From contig NZ_JAODNV010000022.1 of assembly GCF_025398195.1 (NCBI RefSeq), positions 1-46,193 on the forward strand: 46,193 nt of DNA, read 5' to 3'. Shown in pieces: positions 1-46,193 of this stretch. This DNA comes from Chelativorans petroleitrophicus (lineage in GTDB: Bacteria; Pseudomonadota; Alphaproteobacteria; Rhizobiales; Rhizobiaceae). Below the pieces are notes generated by a model. The model had not been told where the DNA came from. It worked only from the letters and a program-made list of their open reading frames with translations, and searched no databases. Made by a program: the position numbers and the translations under genes. The first letter of the stretch is position 1. Every line of letters starts with the position of its first letter.

Positions 1-1
1 C

Positions 2-328
2 GACAGAATCGGGCGCGGCAAGGAGCGGCAGGTCAATGCCCGCTTCTCGGCCCTGGCCAGCCATTGTCTGTTCGAGAGCGAGTTCTGCAATCCGGCCTCG
101 GGCTGGGAGAAGGGACAGGTCGAGAAGAACGTTCAGGATGCGCGTCACCGGCTATGGCAGCCGATGCCGCGCTTTCCATCGCTGGAGGCCTTGAACGACT
201 GGCTGGAGCGGCGGTGCCGGGAGCTGTGGCAACAGGTTCCCCATGGTGTCCGACCCGGAACGATCGAAGACATCCGGGCCGAGGAAGCGCGGTTCCTGAT
301 GCCGATGCCACGCCTCTTCGACGGCTAA
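2..328 (+). pseudogene. istA: IS21-family transposase IstA, truncated fragment
   Basis: An open frame enters from the left edge and ends at TAA 326-328. The visible 108 residues contain the IS21 IstA signature GWEKGQVE (just after the DDE core) and the following helix-rich segment. In full-length IstA about 100-150 further residues follow, including the conserved RNRYSVP-like segment. Here the frame stops right after the FDG motif, so the C-terminus is missing. No istB follows. The terminal repeats of the element lie only about 55 bp downstream. I read this as a 3'-deleted, inactive IS21 copy. Whether the 5' part is intact cannot be seen. Confidence 0.75.
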
Positions 329-382
329 GGATAAAGCACCCACCTTAACCAAGGCCTGAGACCCAAACCATAAATGAAGGCA

Positions 383-427
383 GGTCACTTCTCGGCGAAA
401 ATCCCGGGTCAGCTTTCAGCGGAAATC
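383..427. repeat. IS21-type tandem terminal repeats (right end)
   Basis: Two imperfect direct copies of a 21-bp unit, both starting GGTCA and ending AATC, lie at 383-403 and 407-427 and match at about 16 of 21 positions. IS21-family elements carry multiple short repeats of this style at their ends. Lying just after the istA remnant, they mark the outer end of the decayed insertion and the boundary with the TRAP operon. Confidence 0.55.
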
Positions 428-455
428 AACACCCTGAGTGAACGGAGCATTTTCC

Positions 456-1757
456 TCATAAAATGAGGTTCGGGAGAAAGGAGACGAGCTGGGGGAATAT
501 TGCCAGCAAAATCACGAACACCATCATGATCAGAAGATAGGGCATTGTCACCTTCGACAGATAGCTCGCACTGCGGCCGGTGATGCTCTGGATGATCACG
601 AAATTAAATGCAACCGGTGGCGTGATTTGCGCCATCTCCACGACAAGAACAAGGAAGATTCCGAACCAGACTTTGTCGAAGCCCGCGGCTGTGACGATAG
701 GCAGAACCACCGGAAGTGTCGTAGCTATCATAGAAAACCCTTCGAGTACGGTTCCCAGAACGAGATATAGAAGCATCAGGGTAACGATGAGCATGATCGG
801 CGACAGGTTCCAGTCAGACACCATCACCGCGACAGCATCAGGAATACCGAGTATAGCCGCTACATTTCCTAGGATGCTGGCACCGAGGATGATGATCCCC
901 ATGATGGAAGTGGTCTGGACCGCGCCGAAGGAAACATCGCGGAGGACAGCTGGCGATAGCGCCCCCTGCAGCCAAGAGATGAGAAATGCACCGACAACAC
1001 CGAGTGCTGCTGCTTCCGTAGGCGTGGCAAGACCGCCATACATCGATCCCAAGACGCAGACGATGAGAAAGAGCGCGGGCCAAAGCTCACGAAGGGCGGC
1101 AACGCGCTCGGCAAATTTCATATGTGCGAGTGCGCGCTCGCTTTCTGGTATGAGGTCCCTGCGAAAGGTCGTGTGGATCATCACCCAAACGGCGAAGCTG
1201 CCAGCCAGTAACAGTCCGGGAAGCAAACCGGCGGTGAACAGCCGCAGCACGGACTCTTCTGCCAATACGCCGTAGATGATCATTACCGTTGACGGCGGAA
1301 TGAGGAATCCTAGTGTTCCGGCTCCCGCCAAGCTGCCGATTGCGACGTCCGGCGAGTAGCCGCGGCGCAATAATTCCTTCAATGTCATGCGGCCTACAAC
1401 CTGCGTGGTTGCTGCCGAAGAACCGGAAATTGCAGCGAAGATTGTGCAGCCGACGATATTCACGTGCAGAAGTCGGCCTGGCAGGAGACCTGCCCACGGG
1501 GCAAGGCCGGAAAAGAGCGCCGCTGAAAGCCTCGTGCGGAAGAGAAATTCGCCCATCAGTACAAAGAGCGGCAGAGCCACAAGGTCGGGTGTCGTCAGGA
1601 CGCCGAAAGTGTACTGCGCGAAGAGTTTGTCGAGCGGAGCACTCAGGAACAGCAGGCCCATGCCGAGAGCGGTCCCGAGGAGCGCAATACCGATCCATGT
1701 CCCAAGGGCAAGGAAACTAAAAAGCAAGCCAAACAGGCTTCCCATGATCGCGGTCAT
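456..1757 (-). CDS. TRAP transporter large permease (DctM-type)
   Basis: The 433-residue, strongly hydrophobic protein is the size of DctM/SiaM large subunits and has roughly twelve membrane segments. The family signature GGLATPTEAAALG is present at about residues 243-255, and the N-terminal half has the characteristic FLFRTRLSAALFSGLAPW stretch. It forms the sodium-driven translocation channel of a tripartite TRAP carrier in the inner membrane. It is the last gene of the minus-strand P-Q-M set, 46 bp downstream of the small permease. The substrate cannot be read from this subunit. Neighbouring dehydrogenases point to a sugar acid or hydroxy acid. Confidence 0.93.
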   Translation of the reverse strand: MTAIMGSLFGLLFSFLALGTWIGIALLGTALGMGLLFLSAPLDKLFAQYTFGVLTTPDLVALPLFVLMGEFLFRTRLSAALFSGLAPWAGLLPGRLLHVNIVGCTIFAAISGSSAATTQVVGRMTLKELLRRGYSPDVAIGSLAGAGTLGFLIPPSTVMIIYGVLAEESVLRLFTAGLLPGLLLAGSFAVWVMIHTTFRRDLIPESERALAHMKFAERVAALRELWPALFLIVCVLGSMYGGLATPTEAAALGVVGAFLISWLQGALSPAVLRDVSFGAVQTTSIMGIIILGASILGNVAAILGIPDAVAVMVSDWNLSPIMLIVTLMLLYLVLGTVLEGFSMIATTLPVVLPIVTAAGFDKVWFGIFLVLVVEMAQITPPVAFNFVIIQSITGRSASYLSKVTMPYLLIMMVFVILLAIFPQLVSFLPNLIL

Positions 1758-1803
1758 CTAAAACTCCATTCCAGCCGTCCCCGGCGAATGGTCGGCTTGG
1801 CTG

Positions 1804-2394
1804 TCATTCGATAGCTGAGGCGGCGCCGAGGGTTGGATCGTCCACAGAGCGACCGGCCAGACAGGTAAACACGCGAGCGACCATTTGGAGTGCTAGAATG
1901 ATAGCGCCCAGCGCAAGGACGGCCTGCGGAATCCACAGCGGTGTCAGGCTGTCCTGCGACACTTCACCGAAACGCCAGGTCCGCAGCGTGAGATTCACCA
2001 TCGAGATTGCAAGGAAGACCGTGACGCCGGCCCCGATGAGGCTCGACACCGCCTCGAACTGCCGCGCAAATCGTTCTTTGCCTGCTCGCATCAGCATTTC
2101 GACGCGGATTTGCAATCCCGCCCGCAATGTCATGCCTGCTCCGAGGAGGAACGAGGCCCCCATCAGATAGCCGCTATACTCCCACCCAACATGAATACTC
2201 GCCGGCACGCTGGGGATGACGCGCGCCAGGGTGGCCGCCAGGATCTCAGCCAGTACGAGGAGGGTCAGCCCAACGGTGCAGGCCACCGCCAGATAGCTTC
2301 CTAGGATCGAAAGGAGATCGGCGGCGGTCTGCACCGCCGCCACGATCCCCGCCTCGCGCGCGCCCTCTGACCTGGTAGGAGTCATGTCGGACAT
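1804..2394 (-). CDS. TRAP transporter small permease (DctQ-type)
   Basis: A 196-residue protein with four predicted membrane helices, starting at about residues 29, 70, 110 and 150, matches the DctQ architecture. The motif WEYSGYLMGASFLLGAGMTLR is typical of this small subunit, which joins the large permease to make the membrane complex. Its ATG (2392-2394) lies 2 bp after the stop of the binding-protein gene, so the two are probably translationally coupled. The sequence is poorly conserved in this family in general, so the call leans on topology and on its place between the P and M genes. Confidence 0.88.
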   Translation of the reverse strand: MSDMTPTRSEGAREAGIVAAVQTAADLLSILGSYLAVACTVGLTLLVLAEILAATLARVIPSVPASIHVGWEYSGYLMGASFLLGAGMTLRAGLQIRVEMLMRAGKERFARQFEAVSSLIGAGVTVFLAISMVNLTLRTWRFGEVSQDSLTPLWIPQAVLALGAIILALQMVARVFTCLAGRSVDDPTLGAASAIE

Positions 2395-2396
2395 AC

Positions 2397-3395
2397 TTAC
2401 TTTCCGGCCGCGGCTTTGAACTGTTCCACAAGGGGCTTGGCGGCAGGAACTCGCTGAAGAAATTTCTCTTGCAGCGCTTGGCCCCGCTTGGTCATTTCAG
2501 CGCGCAGCTCGGGAGAAATCTCGACAAGCTCCATCCCATTGTCGGTCATGATCTTGATACTGTCGAGATCTCCTTGGCGTGAGATTTCCCAGAACCCAGG
2601 TTCCATTTCTTCCGCCACCTTCTCGATCGCTTGCTGCTGTGCAGCAGGAATTTTGTTCCAGACGTCGAGGTTGATGGTGACCATGTTGCTACCCCAGGTG
2701 TGGTTCGTGGGATAGATGTATTTCAGAAACTCCCAGAACTTGCCATCAACGCCTGACGTGGCGGAGGTGGCAACACCGGAGACACGGCCGGAGGCAAGCG
2801 CCGGAATAAGTTCGCCCCAAGGCATGGCCACCCCGGCCATTCCGAGCGCGCTTACGATGTCGACCGTATTCTTGTCCGCGCCGCGAACTGGAATGCCGCG
2901 GAAGTCCTCTATATCGTCGACCAGCACTTGGAGGTAGACGTACTGAGCCGGGGAAGGCACCATATACAGGATCTTCTGGTTGTTTTGCTCGGCGAGTTTC
3001 TCGAACTCCGGCCGAATGAACTCGTGGTATTTTCTTAGCTCCTCCATGGAAGAGATGAGGAATGGAATGCCTTCGGCTCCAAACAGCGGATTTACACCGA
3101 CCTGCTGGCTGATATTGATGTCAGCCATTTCGACGAGCCCGTCGCGCACAGCGGTCAGTTGATCAGGGCCCTTGAACCCGAGCGAGCCGCCGGCCTTGAC
3201 TGAAATGATGACTTCACCTCCGGTCGCTTCTTTGACCGCCTCAGCGAACTTGGTCGCGTTCTTGACCATGAAGTTCGATTCCGGCAGCACGTCGGACAGA
3301 TTGATCTGAATCTCGGCCAGTGAAGTCGAAGTAGCCGAGGCGAACAGCGCTATGGTTAGTGCTGAACCGATCAGATTGCGTCTATTGAAGAGCAT
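2397..3395 (-). CDS. TRAP transporter periplasmic solute-binding protein (DctP-type)
   Basis: The mature part reads as a DctP-family receptor. It has a leader with positive residues and a hydrophobic core (MLFNRRNLIGSALTIALF) ending near SLAEIQ, then the GxRGADKNT segment that holds the arginine used by DctP proteins to bind the substrate carboxylate. I start at ATG 3393-3395 because AGGGGA sits just upstream and the signal peptide begins there. A longer frame reaches 3536 but adds 47 unlikely residues. Length is then 332 aa, normal for the family. The conserved arginine implies a carboxylate ligand. First gene of the P-Q-M transporter operon. Confidence 0.92.
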   Translation of the reverse strand: MLFNRRNLIGSALTIALFASATSTSLAEIQINLSDVLPESNFMVKNATKFAEAVKEATGGEVIISVKAGGSLGFKGPDQLTAVRDGLVEMADINISQQVGVNPLFGAEGIPFLISSMEELRKYHEFIRPEFEKLAEQNNQKILYMVPSPAQYVYLQVLVDDIEDFRGIPVRGADKNTVDIVSALGMAGVAMPWGELIPALASGRVSGVATSATSGVDGKFWEFLKYIYPTNHTWGSNMVTINLDVWNKIPAAQQQAIEKVAEEMEPGFWEISRQGDLDSIKIMTDNGMELVEISPELRAEMTKRGQALQEKFLQRVPAAKPLVEQFKAAAGK

Positions 3396-3784
3396 GTCAT
3401 TCCCCTGTGGTTTCGAGGCGCTTCCTTGCTGTCGCCTCATCCATGCTGCGGTCAGGCGGTTAACAAACTGGTTCGGCGATCCCTTCCGCAAGCGGCGGAT
3501 GATGACGCCGTTCGTCCATGTGCGAACCGTCCACAAAATGTTAATCCCCGGGGCATCGGCGCGTAAGTGGCCTGTTCTGTTTGGGGGTATCAGATTTTGT
3601 TATGTTCCGGGGTGCGTGCCACGTGGTTTCTTGCTCAAGCCATAGGGGACCGTAATGGTGTCAGGTCCGGATCGCGGTGAATCGCGGCCACCTCAACATC
3701 CATCTCGGCATTCTGTAGCGCTTGGGAAATCGCCCTGACTAACCACCCGCCCTCGAAGCGGAAGGCACCTGAGTCAAGTCTAGG
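3396..3784. other. Upstream region of the TRAP operon; no convincing gene
   Basis: About 390 bp between the idnD-like gene and the TRAP receptor gene. On the minus strand an in-frame run follows the idnD-like stop down to TGA 3635-3637 and encodes a 30-45 residue stretch with HRDPDLTPLR. This resembles the tail of a larger protein but cannot be named, so it may be a relic. The part nearer the TRAP gene holds an inverted repeat (3510-3527) and presumably the TRAP promoter. No clear -35/-10 pair was identified. Confidence 0.4.
3510..3527. promoter_or_regulatory. Inverted repeat, possible operator of the TRAP operon
   Basis: GTTCG at 3510-3514 and CGAAC at 3523-3527 form a perfect 5-bp inverted repeat with an 8-bp spacer, about 115 bp upstream of the TRAP receptor start. 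The size suits a dimeric repressor site (GntR, LacI or IclR style). The bound protein is unknown. The only regulator gene nearby is the LysR gene at 6798, which would be expected to use a different motif. Confidence 0.3.
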
Positions 3785-4816
3785 TCAGAAGGCGATCTGC
3801 ACCTTCATGGAGCGGCTTCGATCTCCGGCCGTTCTAAATGCTTGAACGGTGTCTTCGAGCGGAAAGATGCCAGTAAGCAGCGGCCTCGGATCGACCCGGC
3901 GCTGGTTGATCAAATCGACCGCTAGCGCAAACTCCTCGTGAAAGCGGAAGGTGCCGCGCATCTCGATCTCTTTCGCCACGATGGTGTTCTGGGGGATCGC
4001 CATGTCACCGCCCAGGCCAAGTTGCACCAGCACTCCGCGGGGCTGCAGCACTTCTAATCCGGCACGCACGGCCTGTTCGTTGCCCGAGGCCTCGAACATC
4101 ACGTCGAAATAGCCCTTGTCGGTGCCGTACGCGGAAAGCTTATGGCCATCGGACACGACGTTTATGGACCGGTCGGCGCCGACCTCTCGCGCCTTAGCCA
4201 GCACGCCGTCCAAAACATCGGTTGCGACGATCTCACGGGCACCATGGAGGCGGGCGGCAATGATTGTGAGCGCACCAATCGGCCCGCAACCAGTTACAAG
4301 CACGCGCTTGCCCAGAAGCGAGCCAGCACGATCCACCGCATGCAGCGTGACGGCAAGGGGCTCCGCAAAGGCAGCTTCGTTGGCGGAAATCCCGTCGGCG
4401 ATCCTGTAGCACTGCCTACTTTGTGCGACGAGGCGCTGGCGGAATGCACCTTGGATGTGCGGCATGGCCATAGCGCTGCCGTAGAAGCGCATATTGAGGC
4501 ACTGGTTCTGCCGGCCGCCGAGGCAGTATCGGCAGGAATTGCAAGGCCGGCTTGGCGAAACGGCGACGCGGTCGCCAACAGCAAACCCCGAGACGCCTTT
4601 ACCCAGGGCGCGAATGGTGCCGGCCACCTCGTGTCCAAGTATCATTGGCTCGCGTATTTTCACGGTCCCGAAGCCACCGTGGTTGTAATAGTGTAGGTCC
4701 GAACCACAGATGCCGCCGGCTTCGATAGCTATTTCCACCTGACCTGGCCCGAGCGCTTCAACTTCGCGATCCTCAATCCGTAGGTCCTTGGCGGCATGAA
4801 TAACAATCGCTTTCAC
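3785..4816 (-). CDS. idnD: L-idonate 5-dehydrogenase-like zinc alcohol dehydrogenase
   Basis: A 343-residue medium-chain dehydrogenase/reductase. Catalytic zinc ligands are visible as C37 (GICGSD) with H62-E63 (GHEV). The structural zinc lobe has C92, C95, C98 and C106. The NAD(P)-binding turn is GCGPIGA at about residue 175. The opening and the ICGSDLHYYNHGGFG segment resemble IdnD, which oxidises L-idonate to 5-ketogluconate. Sorbitol or threonine dehydrogenase relatives are the alternatives. It lies 9 bp after the next upstream gene of the same minus-strand cluster, beside a 2-hydroxyacid dehydrogenase and an SDR, which fits sugar-acid interconversion. The exact substrate is inferred, not shown. 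Confidence 0.82.
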   Translation of the reverse strand: MKAIVIHAAKDLRIEDREVEALGPGQVEIAIEAGGICGSDLHYYNHGGFGTVKIREPMILGHEVAGTIRALGKGVSGFAVGDRVAVSPSRPCNSCRYCLGGRQNQCLNMRFYGSAMAMPHIQGAFRQRLVAQSRQCYRIADGISANEAAFAEPLAVTLHAVDRAGSLLGKRVLVTGCGPIGALTIIAARLHGAREIVATDVLDGVLAKAREVGADRSINVVSDGHKLSAYGTDKGYFDVMFEASGNEQAVRAGLEVLQPRGVLVQLGLGGDMAIPQNTIVAKEIEMRGTFRFHEEFALAVDLINQRRVDPRPLLTGIFPLEDTVQAFRTAGDRSRSMKVQIAF

Positions 4817-4825
4817 GAAGTCCTC

Positions 4826-5809
4826 CTAGACGACAGGCGTTAGCAGGGGCCGACCCGAAAAATGCGCAGCGAGATTTTCGCGCACGAGCTGGCCCATTGC
4901 CTTGCGTGTCTCGACTGTGCCGGAGGCGTGGTGCGGCTGCAGCACAACGTTGGTGAGACTTAGGAAGCGTTGGTCAATGTTCGGTTCGTTACAAAAAACA
5001 TCGAGACCAGCACCCTTGATCGTATTGTTTTCGAGAGCTTCGAGTAACGCTGCCTCGTCAACTGTCGAACCACGAGAGATGTTGATGAGAAAACCGTCAG
5101 GCCCGAGGGCATGAAGAACTTCAGAATTGATGCTGTTTTTCGTCTTCTTGCCGCCCGATAGTGTGACGATCAGGAAATCGCTACTGCGGGCAAGCTCCAC
5201 GAGATCGGCCACGAAGGGGTAGGGAAGGTCGGTTCGGGGAGCAATATCGAAATATGATATGCCACAGCCGAAAGCGACGGCGCGTCGCGCTAATGCGGTT
5301 CCCACTCGTCCCATGCCCACGATACCGACTTTCTTGCCATGGAAACGGGTCACGAGGTGCATGTTGCTAGTACGCCAGTTCCCTTCGCGCACATAGGCAT
5401 CGGCCCGGGGGATTTCTCGGCAGACCGCGAGCGCGAGGCCGATCCCGAGATCGGCGACATCTTCTGTCAGGACGTCGGGGGTGTTGGTGACGCGGATGCC
5501 CCGTTTGCGCGCATATTCGAGGTCTATGGCATCTGTACCGACACCATAGCAGGCCACGATTTCTAGTCTGGGCAACTTGCTCATCAGCCTCGCGCTGGCA
5601 CCGAGCTCACCACGCGTGGCTATTGCTCGAACATTCTCCGACCTTTCGGCGATATAGCCGTCTCGATCCACCGCTTCCCAGAGCTTGTGCACACGATAGC
5701 GCGCTTCCAGGTCCGCCAAGTCCCATTCGGGATAGGGTCCGATCATCAAGATGTCGATCATGAGTAACATTTCGTAGAAGTTCGTGAGACGGGCAGCTGC
5801 ACCGTTCAC
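4826..5809 (-). CDS. D-isomer-specific 2-hydroxyacid dehydrogenase
   Basis: The protein has the family's split catalytic domain and Rossmann fold. The nucleotide motif is GMGRVGTA, the catalytic arginine lies in NISRGSTVDE, the glutamate in CNEPNID and the histidine in LQPHHASG near the C-terminus. It probably reduces 2-keto acids (glyoxylate/hydroxypyruvate or 2-ketogluconate) with NAD(P)H. The longest frame begins at GTG 5807-5809, which overlaps the TGA of the SDR gene. Starts at ATG 5770 or ATG 5761 give about 311-314 residues, closer to the usual length, and may be the real ones. No strong ribosome site decides. Beside an IdnD-like gene, a 2-ketoaldonate reductase role is attractive but inferred. 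Confidence 0.87.
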   Translation of the reverse strand: MNGAAARLTNFYEMLLMIDILMIGPYPEWDLADLEARYRVHKLWEAVDRDGYIAERSENVRAIATRGELGASARLMSKLPRLEIVACYGVGTDAIDLEYARKRGIRVTNTPDVLTEDVADLGIGLALAVCREIPRADAYVREGNWRTSNMHLVTRFHGKKVGIVGMGRVGTALARRAVAFGCGISYFDIAPRTDLPYPFVADLVELARSSDFLIVTLSGGKKTKNSINSEVLHALGPDGFLINISRGSTVDEAALLEALENNTIKGAGLDVFCNEPNIDQRFLSLTNVVLQPHHASGTVETRKAMGQLVRENLAAHFSGRPLLTPVV

Positions 5810-6555
5810 TGTGCTTTGCTCTTCAGCGTGGTCAGCCCGCCTGGAACCTGAAAGGTAGGCGTCACTTCGATCAGCCCGATATTTACGTAGCTTGGCAAAT
5901 TGATCGCAAAGGCAGCGATGTCAGCGATATGCGAGGCGGAGGGAACCTCATAACCCTCATAAAATTTTTCGCGCGCCTCGTCCTTTGTGACCCCATGATT
6001 GCGATCGAAGATTTCAGTCTCTGTGCGACCGGGGCATATTTCGGTGACCCGAATGCGTTTGCCGAGCACGTCGACACGCAACTGCCGGGATAGCATATGA
6101 ATTGCTGCCTTCGTGGCGTGGTAGATTGTGTTGCCGGCGAAATTGTAGTGCCCAGCTATGGAGCTGATATTAATGATGTGGCCACGGTCGCGTTCCATCA
6201 TGCCCGGTAGCACCGTACGAACCGTGTGCAGGACGCTGCGCACATTCAGATCGACGAGTGCATCGATGTCTTCGGCGCTGGCGCTCGGAATGGACCCCGC
6301 CCGACCGGCACCCGCATTATTGACCAGAACGTCGATTTCCAAGCCCCGCAGGAGTCGAGTAAGGGAGTCGATATCCGTCATATCTAGCGCGTGGGGAATG
6401 CAGCCGGTGCGGGCCGCTAGCTCCTCAAGCCGATCCTGCCGACGCGCGATGGCATGGACTGTTAGACCCTCCTTGCAGAACCGTTCCACTAGGGCCGCTC
6501 CCATTCCTGCAGAAGCACCCGTGACAAGTGCGGTACGGTAATCGGAAAAGCTCAT
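5806..6555 (-). CDS. SDR-family oxidoreductase, YdfG-like
   Basis: A 249-residue classical short-chain dehydrogenase. TGASAGMG near the N-terminus binds the cofactor, NNAG follows the fourth strand, the catalytic serine is in ISSIAG, and the active pair is YHATK. The C-terminal VTEICPGRTETEIF and the later VNIGLIEV stretch look most like YdfG (3-hydroxy acid/serine dehydrogenase). A gluconate-5-dehydrogenase-like role would fit the neighbouring idnD. I start at ATG 6553-6555, preceded by AAGG. The longer frame to 6633 adds 26 unrelated residues. It is the first gene of the SDR-hydroxyacid dehydrogenase-idnD transcript and is divergent from the LysR gene. Confidence 0.86.
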   Translation of the reverse strand: MSFSDYRTALVTGASAGMGAALVERFCKEGLTVHAIARRQDRLEELAARTGCIPHALDMTDIDSLTRLLRGLEIDVLVNNAGAGRAGSIPSASAEDIDALVDLNVRSVLHTVRTVLPGMMERDRGHIINISSIAGHYNFAGNTIYHATKAAIHMLSRQLRVDVLGKRIRVTEICPGRTETEIFDRNHGVTKDEAREKFYEGYEVPSASHIADIAAFAINLPSYVNIGLIEVTPTFQVPGGLTTLKSKAQ

Positions 6556-6797
6556 GTCGGACCTTGATGCTACGGAGAATGGTAGAAGAAGTGCGCTTGA
6601 CGTGCATCCTAGGGGGAAGACTTGAATCGGCACAAGAGCGATCGCTTTATGGGGGCAGACGCCTTTCTTATCCTGTCACCGTCAACTGTCCAAAAACCAA
6701 CTCGGTCCACTCGTCCCCTGAAGCGGCCGAACTTGCGCGCCGCCGTTTCCAAAATTGCGGCGATTAGATACGATGCCGCGAAAACGGGTAGCAGCTA
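6556..6797. promoter_or_regulatory. Divergent promoter region between the SDR operon and the LysR gene
   Basis: A 242-bp noncoding space between two divergent starts, the normal position for LysR-type autoregulation and control of the adjacent catabolic genes. It is AT-richer in places. I could not find a T-N11-A palindrome convincing enough to name as the operator. On the minus strand TTGTGC and TAGGAT with an 18-bp spacer are a weak sigma-70 candidate for the SDR operon. Confidence 0.4.
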
Positions 6798-7730
6798 ATG
6801 GACATCCGGCGTCTTCGCTTCTTCATAACTATTGTCGACAACGGCAGCATCACGCGCGCGGCGGACGTGCTTCATATTGCGCAACCAGCATTGAGTCAGC
6901 ACGTTGCTACACTGGAGGCGCATTTCGGCAAGAAACTTCTCATCCGCGCTCAGCAAGGCGTATCGATGACCGATGCAGGGAAAGTCCTTTATCGGCATGC
7001 CCAGACGGTGTTACGTCAGATTGCTCAAGCCGAGGCCGACGTCCTAAGCGCGGGGGAATTGCTCACAGGCCCTGTCTCAGTGGGACTGGTGCCGTTTAGC
7101 AGTGCTGGTACCATCTCTGTCGACCTTATTACCGAGGCGCGCGCCAGATATCCGGGAATCCTGCTTCAGGTAACCGAAAGTGTTAGCCAGCCCTACAGCC
7201 AAATGCTCATGAATGGCCGGTTAGAAATGGCACTGATGCATGGAACCGGACCAATAAAGGGCATCAAATTCGAGAAGATGTTGCGCGAGGAATTCTTCCT
7301 GGTTCTTCCAGAGGATTTGGCTACGAATCTAGGCGGAGAAACCGTCGCGGTCGCTCAACTGGAACCACTGCCTTTTCTTTTGCCGCCGCCTTACAATTTC
7401 GTTCGCAGAGCGATTGATATGGCGTTTCTTAGGCGCCGTATCAAACTGAGGGTGGTTGCCGAAATTGACTCAGTGCGCACCCTTTCGCGGGCGGTGCATG
7501 CGGGTATCGGAGCGACCATAATGCCGCGCGCGATCGCAGATCGAATAGCGCTCGAGGGTGACTCCATAGTCATTAAGAAGGTCACCAATCCTGTAATTGG
7601 CGAAGTACTGTCGTTGTGCACTGCCGAGCATTTTCCGTTGTCCGAACCGGCAACCGCAATTCGTGACCTCACCGCGGAGCTTACGAAACGGCTGCTTGCG
7701 CCAAAAAACGATTCCCTAGTATCGGCCTAG
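6798..7730 (+). CDS. LysR-family transcriptional regulator (Nac-like)
   Basis: A 310-residue LysR regulator. The winged helix-turn-helix occupies residues 1-60, with LRFFITIVDNGSITRAAD and the recognition helix in IAQPALSQHVATLE. The effector-binding domain starts near residue 90 (GPVSVGLVPFS). The TDAGKVLYRHA segment and overall pattern resemble the Nac/CbnR-like group. It is transcribed away from the SDR-hydroxyacid dehydrogenase-idnD genes and is their most likely regulator, responding to a pathway intermediate. It is the last intact gene before the decayed strip leading to tRNA-Arg. Confidence 0.93.
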   Translation: MDIRRLRFFITIVDNGSITRAADVLHIAQPALSQHVATLEAHFGKKLLIRAQQGVSMTDAGKVLYRHAQTVLRQIAQAEADVLSAGELLTGPVSVGLVPFSSAGTISVDLITEARARYPGILLQVTESVSQPYSQMLMNGRLEMALMHGTGPIKGIKFEKMLREEFFLVLPEDLATNLGGETVAVAQLEPLPFLLPPPYNFVRRAIDMAFLRRRIKLRVVAEIDSVRTLSRAVHAGIGATIMPRAIADRIALEGDSIVIKKVTNPVIGEVLSLCTAEHFPLSEPATAIRDLTAELTKRLLAPKNDSLVSA

Positions 7731-8036
7731 GCGGCAGGAACAATGGTCCGTTATGGGGCCGATGCCAGACTGTCGGGCAATTGGCGTGAAGCTGTCGTTC
7801 TAGCTTCACGCCATCACCTCGGCGCCGCGCAACACACGGCAGGCTCTGTCAATTCCAAATTGCGGCCTGCGGGTAATTCAGCCGAGGACACCGGATATTC
7901 GCTCGCCTCCAGCATCCTAGAGGCGACGCTCGGCTGGGGCTAGTTTACCCGGGGAGGATCGATGAGATGCACATTCCGTGTCGCAGAGCCGTCGCTCTGT
8001 ACTCACCCCGTGCCGCGAACTAGATCTAGCAGTTGA
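7731..8036. other. Noncoding stretch after the LysR gene
   Basis: About 300 bp with no supported gene. The only clear structure is the hairpin at 7783-7812. The remainder has short broken frames and looks like the decayed part of the island. Confidence 0.5.
7783..7812 (+). terminator. Strong hairpin after the LysR gene
   Basis: GGCGTGAAGCT (7783-7793) pairs perfectly with AGCTTCACGCC (7802-7812), an 11-bp stem with an 8-base loop, 53 bp after the LysR stop. No T-run follows on either strand. It may terminate the LysR transcript in a Rho-assisted way, or be an end structure of a lost mobile element. Confidence 0.45.
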
Positions 8037-8246
8037 TCGAAAAAGCCGGGCAAGGAAAAGGAGAAGGCGAAGATCAAAGTCTCTTAGACTGTATCCGACG
8101 AATAAGATGGATCGTCCCAACACGTCTGCTCGAAGGCGAAGGTCTAATGGGGATTCGAACTCGAGACGTTCAAAATAGTCTGTCTCAGTAATGACAAGCG
8201 AGTTGTCGTCCGAAAAATCACCATGAAACTTTACAATTTGCGGTCG
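8037..8246 (-). pseudogene. SIR2-like domain protein, internal fragment
   Basis: About 70 minus-strand residues match the SIR2-like (SIR2_2) fold found in many defence and uncharacterised proteins. They include IVKFHGDFSD, the ITETDYFERLEFESPLDLR stretch, and GRSILFVGYSLRDFD with the GYS turn that contacts NAD in this family. There is no start, the sequence becomes unrelated after about 8037, and upstream it runs straight into the CRISPR relic. It is therefore a dead fragment of a once larger gene. Full SIR2_2 proteins often occur in anti-phage loci, but function cannot be inferred from a remnant. Confidence 0.65.
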
Positions 8247-8281
8247 ATCTGAATTGGGCCTCTGCAATATCAGCAACGATT

Positions 8282-8380
8282 GTTTCTATCCGCGCCCCCG
8301 CGCGGGGGGCGACTTGCCCGCATTAAACGAGAGCGCGGGCTTGCCTGGGTTTCTATCCGCGCCCCCGCGCGGGGGGCGAC
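8282..8380 (-). CRISPR. Two-repeat CRISPR relic, type I-C-like
   Basis: A 32-bp sequence occurs twice without mismatch, at 8282-8313 and 8349-8380, separated by a unique 35-bp spacer (8314-8348). On the plus strand it begins GTTTCTATCCGCGCCCCC and ends GGGGGGCGAC. The reverse complement thus begins GTCGCCCCCC and ends GGATAGAAAC, the layout of type I-C repeats, with an internal GC palindrome. Repeat length and spacer length both fit I-C. No cas genes are in the window. The 35 bases at 8247-8281 could be a terminal spacer because the SIR2 fragment begins immediately after them. With one full spacer this is a remnant or orphan mini-array. Confidence 0.75.
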
Positions 8381-8578
8381 TTCGCCTTTCTTGGCCCGAT
8401 CCTGATGCAACGCCGTGATATCGCCGGGCGCGTCAACGCACGTCTGGAGGCCGCGTATGTAGCGGCACGCGAGCTGATCCAGAACCATCGGAGCGAAGTC
8501 GAGAAGCTCGCCAACCTGCTTTCCGTAACGAGCACGCTTGAGAGGCCGGAACTGGCGGAAGCGGTTCGTAAGATTTGA
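8381..8578 (+). pseudogene. M41 (FtsH-like) protease, C-terminal fragment
   Basis: Directly after the second CRISPR repeat an open plus-strand frame runs to TGA 8576-8578. From about 8411 it reads as the C-terminal helical tail of an FtsH/M41 metalloprotease: ARLEAAYVAARELIQNHRSE followed by VEKLANLLSVTSTLERPEL. In FtsH proteins this follows the zinc site and the TL..EL pattern is characteristic. The AAA domain and HEXXH motif are absent, so this is a scrap. Assignment to M41 is by pattern recall, and an M41-related island protein rather than housekeeping FtsH is likely. Confidence 0.55.
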
Positions 8579-9063
8579 CGTCACCCGGGAACGCTAGGAA
8601 TTCTAGTCCCTGCGTTCTTCAGACGACGCGGCCTACAGCCGGCGTTGGCCGGCAACAGGTGGAATCGTTTCCACTCGTCGGTCTCTGCGGCCTTTATTGC
8701 GACTACGCAAGCTCGCCCCCTTTGAGGAATCGACCCTACGGTATCGCCGCACCCTCTACTGCTGCACCCCCTCCCTATCACGGCAGTTGATACAAACGAG
8801 AGGCTGCACCGCACGACACCGAACTCTCTTTAGAAAGTGGCGCATCGCACGTTCAAGCGCGCTCGTCATTTCGCTTTGAAATTGTCAAAATGGTCGGACG
8901 CGGGGCCGGTCGTGTTGCTGACGGTGGTGCTCTGGTTCCAGATGCTCGAGGAGGGCAACGGTGACGCCCGTCGAAATGAGCCGAAATTACGCGAAACCTT
9001 AGGCCCTTGCTAACCGATTCTGCCGAAAATATGCCGAAAATGGGCAGAGAAAGGTGCTGTAAA
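8579..9063. other. Decayed intergenic strip before tRNA-Arg
   Basis: About 485 bp without a gene I can support. Small inverted repeats are present, such as the GAACGC/GCGTTC pair around 8590-8620. A run of about 45 codons near 8850-9010 encodes a hydrophobic patch (VVLLTVVLWFQML) but has no start, ribosome site or recognisable family. The position directly at the 3' end of a tRNA gene is where integrated islands and their debris accumulate. Confidence 0.4.
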
Positions 9064-9140
9064 TGGCGCACCCGACACGATTCGAACGTGTGACCTCTGC
9101 CTTCGGAGGGCAGCGCTCTATCCGGCTGAGCTACGGGTGC
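9064..9140 (-). tRNA. tRNA-Arg, anticodon CCG
   Basis: A complete cloverleaf can be folded on the minus strand. The acceptor pairs GCACCCG with CGGGTGC and has discriminator G. The D stem is GCTC/GAGC. The anticodon stem is CTGCC/GGCAG with loop CTCCGAA, giving anticodon CCG (arginine, codon CGG). The T stem is ACACG/CGTGT with loop TTCGAAT. CCA is encoded (9064-9066). The 3' end faces the decayed island strip at 7731-9063, so the gene is a likely integration target. Confidence 0.95.
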
Positions 9141-9169
9141 CCGGATGCCGCCGCTGATGCGGCGCCGCT

Positions 9170-9198
9170 TACTTAGCCGATAGCGCCCGGTGCTTCAA
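9170..9198 (-). promoter_or_regulatory. Candidate sigma-70 promoter of tRNA-Arg
   Basis: On the minus strand TTGAAG (9193-9198) and TAAGTA (9170-9175) are separated by 17 bp and lie about 30 bp upstream of the mature tRNA 5' end, a suitable distance for a short leader. It rests on box matches and spacing only. Confidence 0.45.
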
Positions 9199-9672
9199 CG
9201 CTTAATCCGCTGTGTGCTCCACACATTTGCGTGGTATCGCACATCAAGGTCGAAACCACATCAAGGCTGATGTCAACCATGTGGCCAGCATATGCCCGGA
9301 TAAGCGACGGTTTGCCAGTAAAGAGCTGAGATGTCTGGACGCCGGCCGTCCAGCATCGATACTCCAATATCGCGATATGCGCGCTCAGGTCCCGCGCACC
9401 CGGATTCCGGGAAATGCGCCCGGTTCAGATGCCTCGGCCCGGCCGGGAACCTGGAGTCCGTTCGCTCGTTTCATGCCAGAAGGCTGGAAACCTCCCGCCG
9501 CAATGCGGGAACGCTGCGGCCCTTCCCTCCCGGGGCTCACAGCAGGCCGCCCCGGCGTCGCGCCCCGGGGCGGCCGTTTTCCCGACAGAAACCCGTCGCT
9601 CATGTGTTTGCACGGCCTTTGCCTCTCCGCTAAAGCGAGCCCATCGGCCAATCCGCCTTTGGGCAAAAGTGA
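9199..9672. other. Leader region of the hydantoinase-like gene
   Basis: About 470 bp between the tRNA promoter and the hyuA-like gene without a supported ORF. From about 9420 it is very GC-rich with several small stems, for example CCAG/CTGG near 9475 and CCCGC/GCGGG near 9495, and then the strong hairpin at 9545-9575 with a short T-run. The arrangement of stems followed by a terminator, 90 bp before a start codon, resembles a small RNA gene or a leader attenuator. I recognise no known riboswitch or 6S-type consensus in it. Confidence 0.35.
9545..9580 (+). terminator. Intrinsic terminator hairpin
   Basis: GGCCGCCCCGG (9545-9555) pairs perfectly with CCGGGGCGGCC (9565-9575), giving an 11-bp GC stem with a 9-base loop followed by GTTTT. 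It is the clearest terminator in this intergenic region on the plus strand. It implies that something short is transcribed upstream of it, or that the leader of the following gene is attenuated. Confidence 0.6.
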
Positions 9673-11691
9673 ATGCACCACACAGGGCAAGCGCCCCTTC
9701 TTCTCGGCATAGATACGGGTGGCACCTATACGGACGCGGTGCTTTTCAGCGAAACGTCTGGCCTTGTCGCCAAGGCGAAGGCGCTCACAACGCGCCATGA
9801 TCTATCTCAGGGGATCTCCGAGGCCGTGGATGCCGTGCTGGCCCGGGCCGGGGCCGACGGCAGCCGGATCGGGCTCGTCTCTATGTCCACCACCCTTGCC
9901 ACGAACGCCCTGGTGGAAGGCCAGGGCGGACGCGCCGGGCTGGTGATGGTGGGTTTTACCGAGGCCGACCTCAAACAGGACGGCCTACAGGCCGCCCTCG
10001 GCGGCGACCCGGTTCTGTTCCTCGCTGGCGGCCATGATGTACACGGCAACGAGATGCCGCTCGATCTTGCGCCGCTCGATTCGTGGCTCGACGCGGTTGC
10101 TCCGGCGCTCACCGGCGTTGCCGTCTGCGCCTATTTCGCCGTGCGAAATCCGTCTCACGAGGTCACCGTCAAGGAGGCGATCCGCACGCGGACGGGGCTA
10201 CCCGTCACCGCAAGCCACGAGCTCTCGGCCAGGCTCGGGGGGCCGCGCCGGGCGCTGACCACCCTGCTCAATGCCCGTTTGATCGCGCTCGTCGACCGGC
10301 TGATCGAGGCCACCACGGGCTTTCTCCACAGGCGCGGGATCACGGCCCCGCTGATGGTGGTACGCGGGGACGGCGCCTTGATCGCGGCCGACCTCGCCCG
10401 CGCGCGACCCATCGAAACGATCCTGTCGGGTCCGGCGGCAAGCCTGGTGGGCGCCAGGCATCTGACCGGCCTCGATGACGCCATCGTCTCCGACATCGGG
10501 GGTACGACCACCGACATCGCCCTGCTTGCCGGAGGCAGGCCGCGGCTCCACCCGGACGGCGCAACGGTCGGCGGCTGGCGCACGATGGTCGAGGCGGTGG
10601 CGATGCGCACTTTCGGGCTCGGCGGCGATTCGGAAGTGGGCCTCGAGGATGACATCCTTGGACCGCGGCTCCGCCTCGGACCGCGCCGCCTCGTTCCTCT
10701 CTCGCTTGCCGAGACGCTTCATCCGGACTCGGTCGTGCCGGAGTTGGAACGGCAGCTTGAGGCTCTCCATGCGGGGCGGCTCGACGGGCGCTTCGCATTC
10801 CTCACCGGGCTACCGGAGCGTTTCGCAGCGGGGCTCACGGAGGTGGAGGAGCGGCTTTTCCGCCGCCTCTCGAAAACACCCCTTCCGCTGGATCGGCTTT
10901 TCATTTCCGCCGCCGAAGGGGCCACCCTCATGCGCCTCGTCTCGCGCGGCCTTGCGCAGGTCTGTGGCTTCACGCCATCGGACGCGGCCCACGTGATGGG
11001 CAGACAGGCAAGCTGGGACAGCCGGGCCGCCCGGCTGGGCGCAGCACTCTTCGCGCGCAAACGTGACGGTCGCGGCATGCCGCTCGCCGCAAGCGCGGAG
11101 GAAATCAGCGAGAGGGTGCTCGCCTGCCTCACCCGGCGTTCCGCCGAGGCGATACTGGAAACCGCCCTTGCCGAGGACGGTCTGGAGAGCGCGGTTTCGC
11201 CGGAACATCCGCTGCTTCAGCGGGCGCTTGGCGGTCATCAAGGTGTGGCGCGGCTTTCCGTGTCGCTCGACAGACCCGTAGTGGGGCTCGGCGCGTCGGC
11301 CCGCCTCCACTATGCGGGTCTCAAGCGGTTCTTTTCCAGCGAATGTGTCCTGCCCGAGCATCTGGATGTCGCCAACGCGATTGGCGCGGTGGCGGGCCAG
11401 GTCCGCGTAACGGTCGAAGCCCACGTGACGAAGCCGGCGGAAGGCCTGTTCCGCGTCAGCGCCGGTGCGGAAATCCGCGATTTCCCGGATGAGGAGAAAG
11501 CGCTCCTTTGTGCGGAGGAGCTGGCGGGCAGGCTGGCGGCCGGGGGTGCCGCCGAGGCCGGAGCGGAGAATGCCGCCCTCACCGTCCATCGCGTGTTGAA
11601 AACAGCCGATGTTGACGGGGAACGCATCTTCGTCGAAGCCATTGTGCGCGCCGTCGCGGCTGGACGGCCGCGGATTGCCGGAAGCGATTGA
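9673..11691 (+). CDS. Hydantoinase/oxoprolinase family protein, HyuA-type
   Basis: A 672-residue protein with the two ASKHA-type phosphate-binding motifs of the family: LLLGIDTGGTYTDAVLF at the N-terminus (hydantoinase/oxoprolinase N-terminal domain) and DIGGTTTDIALL near residue 275 (hydantoinase A domain). The STTLATNALVEG segment is also characteristic. Relatives hydrolyse hydantoins or 5-oxoproline with ATP, usually with a HyuB partner, and no HyuB gene is adjacent. It stands alone, 54 bp before malate synthase, so the substrate is unknown. The start follows a purine-rich GGGCAAAAG stretch. GC and codon use match the core genome, unlike the island to its left. Confidence 0.87.
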   Translation: MHHTGQAPLLLGIDTGGTYTDAVLFSETSGLVAKAKALTTRHDLSQGISEAVDAVLARAGADGSRIGLVSMSTTLATNALVEGQGGRAGLVMVGFTEADLKQDGLQAALGGDPVLFLAGGHDVHGNEMPLDLAPLDSWLDAVAPALTGVAVCAYFAVRNPSHEVTVKEAIRTRTGLPVTASHELSARLGGPRRALTTLLNARLIALVDRLIEATTGFLHRRGITAPLMVVRGDGALIAADLARARPIETILSGPAASLVGARHLTGLDDAIVSDIGGTTTDIALLAGGRPRLHPDGATVGGWRTMVEAVAMRTFGLGGDSEVGLEDDILGPRLRLGPRRLVPLSLAETLHPDSVVPELERQLEALHAGRLDGRFAFLTGLPERFAAGLTEVEERLFRRLSKTPLPLDRLFISAAEGATLMRLVSRGLAQVCGFTPSDAAHVMGRQASWDSRAARLGAALFARKRDGRGMPLAASAEEISERVLACLTRRSAEAILETALAEDGLESAVSPEHPLLQRALGGHQGVARLSVSLDRPVVGLGASARLHYAGLKRFFSSECVLPEHLDVANAIGAVAGQVRVTVEAHVTKPAEGLFRVSAGAEIRDFPDEEKALLCAEELAGRLAAGGAAEAGAENAALTVHRVLKTADVDGERIFVEAIVRAVAAGRPRIAGSD

Positions 11692-11745
11692 CCCCCGGCG
11701 TCCGGCATGATCAAACACCGCCGGTGCTGTTTTCGGAGACGTAAA

Positions 11746-13929
11746 ATGGATAGTCGCGTAGAGATCAACGGGCTCAGGATTGCCCGCGCGCTGCATGATT
11801 TTGCCGTGGACGAGGCGCTGCCTGGTACAGGGGTTGATGTGGAATCGTTCTGGCGCGCGCTCTCCGAGATCGTGCACGAGCTTACGCCCAGAAACCGCGC
11901 CTTGCTCGAAAAGCGCGATGCACTGCAGGCTAGGATCGACGCCTGGCATCGCGAGCATGGCGCGCCGAACGACCTTGAAGCATATGAGGCCTTCCTGCGG
12001 GAGATCGGATACATTGTGCCGGAAGGTCCGGCTTTCACCATCACGACCGCCAATGTGGATCCGGAGATTTCCGTCACCGCCGGCCCGCAGCTCGTCGTGC
12101 CGGTGATGAACGCCCGCTATGCGCTGAACGCGGCCAATGCCCGATGGGGCTCGCTCTATGATGCGCTTTATGGCACCGATGCCATTCCCGAGACGGACGG
12201 GGCAGAGCGCGGCGCGGGCTACAATCCGAAGCGCGGCGAGAAGGTCATCGCCTGGGCGCGCAATTTCCTCGATGATAGCGCGCCGCTTGAAGGCGCAAGC
12301 TGGGCGGATGTGGCCGGGCTTGCCGTGGAGAACGGCAGGCTTGTTGTCACAACCGAAGGCGGCACGGCCGGGCTCAGGAACCCGGCGCAGTTTGCGGGTT
12401 ATGCCGGTGATGCTCAGGCCTTGCGGGAGGTGGTACTCCTCAACAACGGACTGAATGTCCGCGTCGTCATCGACCGCGATCATCCGATCGGGCGCGGCGA
12501 CAGGGCGGGCATTGCCGACGTGATCCTGGAGGCCGCACTCACCACAATCATGGACTGCGAGGATTCCGTCGCCGCCGTCGATGCGGAAGACAAGGTGCTT
12601 GCCTATCGCAACTGGCTCGGCCTGATGAAGGGCGATCTGGAGGAGACCTTCGAGAAGGGCGGCAAAACGATCACGCGCCGCCTCAATGAGGACATCCGCC
12701 TCACCGCTCCCGACGGATCGCCGCTCACCCTGCCCGGCCGCTCGCTCATGCTGGTGCGCAATGTCGGGCATCTGATGACCAATCCGGCCATTCTCGACCG
12801 CGACGGCAACGAGGTACCCGAAGGCATCATGGATGCGATGTTCACCTCGCTGATCGCGCTGCACGACATCGGCCCGAACGGACGGCGCATGAACAGCCGC
12901 GCCGGCTCCGTCTATATCGTCAAGCCGAAGATGCACGGGCCGGAGGAGGTTGCCTTCTCGAACGAGCTCTTCAGCCGCGTCGAGGACGCCCTCGGCATGA
13001 CGCGCAACACGCTGAAGATGGGCATCATGGACGAGGAGCGGCGCACGACCGTCAACCTCAAGGAGTGCATCCGGGCTGCCTCCGCGCGCGTGGTCTTCAT
13101 CAACACCGGCTTTCTCGACCGCACGGGCGACGAGATCCACACTTCGATGGAAGCCGGGCCGATGATCCGCAAGGGCGACATGAAGCAGTCCACCTGGATT
13201 GCGGCCTACGAGGACTGGAACGTGGATATCGGGCTCGAATGCGGGCTCTCCGGCCGCGCGCAGATCGGCAAGGGCATGTGGGCGATGCCCGATCTGATGG
13301 CGGCGATGCTGGAGCAGAAGATCGGCCATCCAAAGGCCGGCGCGAACACCGCCTGGGTACCTTCGCCGACGGCGGCCACGCTGCACGCCACGCACTACCA
13401 CAAAGTGGACGTGAAGGCGGTTCAGGAGAGCCTGAAGTCCCGCCCGCGCGCCAAGCTTTCCGACATTCTCTCCATTCCGGTAGTCTCGCGCCCCAACTGG
13501 TCGCCGGAGGAAATCAAGGCCGAGCTCGACAACAACGCGCAAGGCATCCTCGGCTATGTGGTGCGCTGGATCGACCAGGGCGTAGGCTGCTCCAAAGTGC
13601 CGGACATCAACAATATCGGCCTGATGGAGGACCGCGCCACGCTGCGCATCTCCTCCCAGCACATCGCCAACTGGCTGCATCATGGCATCGTCACGGAAGT
13701 GCAGGTGATGGAAACCATGAAGCGCATGGCCGAGGTGGTGGACCGGCAGAATGCGGGCGATCCGAACTATGAGCCCATGGCGCCCGATTTCGAGCGTTCG
13801 ATCGCCTTCAAGGCGGCCTGCGATCTCGTCTTCAAGGGGCGTATGCAGCCCAACGGCTATACGGAGCCGATCCTGCATGCCCGCAGGCTCGAGAAAAAGG
13901 CGCAGACGAAAACAGATGCTCCGACTTAG
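11746..13929 (+). CDS. glcB: Malate synthase G
   Basis: A 727-residue enzyme, the usual size of the G isoform, which condenses glyoxylate with acetyl-CoA to malate in the glyoxylate bypass. Catalytic and magnesium-site stretches are visible: [19 protein letters not shown], then [18 protein letters not shown] with the metal-binding glutamate and aspartate, and PKMHGPEEV in the barrel. I start at ATG 11746, preceded by GGAG, giving [10 protein letters not shown] longer frame from 11707 would add 13 basic residues with no support. The next gene overlaps its last 14 bases. Confidence 0.96.
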
Positions 13930-14380
13930 ACCGCCAAGAGCTGACGAAGGTCCGAAGCTCACCGAGCTTTGCCTGCGCTCGAAAGCCTCGCATGGCTATG
14001 ACGAGGCTTTCATGGCCGCCTGCAGGGAGGAGCTGACGGTCGATCCTGGGGGCGGCGGCCTCATCGCCGTGGCCGATCTGAATGGTGAATGCGCCGGCGT
14101 GGCGGAGATGTCGTTGGAGGGTGAGAAGGCGGAGCTTTGCAAGCTGTTCGTCGACCCAGCGCATCACGGCAAGGGCGTCGGTCGTGCGCTTTTCGACTGG
14201 GCCAGGGAGGAAGCGGCAGAGCGTGGGGCGCGGGTGCTTGCGCTCGACGCCGATCCCAGCGCAGCAGCCTTCTACGAGAAGATGGATGCCCGGATGGTTG
14301 GCCAGTCTCCCTCCGGCTCCATTCCCGGGCGGGTGCTGCCGCGTTTCGAGCTGCCGCTGGTGGCAACTGCGAGCGCCTGA
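13916..14380 (+). CDS. GNAT-family N-acetyltransferase
   Basis: A 154-residue GNAT. The acetyl-CoA pyrophosphate-binding motif A is visible as [20 protein letters not shown] (about residues 76-95), after a strand with [21 protein letters not shown] is the motif B region. It opens [12 protein letters not shown] from ATG 13916, inside the end of glcB, so translation is probably coupled. The substrate is unknown. The gene lies 15 bp before tsaB and seems cotranscribed with it. Confidence 0.85.
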
Positions 14381-14395
14381 GTGCAAGGAGAGACG

Positions 14396-15073
14396 ATGAA
14401 CATCCTTGCCATCGACACTGCCGCCTCATTGTGTGCAGCCTGCGTATATGATCGTGACGCCCAGGCTGAAAGCGGTCGCGCGGTGGTCGATCTGGGAAAG
14501 GGCCATGCCGAGCATGTCATGGCGGTCGTCGGCGAGGCTCTGGAAAAGGCCGGGCTCGGCTATGACGCGATAGGCGCGGTGGCGGTCTCGATAGGCCCGG
14601 GCTCCTTCACCGGCGTGCGTGTCGGCGTTGCGGCCGCGCGCGGCCTGGCGCTGGCGCTGAAAATCCCCGCAATCGGCGTCAGTACGCTCGAAGCCCTTGC
14701 GGCGGAAACCAAGGAAAGCTTTCCAGGGCGGTCGGTGCTTGCCGCCCTTGGCCGGCCGGAGGCGCTAGCGATCATGCATCTGGATGCGGCGGGCGCGCTA
14801 CTTGATGGGCCACGGCTTGCCGGCGAGGATGAGGCGGTGCGGATCGCCCAGGCCAACCGGCCCGTGCTTGCCGGGGAAGCGGCGGAAACTCTCGCTGCGC
14901 GCGCGGACGGCTCCTTCGATTTCGGTCCACGCGGGGCGACGGCGGATATCCTGTTTTATGCCGCGGTTGCCGCCGCTCGCCCCCTGCGCGACAAACGGCC
15001 TGTACCGTTTTATTCCAGGCCACCCGACGCCAAGCCGCAATCCGGCTTTGCTCTGCCACTTAAGGGTGGATGA
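14396..15073 (+). CDS. tsaB: tRNA threonylcarbamoyladenosine biosynthesis protein TsaB
   Basis: A 225-residue ASKHA-fold protein with MNILAIDTAASLCAACVYD at the start and the family hallmark SIGPGSFTGVRVGVAAARGL at about residues 64-83. TsaB is the non-catalytic scaffold that joins TsaD and TsaE to make N6-threonylcarbamoyladenosine at position 37 of ANN-decoding tRNAs. I chose ATG 14396 because AAGGAGAG lies at ideal distance. The in-frame ATG at 14381 lacks one. It overlaps rimI by ATGA, the common tsaB-rimI pairing. Confidence 0.95.
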   Translation: MNILAIDTAASLCAACVYDRDAQAESGRAVVDLGKGHAEHVMAVVGEALEKAGLGYDAIGAVAVSIGPGSFTGVRVGVAAARGLALALKIPAIGVSTLEALAAETKESFPGRSVLAALGRPEALAIMHLDAAGALLDGPRLAGEDEAVRIAQANRPVLAGEAAETLAARADGSFDFGPRGATADILFYAAVAAARPLRDKRPVPFYSRPPDAKPQSGFALPLKGG

Positions 15074-15561
15074 TGGCGCTTTCCTTGGGGTTCCGGCGAC
15101 GGCGCTTCGTCGTTCGGCCGCTTGAGGCCGTGGACAGCGCTGCGCTTTCCGCGCTTCACGCCGAGGATTTCGCGCGGCCCTGGACGGAGGATGAGTTCGA
15201 GGCGCTGCTTTCGCAGGATACGGTGTTCGGCTTCGCCGCCGTGGCGGAGGGCGTTCCCGATGCGCCGCCCTGGGGTTTCGTTCTTGCCCGCTCGGCGGCC
15301 GGAGAGGCGGAAATTCTGACCATCACAGTCTCCCGCTCGTGTCGCCGCCGCGGCATAGGGCACGCATTGATGGATGCGGTCCTGCGCACGCTGCATGCGG
15401 GCCGTGTGGAGGCGCTGTTCCTCGAAGTGGACGAGAACAACGCGCCGGCCGTCGCCCTCTATCGCCGCCTGGGCTTCCGCGAGGTCGGGCGCCGGCCCGG
15501 CTATTACGCCCATGCCGCCGGCAGAACCCATGCCCTTGTGATGCGCCGGGACCTTGGTTAG
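15070..15561 (+). CDS. rimI: Ribosomal protein S18 alanine N-acetyltransferase RimI
   Basis: A 163-residue GNAT. Motif A reads SRSCRRRGIGHALMDAVLR, followed by ALFLEVDENNAPAVALYRRL and LGFREVGRRPGYY, the standard RimI tail. RimI acetylates the N-terminal alanine of ribosomal protein S18. It overlaps the tsaB stop (ATGA at 15070-15073) with a double ATG, so the start could be 15070 or 15073. The N-terminus is slightly longer than in E. coli RimI. Confidence 0.92.
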   Translation: MMALSLGFRRRRFVVRPLEAVDSAALSALHAEDFARPWTEDEFEALLSQDTVFGFAAVAEGVPDAPPWGFVLARSAAGEAEILTITVSRSCRRRGIGHALMDAVLRTLHAGRVEALFLEVDENNAPAVALYRRLGFREVGRRPGYYAHAAGRTHALVMRRDLG

Positions 15562-15579
15562 ACGCAGACCATTGCAGCC

Positions 15580-16407
15580 ATGAACCGCGCGCTCGCCACG
15601 ATCCGTCTTGCTCTCAAGATCCTGCTTGTCGCGGGCTATACCCTGCCGCTGATGGCGTGGCAGGAGATCGCGCTGCGCACGGGCTGGTGGAGCGATCGGC
15701 GCGCGCCACGCCTCTGGCACCGCCTCACGCTGCGGGTGCTCGGCATCAGGGTTCATGTTCAAGGTGCGCTGGCTGCGGAACGCCCGCTGCTCATTGCCAG
15801 TAACCACGTGTCATGGATCGACATTCTGGTTCTGGGTTCGCTGGCGGATGTGCATTTCATCGCCAAGTCCGAGGTGCGCGGCTGGCCCGTTCTGGGAGCC
15901 TTCGCCCGGCTGCAGCGCTCCGTCTTCATCGAGCGCGAGCGCAAGCAGACCGCGCCCGGCCAGGCGCGTGCGATCGCCGACAGGCTCGCCAATGGCGATC
16001 CCATGGTGCTGTTCGCGGAAGGCACGACGAGCGACGGGAGCCGCGTTCTGCCCTTCAAGAGTACTCTATTCGGCGCGGCAAGAATGGCGCTGGAAGCGCT
16101 TGAAAAGCCGCATGTGTTTGTGCAGCCAATTGCGATCGCCTACCTGCGGCGCGGCGGCCTGCCGCTCGATCGGCGTGAACGCGGCATGATTGCCTGGATT
16201 GGCGACACGGATTTCGTGCCTCATCTGAAGATGATCCTGCGTTCCGGCTCCATCGATGTGGAGGTGTGTTTCGGAACGCCCATTGCATTTGCGGCGGAGT
16301 CCGACCGCAAGGAGGTAGCGAAAGGAGCGGAGGCGCTGGTTCGCCGCATGCTGGTCGAGGCTTTGCGCCAGCGTGAATACGCCCGTGAAGATTCGCCTGT
16401 TTTTTGA
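15580..16407 (+). CDS. plsC: 1-acyl-sn-glycerol-3-phosphate acyltransferase
   Basis: A 275-residue PlsC-type acyltransferase, inner-membrane associated, that adds the second acyl chain to lysophosphatidate to give phosphatidate. The catalytic H(X4)D box is SNHVSWIDI, with H76 and D81. The glycerophosphate-binding FAEGTTSDG lies near residue 147. A hydrophobic N-terminal segment (about residues 8-30) would anchor it. It begins 18 bp after rimI. Its place between rimI and miaB is part of the rhizobial core block. Confidence 0.92.
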   Translation: MNRALATIRLALKILLVAGYTLPLMAWQEIALRTGWWSDRRAPRLWHRLTLRVLGIRVHVQGALAAERPLLIASNHVSWIDILVLGSLADVHFIAKSEVRGWPVLGAFARLQRSVFIERERKQTAPGQARAIADRLANGDPMVLFAEGTTSDGSRVLPFKSTLFGAARMALEALEKPHVFVQPIAIAYLRRGGLPLDRRERGMIAWIGDTDFVPHLKMILRSGSIDVEVCFGTPIAFAAESDRKEVAKGAEALVRRMLVEALRQREYAREDSPVF

Positions 16408-16432
16408 CGCTAAAAAACGTTAGTACGCGCTC

Positions 16433-17887
16433 ATGGAACAAAATGTAATGCTGGAAGCTGCAGGCGGTTCTGCCGCGTTAGAGGCAAAAACGGAACGGCC
16501 CGTGGAAAAGAAGGTCTTTGTAAAGACCTATGGCTGCCAGATGAATGTGTACGATTCCCAGCGCATGACCGACGCGCTGGCGGCGGAAGGCTATCGCCCC
16601 ACCGAATCGATCGAGGAGGCGGACCTCGTCCTTCTCAACACCTGCCACATTCGCGAAAAGGCGGCGGAAAAGGTATATTCGGAGCTCGGCCGCATCCGGC
16701 AGATCAAGGACGAGCGCGCCAAACAGGGCCGCGAAACGGTGATCGGCGTTGCGGGCTGCGTCGCCCAGGCTGAAGGCCGGGAAATCCTGCGGCGGGCGCC
16801 GGCGGTCGATCTTGTCATCGGCCCGCAGACCTATCATCGCCTGCCCGCCGTGCTGAGGCGCGCCCGAGCGGGCGACAAGGTGGTCGAGACCGACTACGCC
16901 ATCGAGGACAAGTTCGAGCATCTGCCCGCTCCCGCGCGCAAGGCGGTGCGCAGCCGCGGTGTCACGGCTTTTCTCACCGTTCAGGAGGGGTGCGACAAGT
17001 TCTGCACCTTCTGCGTGGTTCCCTACACACGCGGCGCGGAGGTGTCCCGCCCCGTATCGCAGATCGTAGCCGAAGCGGAGCGGCTGGCGGAGGCCGGCGT
17101 GCGGGAAGTCACGCTGCTCGGCCAGAACGTCAATGCCTGGCACGGCGAAGGTCCGGACGGCAGGGAATGGGGTCTCGGCCGCCTTCTCTTCCGGCTGGCA
17201 GAAATTCCCGGGCTCGACCGTCTGCGCTATACGACCAGCCACCCGCGCGACATGGACGACGCGCTGATCGCCGCCCATCGCGATCTCGACAAGCTGATGC
17301 CCTATCTGCATCTTCCGGTGCAGGCTGGCTCTGACCGCATCCTAAAGGCCATGAACCGGCGCCACACCGCGGCCGACTATCTGCGCCTGATCGAGCGCAT
17401 CCGTGCCGCGCGGCCCGACATCGCCATGTCGGGTGACTTCATCGTCGGCTTCCCCGGAGAGACGGAGGAAGACTTTCAGGACACGATGCGCATCGTGCGA
17501 GCGGTGGGCTATGCGCAGGCCTTCTCCTTCAAATATTCGCCCCGGCCTGGAACGCCGGGCGCGGAGATGGAGGATCAGGTTCCCGATGCGGTCAAGGACG
17601 ACCGTCTGCAGCGCCTGCAGGCGCTGCTTACCGAACAGAGCCAGGCCTTCGCACAAAGCCTGGTGGGCCGGACGATCGACGTGCTTCTGGAGAAGCCGGG
17701 GCGCCATCCGGGCCAGCTCGTCGGCCGTTCGCCCTGGCTGCAGCCAGTCGTCGCCGACGAAAGGGCCGGAACGGTGGGGGACATCGTTCGCGTGCGCATC
17801 ACGCATGCCGGCCCGAACAGCCTTCTAAGCGAGCCCGCCAGCGGGCCAGCGGAAATGACGAAGAGCCTGAAGGGAGCACACGTTTGA
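16433..17887 (+). CDS. miaB: tRNA-2-methylthio-N6-dimethylallyladenosine synthase MiaB
   Basis: A 484-residue radical SAM methylthiotransferase. The N-terminal domain holds the auxiliary cluster ligands C35 (KTYGCQMN), C71 ([11 protein letters not shown]) and C109 ([11 protein letters not shown]). The radical SAM cluster is C187-xxx-C191-xx-C194 ([17 protein letters not shown]). A TRAM domain closes the protein. It methylthiolates i6A37 in tRNAs that read UNN codons. The frame is uninterrupted and of usual rhizobial length. The TGA (17885-17887) overlaps the TTG start of phoH. Confidence 0.97.
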
Positions 17888-18927
17888 CCGCCGGAACGGA
17901 TTTCGAAAAGCGCCCCTCCGGGGCATCCGACATGGCGCACGTCGTACTGACCTTTGACAACAACAAGCTTGCGGGCAGGCTTTACGGGCCGTTCGATGAA
18001 AATCTCGCCCGCATCGAGCAGAAGCTCGGCGTGGACATCCGGTCCAAGGGAAATCAGCTCGCGATCAAGGGCGAGTCGACGGCGGCCGAACAGGCCCGCC
18101 GCGCTCTCGACTATCTCTATGGCCTTGTGCAAGGCGGCGCGGAGCTTTCCGCGTCCGAGGTGGACGGCGCGGTGCGCCTCGCGCAGGCAGCGGACGACCA
18201 GCTCAGCCTGCCGACGATGGAGTCCAGAGGCAAGCTGGCGGCGGCGCAGATTTCCACTCGCAAGCGCACGGTCTACGCCCGCTCGCCTAATCAGGACGCC
18301 TATATGCGCGCGCTGGAGCGCTCGGAACTGGTGTTTGGGATTGGTCCTGCCGGTACAGGCAAGACCTTCCTCGCCGTGGCCCATGCCGCCATGCTTCTGG
18401 AGCGCGGGATGGTGGATCGCATCGTGCTGTCGCGGCCGGCGGTGGAGGCCGGCGAGCGGCTCGGCTTCCTGCCCGGCGATATGCGCGAGAAGGTGGATCC
18501 CTATCTGCGGCCGCTCTACGATGCGCTTTATGAGATGATCCCAGCCGAGAAAGTGGAACGGGCGCTGGCCGCGGACGTGATCGAGATTGCGCCGCTCGCC
18601 TTTATGCGCGGCCGCACGCTTTCCAATGCGGTCGTCATCCTCGATGAGGCGCAGAACACCACGCCGATGCAGATGAAGATGTTCCTCACGCGACTCGGCG
18701 AGAATGGACGCATGATCGTGACCGGCGATCCGAGCCAGATCGATCTGCCTCCGAACACCAAGTCCGGGCTGATCGAGGCGCTGGACGTGCTTCGGGATGT
18801 GCCCGGCATCGTCACAGTCCGCTTCAACGAGAAGGACGTGGTGCGTCACCCGCTGGTTGCCGCGATCGTCGACGCCTATGACCGTAAGACGCCCAAGCGC
18901 CCGCCGGAACGCGAAACCGATGGCTGA
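17884..18927 (+). CDS. PhoH family ATPase (PhoH-like, YbeZ)
   Basis: A 347-residue PhoH-like protein with an N-terminal KH-like segment (about residues 18-90). The P-loop is [10 protein letters not shown] at residues 152-161 and Walker B is [11 protein letters not shown] near 246. YbeZ/PhoH acts with YbeY in RNA metabolism. The start is chosen at TTG 17884, overlapping the miaB stop, with AGGGAG 8 bases upstream. The ATG at 17932 (MAHVVLTFD) has no comparable ribosome site but would also give a complete domain. The next gene, ybeY, overlaps by 8 bp. Confidence 0.93.
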
Positions 18928-19414
18928 CGTAGCGGTACAGGCTGCAGCGGGCATTGACGTCGAGTGCATTGTCGAGGCGGGCGACTGGCCGCCGGAGGAT
19001 GCCCTTCACGATATCTGCGTCCGCGCAGTGGCGGCCGCGGCAGGCCATGCGGAAGCGGCAGGCCGGGGCACGCTCACCATCCTCTTTTCGGACGATGCCG
19101 TCATCCAGGCGCTGAACGCCCGTTTCCGCGGCAAGGACAAACCAACCAACGTGCTGTCCTTTCCCGCGCCCGCCGCCGCGACCATGCCCGGCGCGCCGCG
19201 TCACATTGGCGACATTGCGCTCGCCTATGAAACAGTGGCACGCGAGGCCGAAACAGAGCGGAAGCCGTTCGAGCATCATCTCACGCACCTTGTGGTGCAT
19301 GGGTTCCTTCACCTTTTCGGCTATGACCACGAGACGCCTGAAGAGGCCGAGGAAATGGAGAATCTCGAACGGCGTATTCTCGAAAGTCTTGCCATTGGCG
19401 ATCCCTATGCCTAA
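18920..19414 (+). CDS. ybeY: Endoribonuclease YbeY
   Basis: A 164-residue zinc metallo-endoribonuclease. The signature H-x3-H-x5-H is visible as HLVVHGFLHLFGYDHE with H127, H131 and H137. The preceding NARFRGKDKPTNVLSFP strand is equally typical. YbeY matures 16S rRNA 3' ends and aids 70S quality control with the PhoH partner encoded just upstream. The ATG at 18920 lies inside the end of phoH. A longer frame from 18797 would overlap phoH by 130 bp and carries no family sequence. Confidence 0.95.
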   Translation: MADVAVQAAAGIDVECIVEAGDWPPEDALHDICVRAVAAAAGHAEAAGRGTLTILFSDDAVIQALNARFRGKDKPTNVLSFPAPAAATMPGAPRHIGDIALAYETVAREAETERKPFEHHLTHLVVHGFLHLFGYDHETPEEAEEMENLERRILESLAIGDPYA

Positions 19415-19441
19415 CTTTCCGGGGTCAACAACCGAAAGACG

Positions 19442-20491
19442 ATGACAGACGTTTCCATAACTGAAGCCGCCGGCCCTCCGGACGGCGAAGCCAGCTCCCC
19501 CTCGGAAGGCGAGGACGGCTCTAGTAGACCTCCGCAACGCAACAAGCGACATTTCTCGCTGCTTGAGCGGCTTACGGGCTTTATGCGCCTGCGCAACGGC
19601 TCATCTCTGCGCGAGGATCTTGCCGACGCCCTTGCGGAAAGTACGCCGGAAACGGCGTCCTTCTCGCCCATCGAGCGGGCGATGCTCAACAACATTCTGC
19701 GCCTACGCGAACTGCGGGTGGAGGATGTCATGGTGCCGCGCGCCGACATCGAGGCGGTGGAGATCAACACCACCCTTGGCGAGCTGCTAAACGTCTTCGA
19801 CCGCGGGGCGCATTCGCGCATGCCCGTCTATGCGGAAACGCTCGATGATCCGCGGGGAATGGTGCACATCCGCGATATCGTGGCGCATCTCATCCGCGCT
19901 TCGCGGCCCAAGAACGGGCGTGGACGCAAGCAGGAAGCAAACCCGCCCCTGTCGCTCGGTAATGTGGATCTCAACCGCACCATCGGCGAACTGAACATCG
20001 TCCGCCCGCTGCTCTTCGTGCCGCCCTCGATGCTGGCGTCGGACCTCATGGCGCGCATGCAGGCGAGCCGCACCCAGATGGCGCTCGTCATCGATGAATA
20101 TGGCGGCACGGACGGGCTCGTCTCGCTCGAGGACATTGTGGAGATGGTCATCGGCGACATTGAGGACGAGCACGACGAGGACGAGCCGATGATCGAGAAG
20201 ACCGGCGACGGCATCTTCGTCGTCGACGCGCGCGCGGAGATCGAGGATGTCGCCCGCGCGATCGGAGACGGCTTCAGCCCCGGCGAGCACGCCGAAGAGG
20301 TGGACACGATCGGCGGCATGATCTTCAACGCGCTGGGCCGCGTACCCGCGCGCGGCGAGGTGGTGCAGGCGATCCCCGGCTTCGAGTTCCATGTGCTCGA
20401 TGCCGATCCGCGCCGCGTGAAGCGCGTGCGTATAGTGCAGGGCCGTACGGCCGAGCGCCGCCGCCGCATAATGAAGGCACCCGAGGCGTAG
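19442..20491 (+). CDS. corC: Hemolysin family/CorC protein with paired CBS domains
   Basis: A 349-residue soluble protein. The segment RVEDVMVPRADIEAVEI opens the first CBS motif (about residues 94-160), a second CBS unit with DLMARMQASRTQMALVIDEY runs to about residue 235, and a CorC_HlyC domain follows at about residues 245-330. There is no DUF21 membrane domain, so it is the cytosolic CorC/TlyC form tied to magnesium/cobalt efflux. It is often called hemolysin C without proof. The first 40 residues are low-complexity. It lies 27 bp after ybeY in the phoH-ybeY-corC-lnt order seen in many proteobacteria. Confidence 0.92.
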   Translation: MTDVSITEAAGPPDGEASSPSEGEDGSSRPPQRNKRHFSLLERLTGFMRLRNGSSLREDLADALAESTPETASFSPIERAMLNNILRLRELRVEDVMVPRADIEAVEINTTLGELLNVFDRGAHSRMPVYAETLDDPRGMVHIRDIVAHLIRASRPKNGRGRKQEANPPLSLGNVDLNRTIGELNIVRPLLFVPPSMLASDLMARMQASRTQMALVIDEYGGTDGLVSLEDIVEMVIGDIEDEHDEDEPMIEKTGDGIFVVDARAEIEDVARAIGDGFSPGEHAEEVDTIGGMIFNALGRVPARGEVVQAIPGFEFHVLDADPRRVKRVRIVQGRTAERRRRIMKAPEA

Positions 20492-20528
20492 CAACTCAGC
20501 CGGTTTCGGCCATCCATCCCAACAGCGC

Positions 20529-20553
20529 AGCGCCGCATTTGGCGGCGCTCTTT
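20529..20553 (+). terminator. Terminator after corC
   Basis: AGCGCCGC (20529-20536) pairs with GCGGCGCT (20542-20549) around a 5-base loop, followed by CTTTCC. It lies 38 bp after the corC stop and before the lnt-like start. It overlaps a longer possible lnt N-terminus, which supports the later start at 20599. Confidence 0.6.
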
Positions 20554-20598
20554 CCGCTTGGTAAGTCTGGTGTCCTGATTCGTCTTGCGGATGGGCCC

Positions 20599-22164
20599 AT
20601 GGAGCGACTTGCCGGACGAGTGTTTCTGTTGTGGAGCTGGCCGCGGCGGCTCGCCGCCTGCGCGGCGGGTGCAATCACCGTTCTGGCGCTCCCCCCCTTC
20701 GATTTTCCGGCGGCCGGTTTTTTCTCCTTCCCGATTCTTGTCTGGCTGCTTGACGGTACACCGGCGGCGGGAGCGGCATGGCGGCGCTTCCTGCCGGCCT
20801 TTTCCGCCGGCTGGTGGTTCGGCTTCGGCTATTTTCTCGCCGGCATGTGGTGGGTGGGTGCACCCTTTCTCCGCGACCTGGGCCTTGCCTGGGCCCTGCC
20901 CCTGGCCGTGCTCGGCCTGCCCGCGTGTCTCGCCCTGTTCTACGGTCTGGCCACGCTGATCGCCCGCCTGCTCTGGAGCGACGGCATCGGGCGCATAGCC
21001 GCGCTCGCCTTCGGCTTCGGGATTGCCGAATGGCTGCGCGGCGCGCTTCCCTGGGGCCTGGCCTGGAATGCCATCGGCCTTGCCGCCATGCCCGTGCCGC
21101 TTCTGATGCAGGGCGCGCATGTGCTGGGCGTGGCAGGGATGAGTGCGGCGGCCATTTTCGTCTATTCAACGCCTGCTCTTCTCGCGACGCGGCTTCATGC
21201 ACGCGCCGGGTTGACGCTGGCGGCCATCTTGATCGCCGCCCAGCTCGGCTATGGCTATGCGCACCTGTCGATGAATCCCGAAACGGACCGCGTTCTGCGC
21301 GTCCGGCTCGTGCAGCCTGTTCCGGAGGCAGGCGGCGATTTCGACGAGACGCTGAAAACCTATCTGGAGCTGACCGCTTCTCCCGTCGCCGACGGACAGG
21401 CTTCACCCGAACTTATTCTCTGGCCGGAGCTGTCCGTCCCCTTCGTGCTTGCCGAAAGGCCGGACCTGCTCGATGCCATCGTCCGTGGCCTCAGGGATGA
21501 CGAGCTGCTGATTGCCGGCACGGTGCGGCAAGAGAGCGGACCAGAGGCGGGCATGCGGCGGCTCTATAACGCAGTCGTCGCTATCAGCAAAACGGATGGG
21601 ATTATCGATGGGGCAGATAAGGTAAACATTGCTCTCTTTGTCGATCACCTGCCCTTCGAAGGAATCTTTCCGGGTGCCGGGCCGGATAGTCCCCTAACGA
21701 AAACGTCGTATTCCCCCGGCAGCGCCCGGAGACTTCTTTCCGTATCAGAAAACATTGGTGCGCTGCCGCTCATCGGCACGGAGGCGGCAATTCCCGGTAT
21801 TGCCGAACCTCATGCCCAAAGGGTGGACCTCATCCTCAATCCGGCCAATTATTCAGCCTTCGCCGGCCTGCCTGTCTCCTATCAGCATCTGCGCCAGGCC
21901 CAGCTTCGCGCGGTCGAGGCGGGACTCCCTCTGCTGCTTGCCATGCCGCATGGTCCGACCGCGGTCATCGATGCCCGAGGCCGTGTGATCGACGCGCTCG
22001 CAGCAAGCCGTCGCGGAATCATCGATGTCGCGGTGCCGCTGACCGAAAATGGAATGTTGCCGGGCGGCAGCAGCACCTTGCGCGGCCTTGTTTTTTCCGC
22101 AATGCTGGGGATGGTTGCGTTGTTTTTAATCATACGTGTAGGCATTCCCGAGAGTCGCGATTGA
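20599..22164 (+). CDS. lnt: Apolipoprotein N-acyltransferase-like protein lacking the catalytic Cys
   Basis: A 521-residue protein with the Lnt plan: an N-terminal membrane bundle (about residues 15-215, including FDFPAAGFFSFPILVWLL and GWWFGFGYFLAGMWWVG) and a C-terminal nitrilase-type domain. Of the E-K-C triad, the glutamate is present (E277 in LWPELSVP) and the lysine is present (K341 in GADKVN). The usual LICYE segment reads PLIGTEAAIP, placing G393 where the nucleophilic cysteine belongs. NVTNDAWFG is also altered to NPANYSAFAG and the TNxG turn to MPHG. Lnt transfers the third acyl chain to lipoproteins. This copy is predicted unable to form the thioester. The start at ATG 20599 avoids the upstream terminator. 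Confidence 0.85.
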   Translation: MERLAGRVFLLWSWPRRLAACAAGAITVLALPPFDFPAAGFFSFPILVWLLDGTPAAGAAWRRFLPAFSAGWWFGFGYFLAGMWWVGAPFLRDLGLAWALPLAVLGLPACLALFYGLATLIARLLWSDGIGRIAALAFGFGIAEWLRGALPWGLAWNAIGLAAMPVPLLMQGAHVLGVAGMSAAAIFVYSTPALLATRLHARAGLTLAAILIAAQLGYGYAHLSMNPETDRVLRVRLVQPVPEAGGDFDETLKTYLELTASPVADGQASPELILWPELSVPFVLAERPDLLDAIVRGLRDDELLIAGTVRQESGPEAGMRRLYNAVVAISKTDGIIDGADKVNIALFVDHLPFEGIFPGAGPDSPLTKTSYSPGSARRLLSVSENIGALPLIGTEAAIPGIAEPHAQRVDLILNPANYSAFAGLPVSYQHLRQAQLRAVEAGLPLLLAMPHGPTAVIDARGRVIDALAASRRGIIDVAVPLTENGMLPGGSSTLRGLVFSAMLGMVALFLIIRVGIPESRD

Positions 22165-22296
22165 CATCGGGGTGACGACCCGCACATATGATCGTGCCGA
22201 CTATGCGCGCAGGTGCTGGGGGGCAGTCCCGGCTAATAGAGGGCGTGATTCCCGTCGGTATCGAATAGTCACTATGTCCCGTGCGGCGAGGGATCG

Positions 22297-22710
22297 ATGA
22301 ACAACAGCAAGAAGAGGCCGAATCCGATCGACGTTCACGTCGGAAGCCGAATCCGGCTGCGCCGGAATATGCTTGGCATCAGCCAGGAAAAGCTGGGCGA
22401 GAGCCTGGGCATAACTTTTCAACAAATTCAGAAGTATGAGAAGGGGACGAATCGCGTAGGCGCCAGCCGCCTGCAGGCGATCGCATCGATTCTCAACACC
22501 CCGGTTTCCTTCTTCTTCGATGGCGCCCCGGGCGACAGCAGCGCGCAACCTGGGCTGGCCGAGGAGAACGCGACCTATGTGGCCGATTTCCTCAACAGCT
22601 CCGAAGGCATTCAGCTCAATCGAGCCTTCGTCAAGATTGCCGACCCGAAGGTTCGGCGCCGGGTGCTCGACTTGGTAAAGGCATTGGCGGCTGATCCGTC
22701 GAGCGAGTAG
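22297..22710 (+). CDS. XRE-family helix-turn-helix regulator
   Basis: A 137-residue protein with a Cro/C1-type HTH at about residues 14-70. IRLRRNMLGISQEKLGESLG and ITFQQIQKYEKGTNRVGASR are textbook positions for the two helices, then ASILNTPVSFFF. Residues 75-137 form an acidic/helical tail of unknown role. Small XRE regulators in front of metK are a recurring rhizobial arrangement and resemble the SinR/PraR-type group. It could regulate metK or its own operon, but no operator was identified. Confidence 0.92.
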   Translation: MNNSKKRPNPIDVHVGSRIRLRRNMLGISQEKLGESLGITFQQIQKYEKGTNRVGASRLQAIASILNTPVSFFFDGAPGDSSAQPGLAEENATYVADFLNSSEGIQLNRAFVKIADPKVRRRVLDLVKALAADPSSE

Positions 22711-22768
22711 CCGTCAGGTTCCCACAACTCTTGACCCTTTCGATGGCGAGTGGTTAACAGGATGCCCG

Positions 22769-22795
22769 CCGGCGCGGCGCTTGTGCCGGTCTTTT
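22769..22795 (+). terminator. Hairpin with T-run between the XRE gene and metK
   Basis: CCGGCGC (22769-22775) pairs with GTGCCGG (22783-22789), one wobble, 7-base loop, followed by TCTTTT. It ends 18 bp before the metK GTG start. That is too close for an independent metK promoter, so it could act as an attenuator of metK read-through. No SAM riboswitch core was recognised. Confidence 0.5.
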
Positions 22796-22812
22796 CTTAG
22801 AGGGGCTTTCCC

Positions 22813-24093
22813 GTGGCGCGCAGAACTTATCTCTTTACCAGTGAATCGGTGTCCGAAGGCCATCCGGACAAGGTGTGCGACCGCATCTCCGACGAGATTG
22901 TGGACCTCGTCTACCGGGAGGCGAAGAAGGAAGGCATGGACCCTTGGAAGGTCCGCGTGGCATGCGAGACGCTCGCAACCACGAACCGGGTCGTCATTGC
23001 CGGGGAAGTACGCGTTCCAGACAGCCTCCTGAAGCGGGACAAGCAGGGCAACATCCTGAGGGATGCCCGCGGCGAGCCGGTGATCAACCCCGCCAAGTTC
23101 CGTGCCGCGGCCCGGCGCGCGATCCGCTCGATCGGCTACGAGCAGGAGGGCTTTCACTGGAAAACGGTGAAGATCGACGTGCTGCTGCACGGCCAGTCCG
23201 CCCATATTGCGCAGGGTGTCGACAACGCGGCTGACCGCCAGGGCGAGGAAGGCGCGGGCGACCAGGGCATCATGTTCGGCTATGCCTGCCGCGAGACCCC
23301 CGATCTCATGCCGGCGCCGATCTACTATGCCCATCGCATCCTGCAGCGTCTTTCGGAGGCGCGAAAGGCTGGCGAGGGAGACGCCGCGAAGCTCGGGCCT
23401 GACGCAAAGAGCCAGGTGACGGTGCGCTATGTGGACGGCAAGCCGACCGCTGTCACCGAGATTGTGGTATCCACGCAGCACCTCGATCCCGACTGGGATT
23501 CGAAGAAGGTGCGCGAGGTGGTCGAGCCCTATGTCCGTGAGGCTCTGGCAAGCGGCGGGCTGGCGATCGCGGAGGACTGCCGGTGGTATGTCAATCCGAC
23601 CGGCAAGTTCGTCATTGGCGGGCCCGATGGCGATGCGGGGCTGACCGGGCGCAAGATCATCGTCGACACCTATGGGGGTGCTGCTCCCCACGGCGGCGGT
23701 GCGTTTTCCGGCAAGGACACGACCAAGGTCGACCGCTCGGCGGCCTATGCCGCGCGCTACCTGGCGAAGAACGTGGTGGCGGCGGGACTTGCCGACCGCT
23801 GCACGATCCAGCTCGCCTATGCCATCGGTGTGGCGCAGCCTCTGGCGATCTATGTGGACCTGCACGGCACGGGCCGGGTCTCCGAAGAGGCGGTGGAGCT
23901 TGCCATCCGCCAAGTCATGGACCTGTCGCCGACGGGGATCCGCCGGCATCTTGACCTGAACAGACCGATCTACGCCAAGACCGCGGCCTACGGCCATTTC
24001 GGCCGCAAGCCCGGCGCGCGTGACGGGTCCTTCTCCTGGGAGCGGATGGACCTGGTGAAGGCGCTGAAGCAGGCGCTTGCCGCGGCGGCGTGA
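22813..24093 (+). CDS. metK: S-adenosylmethionine synthetase
   Basis: A 426-residue MetK making S-adenosylmethionine from ATP and methionine in the cytosol. Signature stretches are [20 protein letters not shown] near the N-terminus, [14 protein letters not shown] at about residue 147 and [19 protein letters not shown] near 295. The length, longer than E. coli MetK, is usual for the alphaproteobacterial type. The start is GTG 22813, with GAGGGG upstream. The ORF is complete and followed by two strong hairpins before trmB. Confidence 0.97.
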
Positions 24094-24158
24094 GGCCGAG
24101 GCGTCGCGAGCACCGGCGATCAGCTGAAGCGCCTCCGCTTGCGCCATCTCTCCGGGCA

Positions 24159-24204
24159 GCGCAATTCCGGGAAAGTGGAAGCCGGTTTCCGTTCGGAATT
24201 GCGC
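24159..24204. repeat. REP-like palindromic element
   Basis: GCGCAATTCCG (24159-24169) is the exact inverse of CGGAATTGCGC (24194-24204). The inner part adds a GGAAA/TTTCC pair around GTGGAAGCCGG. Intergenic palindromes with AATTCCGG...GGAAGCCGGTTTTCC-type cores recur in many rhizobial genomes, so this looks like one copy of a dispersed repeat. Only one copy is in this window. Confidence 0.6.
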
Positions 24205-24219
24205 AAAATCGATACGCTT

Positions 24220-24242
24220 CTCCGTGTTCCCGGAACACGGAG
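24220..24242 (+). terminator. Second hairpin between metK and trmB
   Basis: CTCCGTGTTC pairs with GAACACGGAG around a 3-base loop (24220-24242), ending 21 bp before the trmB start. No T-run follows. It could help terminate metK or shield its mRNA end. Confidence 0.4.
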
Positions 24243-24263
24243 AGGTCGAGGCCCGGGGAACTA

Positions 24264-24980
24264 ATGCCTGAACAGCACCCAATGACCGCCCATCACCCCG
24301 AACGCTCAACGGAAGCCTTTTTCGGCCGCAGAAAAGGCAAGCGCCTGCGTCCCGGGCAGATCGCCGCGCTCGAAACACTTCTGCCCGTTTTGAAGATTGA
24401 TCTCGACCGGCCCGCGCCGGAAGACATCCGTATGCTCTTTGCGCATCCCGTCAATGATGTCCGGCTGGAAATCGGCTTTGGCGGCGGCGAGCATCTGCTG
24501 GCCGAAGTGAACCGCTGCCCCGGGACGGGCTTCATCGGCGTGGAGCCCTTCGTCAACGGCGTGGCAAAGCTGCTCTCCGCTTTGGACGGCGAGCTTCCCG
24601 CCAATTTGCGCCTTTATGACGACGATGCAACCCGTCTGCTCGACTGGCTGCCGCAGGCCTCGCTGTCAGGCATAGACCTGCTCTATCCCGATCCCTGGCC
24701 GAAAAAGCGGCACTGGAAGCGACGTTTCGTCGGACCGACCAATCTCGATCGCTTCGCGCGCGTACTGAAGCCCGGCGGCATTTTCCGGTTCGCCTCCGAC
24801 ATCGACAGCTACGTCAACTGGACGCTGCTTCACTGCCGGGCGCACCCCGCTTTCGCATGGAAGGCCGAAAGCGCCGATGACTGGCGGCACCCCTTCGACA
24901 ACTGGCCGGGCACGCGGTATGAGATGAAGGCCATACGCGAAGGCCGTAGGCCGGCCTATCTGACGTTCATCCGACTTTGA
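24264..24980 (+). CDS. trmB: tRNA (guanine-N7-)-methyltransferase TrmB
   Basis: A 238-residue class I methyltransferase that makes m7G46 in tRNA. The SAM-binding loop is [12 protein letters not shown], and the TrmB signature [16 protein letters not shown] is intact, followed by the [12 protein letters not shown] motif. The start is ATG 24264, preceded by CGGGGAA. A longer frame runs back into the metK end but encodes nothing family-like and covers both hairpins. Confidence 0.95.
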
Positions 24981-24991
24981 TACGCTAGGCG

Positions 24992-25156
24992 CTAGCGGTA
25001 CTTGATCTCGCGGAAGCGCTGCGGATCAATCCCGAGATTAATCAGGTCAGCATCACGCACCGGACGGCGCTCGCGCACAGCACTCGAAACGGCGATTGCG
25101 CTGCCCATCACGTCGAAGAACTGACCGACCCCGTTGAGGAAACGACGATTGCGCAT
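24992..25156 (-). CDS. Small conserved basic protein (54 aa), unknown function
   Basis: The minus-strand frame from ATG 25154-25156 has a near-perfect ribosome site (AAGGAG, 9 bases upstream). It encodes MRNRRFLNGVGQFFDVMGSA then a run ending RRPVRDADLINLGIDPQRFR. Short rhizobial proteins with an amphipathic helix plus the LGID.. FR.I tail are common and vaguely resemble DUF1127 proteins, but I cannot name the family. It is divergent from the rimP operon and convergent with trmB. A longer frame to 25249 runs over the likely promoter. Confidence 0.7.
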   Translation of the reverse strand: MRNRRFLNGVGQFFDVMGSAIAVSSAVRERRPVRDADLINLGIDPQRFREIKYR

Positions 25157-25273
25157 GGAAGTGTACTCCTTGTTTGTACCTTCCACATAGGAAGCGCAAA
25201 GCCTTGCAGGTAGCGGCTTTTTTGCAACGCAACCATGCAGTTTGTGCAATGCAGCAAGAGCTGCGTTATGCGC

Positions 25274-25302
25274 TTGAAACCGGGCGGTCGGTGGTCTATA
25301 TA
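25274..25302 (+). promoter_or_regulatory. Sigma-70 promoter of the rimP-nusA-infB operon
   Basis: TTGAAA (25274-25279) and TATATA (25297-25302) are separated by exactly 17 bp, the best-matching housekeeping promoter in the window. Transcription should start near 25309, about 90 bases before the rimP ATG, so the attenuator-like hairpin at 25331-25361 lies inside the leader. Confidence 0.7.
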
Positions 25303-25330
25303 GGGGTCAAATTCTTGGTCGCTATGACGA

Positions 25331-25361
25331 AGAGTGGGTCCTGCCGGTCCCGCTCTTTTTT
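25331..25361 (+). terminator. Intrinsic attenuator in the rimP-nusA leader
   Basis: AGAGTGGG (25331-25338) pairs with CCCGCTCT (25349-25356), one G-T wobble, 10-base loop, followed directly by TTTTT. It sits about 22 bases after the predicted transcription start and 38 bases before rimP. An alternative stem, TCTTGGTC with GACGAAGA (about 25313-25332), touches its left arm and could act as antiterminator. The operon encodes NusA, so autogenous attenuation is plausible but inferred. Confidence 0.65.
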
Positions 25362-25399
25362 GTTAGATTTCGCGGCCGGGCTGGGAGACTTGAGACTGC

Positions 25400-26011
25400 A
25401 TGCAGGACGATCGCATTATCCGCGAAAACGGCCTGGAAGCCCGTGTGGCGGCGATCGTCATGCCGGTGCTTGTTGCTCTGGGCTATCGGCTTGTGCGCGT
25501 GAAGTTGACTGCTCAGGATGGCTGCACGCTGCAGATCATGGCCGAGCGCCCGGACGGCACCATGACTGTGGACGATTGCGAGGAGGTAAGCCGGGCGCTC
25601 TCGCCGGTGCTCGATGTGGAAGACCCGATCGATGGCGCGTACCAGCTCGAGATCTCCTCGCCCGGCATCGACCGCCCGCTGGTGCGGCGCGACGATTTTC
25701 AGGCGGCGGCCGGCCACCTCGCTAGGATCGAGACGTCGGTTCTGATCGGCGGCCGCAGGCGCTTCCGCGGCGAGATCAGGGAAACGACGGCCGAGGCCGT
25801 GACGCTCGAGCTCGACAAGGTGGCCGAAGGCGAGGAACCTCTTGTCGAGATTCCGCTCAATGCGATCGGCGAGGCCAAGCTGGTGCTAACGGATGCGCTC
25901 ATCCGTGAGGCGCTGAGGAAGGACAAGGAAGCCCGCAAGCAACGCAAGAAAGCGCGCCGCCGCGACGTAGAGCCCGAGGAAGGCGAGGACGCAGCGACCG
26001 GGATTGAATGA
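25400..26011 (+). CDS. rimP: Ribosome maturation factor RimP
   Basis: A 203-residue RimP needed for 30S assembly. The N-terminal alpha/beta domain carries [20 protein letters not shown] and the signature [21 protein letters not shown] beta-barrel C-domain follows. The last 40 residues are a basic, then acidic, extension typical of alphaproteobacterial copies. It is the first gene of the rimP-nusA-ylxR-infB-rbfA-truB operon, behind a promoter and attenuator. Confidence 0.96.
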
Positions 26012-26068
26012 GATTTTGCAGGCAGAACGGTTTGCGCCGTTCGCTTGCATCGCCGAGGAGAATGAAAC

Positions 26069-27667
26069 ATGGCAGTCAGTGCAAACAGACTGGAACTTCT
26101 GCAGATCGCCGATGCGGTGGCGCGCGAAAAGGCGATAGACAAGGAGATCGTGCTTGCGGCGATGGCCGATGCCATCCAGAAGGCCGCGCGCTCGCGCTAC
26201 GGTCAGGAGACCAATATCCGCGCCGACATCAACCCGCAGACCGGCGAGATGAAGCTGCAGCGGCTTATGGAGGTGGTGGAGGAAGTCGAGGAGCCTGCCA
26301 GGCAGATTTCGCTTGCCCTTGCCCGCGCGCGCAATCCCGACGCGCAGGTGGGCGACTTCATCGCCGAGCAGCTTCCGCCCATGGATTTCGGTCGCATCGC
26401 GGCACAGTCCGCCAAGCAGGTGATTGTGCAGAAGGTGCGCGAGGCCGAGCGCGACCGCCAGTATGAGGAGTACAAGGACCGCATCGGCGAGATCGTCAAC
26501 GGCACAGTGAAGCGCGTGGAATACGGCAATGTCATCGTCGATCTTGGCCGCGGCGAGGCGATCATCCGGCGTGACGAACTGATCCCGCGCGAGACCTTCA
26601 AATATGGCGATCGCGTGCGCGCCTACGTCTACGATGTGCGCCGCGAACAGCGCGGCCCGCAGATTTTCCTCTCGCGCACCCATCCGCAGTTCATGGCGAA
26701 GCTGTTCACCATGGAGGTGCCGGAAATCTACGATGGGATCATCGAGATCAAGTCGGTGGCTCGCGATCCTGGATCGCGCGCGAAGATCGCGGTGCTTAGC
26801 CACGACTCATCGATCGATCCGGTCGGCGCCTGCGTGGGCATGCGCGGTAGCCGCGTGCAGGCCGTGGTCGCGGAACTGCAGGGCGAGAAGATCGACATTA
26901 TTCCCTGGAACGAGAACGCGGCGAGCTTCATCGTCAACGCGCTGCAGCCGGCCGAGGTGGCCAAGGTGGTACTTGACGAGGATGCTGAACGCATCGAGGT
27001 GGTGGTGCCGGACGACCAGCTTTCGCTGGCCATCGGCCGGCGCGGCCAGAATGTGCGCCTTGCCTCGCAGCTCACCGGCTGGGATATCGACATCCTGACG
27101 GAGGAAGAGGAATCGCAGCGCCGCCAGAAGGAGTTCGCCGAACGTTCGAAGCTCTTCATGGAGGCGCTCAACGTCGATGAGATGGTCGGCCAGGTGCTGG
27201 CCTCGGAAGGCTTCACCAGCGTGGAAGAGCTCGCCTATGTCGAGTCGAGCGAGATTTCTTCCATCGACGGGTTCGACGAGGAGACCGCCGAGGAAATCCA
27301 GAACCGCGCCCGCGAATATCTGGAGCGTATTGAGGCCGAGAACGATGAGAAGCGCAAGGCGCTTGGCGTATCTGACGAGCTGCGCGAGATTCCCGGCATC
27401 ACGACGGCCATGATGGTCGCGCTCGGCGAGGACGGCGTGAAGACGATCGAGGACTTCGCGGGCTACGCCGTGGACGACCTCGTCGGCTGGCGGGAGCGCA
27501 AGGATGGCGAAAACAAGTTCTTCCCCGGCGTCCTCTCCGAGTTCGATGTCAGCCGCGCCGAGGCCGAGCAGATGGTAGTCGCCGCCCGCATGAAAATGGG
27601 CTGGATTACCGAGAACGATCTTGCCGAGGAGGAGGCGGATACGGAAGCCGAGCCGGAGGAAGGCTGA
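26069..27667 (+). CDS. nusA: Transcription termination/antitermination factor NusA
   Basis: A 532-residue NusA. In order it has the RNA polymerase-binding N-domain (residues 1-125, opening [19 protein letters not shown]), S1 (about 135-200, [18 protein letters not shown]), KH1 and KH2 (about 225-345, with GMRGSRVQ and [10 protein letters not shown]), and two C-terminal acidic helix-hairpin-helix repeats (after about residue 360). It controls pausing, Rho-independent termination and antitermination. 57 bp separate it from rimP. Confidence 0.97.
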
Positions 27668-27699
27668 GGGCATGCCGACCGGGGGCCTTGTGAAACGCG

Positions 27700-28335
27700 A
27701 TGAAGGAGCGCACATGTATCGTGACACGCGCGCACGGACAGCCGGGTGATCTGATCCGGTTTGTCGCGGCTCCCGACGGCACGGTCGTTGCCGATCTCAA
27801 GCGCAACCTGCCGGGCCGGGGCTGCTGGGTTGGCGCGGAAAGGAAGCTGGTCGAGAAGGCGGCGGCGAAAAATCTGTTTGCGCGAGCATTGAAGGCGCCG
27901 GTGAAGGCGCCTCCCGATCTGGCCGAACAGGTAGATTCTCTTCTCCTGCGCACCGCCCTTGGCGCACTTGGCCTTGCGCGCAAGGCCGGAGCCGTGGCAT
28001 TGGGGGCGACCAAGGTTGAAACTGCCGTGCGCGGAGGCAAGGCGATAGCCGTCCTGCATGCCAGGGAAGCGTCGGAGGACGGCGTTCGCAAGCTCGCGGC
28101 GGCACGCAAAGCGGCCGCCCATGCCGCAAAAAGGCAGTTGCCGGCATACAGGCTCTTTTCGGAAGCCGAATTGAGTTTGTCATTGGGGGCGACAAATGTG
28201 ATACATGCTGCCTTGCTCGATCGGGGGCCGGGCGAGGCAGCGTTGAGGCGCATCGAGGCGCTCGCTCGATACAGGGATGCCGCCCCGGACATCGAAGCGT
28301 CGAGCGCGGCGGATGCCGCAGAGGATGTGGAATGA
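27700..28335 (+). CDS. YlxR-family RNA-binding protein with L7Ae-like domain
   Basis: A 211-residue protein. The N-terminal DUF448/YlxR part has [20 protein letters not shown] and the GRGCWV loop. The C-terminal part (about residues 85-190, [20 protein letters not shown]) has the L7Ae/ribosomal eL8-like fold. Genes of this kind always sit between nusA and infB and probably bind RNA or RNase P. Only the N-terminal domain is found in short Gram-positive YlxR. The fusion is the usual alphaproteobacterial form. The stop overlaps the infB ATG (ATGA). Confidence 0.92.
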
Positions 28336-30875
28336 CTGATACGAAGACCGGTGACGAAAAGACGCTGAGCGTCAACCCGAAAAAGACGCTGACGTTGAAG
28401 CGGCCGGAACAGGGCACGGTACGTCAGAGCTTTTCGCATGGGCGCTCGAAGGCCGTCGTCGTCGAGACCAAGAAACGCAAGTTCACCCGGCCTGACGAGC
28501 GCGCCGAGCAGGCTGCCCCTGTGCGGGTGAAGCCGGCCGCGCCCGCCGCGCCTGCTCAGACCCGCGAAGCGCCAAGGCCCCAACAGCCCGCGCCCCAGCG
28601 CCCGGGCGTCGTGCTGAACGAGCTGTCGGCCGAGGAGATGGAGGCTCGCCGTCGGGCCTTGCAGGATTCCAAGCTGCGTGAAGCGGAAGAGCGCAAGCGC
28701 GCCGCCGAAGAAGCCGCACGCCGTGCCGAGGAAGAGGAACGCCGCCGCCGCGAGCGCGAGGAATCCGCCCGCCGTCAGGCGGAAGAGGAAGCCCGTCTGA
28801 AAGCAGAGGCCGAAGCCCGCAAGCGCGCCGAGGAAGAGGCGCGCCGCCGTGCTCCCGTCGTCGAAACCGCTCCCGAGCCCGAAATCGAGGACGAGGAGGA
28901 GGAAGAGCGCGGCCGTGGCGGCCCGAAGCGCGGGTCCCCGAAGGTCGAGGCGCCTGCCCGGCCAGCCAAGCCGCGCACCGACGAACGCCGCCGCGGCAAG
29001 CTGACGCTCAATTCCGCGCTCTCCGACGAGGAGACGCGCGCCCGCTCCCTGTCGTCGATGCGCCGCCGCCAGGAGAAGTTCAAGCGCGCGATGCACCAGG
29101 AGCCGCGCGAGAAGGTTTCGCGTGAGGTGGTGCTGCCCGAAACCATCACGATCCAGGAGCTTGCCAGCCGCATGGCCGAGCGGGCTGTGGACGTGGTGAA
29201 GTATTTCATGAAGCAGGGCCAGATGATGAAGCCCGGCGACGTGATCGACGCCGACACGGCGGAACTGGTCGCGGTGGAATTCGGCCACACGGTCAAGCGC
29301 GTCTCCGAATCGGATGTCGAGGAGGGGCTTTTCAACATTCAGGACAAGCCCGAGGACATGCGTCCGCGCCCGCCGGTCGTTACCATCATGGGTCATGTCG
29401 ACCACGGCAAGACGTCGCTGCTCGACGCTATCCGCAAGGCCAATGTGGTGGCCGGCGAGGCTGGCGGCATTACCCAGCATATCGGCGCCTATCAGGTGGA
29501 GCAGGATGGCCAGATCATCACCTTCATCGACACGCCCGGCCACGAGGCCTTCACAGCCATGCGCGCCCGCGGCGCGCAAGCGACCGACATCGCGGTGCTG
29601 GTCGTGGCGGCCGATGACAGCGTGATGCCGCAGACCGTGGAGTCGATCAATCACGCCAAAGCGGCAAACGTGCCGATCATCGTGGCGATCAACAAAATCG
29701 ACAAGCCCGAGGCCAATCCTCAGAAGGTGCGCACGGAGCTGCTCCAGCATGAGGTCTTCGTGGAATCCATGGGCGGCGAGGTGCTGGACGTCGAGGTCTC
29801 CGCCGTCAAGGGCACCAATCTCGACAAGCTGCTGGAAGCCATTCTCCTGCAGGCCGAGATCCTGGAGCTGAAGGCCAATCCCAACCGCACCGCTGAAGGC
29901 GTTGTCATCGAGGCCAAGCTCGACCGCGGGCGCGGTCCCGTGGCCACCGTTCTCGTGCAGGCTGGCACCCTGAAGCCCGGCGACATCATCGTTGCGGGCA
30001 ACGAATGGGGACGCGTGCGCGCTCTCGTCAACGAACGCGGCGAGCATCTGAAAGCCGCTCCGCCCTCCACGCCGGTCGAGATTCTAGGCTTGCAGGGCAC
30101 GCCGCAGGCGGGCGACCGCTTCGCGGTTGTCGGCAATGAGGCGAAGGCGCGCGAAATCTCCGAATACCGCCAGCGCAAGGCACGCGAGCGTGCCGTGGCG
30201 CGGCAGGCGGGAAGCCGCGGCTCGCTCGAACAGATGATGTCGCAGCTCCAGTCCTCCGGCGTGAAGGAGTTCCCGCTCATCGTCAAGGGCGACGTGCAGG
30301 GCTCGATCGAAGCGATCGTGAACGCAATCGAAAAGCTCGGGACCGAGGAGGTGCGCGCGCGCATCGTCCATTCCGGCGCTGGTGCGATCACCGAGAGCGA
30401 CGTGTCGCTGGCCGAGACGTCGAACGCCGCCATCATCGGCTTCAACGTCCGTGCCAACAAGCAGGCGCGCACGGCGGCCGAGCAGGCGGGGATCGAGATC
30501 CGCTACTACAACATCATCTACGACCTGGTGGACGACATCAAGGCGGCCATGTCCGGCCTTCTGTCACCCGAGCGCCGCGAGACCTTCCTTGGCAATGCCG
30601 AGATTCTCGAGGTCTTCAACATCACCAAGGTCGGCAAGGTGGCGGGCTGCCGCGTGACCGAAGGCAAGGTGGAGCGTGGCGCGGGCGTGCGCCTCATCCG
30701 CGACAATGTCGTGATCCACGAAGGCAAGCTGAAGACGCTGAAGCGCTTCAAGGACGAGGTCTCGGAGGTCCCTGCCGGCCAGGAATGCGGCATGGCCTTC
30801 GAGAACTACGAGGACATCCGGGTAGGCGACGTGATCGAAGCCTACCGCGTCGAGATGGTGACGCGTACGCTGTAA
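28332..30875 (+). CDS. infB: Translation initiation factor IF-2
   Basis: An 847-residue GTPase that loads fMet-tRNA on the 30S subunit. The first 250 residues are low-complexity, rich in Lys, Glu, Arg and Ala (a charged helix at about residues 95-180). The IF2 N-terminal fold ([20 protein letters not shown]) follows. G1 is [12 protein letters not shown] near 356, G3 is DTPGHEAF and G4 is NKIDKP. Domains II-IV end with [10 protein letters not shown]. It starts within the ylxR stop and terminates at a very strong hairpin. Confidence 0.98.
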
Positions 30876-30883
30876 AGAGATGC

Positions 30884-30923
30884 ATAGGACCGGCGGCCGC
30901 CTTTCCGCGGCCGCCGGTCCTAT
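30884..30923 (+). terminator. 17-bp perfect hairpin after infB
   Basis: Bases 30884-30900 are exactly complementary to 30907-30923 around a 6-base CTTTCC loop, including the GGCGGCCGC block. It starts 8 bp after the infB stop. No T-run follows, so Rho-assisted termination, mRNA processing or protection is more likely than simple intrinsic release. rbfA begins 87 bp further on. Confidence 0.7.
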
Positions 30924-31009
30924 TGCCGGGCGACCGTTGCCCTTGCGCGGCAGGTGCCTGGTATCATGCAGCCGTGTTGTCCGCCGTTTTCAATAACGAC
31001 TGAACCGCC

Positions 31010-31408
31010 ATGTCTCCTTCCATCCCATCCCAGCGCCAGCTTCGCGTCGGCGAACAGGCCCGCCACGCGCTTGCGCAACTGCTGCAGCGGGGCGAGGTTC
31101 GTGATCCGGCTGTGGAGGGCGTGGTCGTTTCCGTAACCGAGGTGCGCATGTCGCCAGACCTCAGGATCGCCACCGCCTACGTCTCGCCGCTCGGCGTCAA
31201 GGACAAGGACGCGGTCATCAGCGCCCTGAACCGCAATGCGCGCTTCATCCGCGGTAGGGTCACGCCCGCGCTCAGGCAGTTGAAATACATGCCGGAATTT
31301 CGCTTCCGGCTCGACACCAGCTACGAGAACTTCGACAAGATCGACCGGCTGCTGAAGTCGCCCGAGGTGGCGCGTGATCTCGGCCGTGACGAGGAGAACA
31401 AGAAATGA
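31010..31408 (+). CDS. rbfA: Ribosome-binding factor A
   Basis: A 132-residue KH-fold protein with the RbfA pattern. [20 protein letters not shown] opens it, [20 protein letters not shown] is the central strand pair, and [17 protein letters not shown] is near the C-terminus. It binds 16S rRNA helix 1 during late 30S maturation and cold growth. Its TGA overlaps the start of a 47-codon ORF that reaches truB. Confidence 0.95.
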
Positions 31409-31548
31409 GAGCGGCCATGAGCAGGAATCCCGCCGTTTCCCCGCGCCGCGCCGGCGGGCGCGATCTTGAGCCGGTTGTGAACGGTGCAGGTGGAACGACC
31501 GCAAATTTTCCCCGCAACTTCTCTGTCGGGCAGAAGGGGATCGAATAG
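31405..31548 (+). CDS. Possible small ORF bridging rbfA and truB (47 aa)
   Basis: ATG 31405 overlaps the rbfA TGA (ATGA). The frame runs 47 codons to TAG 31546-31548, whose last base is the first base of the truB GTG (TAGTG). The whole gap is thus open and coupled at both ends. The product is basic and proline-rich at first, [20 protein letters not shown], then polar. No family is recognised. It may be a translated spacer that carries ribosomes from rbfA into truB, or a chance frame in GC-rich DNA. Confidence 0.35.
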
Positions 31549-32486
31549 TGGCGCGGCGTGGAAACAAGAAGGGACGGCCGGTTTCGGGCTGGCTGGTGCT
31601 CGACAAGCCCGTGGGCATGGGCTCGACGGAGGCCGTGTCCAAGGTGAAGTGGCTGTTTGCAGCACAGAAGGCGGGGCACGCCGGCACGCTCGACCCGCTT
31701 GCCTCCGGAATGCTGCCGATCGCGCTCGGCGAGGCGACCAAGACCGTTCCCTTCGTGATGGAGGGCGCGAAGGTCTACCGCTTCACCATCGCCTGGGGCG
31801 AGGAGCGTTCGACCGACGACCTCGAAGGGCCGGTGGTGCAGTCATCGGACAAGCGCCCGACCGAAGCGGAAATACGCAATCTCCTGCCGCGCTACACCGG
31901 GCTCATCATGCAGACCCCGCCGCAGTTTTCCGCCGTGAAAGTGGCTGGCGAGCGTGCCTATGATCTTGCGCGCGAAGGCGCCACGGTGGAAATCGCAGCC
32001 CGCGAGGTGGAAATCGCCAGGCTCGATCTCATCGACATCCCGGACCCTGGAAGCGCGGTACTGGAGGTGGAATGCGGCAAGGGCACCTATGTGCGCTCAC
32101 TCGCGCGCGACATGGGCCGTGACCTGGGCTGCTACGGGCATGTGGCTGCCCTGCGACGCACGGAAGTCTATCCCTTCGAGGCGAGCCAGATGATCCCGCT
32201 TGAGATGCTTGAAAAAATCGCCAGGGATGCTGCGGACGAGCGGGAGCGCTTTGCCGCGCTCGACGCGATGCTGCTCGACCCCGCTGCCGCCCTCGAGGGG
32301 CTTCCGGAAATAATCCTTTCCGACGATGCCGCGGCCCGCCTGCGGCTCGGCAACCCTGTCATTCTGCGTGGCCGCGACGCGCCGGTAGAGGCGCCGGAGG
32401 CCTGGGCAAGCGCGCGCGGGCGGCTTGTGGCCATCGGCGCGATCGAGGCAGGCATGTTCAAGCCGAAGCGCGTGTTTTCTAGCTGA
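31548..32486 (+). CDS. truB: tRNA pseudouridine-55 synthase TruB
   Basis: A 312-residue TruB that makes pseudouridine 55 in the T loop of nearly all tRNAs. The catalytic aspartate lies in [20 protein letters not shown], and the supporting VYRFTIAWG and [13 protein letters not shown] motifs are present. A PUA-like C-terminal region completes it. The start is GTG 31548, with AGAAGGGGA upstream and the end of the small ORF overlapping. It ends the rimP-truB operon. Confidence 0.96.
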
Positions 32487-32595
32487 TCTGCGGGCCGAAC
32501 CTGCGTTTTCCAACGCTTTGGCCGCTTGCATTGCAACACTTGACCGAGTTTCGCATTAAGATGCGGGTTGGACACGTGCAACGGCAAGGGGCGAC

Positions 32596-34317
32596 GTGGA
32601 AAAGAGTGCTGACAGCCCTGATACGAAACTCGGCTTCAGGAAACGTTTAAGTGGCCTTCTGACCGGGCCGAAGCCCATTGGCTTCTTCCTCTTCCTGCTG
32701 ATCCTGGTGACCACCCTTCCCGCGCTGGCGGTCGCCTTCGTGCTTTTGCAGCGGAACGATGCCGCCCAGCGGGAGGTGGTGGAGACGCTTTCGGAAGCCA
32801 TGGCCGGATCGATCGCCGAGACGATCGACCGGGAATTAAGCGGCATGGTGACCACGCTGCGCGTGCTGTCCACCACTCCTTCACTTGCTTCCGGCCGCTA
32901 TAAAGATTTCTACGAGCGGGCGAAATCAGCACTGGCCGGCAGCGGAACCTATCTCGTCCTGCTCGACGAGAATTTCGACCAGATTCTCAACACCCGCGTC
33001 CCCTACGGAACGCCGCTCGGACCGGTTTCCGATCCCGAGCCGGTGCGCCGCGCCCTCGACGCGCGAGCGGCGGTTATTTCCGGCGTTTTTTTCGAGGAGA
33101 CCGCCGAGCGCTGGGGGTTCAACGTCATCCTTCCCTACGTGCCGGAGGGCAAACCGCCGCGCGTACTCATGCTGACGCGCGATGCGGAGTCCATCGCCAA
33201 CACCTTATCCCAGCAGATGTTGCGCGGCGGCTGGAACGCCTCCCTGGTCGACGCGAACGGCCTCGTCATCGCGTCCTCCTTCATGTCGACCAATGTGGGC
33301 AAGCCCTTCTTTCTCGACCTCAACGCAGGCTCGCCGCAGATCGCTCGTCTGTCCAACAATATGGCGCCTGCATCCTTCGTCGCAATCACCGACGAGTCGG
33401 CGTTCAGCGGCTGGAAAGTCGTCGTATGGGCGCCCACCGCCTCCATCGAGCGGCCGATGCGCCGTACCCTTTGGCAGCTTCTTGCCGGCAGCTTCATCGT
33501 CATCGCGCTCAGCGCCGGAACCGCCTGGTTCCTGGGCCGGCGCATCGCAAGGCCCGTGCGCAATCTGGCCCATGACGCACACCGGCTCGGTGCGGGCGAA
33601 ATGGTAAAAGCCGTGCCTTATCCGATTGCCGAGGTGGCGACCGTCTCGGCGGCGCTGGCCGAGGCCTCGATCGATCGCAGGGCGGCAGAAAACGACATCC
33701 GTCTCCTGATGCGGGAGGTGGCGCATCGGGCCAAGAACCAGCTCACCGTCGTCGCATCCATGGCCAAGCAGACGGCGCGCAGCGCCCGCTCGCTGCCCAG
33801 CTTCCTCGATTCCTTCCAGAAGCGGCTCTATGGCCTCGCCCGTTCGACCGACCTTTTGATCGCCGGCGGCGCCAGCGGCGTGGATCTCCGCGAGCTGCTC
33901 ATCGCCCAGATCGAGCCGTTCCGTCCTGAAGATCCGAAGCGGCTGGAGCTTTCCGGCCCTTCCGTGCGGCTCGCCAACCAGGCCGCGCAGACCATAGGGC
34001 TAGCCGTCCATGAGCTGGCGACGAATGCCGCCAAGTATGGCGCCTTCGCCGCCCGCGGAGGGTATCTCAGAGTTTCATGGCAGATCGAAGAGGATGTGCT
34101 GGTCATCGTCTGGCGGGAGCATCTGCAGCGTCTCAGGCGCAGGCCCGTCAAGCGCGGCTTCGGCACCGAAATCATCGAGCGCATGCTCGGCGGCACGCTG
34201 GATGCCGAAATATCGCGCACCTTCCATCGCGACGGGCTGGAATGCGTTTTCCGCATTCCGGCAGACCGCATCCTGCCGGAGCGGCCTCCGCCGGCGTCTG
34301 CCGCTCCCGGCGCCTGA
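32596..34317 (+). CDS. HWE-type sensor histidine kinase
   Basis: A 573-residue membrane sensor. TM1 is at about residues 28-53 ([19 protein letters not shown]). A periplasmic domain (about 54-285) is followed by TM2 at about 290-312. A HAMP region with [18 protein letters not shown] leads to the dimerisation helix with phospho-acceptor H377 in [15 protein letters not shown]. The ATPase part has the [14 protein letters not shown]-box and the VWRE (WxE) motif of HWE kinases. The start is GTG 32596 after AAGGGGCGAC. The partner regulator is not adjacent. The gene sits between truB and rpsO as a single-gene unit. Its signal is unknown. Confidence 0.9.
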
Positions 34318-34337
34318 GAGGGCGCACGTTATTTCGG

Positions 34338-34367
34338 CTGGCAATTGCGGTCATTATGCACTATATG
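34338..34367 (+). promoter_or_regulatory. Possible promoter of rpsO
   Basis: CTGGCA (34338-34343) and TATATG (34362-34367) with an 18-bp spacer lie 99 bp before the rpsO start, in the only AT-richer patch after the kinase gene. The -35 match is weak (4 of 6). Confidence 0.35.
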
Positions 34368-34466
34368 CGCCGCATTGTGGCGCGCCTCGCGCCGCGCAAA
34401 TGGCCCTGGCTGGCCGACATCCCGGCTATGGGCGGCCTTGTTTCCTCAATAGAGAAAGGACGTTTG

Positions 34467-34736
34467 ATGTCGATTACTGCCGAGCGCAAGCAGGAGATTC
34501 TGAAGGAATTCGCGACCGCCAAGGGCGACACCGGCTCGCCGGAGGTCCAGGTTGCACTCCTGACCGAGCGCATCAAGAACCTGACCGAGCATTTCAAGGA
34601 TCACCAGAAGGACAACCACTCTCGCCGTGGTCTGTTGAAGCTCGTCTCGCAGCGCCGCCGTCTGCTCGACTATCTGAAGCGGAAGGACGAAAGCCGCTAT
34701 CAGACGCTGATCGAGCGGCTCGGGCTGCGTCGCTGA
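34467..34736 (+). CDS. rpsO: 30S ribosomal protein S15
   Basis: An 89-residue S15 with all expected blocks: [20 protein letters not shown], the 16S rRNA-binding [20 protein letters not shown] and [20 protein letters not shown] with the conserved HSRRGL. The start is ATG 34467 after GAGAAAGGA. Longer frames upstream overlap the kinase gene and are not real. It is paired with pnp as in most proteobacteria, where S15 binds its own mRNA to repress translation. Confidence 0.97.
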
Positions 34737-34743
34737 TTCGGAC

Positions 34744-34769
34744 GGCGGGCGCCCTGAGTGGTGCCCGCC
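34744..34769 (+). terminator. Hairpin after rpsO
   Basis: GGCGGGCGCC (34744-34753) pairs with GGTGCCCGCC (34760-34769), one wobble, 6-base loop, beginning 7 bp after the rpsO stop. No T-run follows, so partial read-through into pnp is likely. In the remaining 235 bases before pnp a weaker GCATTC/GAATGC stem is visible. RNase III sites in this leader are known from E. coli but not identifiable here. Confidence 0.5.
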
Positions 34770-35004
34770 GGCCGGTCATGCCGGGGTGCAAGGCACCGCG
34801 GCAAAAGCATTCTGGTCAGGGATGTCCGGAATGCTGCCGATGGACAGGTCATGGGGCAGGATTGCAGGATGCTTGTGGACGCCCCGGTAGCGCCCAGCCT
34901 CGACAAGCACCCCGTTGTCTTGCCCGTGACTCGTCCTGAACGAAGTCAGAGGGATGCCACGCGCTGCGGAACGGTGCAGGCCCCTCGCCACATAAGGACA
35001 AGTC

Positions 35005-37152
<2,148 letters not shown>

Positions 37153-37175
37153 CTCCATCTCCCTTGACGGAGTTT

Positions 37176-37209
37176 GAGCGGGCGCGGCCATCACCGCGCC
37201 CGCTCGTTT
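37176..37209 (+). terminator. Intrinsic terminator after pnp
   Basis: GAGCGGGCGCGG (37176-37187) pairs perfectly with CCGCGCCCGCTC (37194-37205), 6-base loop, then GTTTA. A 12-bp GC stem 23 bp after the pnp stop marks the end of the rpsO-pnp transcript. Confidence 0.7.
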
Positions 37210-37289
37210 ATGCGGTGCCCGGTACAGCGCTTCCCGAGTGATCTGATGTAGGGCCTGGCGCCGTTCTCATACGTTGCTATAGAGCCTGC

Positions 37290-38306
37290 ATGAACGAAGC
37301 CCTTCCCACTCTGCTCTTCCCCTTTGAGCGTGGCCTGTTCGATGCTCCGGGCGCGGGCGAGCGCGTCCTTTTTCTTGGCGCTCCCGCCGGGCTCCGCCTA
37401 CCATCAGATTTTTTTGTGGCGGATTTCCTGCTCGTGCAGGATTTCCGGGCCGACTATCTAGCGCTGGAAAAGGCGGGGTTTTCCGTCGTGCCGCAGGCCG
37501 AAGGCAAAGGTTTCGATACGGCATTCGTCCTTCTCGGGCGTCACCGGCGGGAGAATGAGATGCGCCTTGCCGATGCGCTTCGCCGCGTCCGGCCCGGTGG
37601 GCAGATCATTGCCGCGGGCACCAAGCGGGACGGCGCGCAAAGCCTTGCCCGGCACATTGAGGAATTGCTGCCAGTTCAGGACCGTCTGTCGAAGCACCAT
37701 GGCATCGTGTTCCGGCTGTTCCGCCCAGAAACGCTGAGTGACGACATTCCTGCCGCGCTCGCCGCCCCGGCGCGGACAACGCCTGAAGGGTACGAGACGG
37801 CGGTCGGCGGCTTTTCGGAAGGCACGGTCGATCCGGGGTCTCGCCTTCTGTCGGACAGCCTGCCGCCGTACATCAAAGGTACAGCGGCCGATTTTGCTGC
37901 CGGCTGGGGGTATCTCTCACTTCGGCTGGCCGAAAGATTTCCCCTCGATGCGCTCGATCTCTACGAGGCGCACAGTTCGTCCCTCGCGGCAGCGCGCCGC
38001 AATCTCGCCGCACATGCGCCGCAGGTGGCATGCCGCTTTCTGTGGCATGATCTGACAAGCGAGCCGGTCGAACGCCGCTATGACGTGATCGTCATGAATC
38101 CGCCTTTTCATCGCAGCCGCGCCGCCGAGCCCGATATAGGCCAGCGCATGATCGAGGTGGCCGCAGGCGCGCTTCAAAACGGCGGACGGCTGTTTCTGGT
38201 CGCCAATCGCGGGCTGCCCTACGAGCCGGTCATGGAGGCGGTGTTTACGCAACACGGCGAAATCCGCCGCGACGAAACCTACAAGGTGCTCTGGGGGCGG
38301 AAATAA
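37290..38306 (+). CDS. RsmC/RlmG-like class I SAM methyltransferase
   Basis: A 338-residue protein with the duplicated layout of RsmC (16S rRNA m2G1207) and RlmG. A degenerate N-terminal methyltransferase-like half is followed by an active C-terminal half with AADFAAGWGYLSLRLAERFP as the SAM loop and the catalytic VIVMNPPFHR (NPPF) motif of N2-guanine methyltransferases. RsmC is the more likely identity, but the target guanine cannot be told from sequence alone. It ends 3 bp before the convergent actR gene. Confidence 0.87.
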   Translation: MNEALPTLLFPFERGLFDAPGAGERVLFLGAPAGLRLPSDFFVADFLLVQDFRADYLALEKAGFSVVPQAEGKGFDTAFVLLGRHRRENEMRLADALRRVRPGGQIIAAGTKRDGAQSLARHIEELLPVQDRLSKHHGIVFRLFRPETLSDDIPAALAAPARTTPEGYETAVGGFSEGTVDPGSRLLSDSLPPYIKGTAADFAAGWGYLSLRLAERFPLDALDLYEAHSSSLAAARRNLAAHAPQVACRFLWHDLTSEPVERRYDVIVMNPPFHRSRAAEPDIGQRMIEVAAGALQNGGRLFLVANRGLPYEPVMEAVFTQHGEIRRDETYKVLWGRK

Positions 38307-38309
38307 CTC

Positions 38310-38876
38310 TCAGCGCGGGGCGCGCTTGGCCAGAATCCGCTGCAGCGTGCGCCGGTGCATGTTGAGGCGGCGCGCGGTCTCCGAAACGTTGCGGTCACAC
38401 ATCTCGTACACGCGCTGGATATGCTCCCACCGCACCCGGTCGGCCGACATGGGATTTTCGGGCGGCTCGGCCTTCTCGTCCGGTTTGCGCATGAGCGCAT
38501 TATAGATGTCGTCCGCGTCGGCAGGCTTCGCGAGATAATCGATCGCGCCGAGCTTCACGGCGGTGACGGCCGTTGCGATATTGCCGTAACCGGTCAGGAT
38601 GATCGCGCGCGCGTCCTCGCGCCGCTCGCGAATGGCGGCGACGACGTCGAGGCCGTTCCCGTCACCAAGCCGCATGTCGATTACGGCGAAGGCGGGCGGG
38701 TTGGCTTTCACCTTGGCGATCGCCTCTTCCACGGATTCGGCCGTTTCTACGCGGAAGCCGCGGCCTTCCATGGCACGTGCTAGCCGGGCCAGAAACGGCC
38801 GGTCATCCTCGACGATAAGTAGCGTGCGCTCCCCCGCGGGAAGGGGATGAGCCTGTTCTGTCGCTGTAGCGTTCAT
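38310..38876 (-). CDS. actR: ActR/RegA-type response regulator
   Basis: A 188-residue regulator of the RegA/ActR/PrrA group. The receiver domain has the acidic pocket VEDD (residues 22-25), phospho-acceptor D67 in VIDMRLGDGNGLD and the K in YLAKPADADD. A proline-containing linker leads to the Fis-type HTH at about 160-182 (NVSETARRLNMHRRTLQRIL), which is nearly invariant in this group. It controls redox-, acid- and carbon/nitrogen-linked genes. It sits 27 bp after the cognate sensor gene on the minus strand. Confidence 0.94.
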   Translation of the reverse strand: MNATATEQAHPLPAGERTLLIVEDDRPFLARLARAMEGRGFRVETAESVEEAIAKVKANPPAFAVIDMRLGDGNGLDVVAAIRERREDARAIILTGYGNIATAVTAVKLGAIDYLAKPADADDIYNALMRKPDEKAEPPENPMSADRVRWEHIQRVYEMCDRNVSETARRLNMHRRTLQRILAKRAPR

Positions 38877-38903
38877 CGGCTGTCTGCCCTTTCATCTTCA
38901 AAC

Positions 38904-40253
38904 TTAGGCGGTTGCGCCGCGTTTTTCCAGTCTTTCCCCTGGCCGGACGAAAGCGCCCTCCCCAGCCAGGAACCTTTCCCGCGGCCAGCGGATGTCCACC
39001 GTGGCGCCCTTGCCCTCTCCGCCAGCATTGGCGAATTCGATCGTGGCGCCGGAACGCTCGAGCAGCGTCTTGGCAATGAAAAGCCCCAATCCCAACCCGC
39101 CGCCGCCTGTTCCCTGAAGCTGCCGTCGCGACATATAGGGTTCGCCGATCCGGTCGATGATCTCGGCGGGAAAGCCCGGCCCGTCGTCGGTGATCACAAT
39201 CCGCACAGTCTCATCGTTCCACCACCATTTGATGGTGACCTGTGACCGGGCAAAATCGACGGCGTTCTCCACCAGATTGCCGAGGCCATAGAGAACGCCC
39301 GGATTGCGCCGGCCGACGGGCTCAGGACCCGATACCTCACCCGGCTCCATCCGGATCTCGATGCCGAAATCGCGGTGAGGTGCCACCGTTTCCTCGATAA
39401 GGGAGGTGAGCGGCAAGCGCGCCAGATGCTCCTCGCCCTGCGAGGAAAGGCTGGTCAGCCGCTTCAGGATCTCGCGGCAGCGCTCGCTTTGGGAGCGCAG
39501 AAGCGTGACGTCCTCGCGAAAGCGCGGATCCTCGCCCAGCGCCTTTTCCATTTCCCGCGCCACCAGAGCGATGGTCGCAAGGGGCGTGCCGAGCTCATGC
39601 GCGGCCGCGGCAGCCAACCCGTCCAGGGCAGAGATGTGCTGCTCGCGCTGCAGCACCAGTTCCGTCGCCGTCAGCGCGTTGGCGAGAAGCCGTGCCTCCT
39701 CCGCCACGCGATAGGCATAGATGCCGGTGAAGGTAATCGAGGAGACGATGGCGATCAGCATGCCAACCACGTAGACCAGCGGCATGGCAAGTTCGGTTCC
39801 GGGATACCACGGCAGCGGCAGGTGGAAGACCGCAAGCAGGCAGGTAAGCCCGATCGCATACACGCCGAGCAGCGCGGTCCAAAGCAGCGGCAGCGAGGTC
39901 GCGGAGATCACCACCGGCACGGTCATAAGCAGCGAGAAGGGGTTGGTGAGCCCCCCGGTCAGGAACAGGAGTCCTGCAAGCTGCGAAGCGTCGAATGTGA
40001 GGATGGCAAGCGCCGCGAGCGGCGGCAGCAAATGGGCGCCCGGATAGCGGAATGTCAGATAGAGATTGAGCCAGGCGGACGCCGCGATCAGGGCGAAGCA
40101 CGGCGCAATCGGCAGCGGAAAGCCCATCACAAAGGCCACCACCATAACAGCCGCGCTCTGGCCGACGATGGCAAGCCACCTGAGGCGGATCAGCGTGGAC
40201 AGCCGCAGGCTGCGGCTGTAGCGGGTGTTGGGCGCTCTCAGTTCCTCAAGCAT
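38904..40253 (-). CDS. actS: ActS/RegB-type redox sensor histidine kinase
   Basis: A 449-residue sensor with about six membrane helices (residues 25-185). The ubiquinone-binding heptapeptide GGLTNPF is intact at 100-106. The phospho-accepting histidine is H219 (AAHELGTPLATI). C259 in SERCREIL lies exactly 40 residues later, the spacing of the redox-active H225/C265 pair in RegB. N- and G-boxes follow (GNLVENAVDFA, DDGPGFPAE, GGGGLGLGLFIAKTL). It signals quinone/redox state to ActR. All key residues are present, so it should be functional. Confidence 0.95.
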   Translation of the reverse strand: MLEELRAPNTRYSRSLRLSTLIRLRWLAIVGQSAAVMVVAFVMGFPLPIAPCFALIAASAWLNLYLTFRYPGAHLLPPLAALAILTFDASQLAGLLFLTGGLTNPFSLLMTVPVVISATSLPLLWTALLGVYAIGLTCLLAVFHLPLPWYPGTELAMPLVYVVGMLIAIVSSITFTGIYAYRVAEEARLLANALTATELVLQREQHISALDGLAAAAAHELGTPLATIALVAREMEKALGEDPRFREDVTLLRSQSERCREILKRLTSLSSQGEEHLARLPLTSLIEETVAPHRDFGIEIRMEPGEVSGPEPVGRRNPGVLYGLGNLVENAVDFARSQVTIKWWWNDETVRIVITDDGPGFPAEIIDRIGEPYMSRRQLQGTGGGGLGLGLFIAKTLLERSGATIEFANAGGEGKGATVDIRWPRERFLAGEGAFVRPGERLEKRGATA

Positions 40254-40319
40254 GTCAAGGCTTCTACAGCAAGCGGCACTCCGGTGGAAACGGCAAAGCC
40301 GGCATATAGCTCCGGATAC

Positions 40320-42779
40320 TCATTTCACCCGCGGTTTCGCCCGGCGCGTGGGCAACGCCGCCGCAGGGTCCTCCGGCCACACATGCTTGGGATAGCGTCC
40401 GCGCATTTCGGCTCGCACGTCCGCCCAAGAGCCGCGCCAGAAGCCGGGCAGATCGCGCGTCTTCTGGATCGGCCGGTGCGCCGGCGACAAAAGCTCCAAG
40501 GTGAGCGGAATACCGTGACCTATCGCCGGGTGCTTGGTAAGGCCGAACAGCTCCTGCACCCGGATTGCGAGGATTGCCTCGCCGTTTTCGTAACGGATCG
40601 GAACCCTGCTGCCGGTTGGCGCCTCGTAGTGGCTGGGGGCTTCGGCATCGAGGCGCCTCTGCAATTCGTAAGGCACCAGCGCCATGAGCCCGTCCGCCAG
40701 CGCACGGCTGGAGATTGCCGAAATGGTTGCCTCGCCATTGAGGAAGGGCAGCAGCCATTCCTCGAGCTGGGCAAGCAGCGCCTCCTCCGACACGTCCGGC
40801 CAGGGCGCGCCCTGGGTGCGGTGGAGGAAGGCAAGCCGCGCCCTTAGCCCCTCTGTCTCCTTGTGCCAGGGCAGGATGCCTGTCCCGTGGGCACGCACGG
40901 CTTCAAGCAGCGCGCGATCCGCAGCCTCGCCCTTAGGCGGAGGCAGGGTGCGTTCCGACAGCACGATGGCCCCGAGCCGCCGCCTCTCGCGCTGCCGGAC
41001 GATACCTTTTTCGCTGTCGAAAAAGGTTTCCATCTGCGTTTCGATGCTGTGGCCAAGGCCCGTCAGCAGCTCTTCCTCGCTGATCGCTGCGGCGGCGGTG
41101 ATGCGCGCATTGCGCGCCTGCCCTTGCAGATCGGCTACGACGAGATAGCGCTCCCCGGCCAGCCGCTCGGCGGGATCGAGAATGCCGCCCCGACCATTGG
41201 CAAGCACGAACCGGCCATACTCCCCGCGCGCGCTGGCGACCCGGTCGGGCCACGCGTGCAACAGAAGTGGGCCTGCCCTTGAAGGCGCTTCATCCTGCCT
41301 GCCGCCCGCCATCTGCGCGAGCCGCGCGGCAAGCGCCCGCGCCGCCTGCGCGCGGGGGCCACGCTCGGTGCTGAAGCGGGAAAGCCGTTCATCGAGATCG
41401 ACTCTGTTGCCGCCCAGCCCGCGTTCGGACAGGATGATGGCGAGCTCCGCCGCCGTTTTTGCCTGGTCGGTTCGGGCGGCCACGGCCACCATATGCGCAA
41501 GCCGTACGGGCAGGGCCAGACGGCGGACCGCAGCGCCTTCCTCCGTCAGCCGTCCCGCCTCGTCCAGCGCTCCCAGGGTTTCGAGCAGCGTCCGGGCCTC
41601 CTTGAGCGCCGGTGCAGGCGGCGGATCGAGAAAAGGAAGCTTCGTCGGATCGGTCACGCCGAAGGCAGCGCAGTCGAGCACGAGGCCGGAAAGGTCGGCC
41701 TCGAGGATTTCCGGCGGCGTGAAGGCCGGGAGGGCCGCCGTCTGTTCCTTGCGCCACAGGCGCAGGGCCGTGCCTGGCGCCGTGCGCCCCGCGCGGCCAG
41801 CGCGCTGATCGGCCGAAGCGCGCGAGACGCGCACCGTCTCAAGCCGTGTCAGCCCGGTGCCGGGCTCGTATTTGGGAAGCCGTGACAGGCCGCTGTCCAC
41901 CACCGCCGTCACCCCGTCGATGGTCACGGACGTCTCCGCGATCGAGGTGGCCAGCACCACCTTGCGCCTGCCGGGCAGAGCGGGGCGGATGGCCGCGTCC
42001 TGGGCCGCTCCGTCCAGACCACCGTGCAGCGGCATCAGATCGACATCGGCGGGCAGGCGATCGCGAAGCAGCGCCTCGGTGCGCGCGATCTCCCGCTGGC
42101 CGGGAAGGAAGGCGAGGATGCTGCCGCTCTGCTCGTTGAGCAGTCTGCGCACGGCAGCGGCCACCGCCGCTTCCACGGGCATTTCGGGCGGACGCTCGGC
42201 ATACTGGATGTCGACGGGGAAGCTGCGGCCCGCGCTTTCCAGCACCGGCGCACCGCCCAGCAAACCGGCCACGCGCGCGCCATCGAGCGTAGCGGACATG
42301 ACGAGAAGACGTAGGTCGGGCCGCAACGCGCCCTGCACGTCAAGCGCGAGCGCCAGCGCAAAATCGCCATCAAGCGAACGCTCATGAAACTCGTCGAAAA
42401 TGATGGCCGACACGTCTTCGAGGCCCGGATCGTCGATGAGCATTCGCGCGGCAACGCCCTCCGTGACCACCAGGATGCGCGTATCCGCCGATATCCTGCG
42501 TTCCATGCGCATGGCATAGCCCACGGTCCTGCCGGGCTCTTCGCCGAGCAGGGCGGCCATCCGCCTTGCCGCCGCGCGGGCGGCAAGGCGGCGCGGCTCC
42601 AGGAGGACGATGCGACCTTTGCGGCTCCATTCCGCCCCAAGAAGCGCGAGCGGCACGAGCGTGGTTTTGCCTGCACCCGGCGGGGCAACCAGCACGGCCT
42701 TGCCCCGCGCGCGAAGGACCTCTTCGAGTGCGGGCAGCACGGCGGTGACGGGCAGGTCAGGCAGCTTGTTCAAGGTCAT
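40320..42779 (-). CDS. hrpB: ATP-dependent helicase HrpB
   Basis: An 819-residue DEAH/RHA-family helicase. Walker A is APPGAGKTT at residues 32-40. Motif II is the HrpB variant DEFHERSLDGDF, motif III is MSATLDGARV and motif VI is QRAGRAGRTAPGTALRLW. Helical HA2-like and HrpB C-terminal regions end in PKHVWPEDPAAALP, a family hallmark. It probably acts on RNA, role unclear. The start is ATG 42777-42779, and the gene is separate from actS by 66 bp. Confidence 0.95.
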   Translation of the reverse strand: MTLNKLPDLPVTAVLPALEEVLRARGKAVLVAPPGAGKTTLVPLALLGAEWSRKGRIVLLEPRRLAARAAARRMAALLGEEPGRTVGYAMRMERRISADTRILVVTEGVAARMLIDDPGLEDVSAIIFDEFHERSLDGDFALALALDVQGALRPDLRLLVMSATLDGARVAGLLGGAPVLESAGRSFPVDIQYAERPPEMPVEAAVAAAVRRLLNEQSGSILAFLPGQREIARTEALLRDRLPADVDLMPLHGGLDGAAQDAAIRPALPGRRKVVLATSIAETSVTIDGVTAVVDSGLSRLPKYEPGTGLTRLETVRVSRASADQRAGRAGRTAPGTALRLWRKEQTAALPAFTPPEILEADLSGLVLDCAAFGVTDPTKLPFLDPPPAPALKEARTLLETLGALDEAGRLTEEGAAVRRLALPVRLAHMVAVAARTDQAKTAAELAIILSERGLGGNRVDLDERLSRFSTERGPRAQAARALAARLAQMAGGRQDEAPSRAGPLLLHAWPDRVASARGEYGRFVLANGRGGILDPAERLAGERYLVVADLQGQARNARITAAAAISEEELLTGLGHSIETQMETFFDSEKGIVRQRERRRLGAIVLSERTLPPPKGEAADRALLEAVRAHGTGILPWHKETEGLRARLAFLHRTQGAPWPDVSEEALLAQLEEWLLPFLNGEATISAISSRALADGLMALVPYELQRRLDAEAPSHYEAPTGSRVPIRYENGEAILAIRVQELFGLTKHPAIGHGIPLTLELLSPAHRPIQKTRDLPGFWRGSWADVRAEMRGRYPKHVWPEDPAAALPTRRAKPRVK

Positions 42780-43178
42780 GGCAATCGGTCTGAGCGCGCC
42801 CGAATATCAGCAGCCGGACGGAAATGACAATGTTCCCGCACTTCCATGGGGTCAAAGCACTATGCCGAATACTCGCTCGGCTGATATTCGCTTGACAGGC
42901 GGACGAGGCAGGTCAGCCCTAAATCACTGCCTACCAAGGCACGAACAGGCACCGAGGCGGGCACTACCAAGCCGCTGCGCGAAACTTCAATCGCGAGTCC
43001 GGTCCGATCCATCGCATTGCCGTCGCGCCGGTGGTGGAGCGGCGGGTGGAGAGACCGTAAGTGGCAGGGCTAGTTCACCTCAACCTCCCCCTTCACTCGA
43101 CCCGGCGCGGGCACTGCACGCAGGCCCCGCATTTCCGTCCTCACGCGAGGCGCAACCATACCCCGGCAACGCACTGCC
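42780..43178. other. Intergenic region between hrpB and the comM remnant
   Basis: About 400 bp. The hrpB-proximal part has an 11-bp inverted repeat (42801-42811 and 42880-42890) and a weak minus-strand promoter candidate (TTGACC with CATTGT, 17-bp spacer, near 42825-42855). The remainder (42891-43178) holds no supported gene. Confidence 0.45.
42801..42890. repeat. Inverted repeat upstream of hrpB
   Basis: CGAATATCAGC (42801-42811) is repeated exactly as its inverse GCTGATATTCG (42880-42890). A smaller CGAATA/TATTCG pair sits inside the right side. The arms flank the likely hrpB promoter, so a looping operator or a large RNA hairpin in the 5' leader are both possible. Confidence 0.4.
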
Positions 43179-44081
43179 CTATGCCGCTTGCGCCAGCCTC
43201 TCTCCCGGTATCCGGTAGGAGATCGCCTCGGCCAGGTGGATACGGCCCACCCGTTCCACGCCCTCCAAATCGGCAAGCGTGCGCGCCACCTTGAGCACGC
43301 GGTGATAGGCGCGGGCCGAAAGTCCGAACTTCTCGCTCGCATCCTCGATGAGCGCGAGTCCCGCGGCATCGGGCGCCGCAACCTGCTCCACCAGTGCCGC
43401 CGGGCAGCGCGCATTGATCGTGGAACCCGGCAGGCCGAGCGCAGCATAGCGCTCCTTCTGGATTTCCCGAGCACGCGCCACACGTTGCGCCACGGCTGCG
43501 CTTGCCTCCGCACGCGACGGCCGGATCAGGTCCCCTGCCGACACCGCCGGCACATCGATGCGCAGATCGATGCGGTCAAGCAGCGGGCCGGAGATGCGCG
43601 CCTGATAGTCCGCCTGACAGCGCGGCCCTCTGGCACAGCGATGCCCCGGCTCGCCCGCCATGCCGCAGCGGCAGGGGTTCATGGCCGCCACGAGCTGGAT
43701 CTGCGCCGGATAGCTCACGCGATGGTTGGCCCGCGCGATCACGCATTCGCCGGTCTCCAGTGGCTGGCGCAGGGAATCGAGCACCTGCGGCGTGAACTCC
43801 GGCAATTCGTCGAGAAAAAGCACGCCATGATGAGCAAGCGAGACCTCTCCCGGCCGCGCGCGCAGGCCACCCCCCACCATTGCCGCCATGGAGGCCGAAT
43901 GATGGGGCGCGCGGAACGGGCGCCGGTCCGAAAGGCGTCCATCGGCCAGTTCGCCAGCGATCGAGGCGATCATCGATACTTCCAGCAGCTCCTTCGGCGA
44001 AAGCGGCGGCAGGATCGACGGCAGCCGCTGCGCCAGCATGGATTTCCCCGCGCCGGGCGGCCCCACCATCAGAAAGTTATG
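43179..44081 (-). pseudogene. comM: ComM/YifB Mg-chelatase-like AAA ATPase, 3' part cut off by insertion
   Basis: The minus-strand frame encodes the AAA core and tail of YifB/ComM. It runs HNFLMVGPPGAGKSMLAQRL (Walker A), then FRAPHHSASMAAMVGGG, HHGVLFLDELPEF (Walker B), the AMNPCRCG cysteine motif and the ending RIHLAEAISYRIPGERL. The normal N-terminal Lon-substrate-like domain (about 200 residues) is absent. Homology begins abruptly at the H-N codons (44079-44081) and foreign DNA follows. An insertion-supplied ATG (44085-44087) could start a truncated product. ComM promotes branch migration in natural transformation. The 5' part should lie beyond the right edge. Confidence 0.88.
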
Positions 44082-44092
44082 ATACATTAATA
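44072..44092. mobile_element. Attachment junction of the serine-recombinase element in comM
   Basis: comM coding sequence (minus strand, ...CATAACTTTCTG) meets non-homologous AT-rich DNA at about 44081-44082. The recombinase gene begins about 37 bp beyond and points inward. Large serine integrases typically lie beside one att site, so this is one hybrid end (attL or attR). The crossover core cannot be fixed without the other end. Confidence 0.65.
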
Positions 44093-44117
44093 TACGAGCA
44101 GAGAGAATGAGTCCGAC

Positions 44118-45773
44118 ATGGCAAAGGTATATTCCTACATCCGTTTTTCCACGCCTGAGCAGGCGAGGGGCGATTCCTTGCGACGGCAAATTGAAGCAGC
44201 CGAAGCGTGGTGCAAAGAGCGTGATCTTGCTTTGGATGACACACTTAGCGACTTAGGCCTTTCAGCTTATGACGGCGCGAACCATACTATCGGGGCCCTG
44301 CGAAGATTCCTCGATCTAGTAGAATCTGGCCAGATCGACCGCGGCTCTTATCTCATTGTGGAAAGCTTGGACCGTCTTTCTCGCGAGACTGTTATTGACG
44401 CTGCATCTCGGCTTCTTGACTTGATTCGAGCCGGCATCACAGTTGTCACTTTATCCGATGGCCAGGAGTACTCTGCCGAACGTCTCCGAGGTGACTGGAC
44501 ACCGCTGATCATTTCACTAGCCGTTATGGCACGCGCTCACGACGAGAGCCGCATAAAATCCGAGCGTGTCGGCCAAGCGTGGCGAAGAAAGAAAGAAGCG
44601 GCCCGTTCCGAAAAGAAGCCACTAACCCGGCGCTGCCCGGAGTGGCTGCAGCTTGTTGACGGGAGATTTATTGAACGGCCTGATCGCGTGGCAATTGTGC
44701 GTCGGATATTTCAGGAGACAATTGAGGGAGCAGGCCGACGAGAAATTGCCCGCCGTCTGAATGCGGAAGGTATCCCGCCTTTTCGGGGCAAAAATGGGTG
44801 GCAGACGTCGAGTATCGCGAAGATCATCGAGAGTCGAGCTGTGTTAGGTGAGTATCAGCCCCACAGTGGCACTCACAAGGCGCGGAACCGAAAACCGGAT
44901 GGAGACTCCATTTCGGATTACTATCCATGCATCATTGACGAGCAGACGTTCTGGCGGGCGCAAGCTGCTGTTCAAGAGCGACGGAAGGATGCGTCTGGGA
45001 GAAAAGGAAATGTTGTCCATTTGCTTCAAGGACTGGGGCGTTGCGGTATCTGCCGCAGTCCGATGCACATCGTCAATAAGGGACGCCTCCCGAAAGGAGG
45101 CGTCTATCTTTGCTGCTCTAGCAACCTAAGAAACACGGGCTGCACCAATTCGCGCCGATGGCGTGTCGAGAAACTGGAAGTGGCTGTCTTGACCGGATTG
45201 GGTTTCCTTGAAGTCGGCGCGTTCGCTCCCTTAGATGAGGATGCTTCCAAGGCAACTGATAAAGTTGCTGCTCTTCAAGCGGAGCTAGCCGATGCCGAGG
45301 AGCGGCGCAAACGTCTTCTTGCCCTCGTCGAGACAGGTGATGACGCAGCCGTCGAACGCTTCACGGCAGTGGCAAATGAAGTCAAGGCTTTGAGAAAAAG
45401 ACTTCGCAAGGCTGAGGAAGAGGCATCGAAACTCGCCGCAGACCCAGGGCTCGTTCGACGCCTCACTGACGTGGCAGACCTCACTCGGCGAATCGAAAGT
45501 TCATATGACCCAGAAGGTCGAAGAGCCCTCAGGATTCGGCTTTCCAATCTTATTCGGGGTTTGATTGAACGTATAATTTGTCGCCCTGACATTGGTGCCG
45601 TCATGGTTCTGAAACCGCGTCTTGGGCCGCGCTTCTTGGCGGGGGTGGCACCCTTCGCTTGTCGGGGAGAGAAAGGTATTTGGACAATGCTTCTTGAGGC
45701 GGAAGCTGATAAACAGACGGTGGATTTATTTTTTAGCTTGTCGGCAGACACCTGGGAGTGGAAGCAGGACTGA
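44118..45773 (+). CDS. Large serine recombinase (site-specific integrase)
   Basis: A 551-residue serine integrase. The resolvase-type catalytic domain (residues 1-150) has nucleophile S11 in YSYIRFSTPEQARGDSLRRQ, and LIVESLDRLSRE with the active arginines. The recombinase domain (about 180-290, RRIFQETIEGAGRREIARRL) is next. A zinc ribbon follows with C309, C312, C332 or C333, and C342. A coiled coil at about 375-450 is the usual control region. GC content is clearly below the flanking core genes. It starts close to the comM junction and is the likely enzyme for insertion there. All catalytic landmarks are present. Confidence 0.95.
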   Translation: MAKVYSYIRFSTPEQARGDSLRRQIEAAEAWCKERDLALDDTLSDLGLSAYDGANHTIGALRRFLDLVESGQIDRGSYLIVESLDRLSRETVIDAASRLLDLIRAGITVVTLSDGQEYSAERLRGDWTPLIISLAVMARAHDESRIKSERVGQAWRRKKEAARSEKKPLTRRCPEWLQLVDGRFIERPDRVAIVRRIFQETIEGAGRREIARRLNAEGIPPFRGKNGWQTSSIAKIIESRAVLGEYQPHSGTHKARNRKPDGDSISDYYPCIIDEQTFWRAQAAVQERRKDASGRKGNVVHLLQGLGRCGICRSPMHIVNKGRLPKGGVYLCCSSNLRNTGCTNSRRWRVEKLEVAVLTGLGFLEVGAFAPLDEDASKATDKVAALQAELADAEERRKRLLALVETGDDAAVERFTAVANEVKALRKRLRKAEEEASKLAADPGLVRRLTDVADLTRRIESSYDPEGRRALRIRLSNLIRGLIERIICRPDIGAVMVLKPRLGPRFLAGVAPFACRGEKGIWTMLLEAEADKQTVDLFFSLSADTWEWKQD

Positions 45774-45958
45774 TCAGATAAGAGTGGAGTTCCTACGCAG
45801 CACCTAATCTGCCGCCAGAATCATCCATAGCCAATTACGATCCTCCATTTGGATGCCGCGTCCCCGTGATCGGTTGGGAGACGAGCGAGCAGCTTCGTCA
45901 TCGACAGCGACAGTACCCGACAAGTTCTGGTCTGCCTCCCGAGAATGCCCTCGAATCG
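45774..45958. other. Short spacer between the recombinase gene and the IS3-type element
   Basis: About 185 bp, no supported gene. A frame opening at ATG 45853 runs into the insertion sequence and would be a disrupted gene if real, but I recognise nothing in it. Confidence 0.3.
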
Positions 45959-46193
45959 TGTTGGAATTTTCCGCGCCATTTCCTGGCTGGGAGTGGAGCG
46001 GAAGTGATCAAGGCATCGCAGTTCACGGACGCGCAGAAGGCGTTCATCATCAAGCAGGGTGAGGACGGGACGACGGTGGCGGAGATCTGCCGGAAGGCGG
46101 AGATCAGCCAGGCGACCTACTTCAACTGGAAGAAGAAGTATTCCGGCATGATGCCGTCGGAGATGAAGCGGCTGCGCGAGCTTGAGCAGGAGA
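45959..46193 (+). mobile_element. IS3-family insertion sequence, left end (cut by window edge)
   Basis: A TG-starting end at about 45959 (TGTTGGAATTTTCCGCGCC) is followed within 45 bp by the start of an IS3-type OrfA. IS3 ends begin with TG. The exact boundary is uncertain because the opposite terminal repeat is outside the window. Confidence 0.5.
46004..46193 (+). CDS. IS3-family transposase OrfA, partial
   Basis: The frame starts at GTG 46004 (GTGATCAAG; GGAGCGGA upstream) and runs off the right edge. The 63 visible residues form the helix-turn-helix of IS3/IS911-type OrfA. KASQFTDAQKAFIIKQGEDG then TVAEICRKAEISQATYFNWK is a near-canonical match to the IS407/IS2-like groups. OrfB and the rest lie outside. 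It probably hitch-hiked into the comM-integrated element. Confidence 0.88.
   Translation, partial: MIKASQFTDAQKAFIIKQGEDGTTVAEICRKAEISQATYFNWKKKYSGMMPSEMKRLRELEQE

Follow-up and report, generated by a model that had tools for sequence, protein, structure and literature searches.

A lone, genus-wide Lnt homologue without its catalytic cysteine in Chelativorans: an apparently inactivated N-acyltransferase whose gene is retained

A gene for apolipoprotein N-acyltransferase (Lnt) whose product carries glycine in place of the catalytic cysteine raises the question of whether the enzyme has died, has been replaced or has been put to another use in its host. Such an open reading frame lies on the forward strand at positions 20599..22164 of the window, the whole 46,193-nucleotide stretch of Chelativorans petroleitrophicus DNA analysed here, and encodes a 521-residue protein. 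Each of the 11 native copies of the genus has Met at the column of its ATG start. A sequence-only reading had reported its coordinates, residues E277, K341 and G393, and the altered stretches NPANYSAFAG and MPHG, all of which agreed with the sequence when it was read again, and had offered decay in place, a second true Lnt elsewhere or a non-thioester role as explanations.

Membership in the Lnt homologous family is indicated by both the domains and the fold. The protein reached 213.3 bits against the Lnt equivalog model TIGR00546 (cut-off 132.9) and contains the Pfam domains LNT_N (67.5 bits) and CN_hydrolase (just 35.6 bits), both above cut-off; with so clear a TIGR00546 score, pipelines using that model would call a dead Lnt a working enzyme. 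The AlphaFold2 model had a mean pLDDT of 81, with unsure parts (pLDDT <50) at residues 1-11, 91-95, 352-369 and 516-521, and the best 24 PDB matches of the predicted fold were all Lnt structures, from crystals and cryo-EM (TM 0.76-0.81 by query). An N-terminal membrane domain (residues 1-225, positions 20599..21273, forward strand) is followed by a nitrilase-like domain (residues 226-480, positions 21274..22038, forward strand). The gene is bordered on the left by a corC-like gene (19442..20491, forward strand), a provisional name based on membership of the HlyC/CorC family and on the presence of ybeX next to lnt in E. coli, and on the right by a gene for an HTH regulator (22297..22710, forward strand) and then metK, both named from their translations.

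In an alignment including E. coli Lnt, the column of the nucleophile C387 holds G393 (GGC, positions 21775..21777) in the window protein and Cys in all 123 comparison rows that have this column, which bears out the earlier assignment of Gly to the nucleophile position. The comparison set consisted of 124 rows, namely 76 named loci, 47 loci from 45 non-genus genomes, which the named loci may overlap, and one foreign copy from the genus (G009, see below); L171 is a fragment lacking the C387 column, and L049-L052 were left out of the counts, being from the same genomes as G001, G007, G003 and G006. The possibility that another cysteine takes over the nucleophile position, raised by the same reading, did not hold, since the only two cysteines of the window protein, C21 and C110, both lie in the membrane domain; the CYE motif is absent from all three forward frames of the gene. 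A substitute cysteine was also sought in the 11 genus copies, and no nitrilase-domain column had one common to the clade; two cysteines occur in both G004 and G005, at the columns of window residues 442 and 486, and single ones are present near the C-terminus in a few copies.

Two members of the E-K-C triad are present in the window protein, E277 (GAG, positions 21427..21429, column of E. coli E267) and K341 (AAG, positions 21619..21621, column of E. coli K335), which are kept in 9/11 and 8/11 genus copies, respectively, and jointly in just 6/11. The passages of PMC3850990 on active-site residues name W237, E343, Y388 and E389 as further essential positions of Lnt. At these columns the window protein has F248, D349 (positions 21643..21645), T394 and E395 (positions 21781..21783), so that E389 alone is kept; genus-wide, W237 and Y388 are kept in none of the 11 copies and E343 in one, with Asp in eight. 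The glutamate of the E389 column and the glycine of the G447 column (E. coli numbering) are retained in all 11, the latter being the Gly of MPHG (positions 21943..21954), which replaces ANNG/ANTG. Likewise, NPANYSAFAG (positions 21838..21867) replaces NVTNDAWFG in the alignment. The changed active-site stretches had thus been listed correctly, and the list was too short, as the Y388, E343, S411 and W237 columns are changed too.

Of the positions with a conservation of 97% or more in the catalytic rows, 15 survive in no more than 3/11 genus copies, among them the columns of C387, Y388, E343 and S411 and the NDxW stretch; structural roles for C387, Y388, E343, S411 and K335 are set out in the relevant part of PMC5500888. 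Beside the Cys thiol, E. coli has S411 and relatives have Thr; in 9/11 genus copies the residue there is Ala. The catalytic positions have been lost selectively, with the rest of the triad and the pocket eroding. The new states are themselves conserved (Gly393 in 10/11 copies, P155A in 10/11, T416A in 9/11 and E349D in 8/11), a pattern in the aligned sequences that suggests re-packing of the pocket more than it does random loss.

With the nucleophile absent, the known two-step mechanism of Lnt cannot run. Acyl transfer might in principle continue without a covalent thioester, Glu277 and Lys341 supporting direct transfer, and the complete retention of the E395 and G452 columns together with the frequent retention of E277 and K341 is in keeping with such chemistry. 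That proposal is very improbable in view of the few copies having both E and K, the general loss of Y388, W237 and E343, and the behaviour of E. coli C387S, which according to the account of this variant in PMC3850990 forms an acyl-enzyme but has no detectable Lnt activity. An error of sequencing or assembly at the Cys codon, which a single genome might have suggested, has practically no probability left and is refuted by the congeners, because the change is common to 11 widely differing genomes and is accompanied by other changes in the pocket.

The window genome (G000, 99.97% complete) was compared with 15 congeners. Among these 16 Chelativorans genomes, 11 carry a native lnt that is open and lacks the Cys, four have no lnt and one has only a foreign Cys-bearing Lnt. 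The Cys column holds Gly in ten native copies and Asp in one (G011), and the other ten Cys-less proteins share 37-58% protein identity with that of the window. Searches of G000 with the window protein and with TIGR00546 returned no second Lnt above cut-off, the five other TIGR00546 matches being four to the nitrilase part only (C1, C69) and one at chance level (E 5.4); the suggestion of a second true Lnt elsewhere is therefore not supported in this nearly complete genome. The catalytic partner expected of an accessory Lnt was accordingly not found in G000, and this speaks against the protein being a helper of a second Lnt. In G002, G012, G013 and G014, a search with a profile built from 25 Lnt proteins found no Lnt, two of these genomes giving chance-level matches (E 0.6-0.7).

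Outside the genus, absence is rare. Lnt-family genes occurred in 57/61 genomes of the relatives set, all four misses being within Chelativorans, and in 295/296 genomes of a family sample, the lone miss being a 0.9 Mb genome; the latter figure describes presence and not activity, since inactive copies also score above the cut-off, and the sample drew none of the Lnt-less Chelativorans genomes. Loss of Lnt thus looks tolerable but uncommon. Within the family, the Cys column was read for Chelativorans, the genomes of the 61-genome set and two low scorers, G081 and G093. The former is a genome of 1.5 Mb from a different genus of the family, and the only Lnt found in it carries Ser (SYE) at the nucleophile position (L221, G081:C1:192569-194095), apparently a parallel and independent loss of the Cys. 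In the latter, another genome of the family, lnt is split over several frames with the CYE motif present (G093:C1:1149600-1151129; L222, L226-L228), reflecting either real decay or a sequencing fault.

The history of the locus was reconstructed from a neighbour tree of the hth, metK, trmB and corC proteins with 11 outgroup loci, in which corC was missing for 5/16 genus rows and 2/11 outgroups. The genus was separated from the outgroup loci with a support of 1.000, and Cys-less forms stand on both sides of its basal split (0.970); in the Lnt tree, the 11 Cys-less copies form one clade with an SH-aLRT of 100. As these forms flank the first split, the trees are most easily explained by a single basal loss, and the Cys was most simply lost once, in the common ancestor of Chelativorans. 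Downstream of the Cys-less lnt, hth and metK follow in 11/11 copies, and corC is a near upstream neighbour in 6/11. It was not found within about 5 kb upstream in G007, G003, G001, G006 and G010 (L146-L150), in which the link between corC and lnt seems to be broken. A horizontal origin of the window gene was considered and excluded by the ancestral neighbourhood and by the nesting of its clade among Lnt proteins of the family near L107, L024 and L120; on this comparative sequence evidence, the gene is the vertically inherited native lnt of Chelativorans.

In five genomes the slot between corC and hth has no native lnt; four of them (G013, G012, G002 and G009) form one clade (0.991), while G014 is placed apart from them with weak support (0.634), so that two gene losses are likely, the alternative being one. 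In G013, about 33 codons of the 3' end of lnt persist as a C-terminal relic. Although devoid of the native gene, G009 encodes a Cys-bearing Lnt at another locus (L144, G009:C11:55000-70000), in what is presumably an acquired cluster related to metals. The neighbours of this lnt are a second lspA, a Fur-family gene, a DsbD-like gene and a gene for an E1-E2 (P-type) ATPase that has a His-rich stretch; this foreign Lnt groups with E. coli on long branches of the Lnt tree, and its placement is unsure. The absence of the native gene from five genomes implies that any remaining role is dispensable in some lineages and not essential; the foreign Cys-bearing Lnt in one of them suggests that some circumstances may still favour N-acylation.

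Such losses lend weight to a slow decay of the locus, by which catalysis is unneeded, the gene is on its way out and the constraint on it reflects the cost of misfolding with no positive function. Besides the empty slot in 5/16 genomes, the G013 relic and the two losses on the tree, with G014 weakly placed, this explanation draws on the further loss of E or K in various copies and on the rate of substitution. In six genus pairs, dN/dS of lnt was 0.22-0.34 (mean 0.25), about 2.8 times the mean of 0.09 in eight pairs of catalytic Lnt (0.05-0.13), and it was the highest among the genes compared in every genus pair; neighbour genes in the genus had values of 0.04-0.19, and in the control pairs trmB reached 0.25 and metK 0.19. 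Whole-gene values are near saturation for distant species, so weight was placed on close pairs, and the pairs formed within G001, G003 and G007 depend on one another.

Several observations speak against decay as the whole account. The value of about 0.24 persists even between close species, all 11 retained native copies are open, and in a neutral simulation only 0-1.3% of ORFs were still stop-free at single-lineage distances of at least 0.325, so that several stops would be expected at the larger distances; at the smallest distance tested 17.5-20.5% remained stop-free, and close pairs alone therefore prove little. In the same six genus pairs the membrane domain (0.12-0.22) is more strongly conserved than the relaxed nitrilase domain (0.24-0.46) and stands nearer to catalytic Lnt, both domains of which gave 0.05-0.12 in the seven of the eight control pairs used for this analysis. 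The genus-wide conservation of the replacement residues points the same way. Low dN/dS and open frames beyond the neutral expectation indicate that the constraint on the Cys-less lnt is relaxed but real, and the protein accordingly has the features of a pseudoenzyme, with the fold kept, a catalytic residue lost and the gene retained under selection. A dN/dS well below 1 could also stem from selection against a misfolded membrane protein. The proposal of decay in place thus holds for the raised rate and the emptied slots and fails for the open, constrained copies, and slow decay as a full explanation is judged rather unlikely.

What would make the loss of activity tolerable is suggested by the rest of the lipoprotein pathway. 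In all 16 genus genomes lgt and lspA were above cut-off, and each had exactly one lolCE match above cut-off (362 bits), aside from an extra match at 169 bits in G001, G003 and G007 and scattered matches below 25 bits in five genomes. Judged by its copy number, the single lolCE gene would be functionally equivalent to LolF. Extra lspA copies above cut-off were seen in G002, G009, G010 and G012 (4/16), perhaps in mobile clusters. The sole lspA match of G006 (G006:C13:484536-485104; L149, L194) is located some 120 bases 5' of the Cys-less lnt, an arrangement not seen at most other slots checked.

Another possibility is that an unrelated enzyme N-acylates lipoproteins in the genus and has freed Lnt from this task. 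Lipoprotein acyltransferases other than Lnt are known in other phyla, including a two-gene system in S. aureus that we take to be LnsAB. The S. aureus system is treated in PMC7387801, and Lit, a further non-Lnt lipoprotein acyltransferase, in PMC8275575. The foreign Lnt of G009 would also fit a replacement of this kind. Since the searches, which covered the Lnt and Lit families, found Lit in 0/16 genus genomes and no second Lnt-family protein above cut-off in G000, this replacement is considered improbable.

Taken together, these results make it probable that Lnt of Chelativorans is an inactivated enzyme, that the protein is kept for a non-catalytic role, and that N-acylation by Lnt has ceased, with diacyl lipoproteins exported by LolF. 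Briefly, the ancestral Lnt would have lost the acyl-enzyme nucleophile, lipoproteins would then have remained diacylated, and the cell would tolerate this because LolF accepts diacyl lipoproteins. The retained protein probably acts without catalysis, perhaps with its membrane chamber binding phospholipid or the diacyl lipoprotein after LspA. This non-catalytic role is the weakest step, as slow decay with a residual folding constraint would explain much of the same data; the non-thioester role put forward by the sequence-only reading is nonetheless compatible with the results and better motivated than before. A more specific version, in which Lnt has become a dedicated lipid- or lipoprotein-binding membrane protein that takes diacyl lipoproteins after LspA and passes them to LolF, is put forward only tentatively and is doubtful; if true, the Lnt step would persist in the pathway as a docking stage, the third acyl chain having been dropped.

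The window protein resembles Lnt of E. coli and P. aeruginosa (TIGR00546) in its two-domain fold, its length, the gene neighbourhood of the family and its best 24 PDB matches, and differs in lacking the catalytic Cys, Tyr388 and Trp237, with E343 usually Asp in the genus. Cys-less Lnt homologues are already known, but beside a working Lnt. This is the situation of M. bovis BCG_2279c, an Lnt homologue with the nucleophile replaced (C387S) that, as PMC3850990 relates for four tested lipoproteins, was unable to substitute for their N-acylation. BCG_2279c is a second copy beside the working BCG_2070c, as far as that account goes, whereas in Chelativorans no other Lnt was found, the replacement is Gly or Asp, and every native copy found is affected. 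S. scabies Lnt2 is comparable as an Lnt homologue for which, according to the pertinent passage of PMC3850990, a subsidiary part outside N-acylation proper is proposed; it helps Lnt1, however, and the window genome yielded no partner Lnt, and by the wording of that passage the S. scabies copies are not missing a triad residue.

Life without N-acylation by Lnt has precedents in S. meliloti, H. pylori, Francisella, Neisseria gonorrhoeae and Acinetobacter, where the loss is tied to LolF in the section of PMC7240156 concerned, which also gives lnt as dispensable in S. meliloti and apparently nonessential in LolF bacteria. In those species, as that section presents them, lnt is present and a laboratory knockout is possible, whereas in Chelativorans the activity has apparently been lost in nature throughout the genus. 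Literature searches found nothing on Chelativorans with apolipoprotein N-acyltransferase, and the matches for Chelativorans with lipoprotein look unrelated by title; as far as the searches show, and among the matches listed, a pseudo-Lnt that stands alone, is retained and extends through a Gram-negative genus is new.

Chelativorans thus appears to be a natural case of a Gram-negative genus giving up the last step of lipoprotein maturation. If true, the export of diacyl lipoproteins by LolF would become testable in wild strains, since a dead Lnt, no Lnt at all and a foreign Cys-bearing Lnt as the only one are all represented among the genomes of this one genus. A lone and selectively retained pseudo-Lnt could, in addition, serve to tell a binding function of the membrane domain apart from catalysis.
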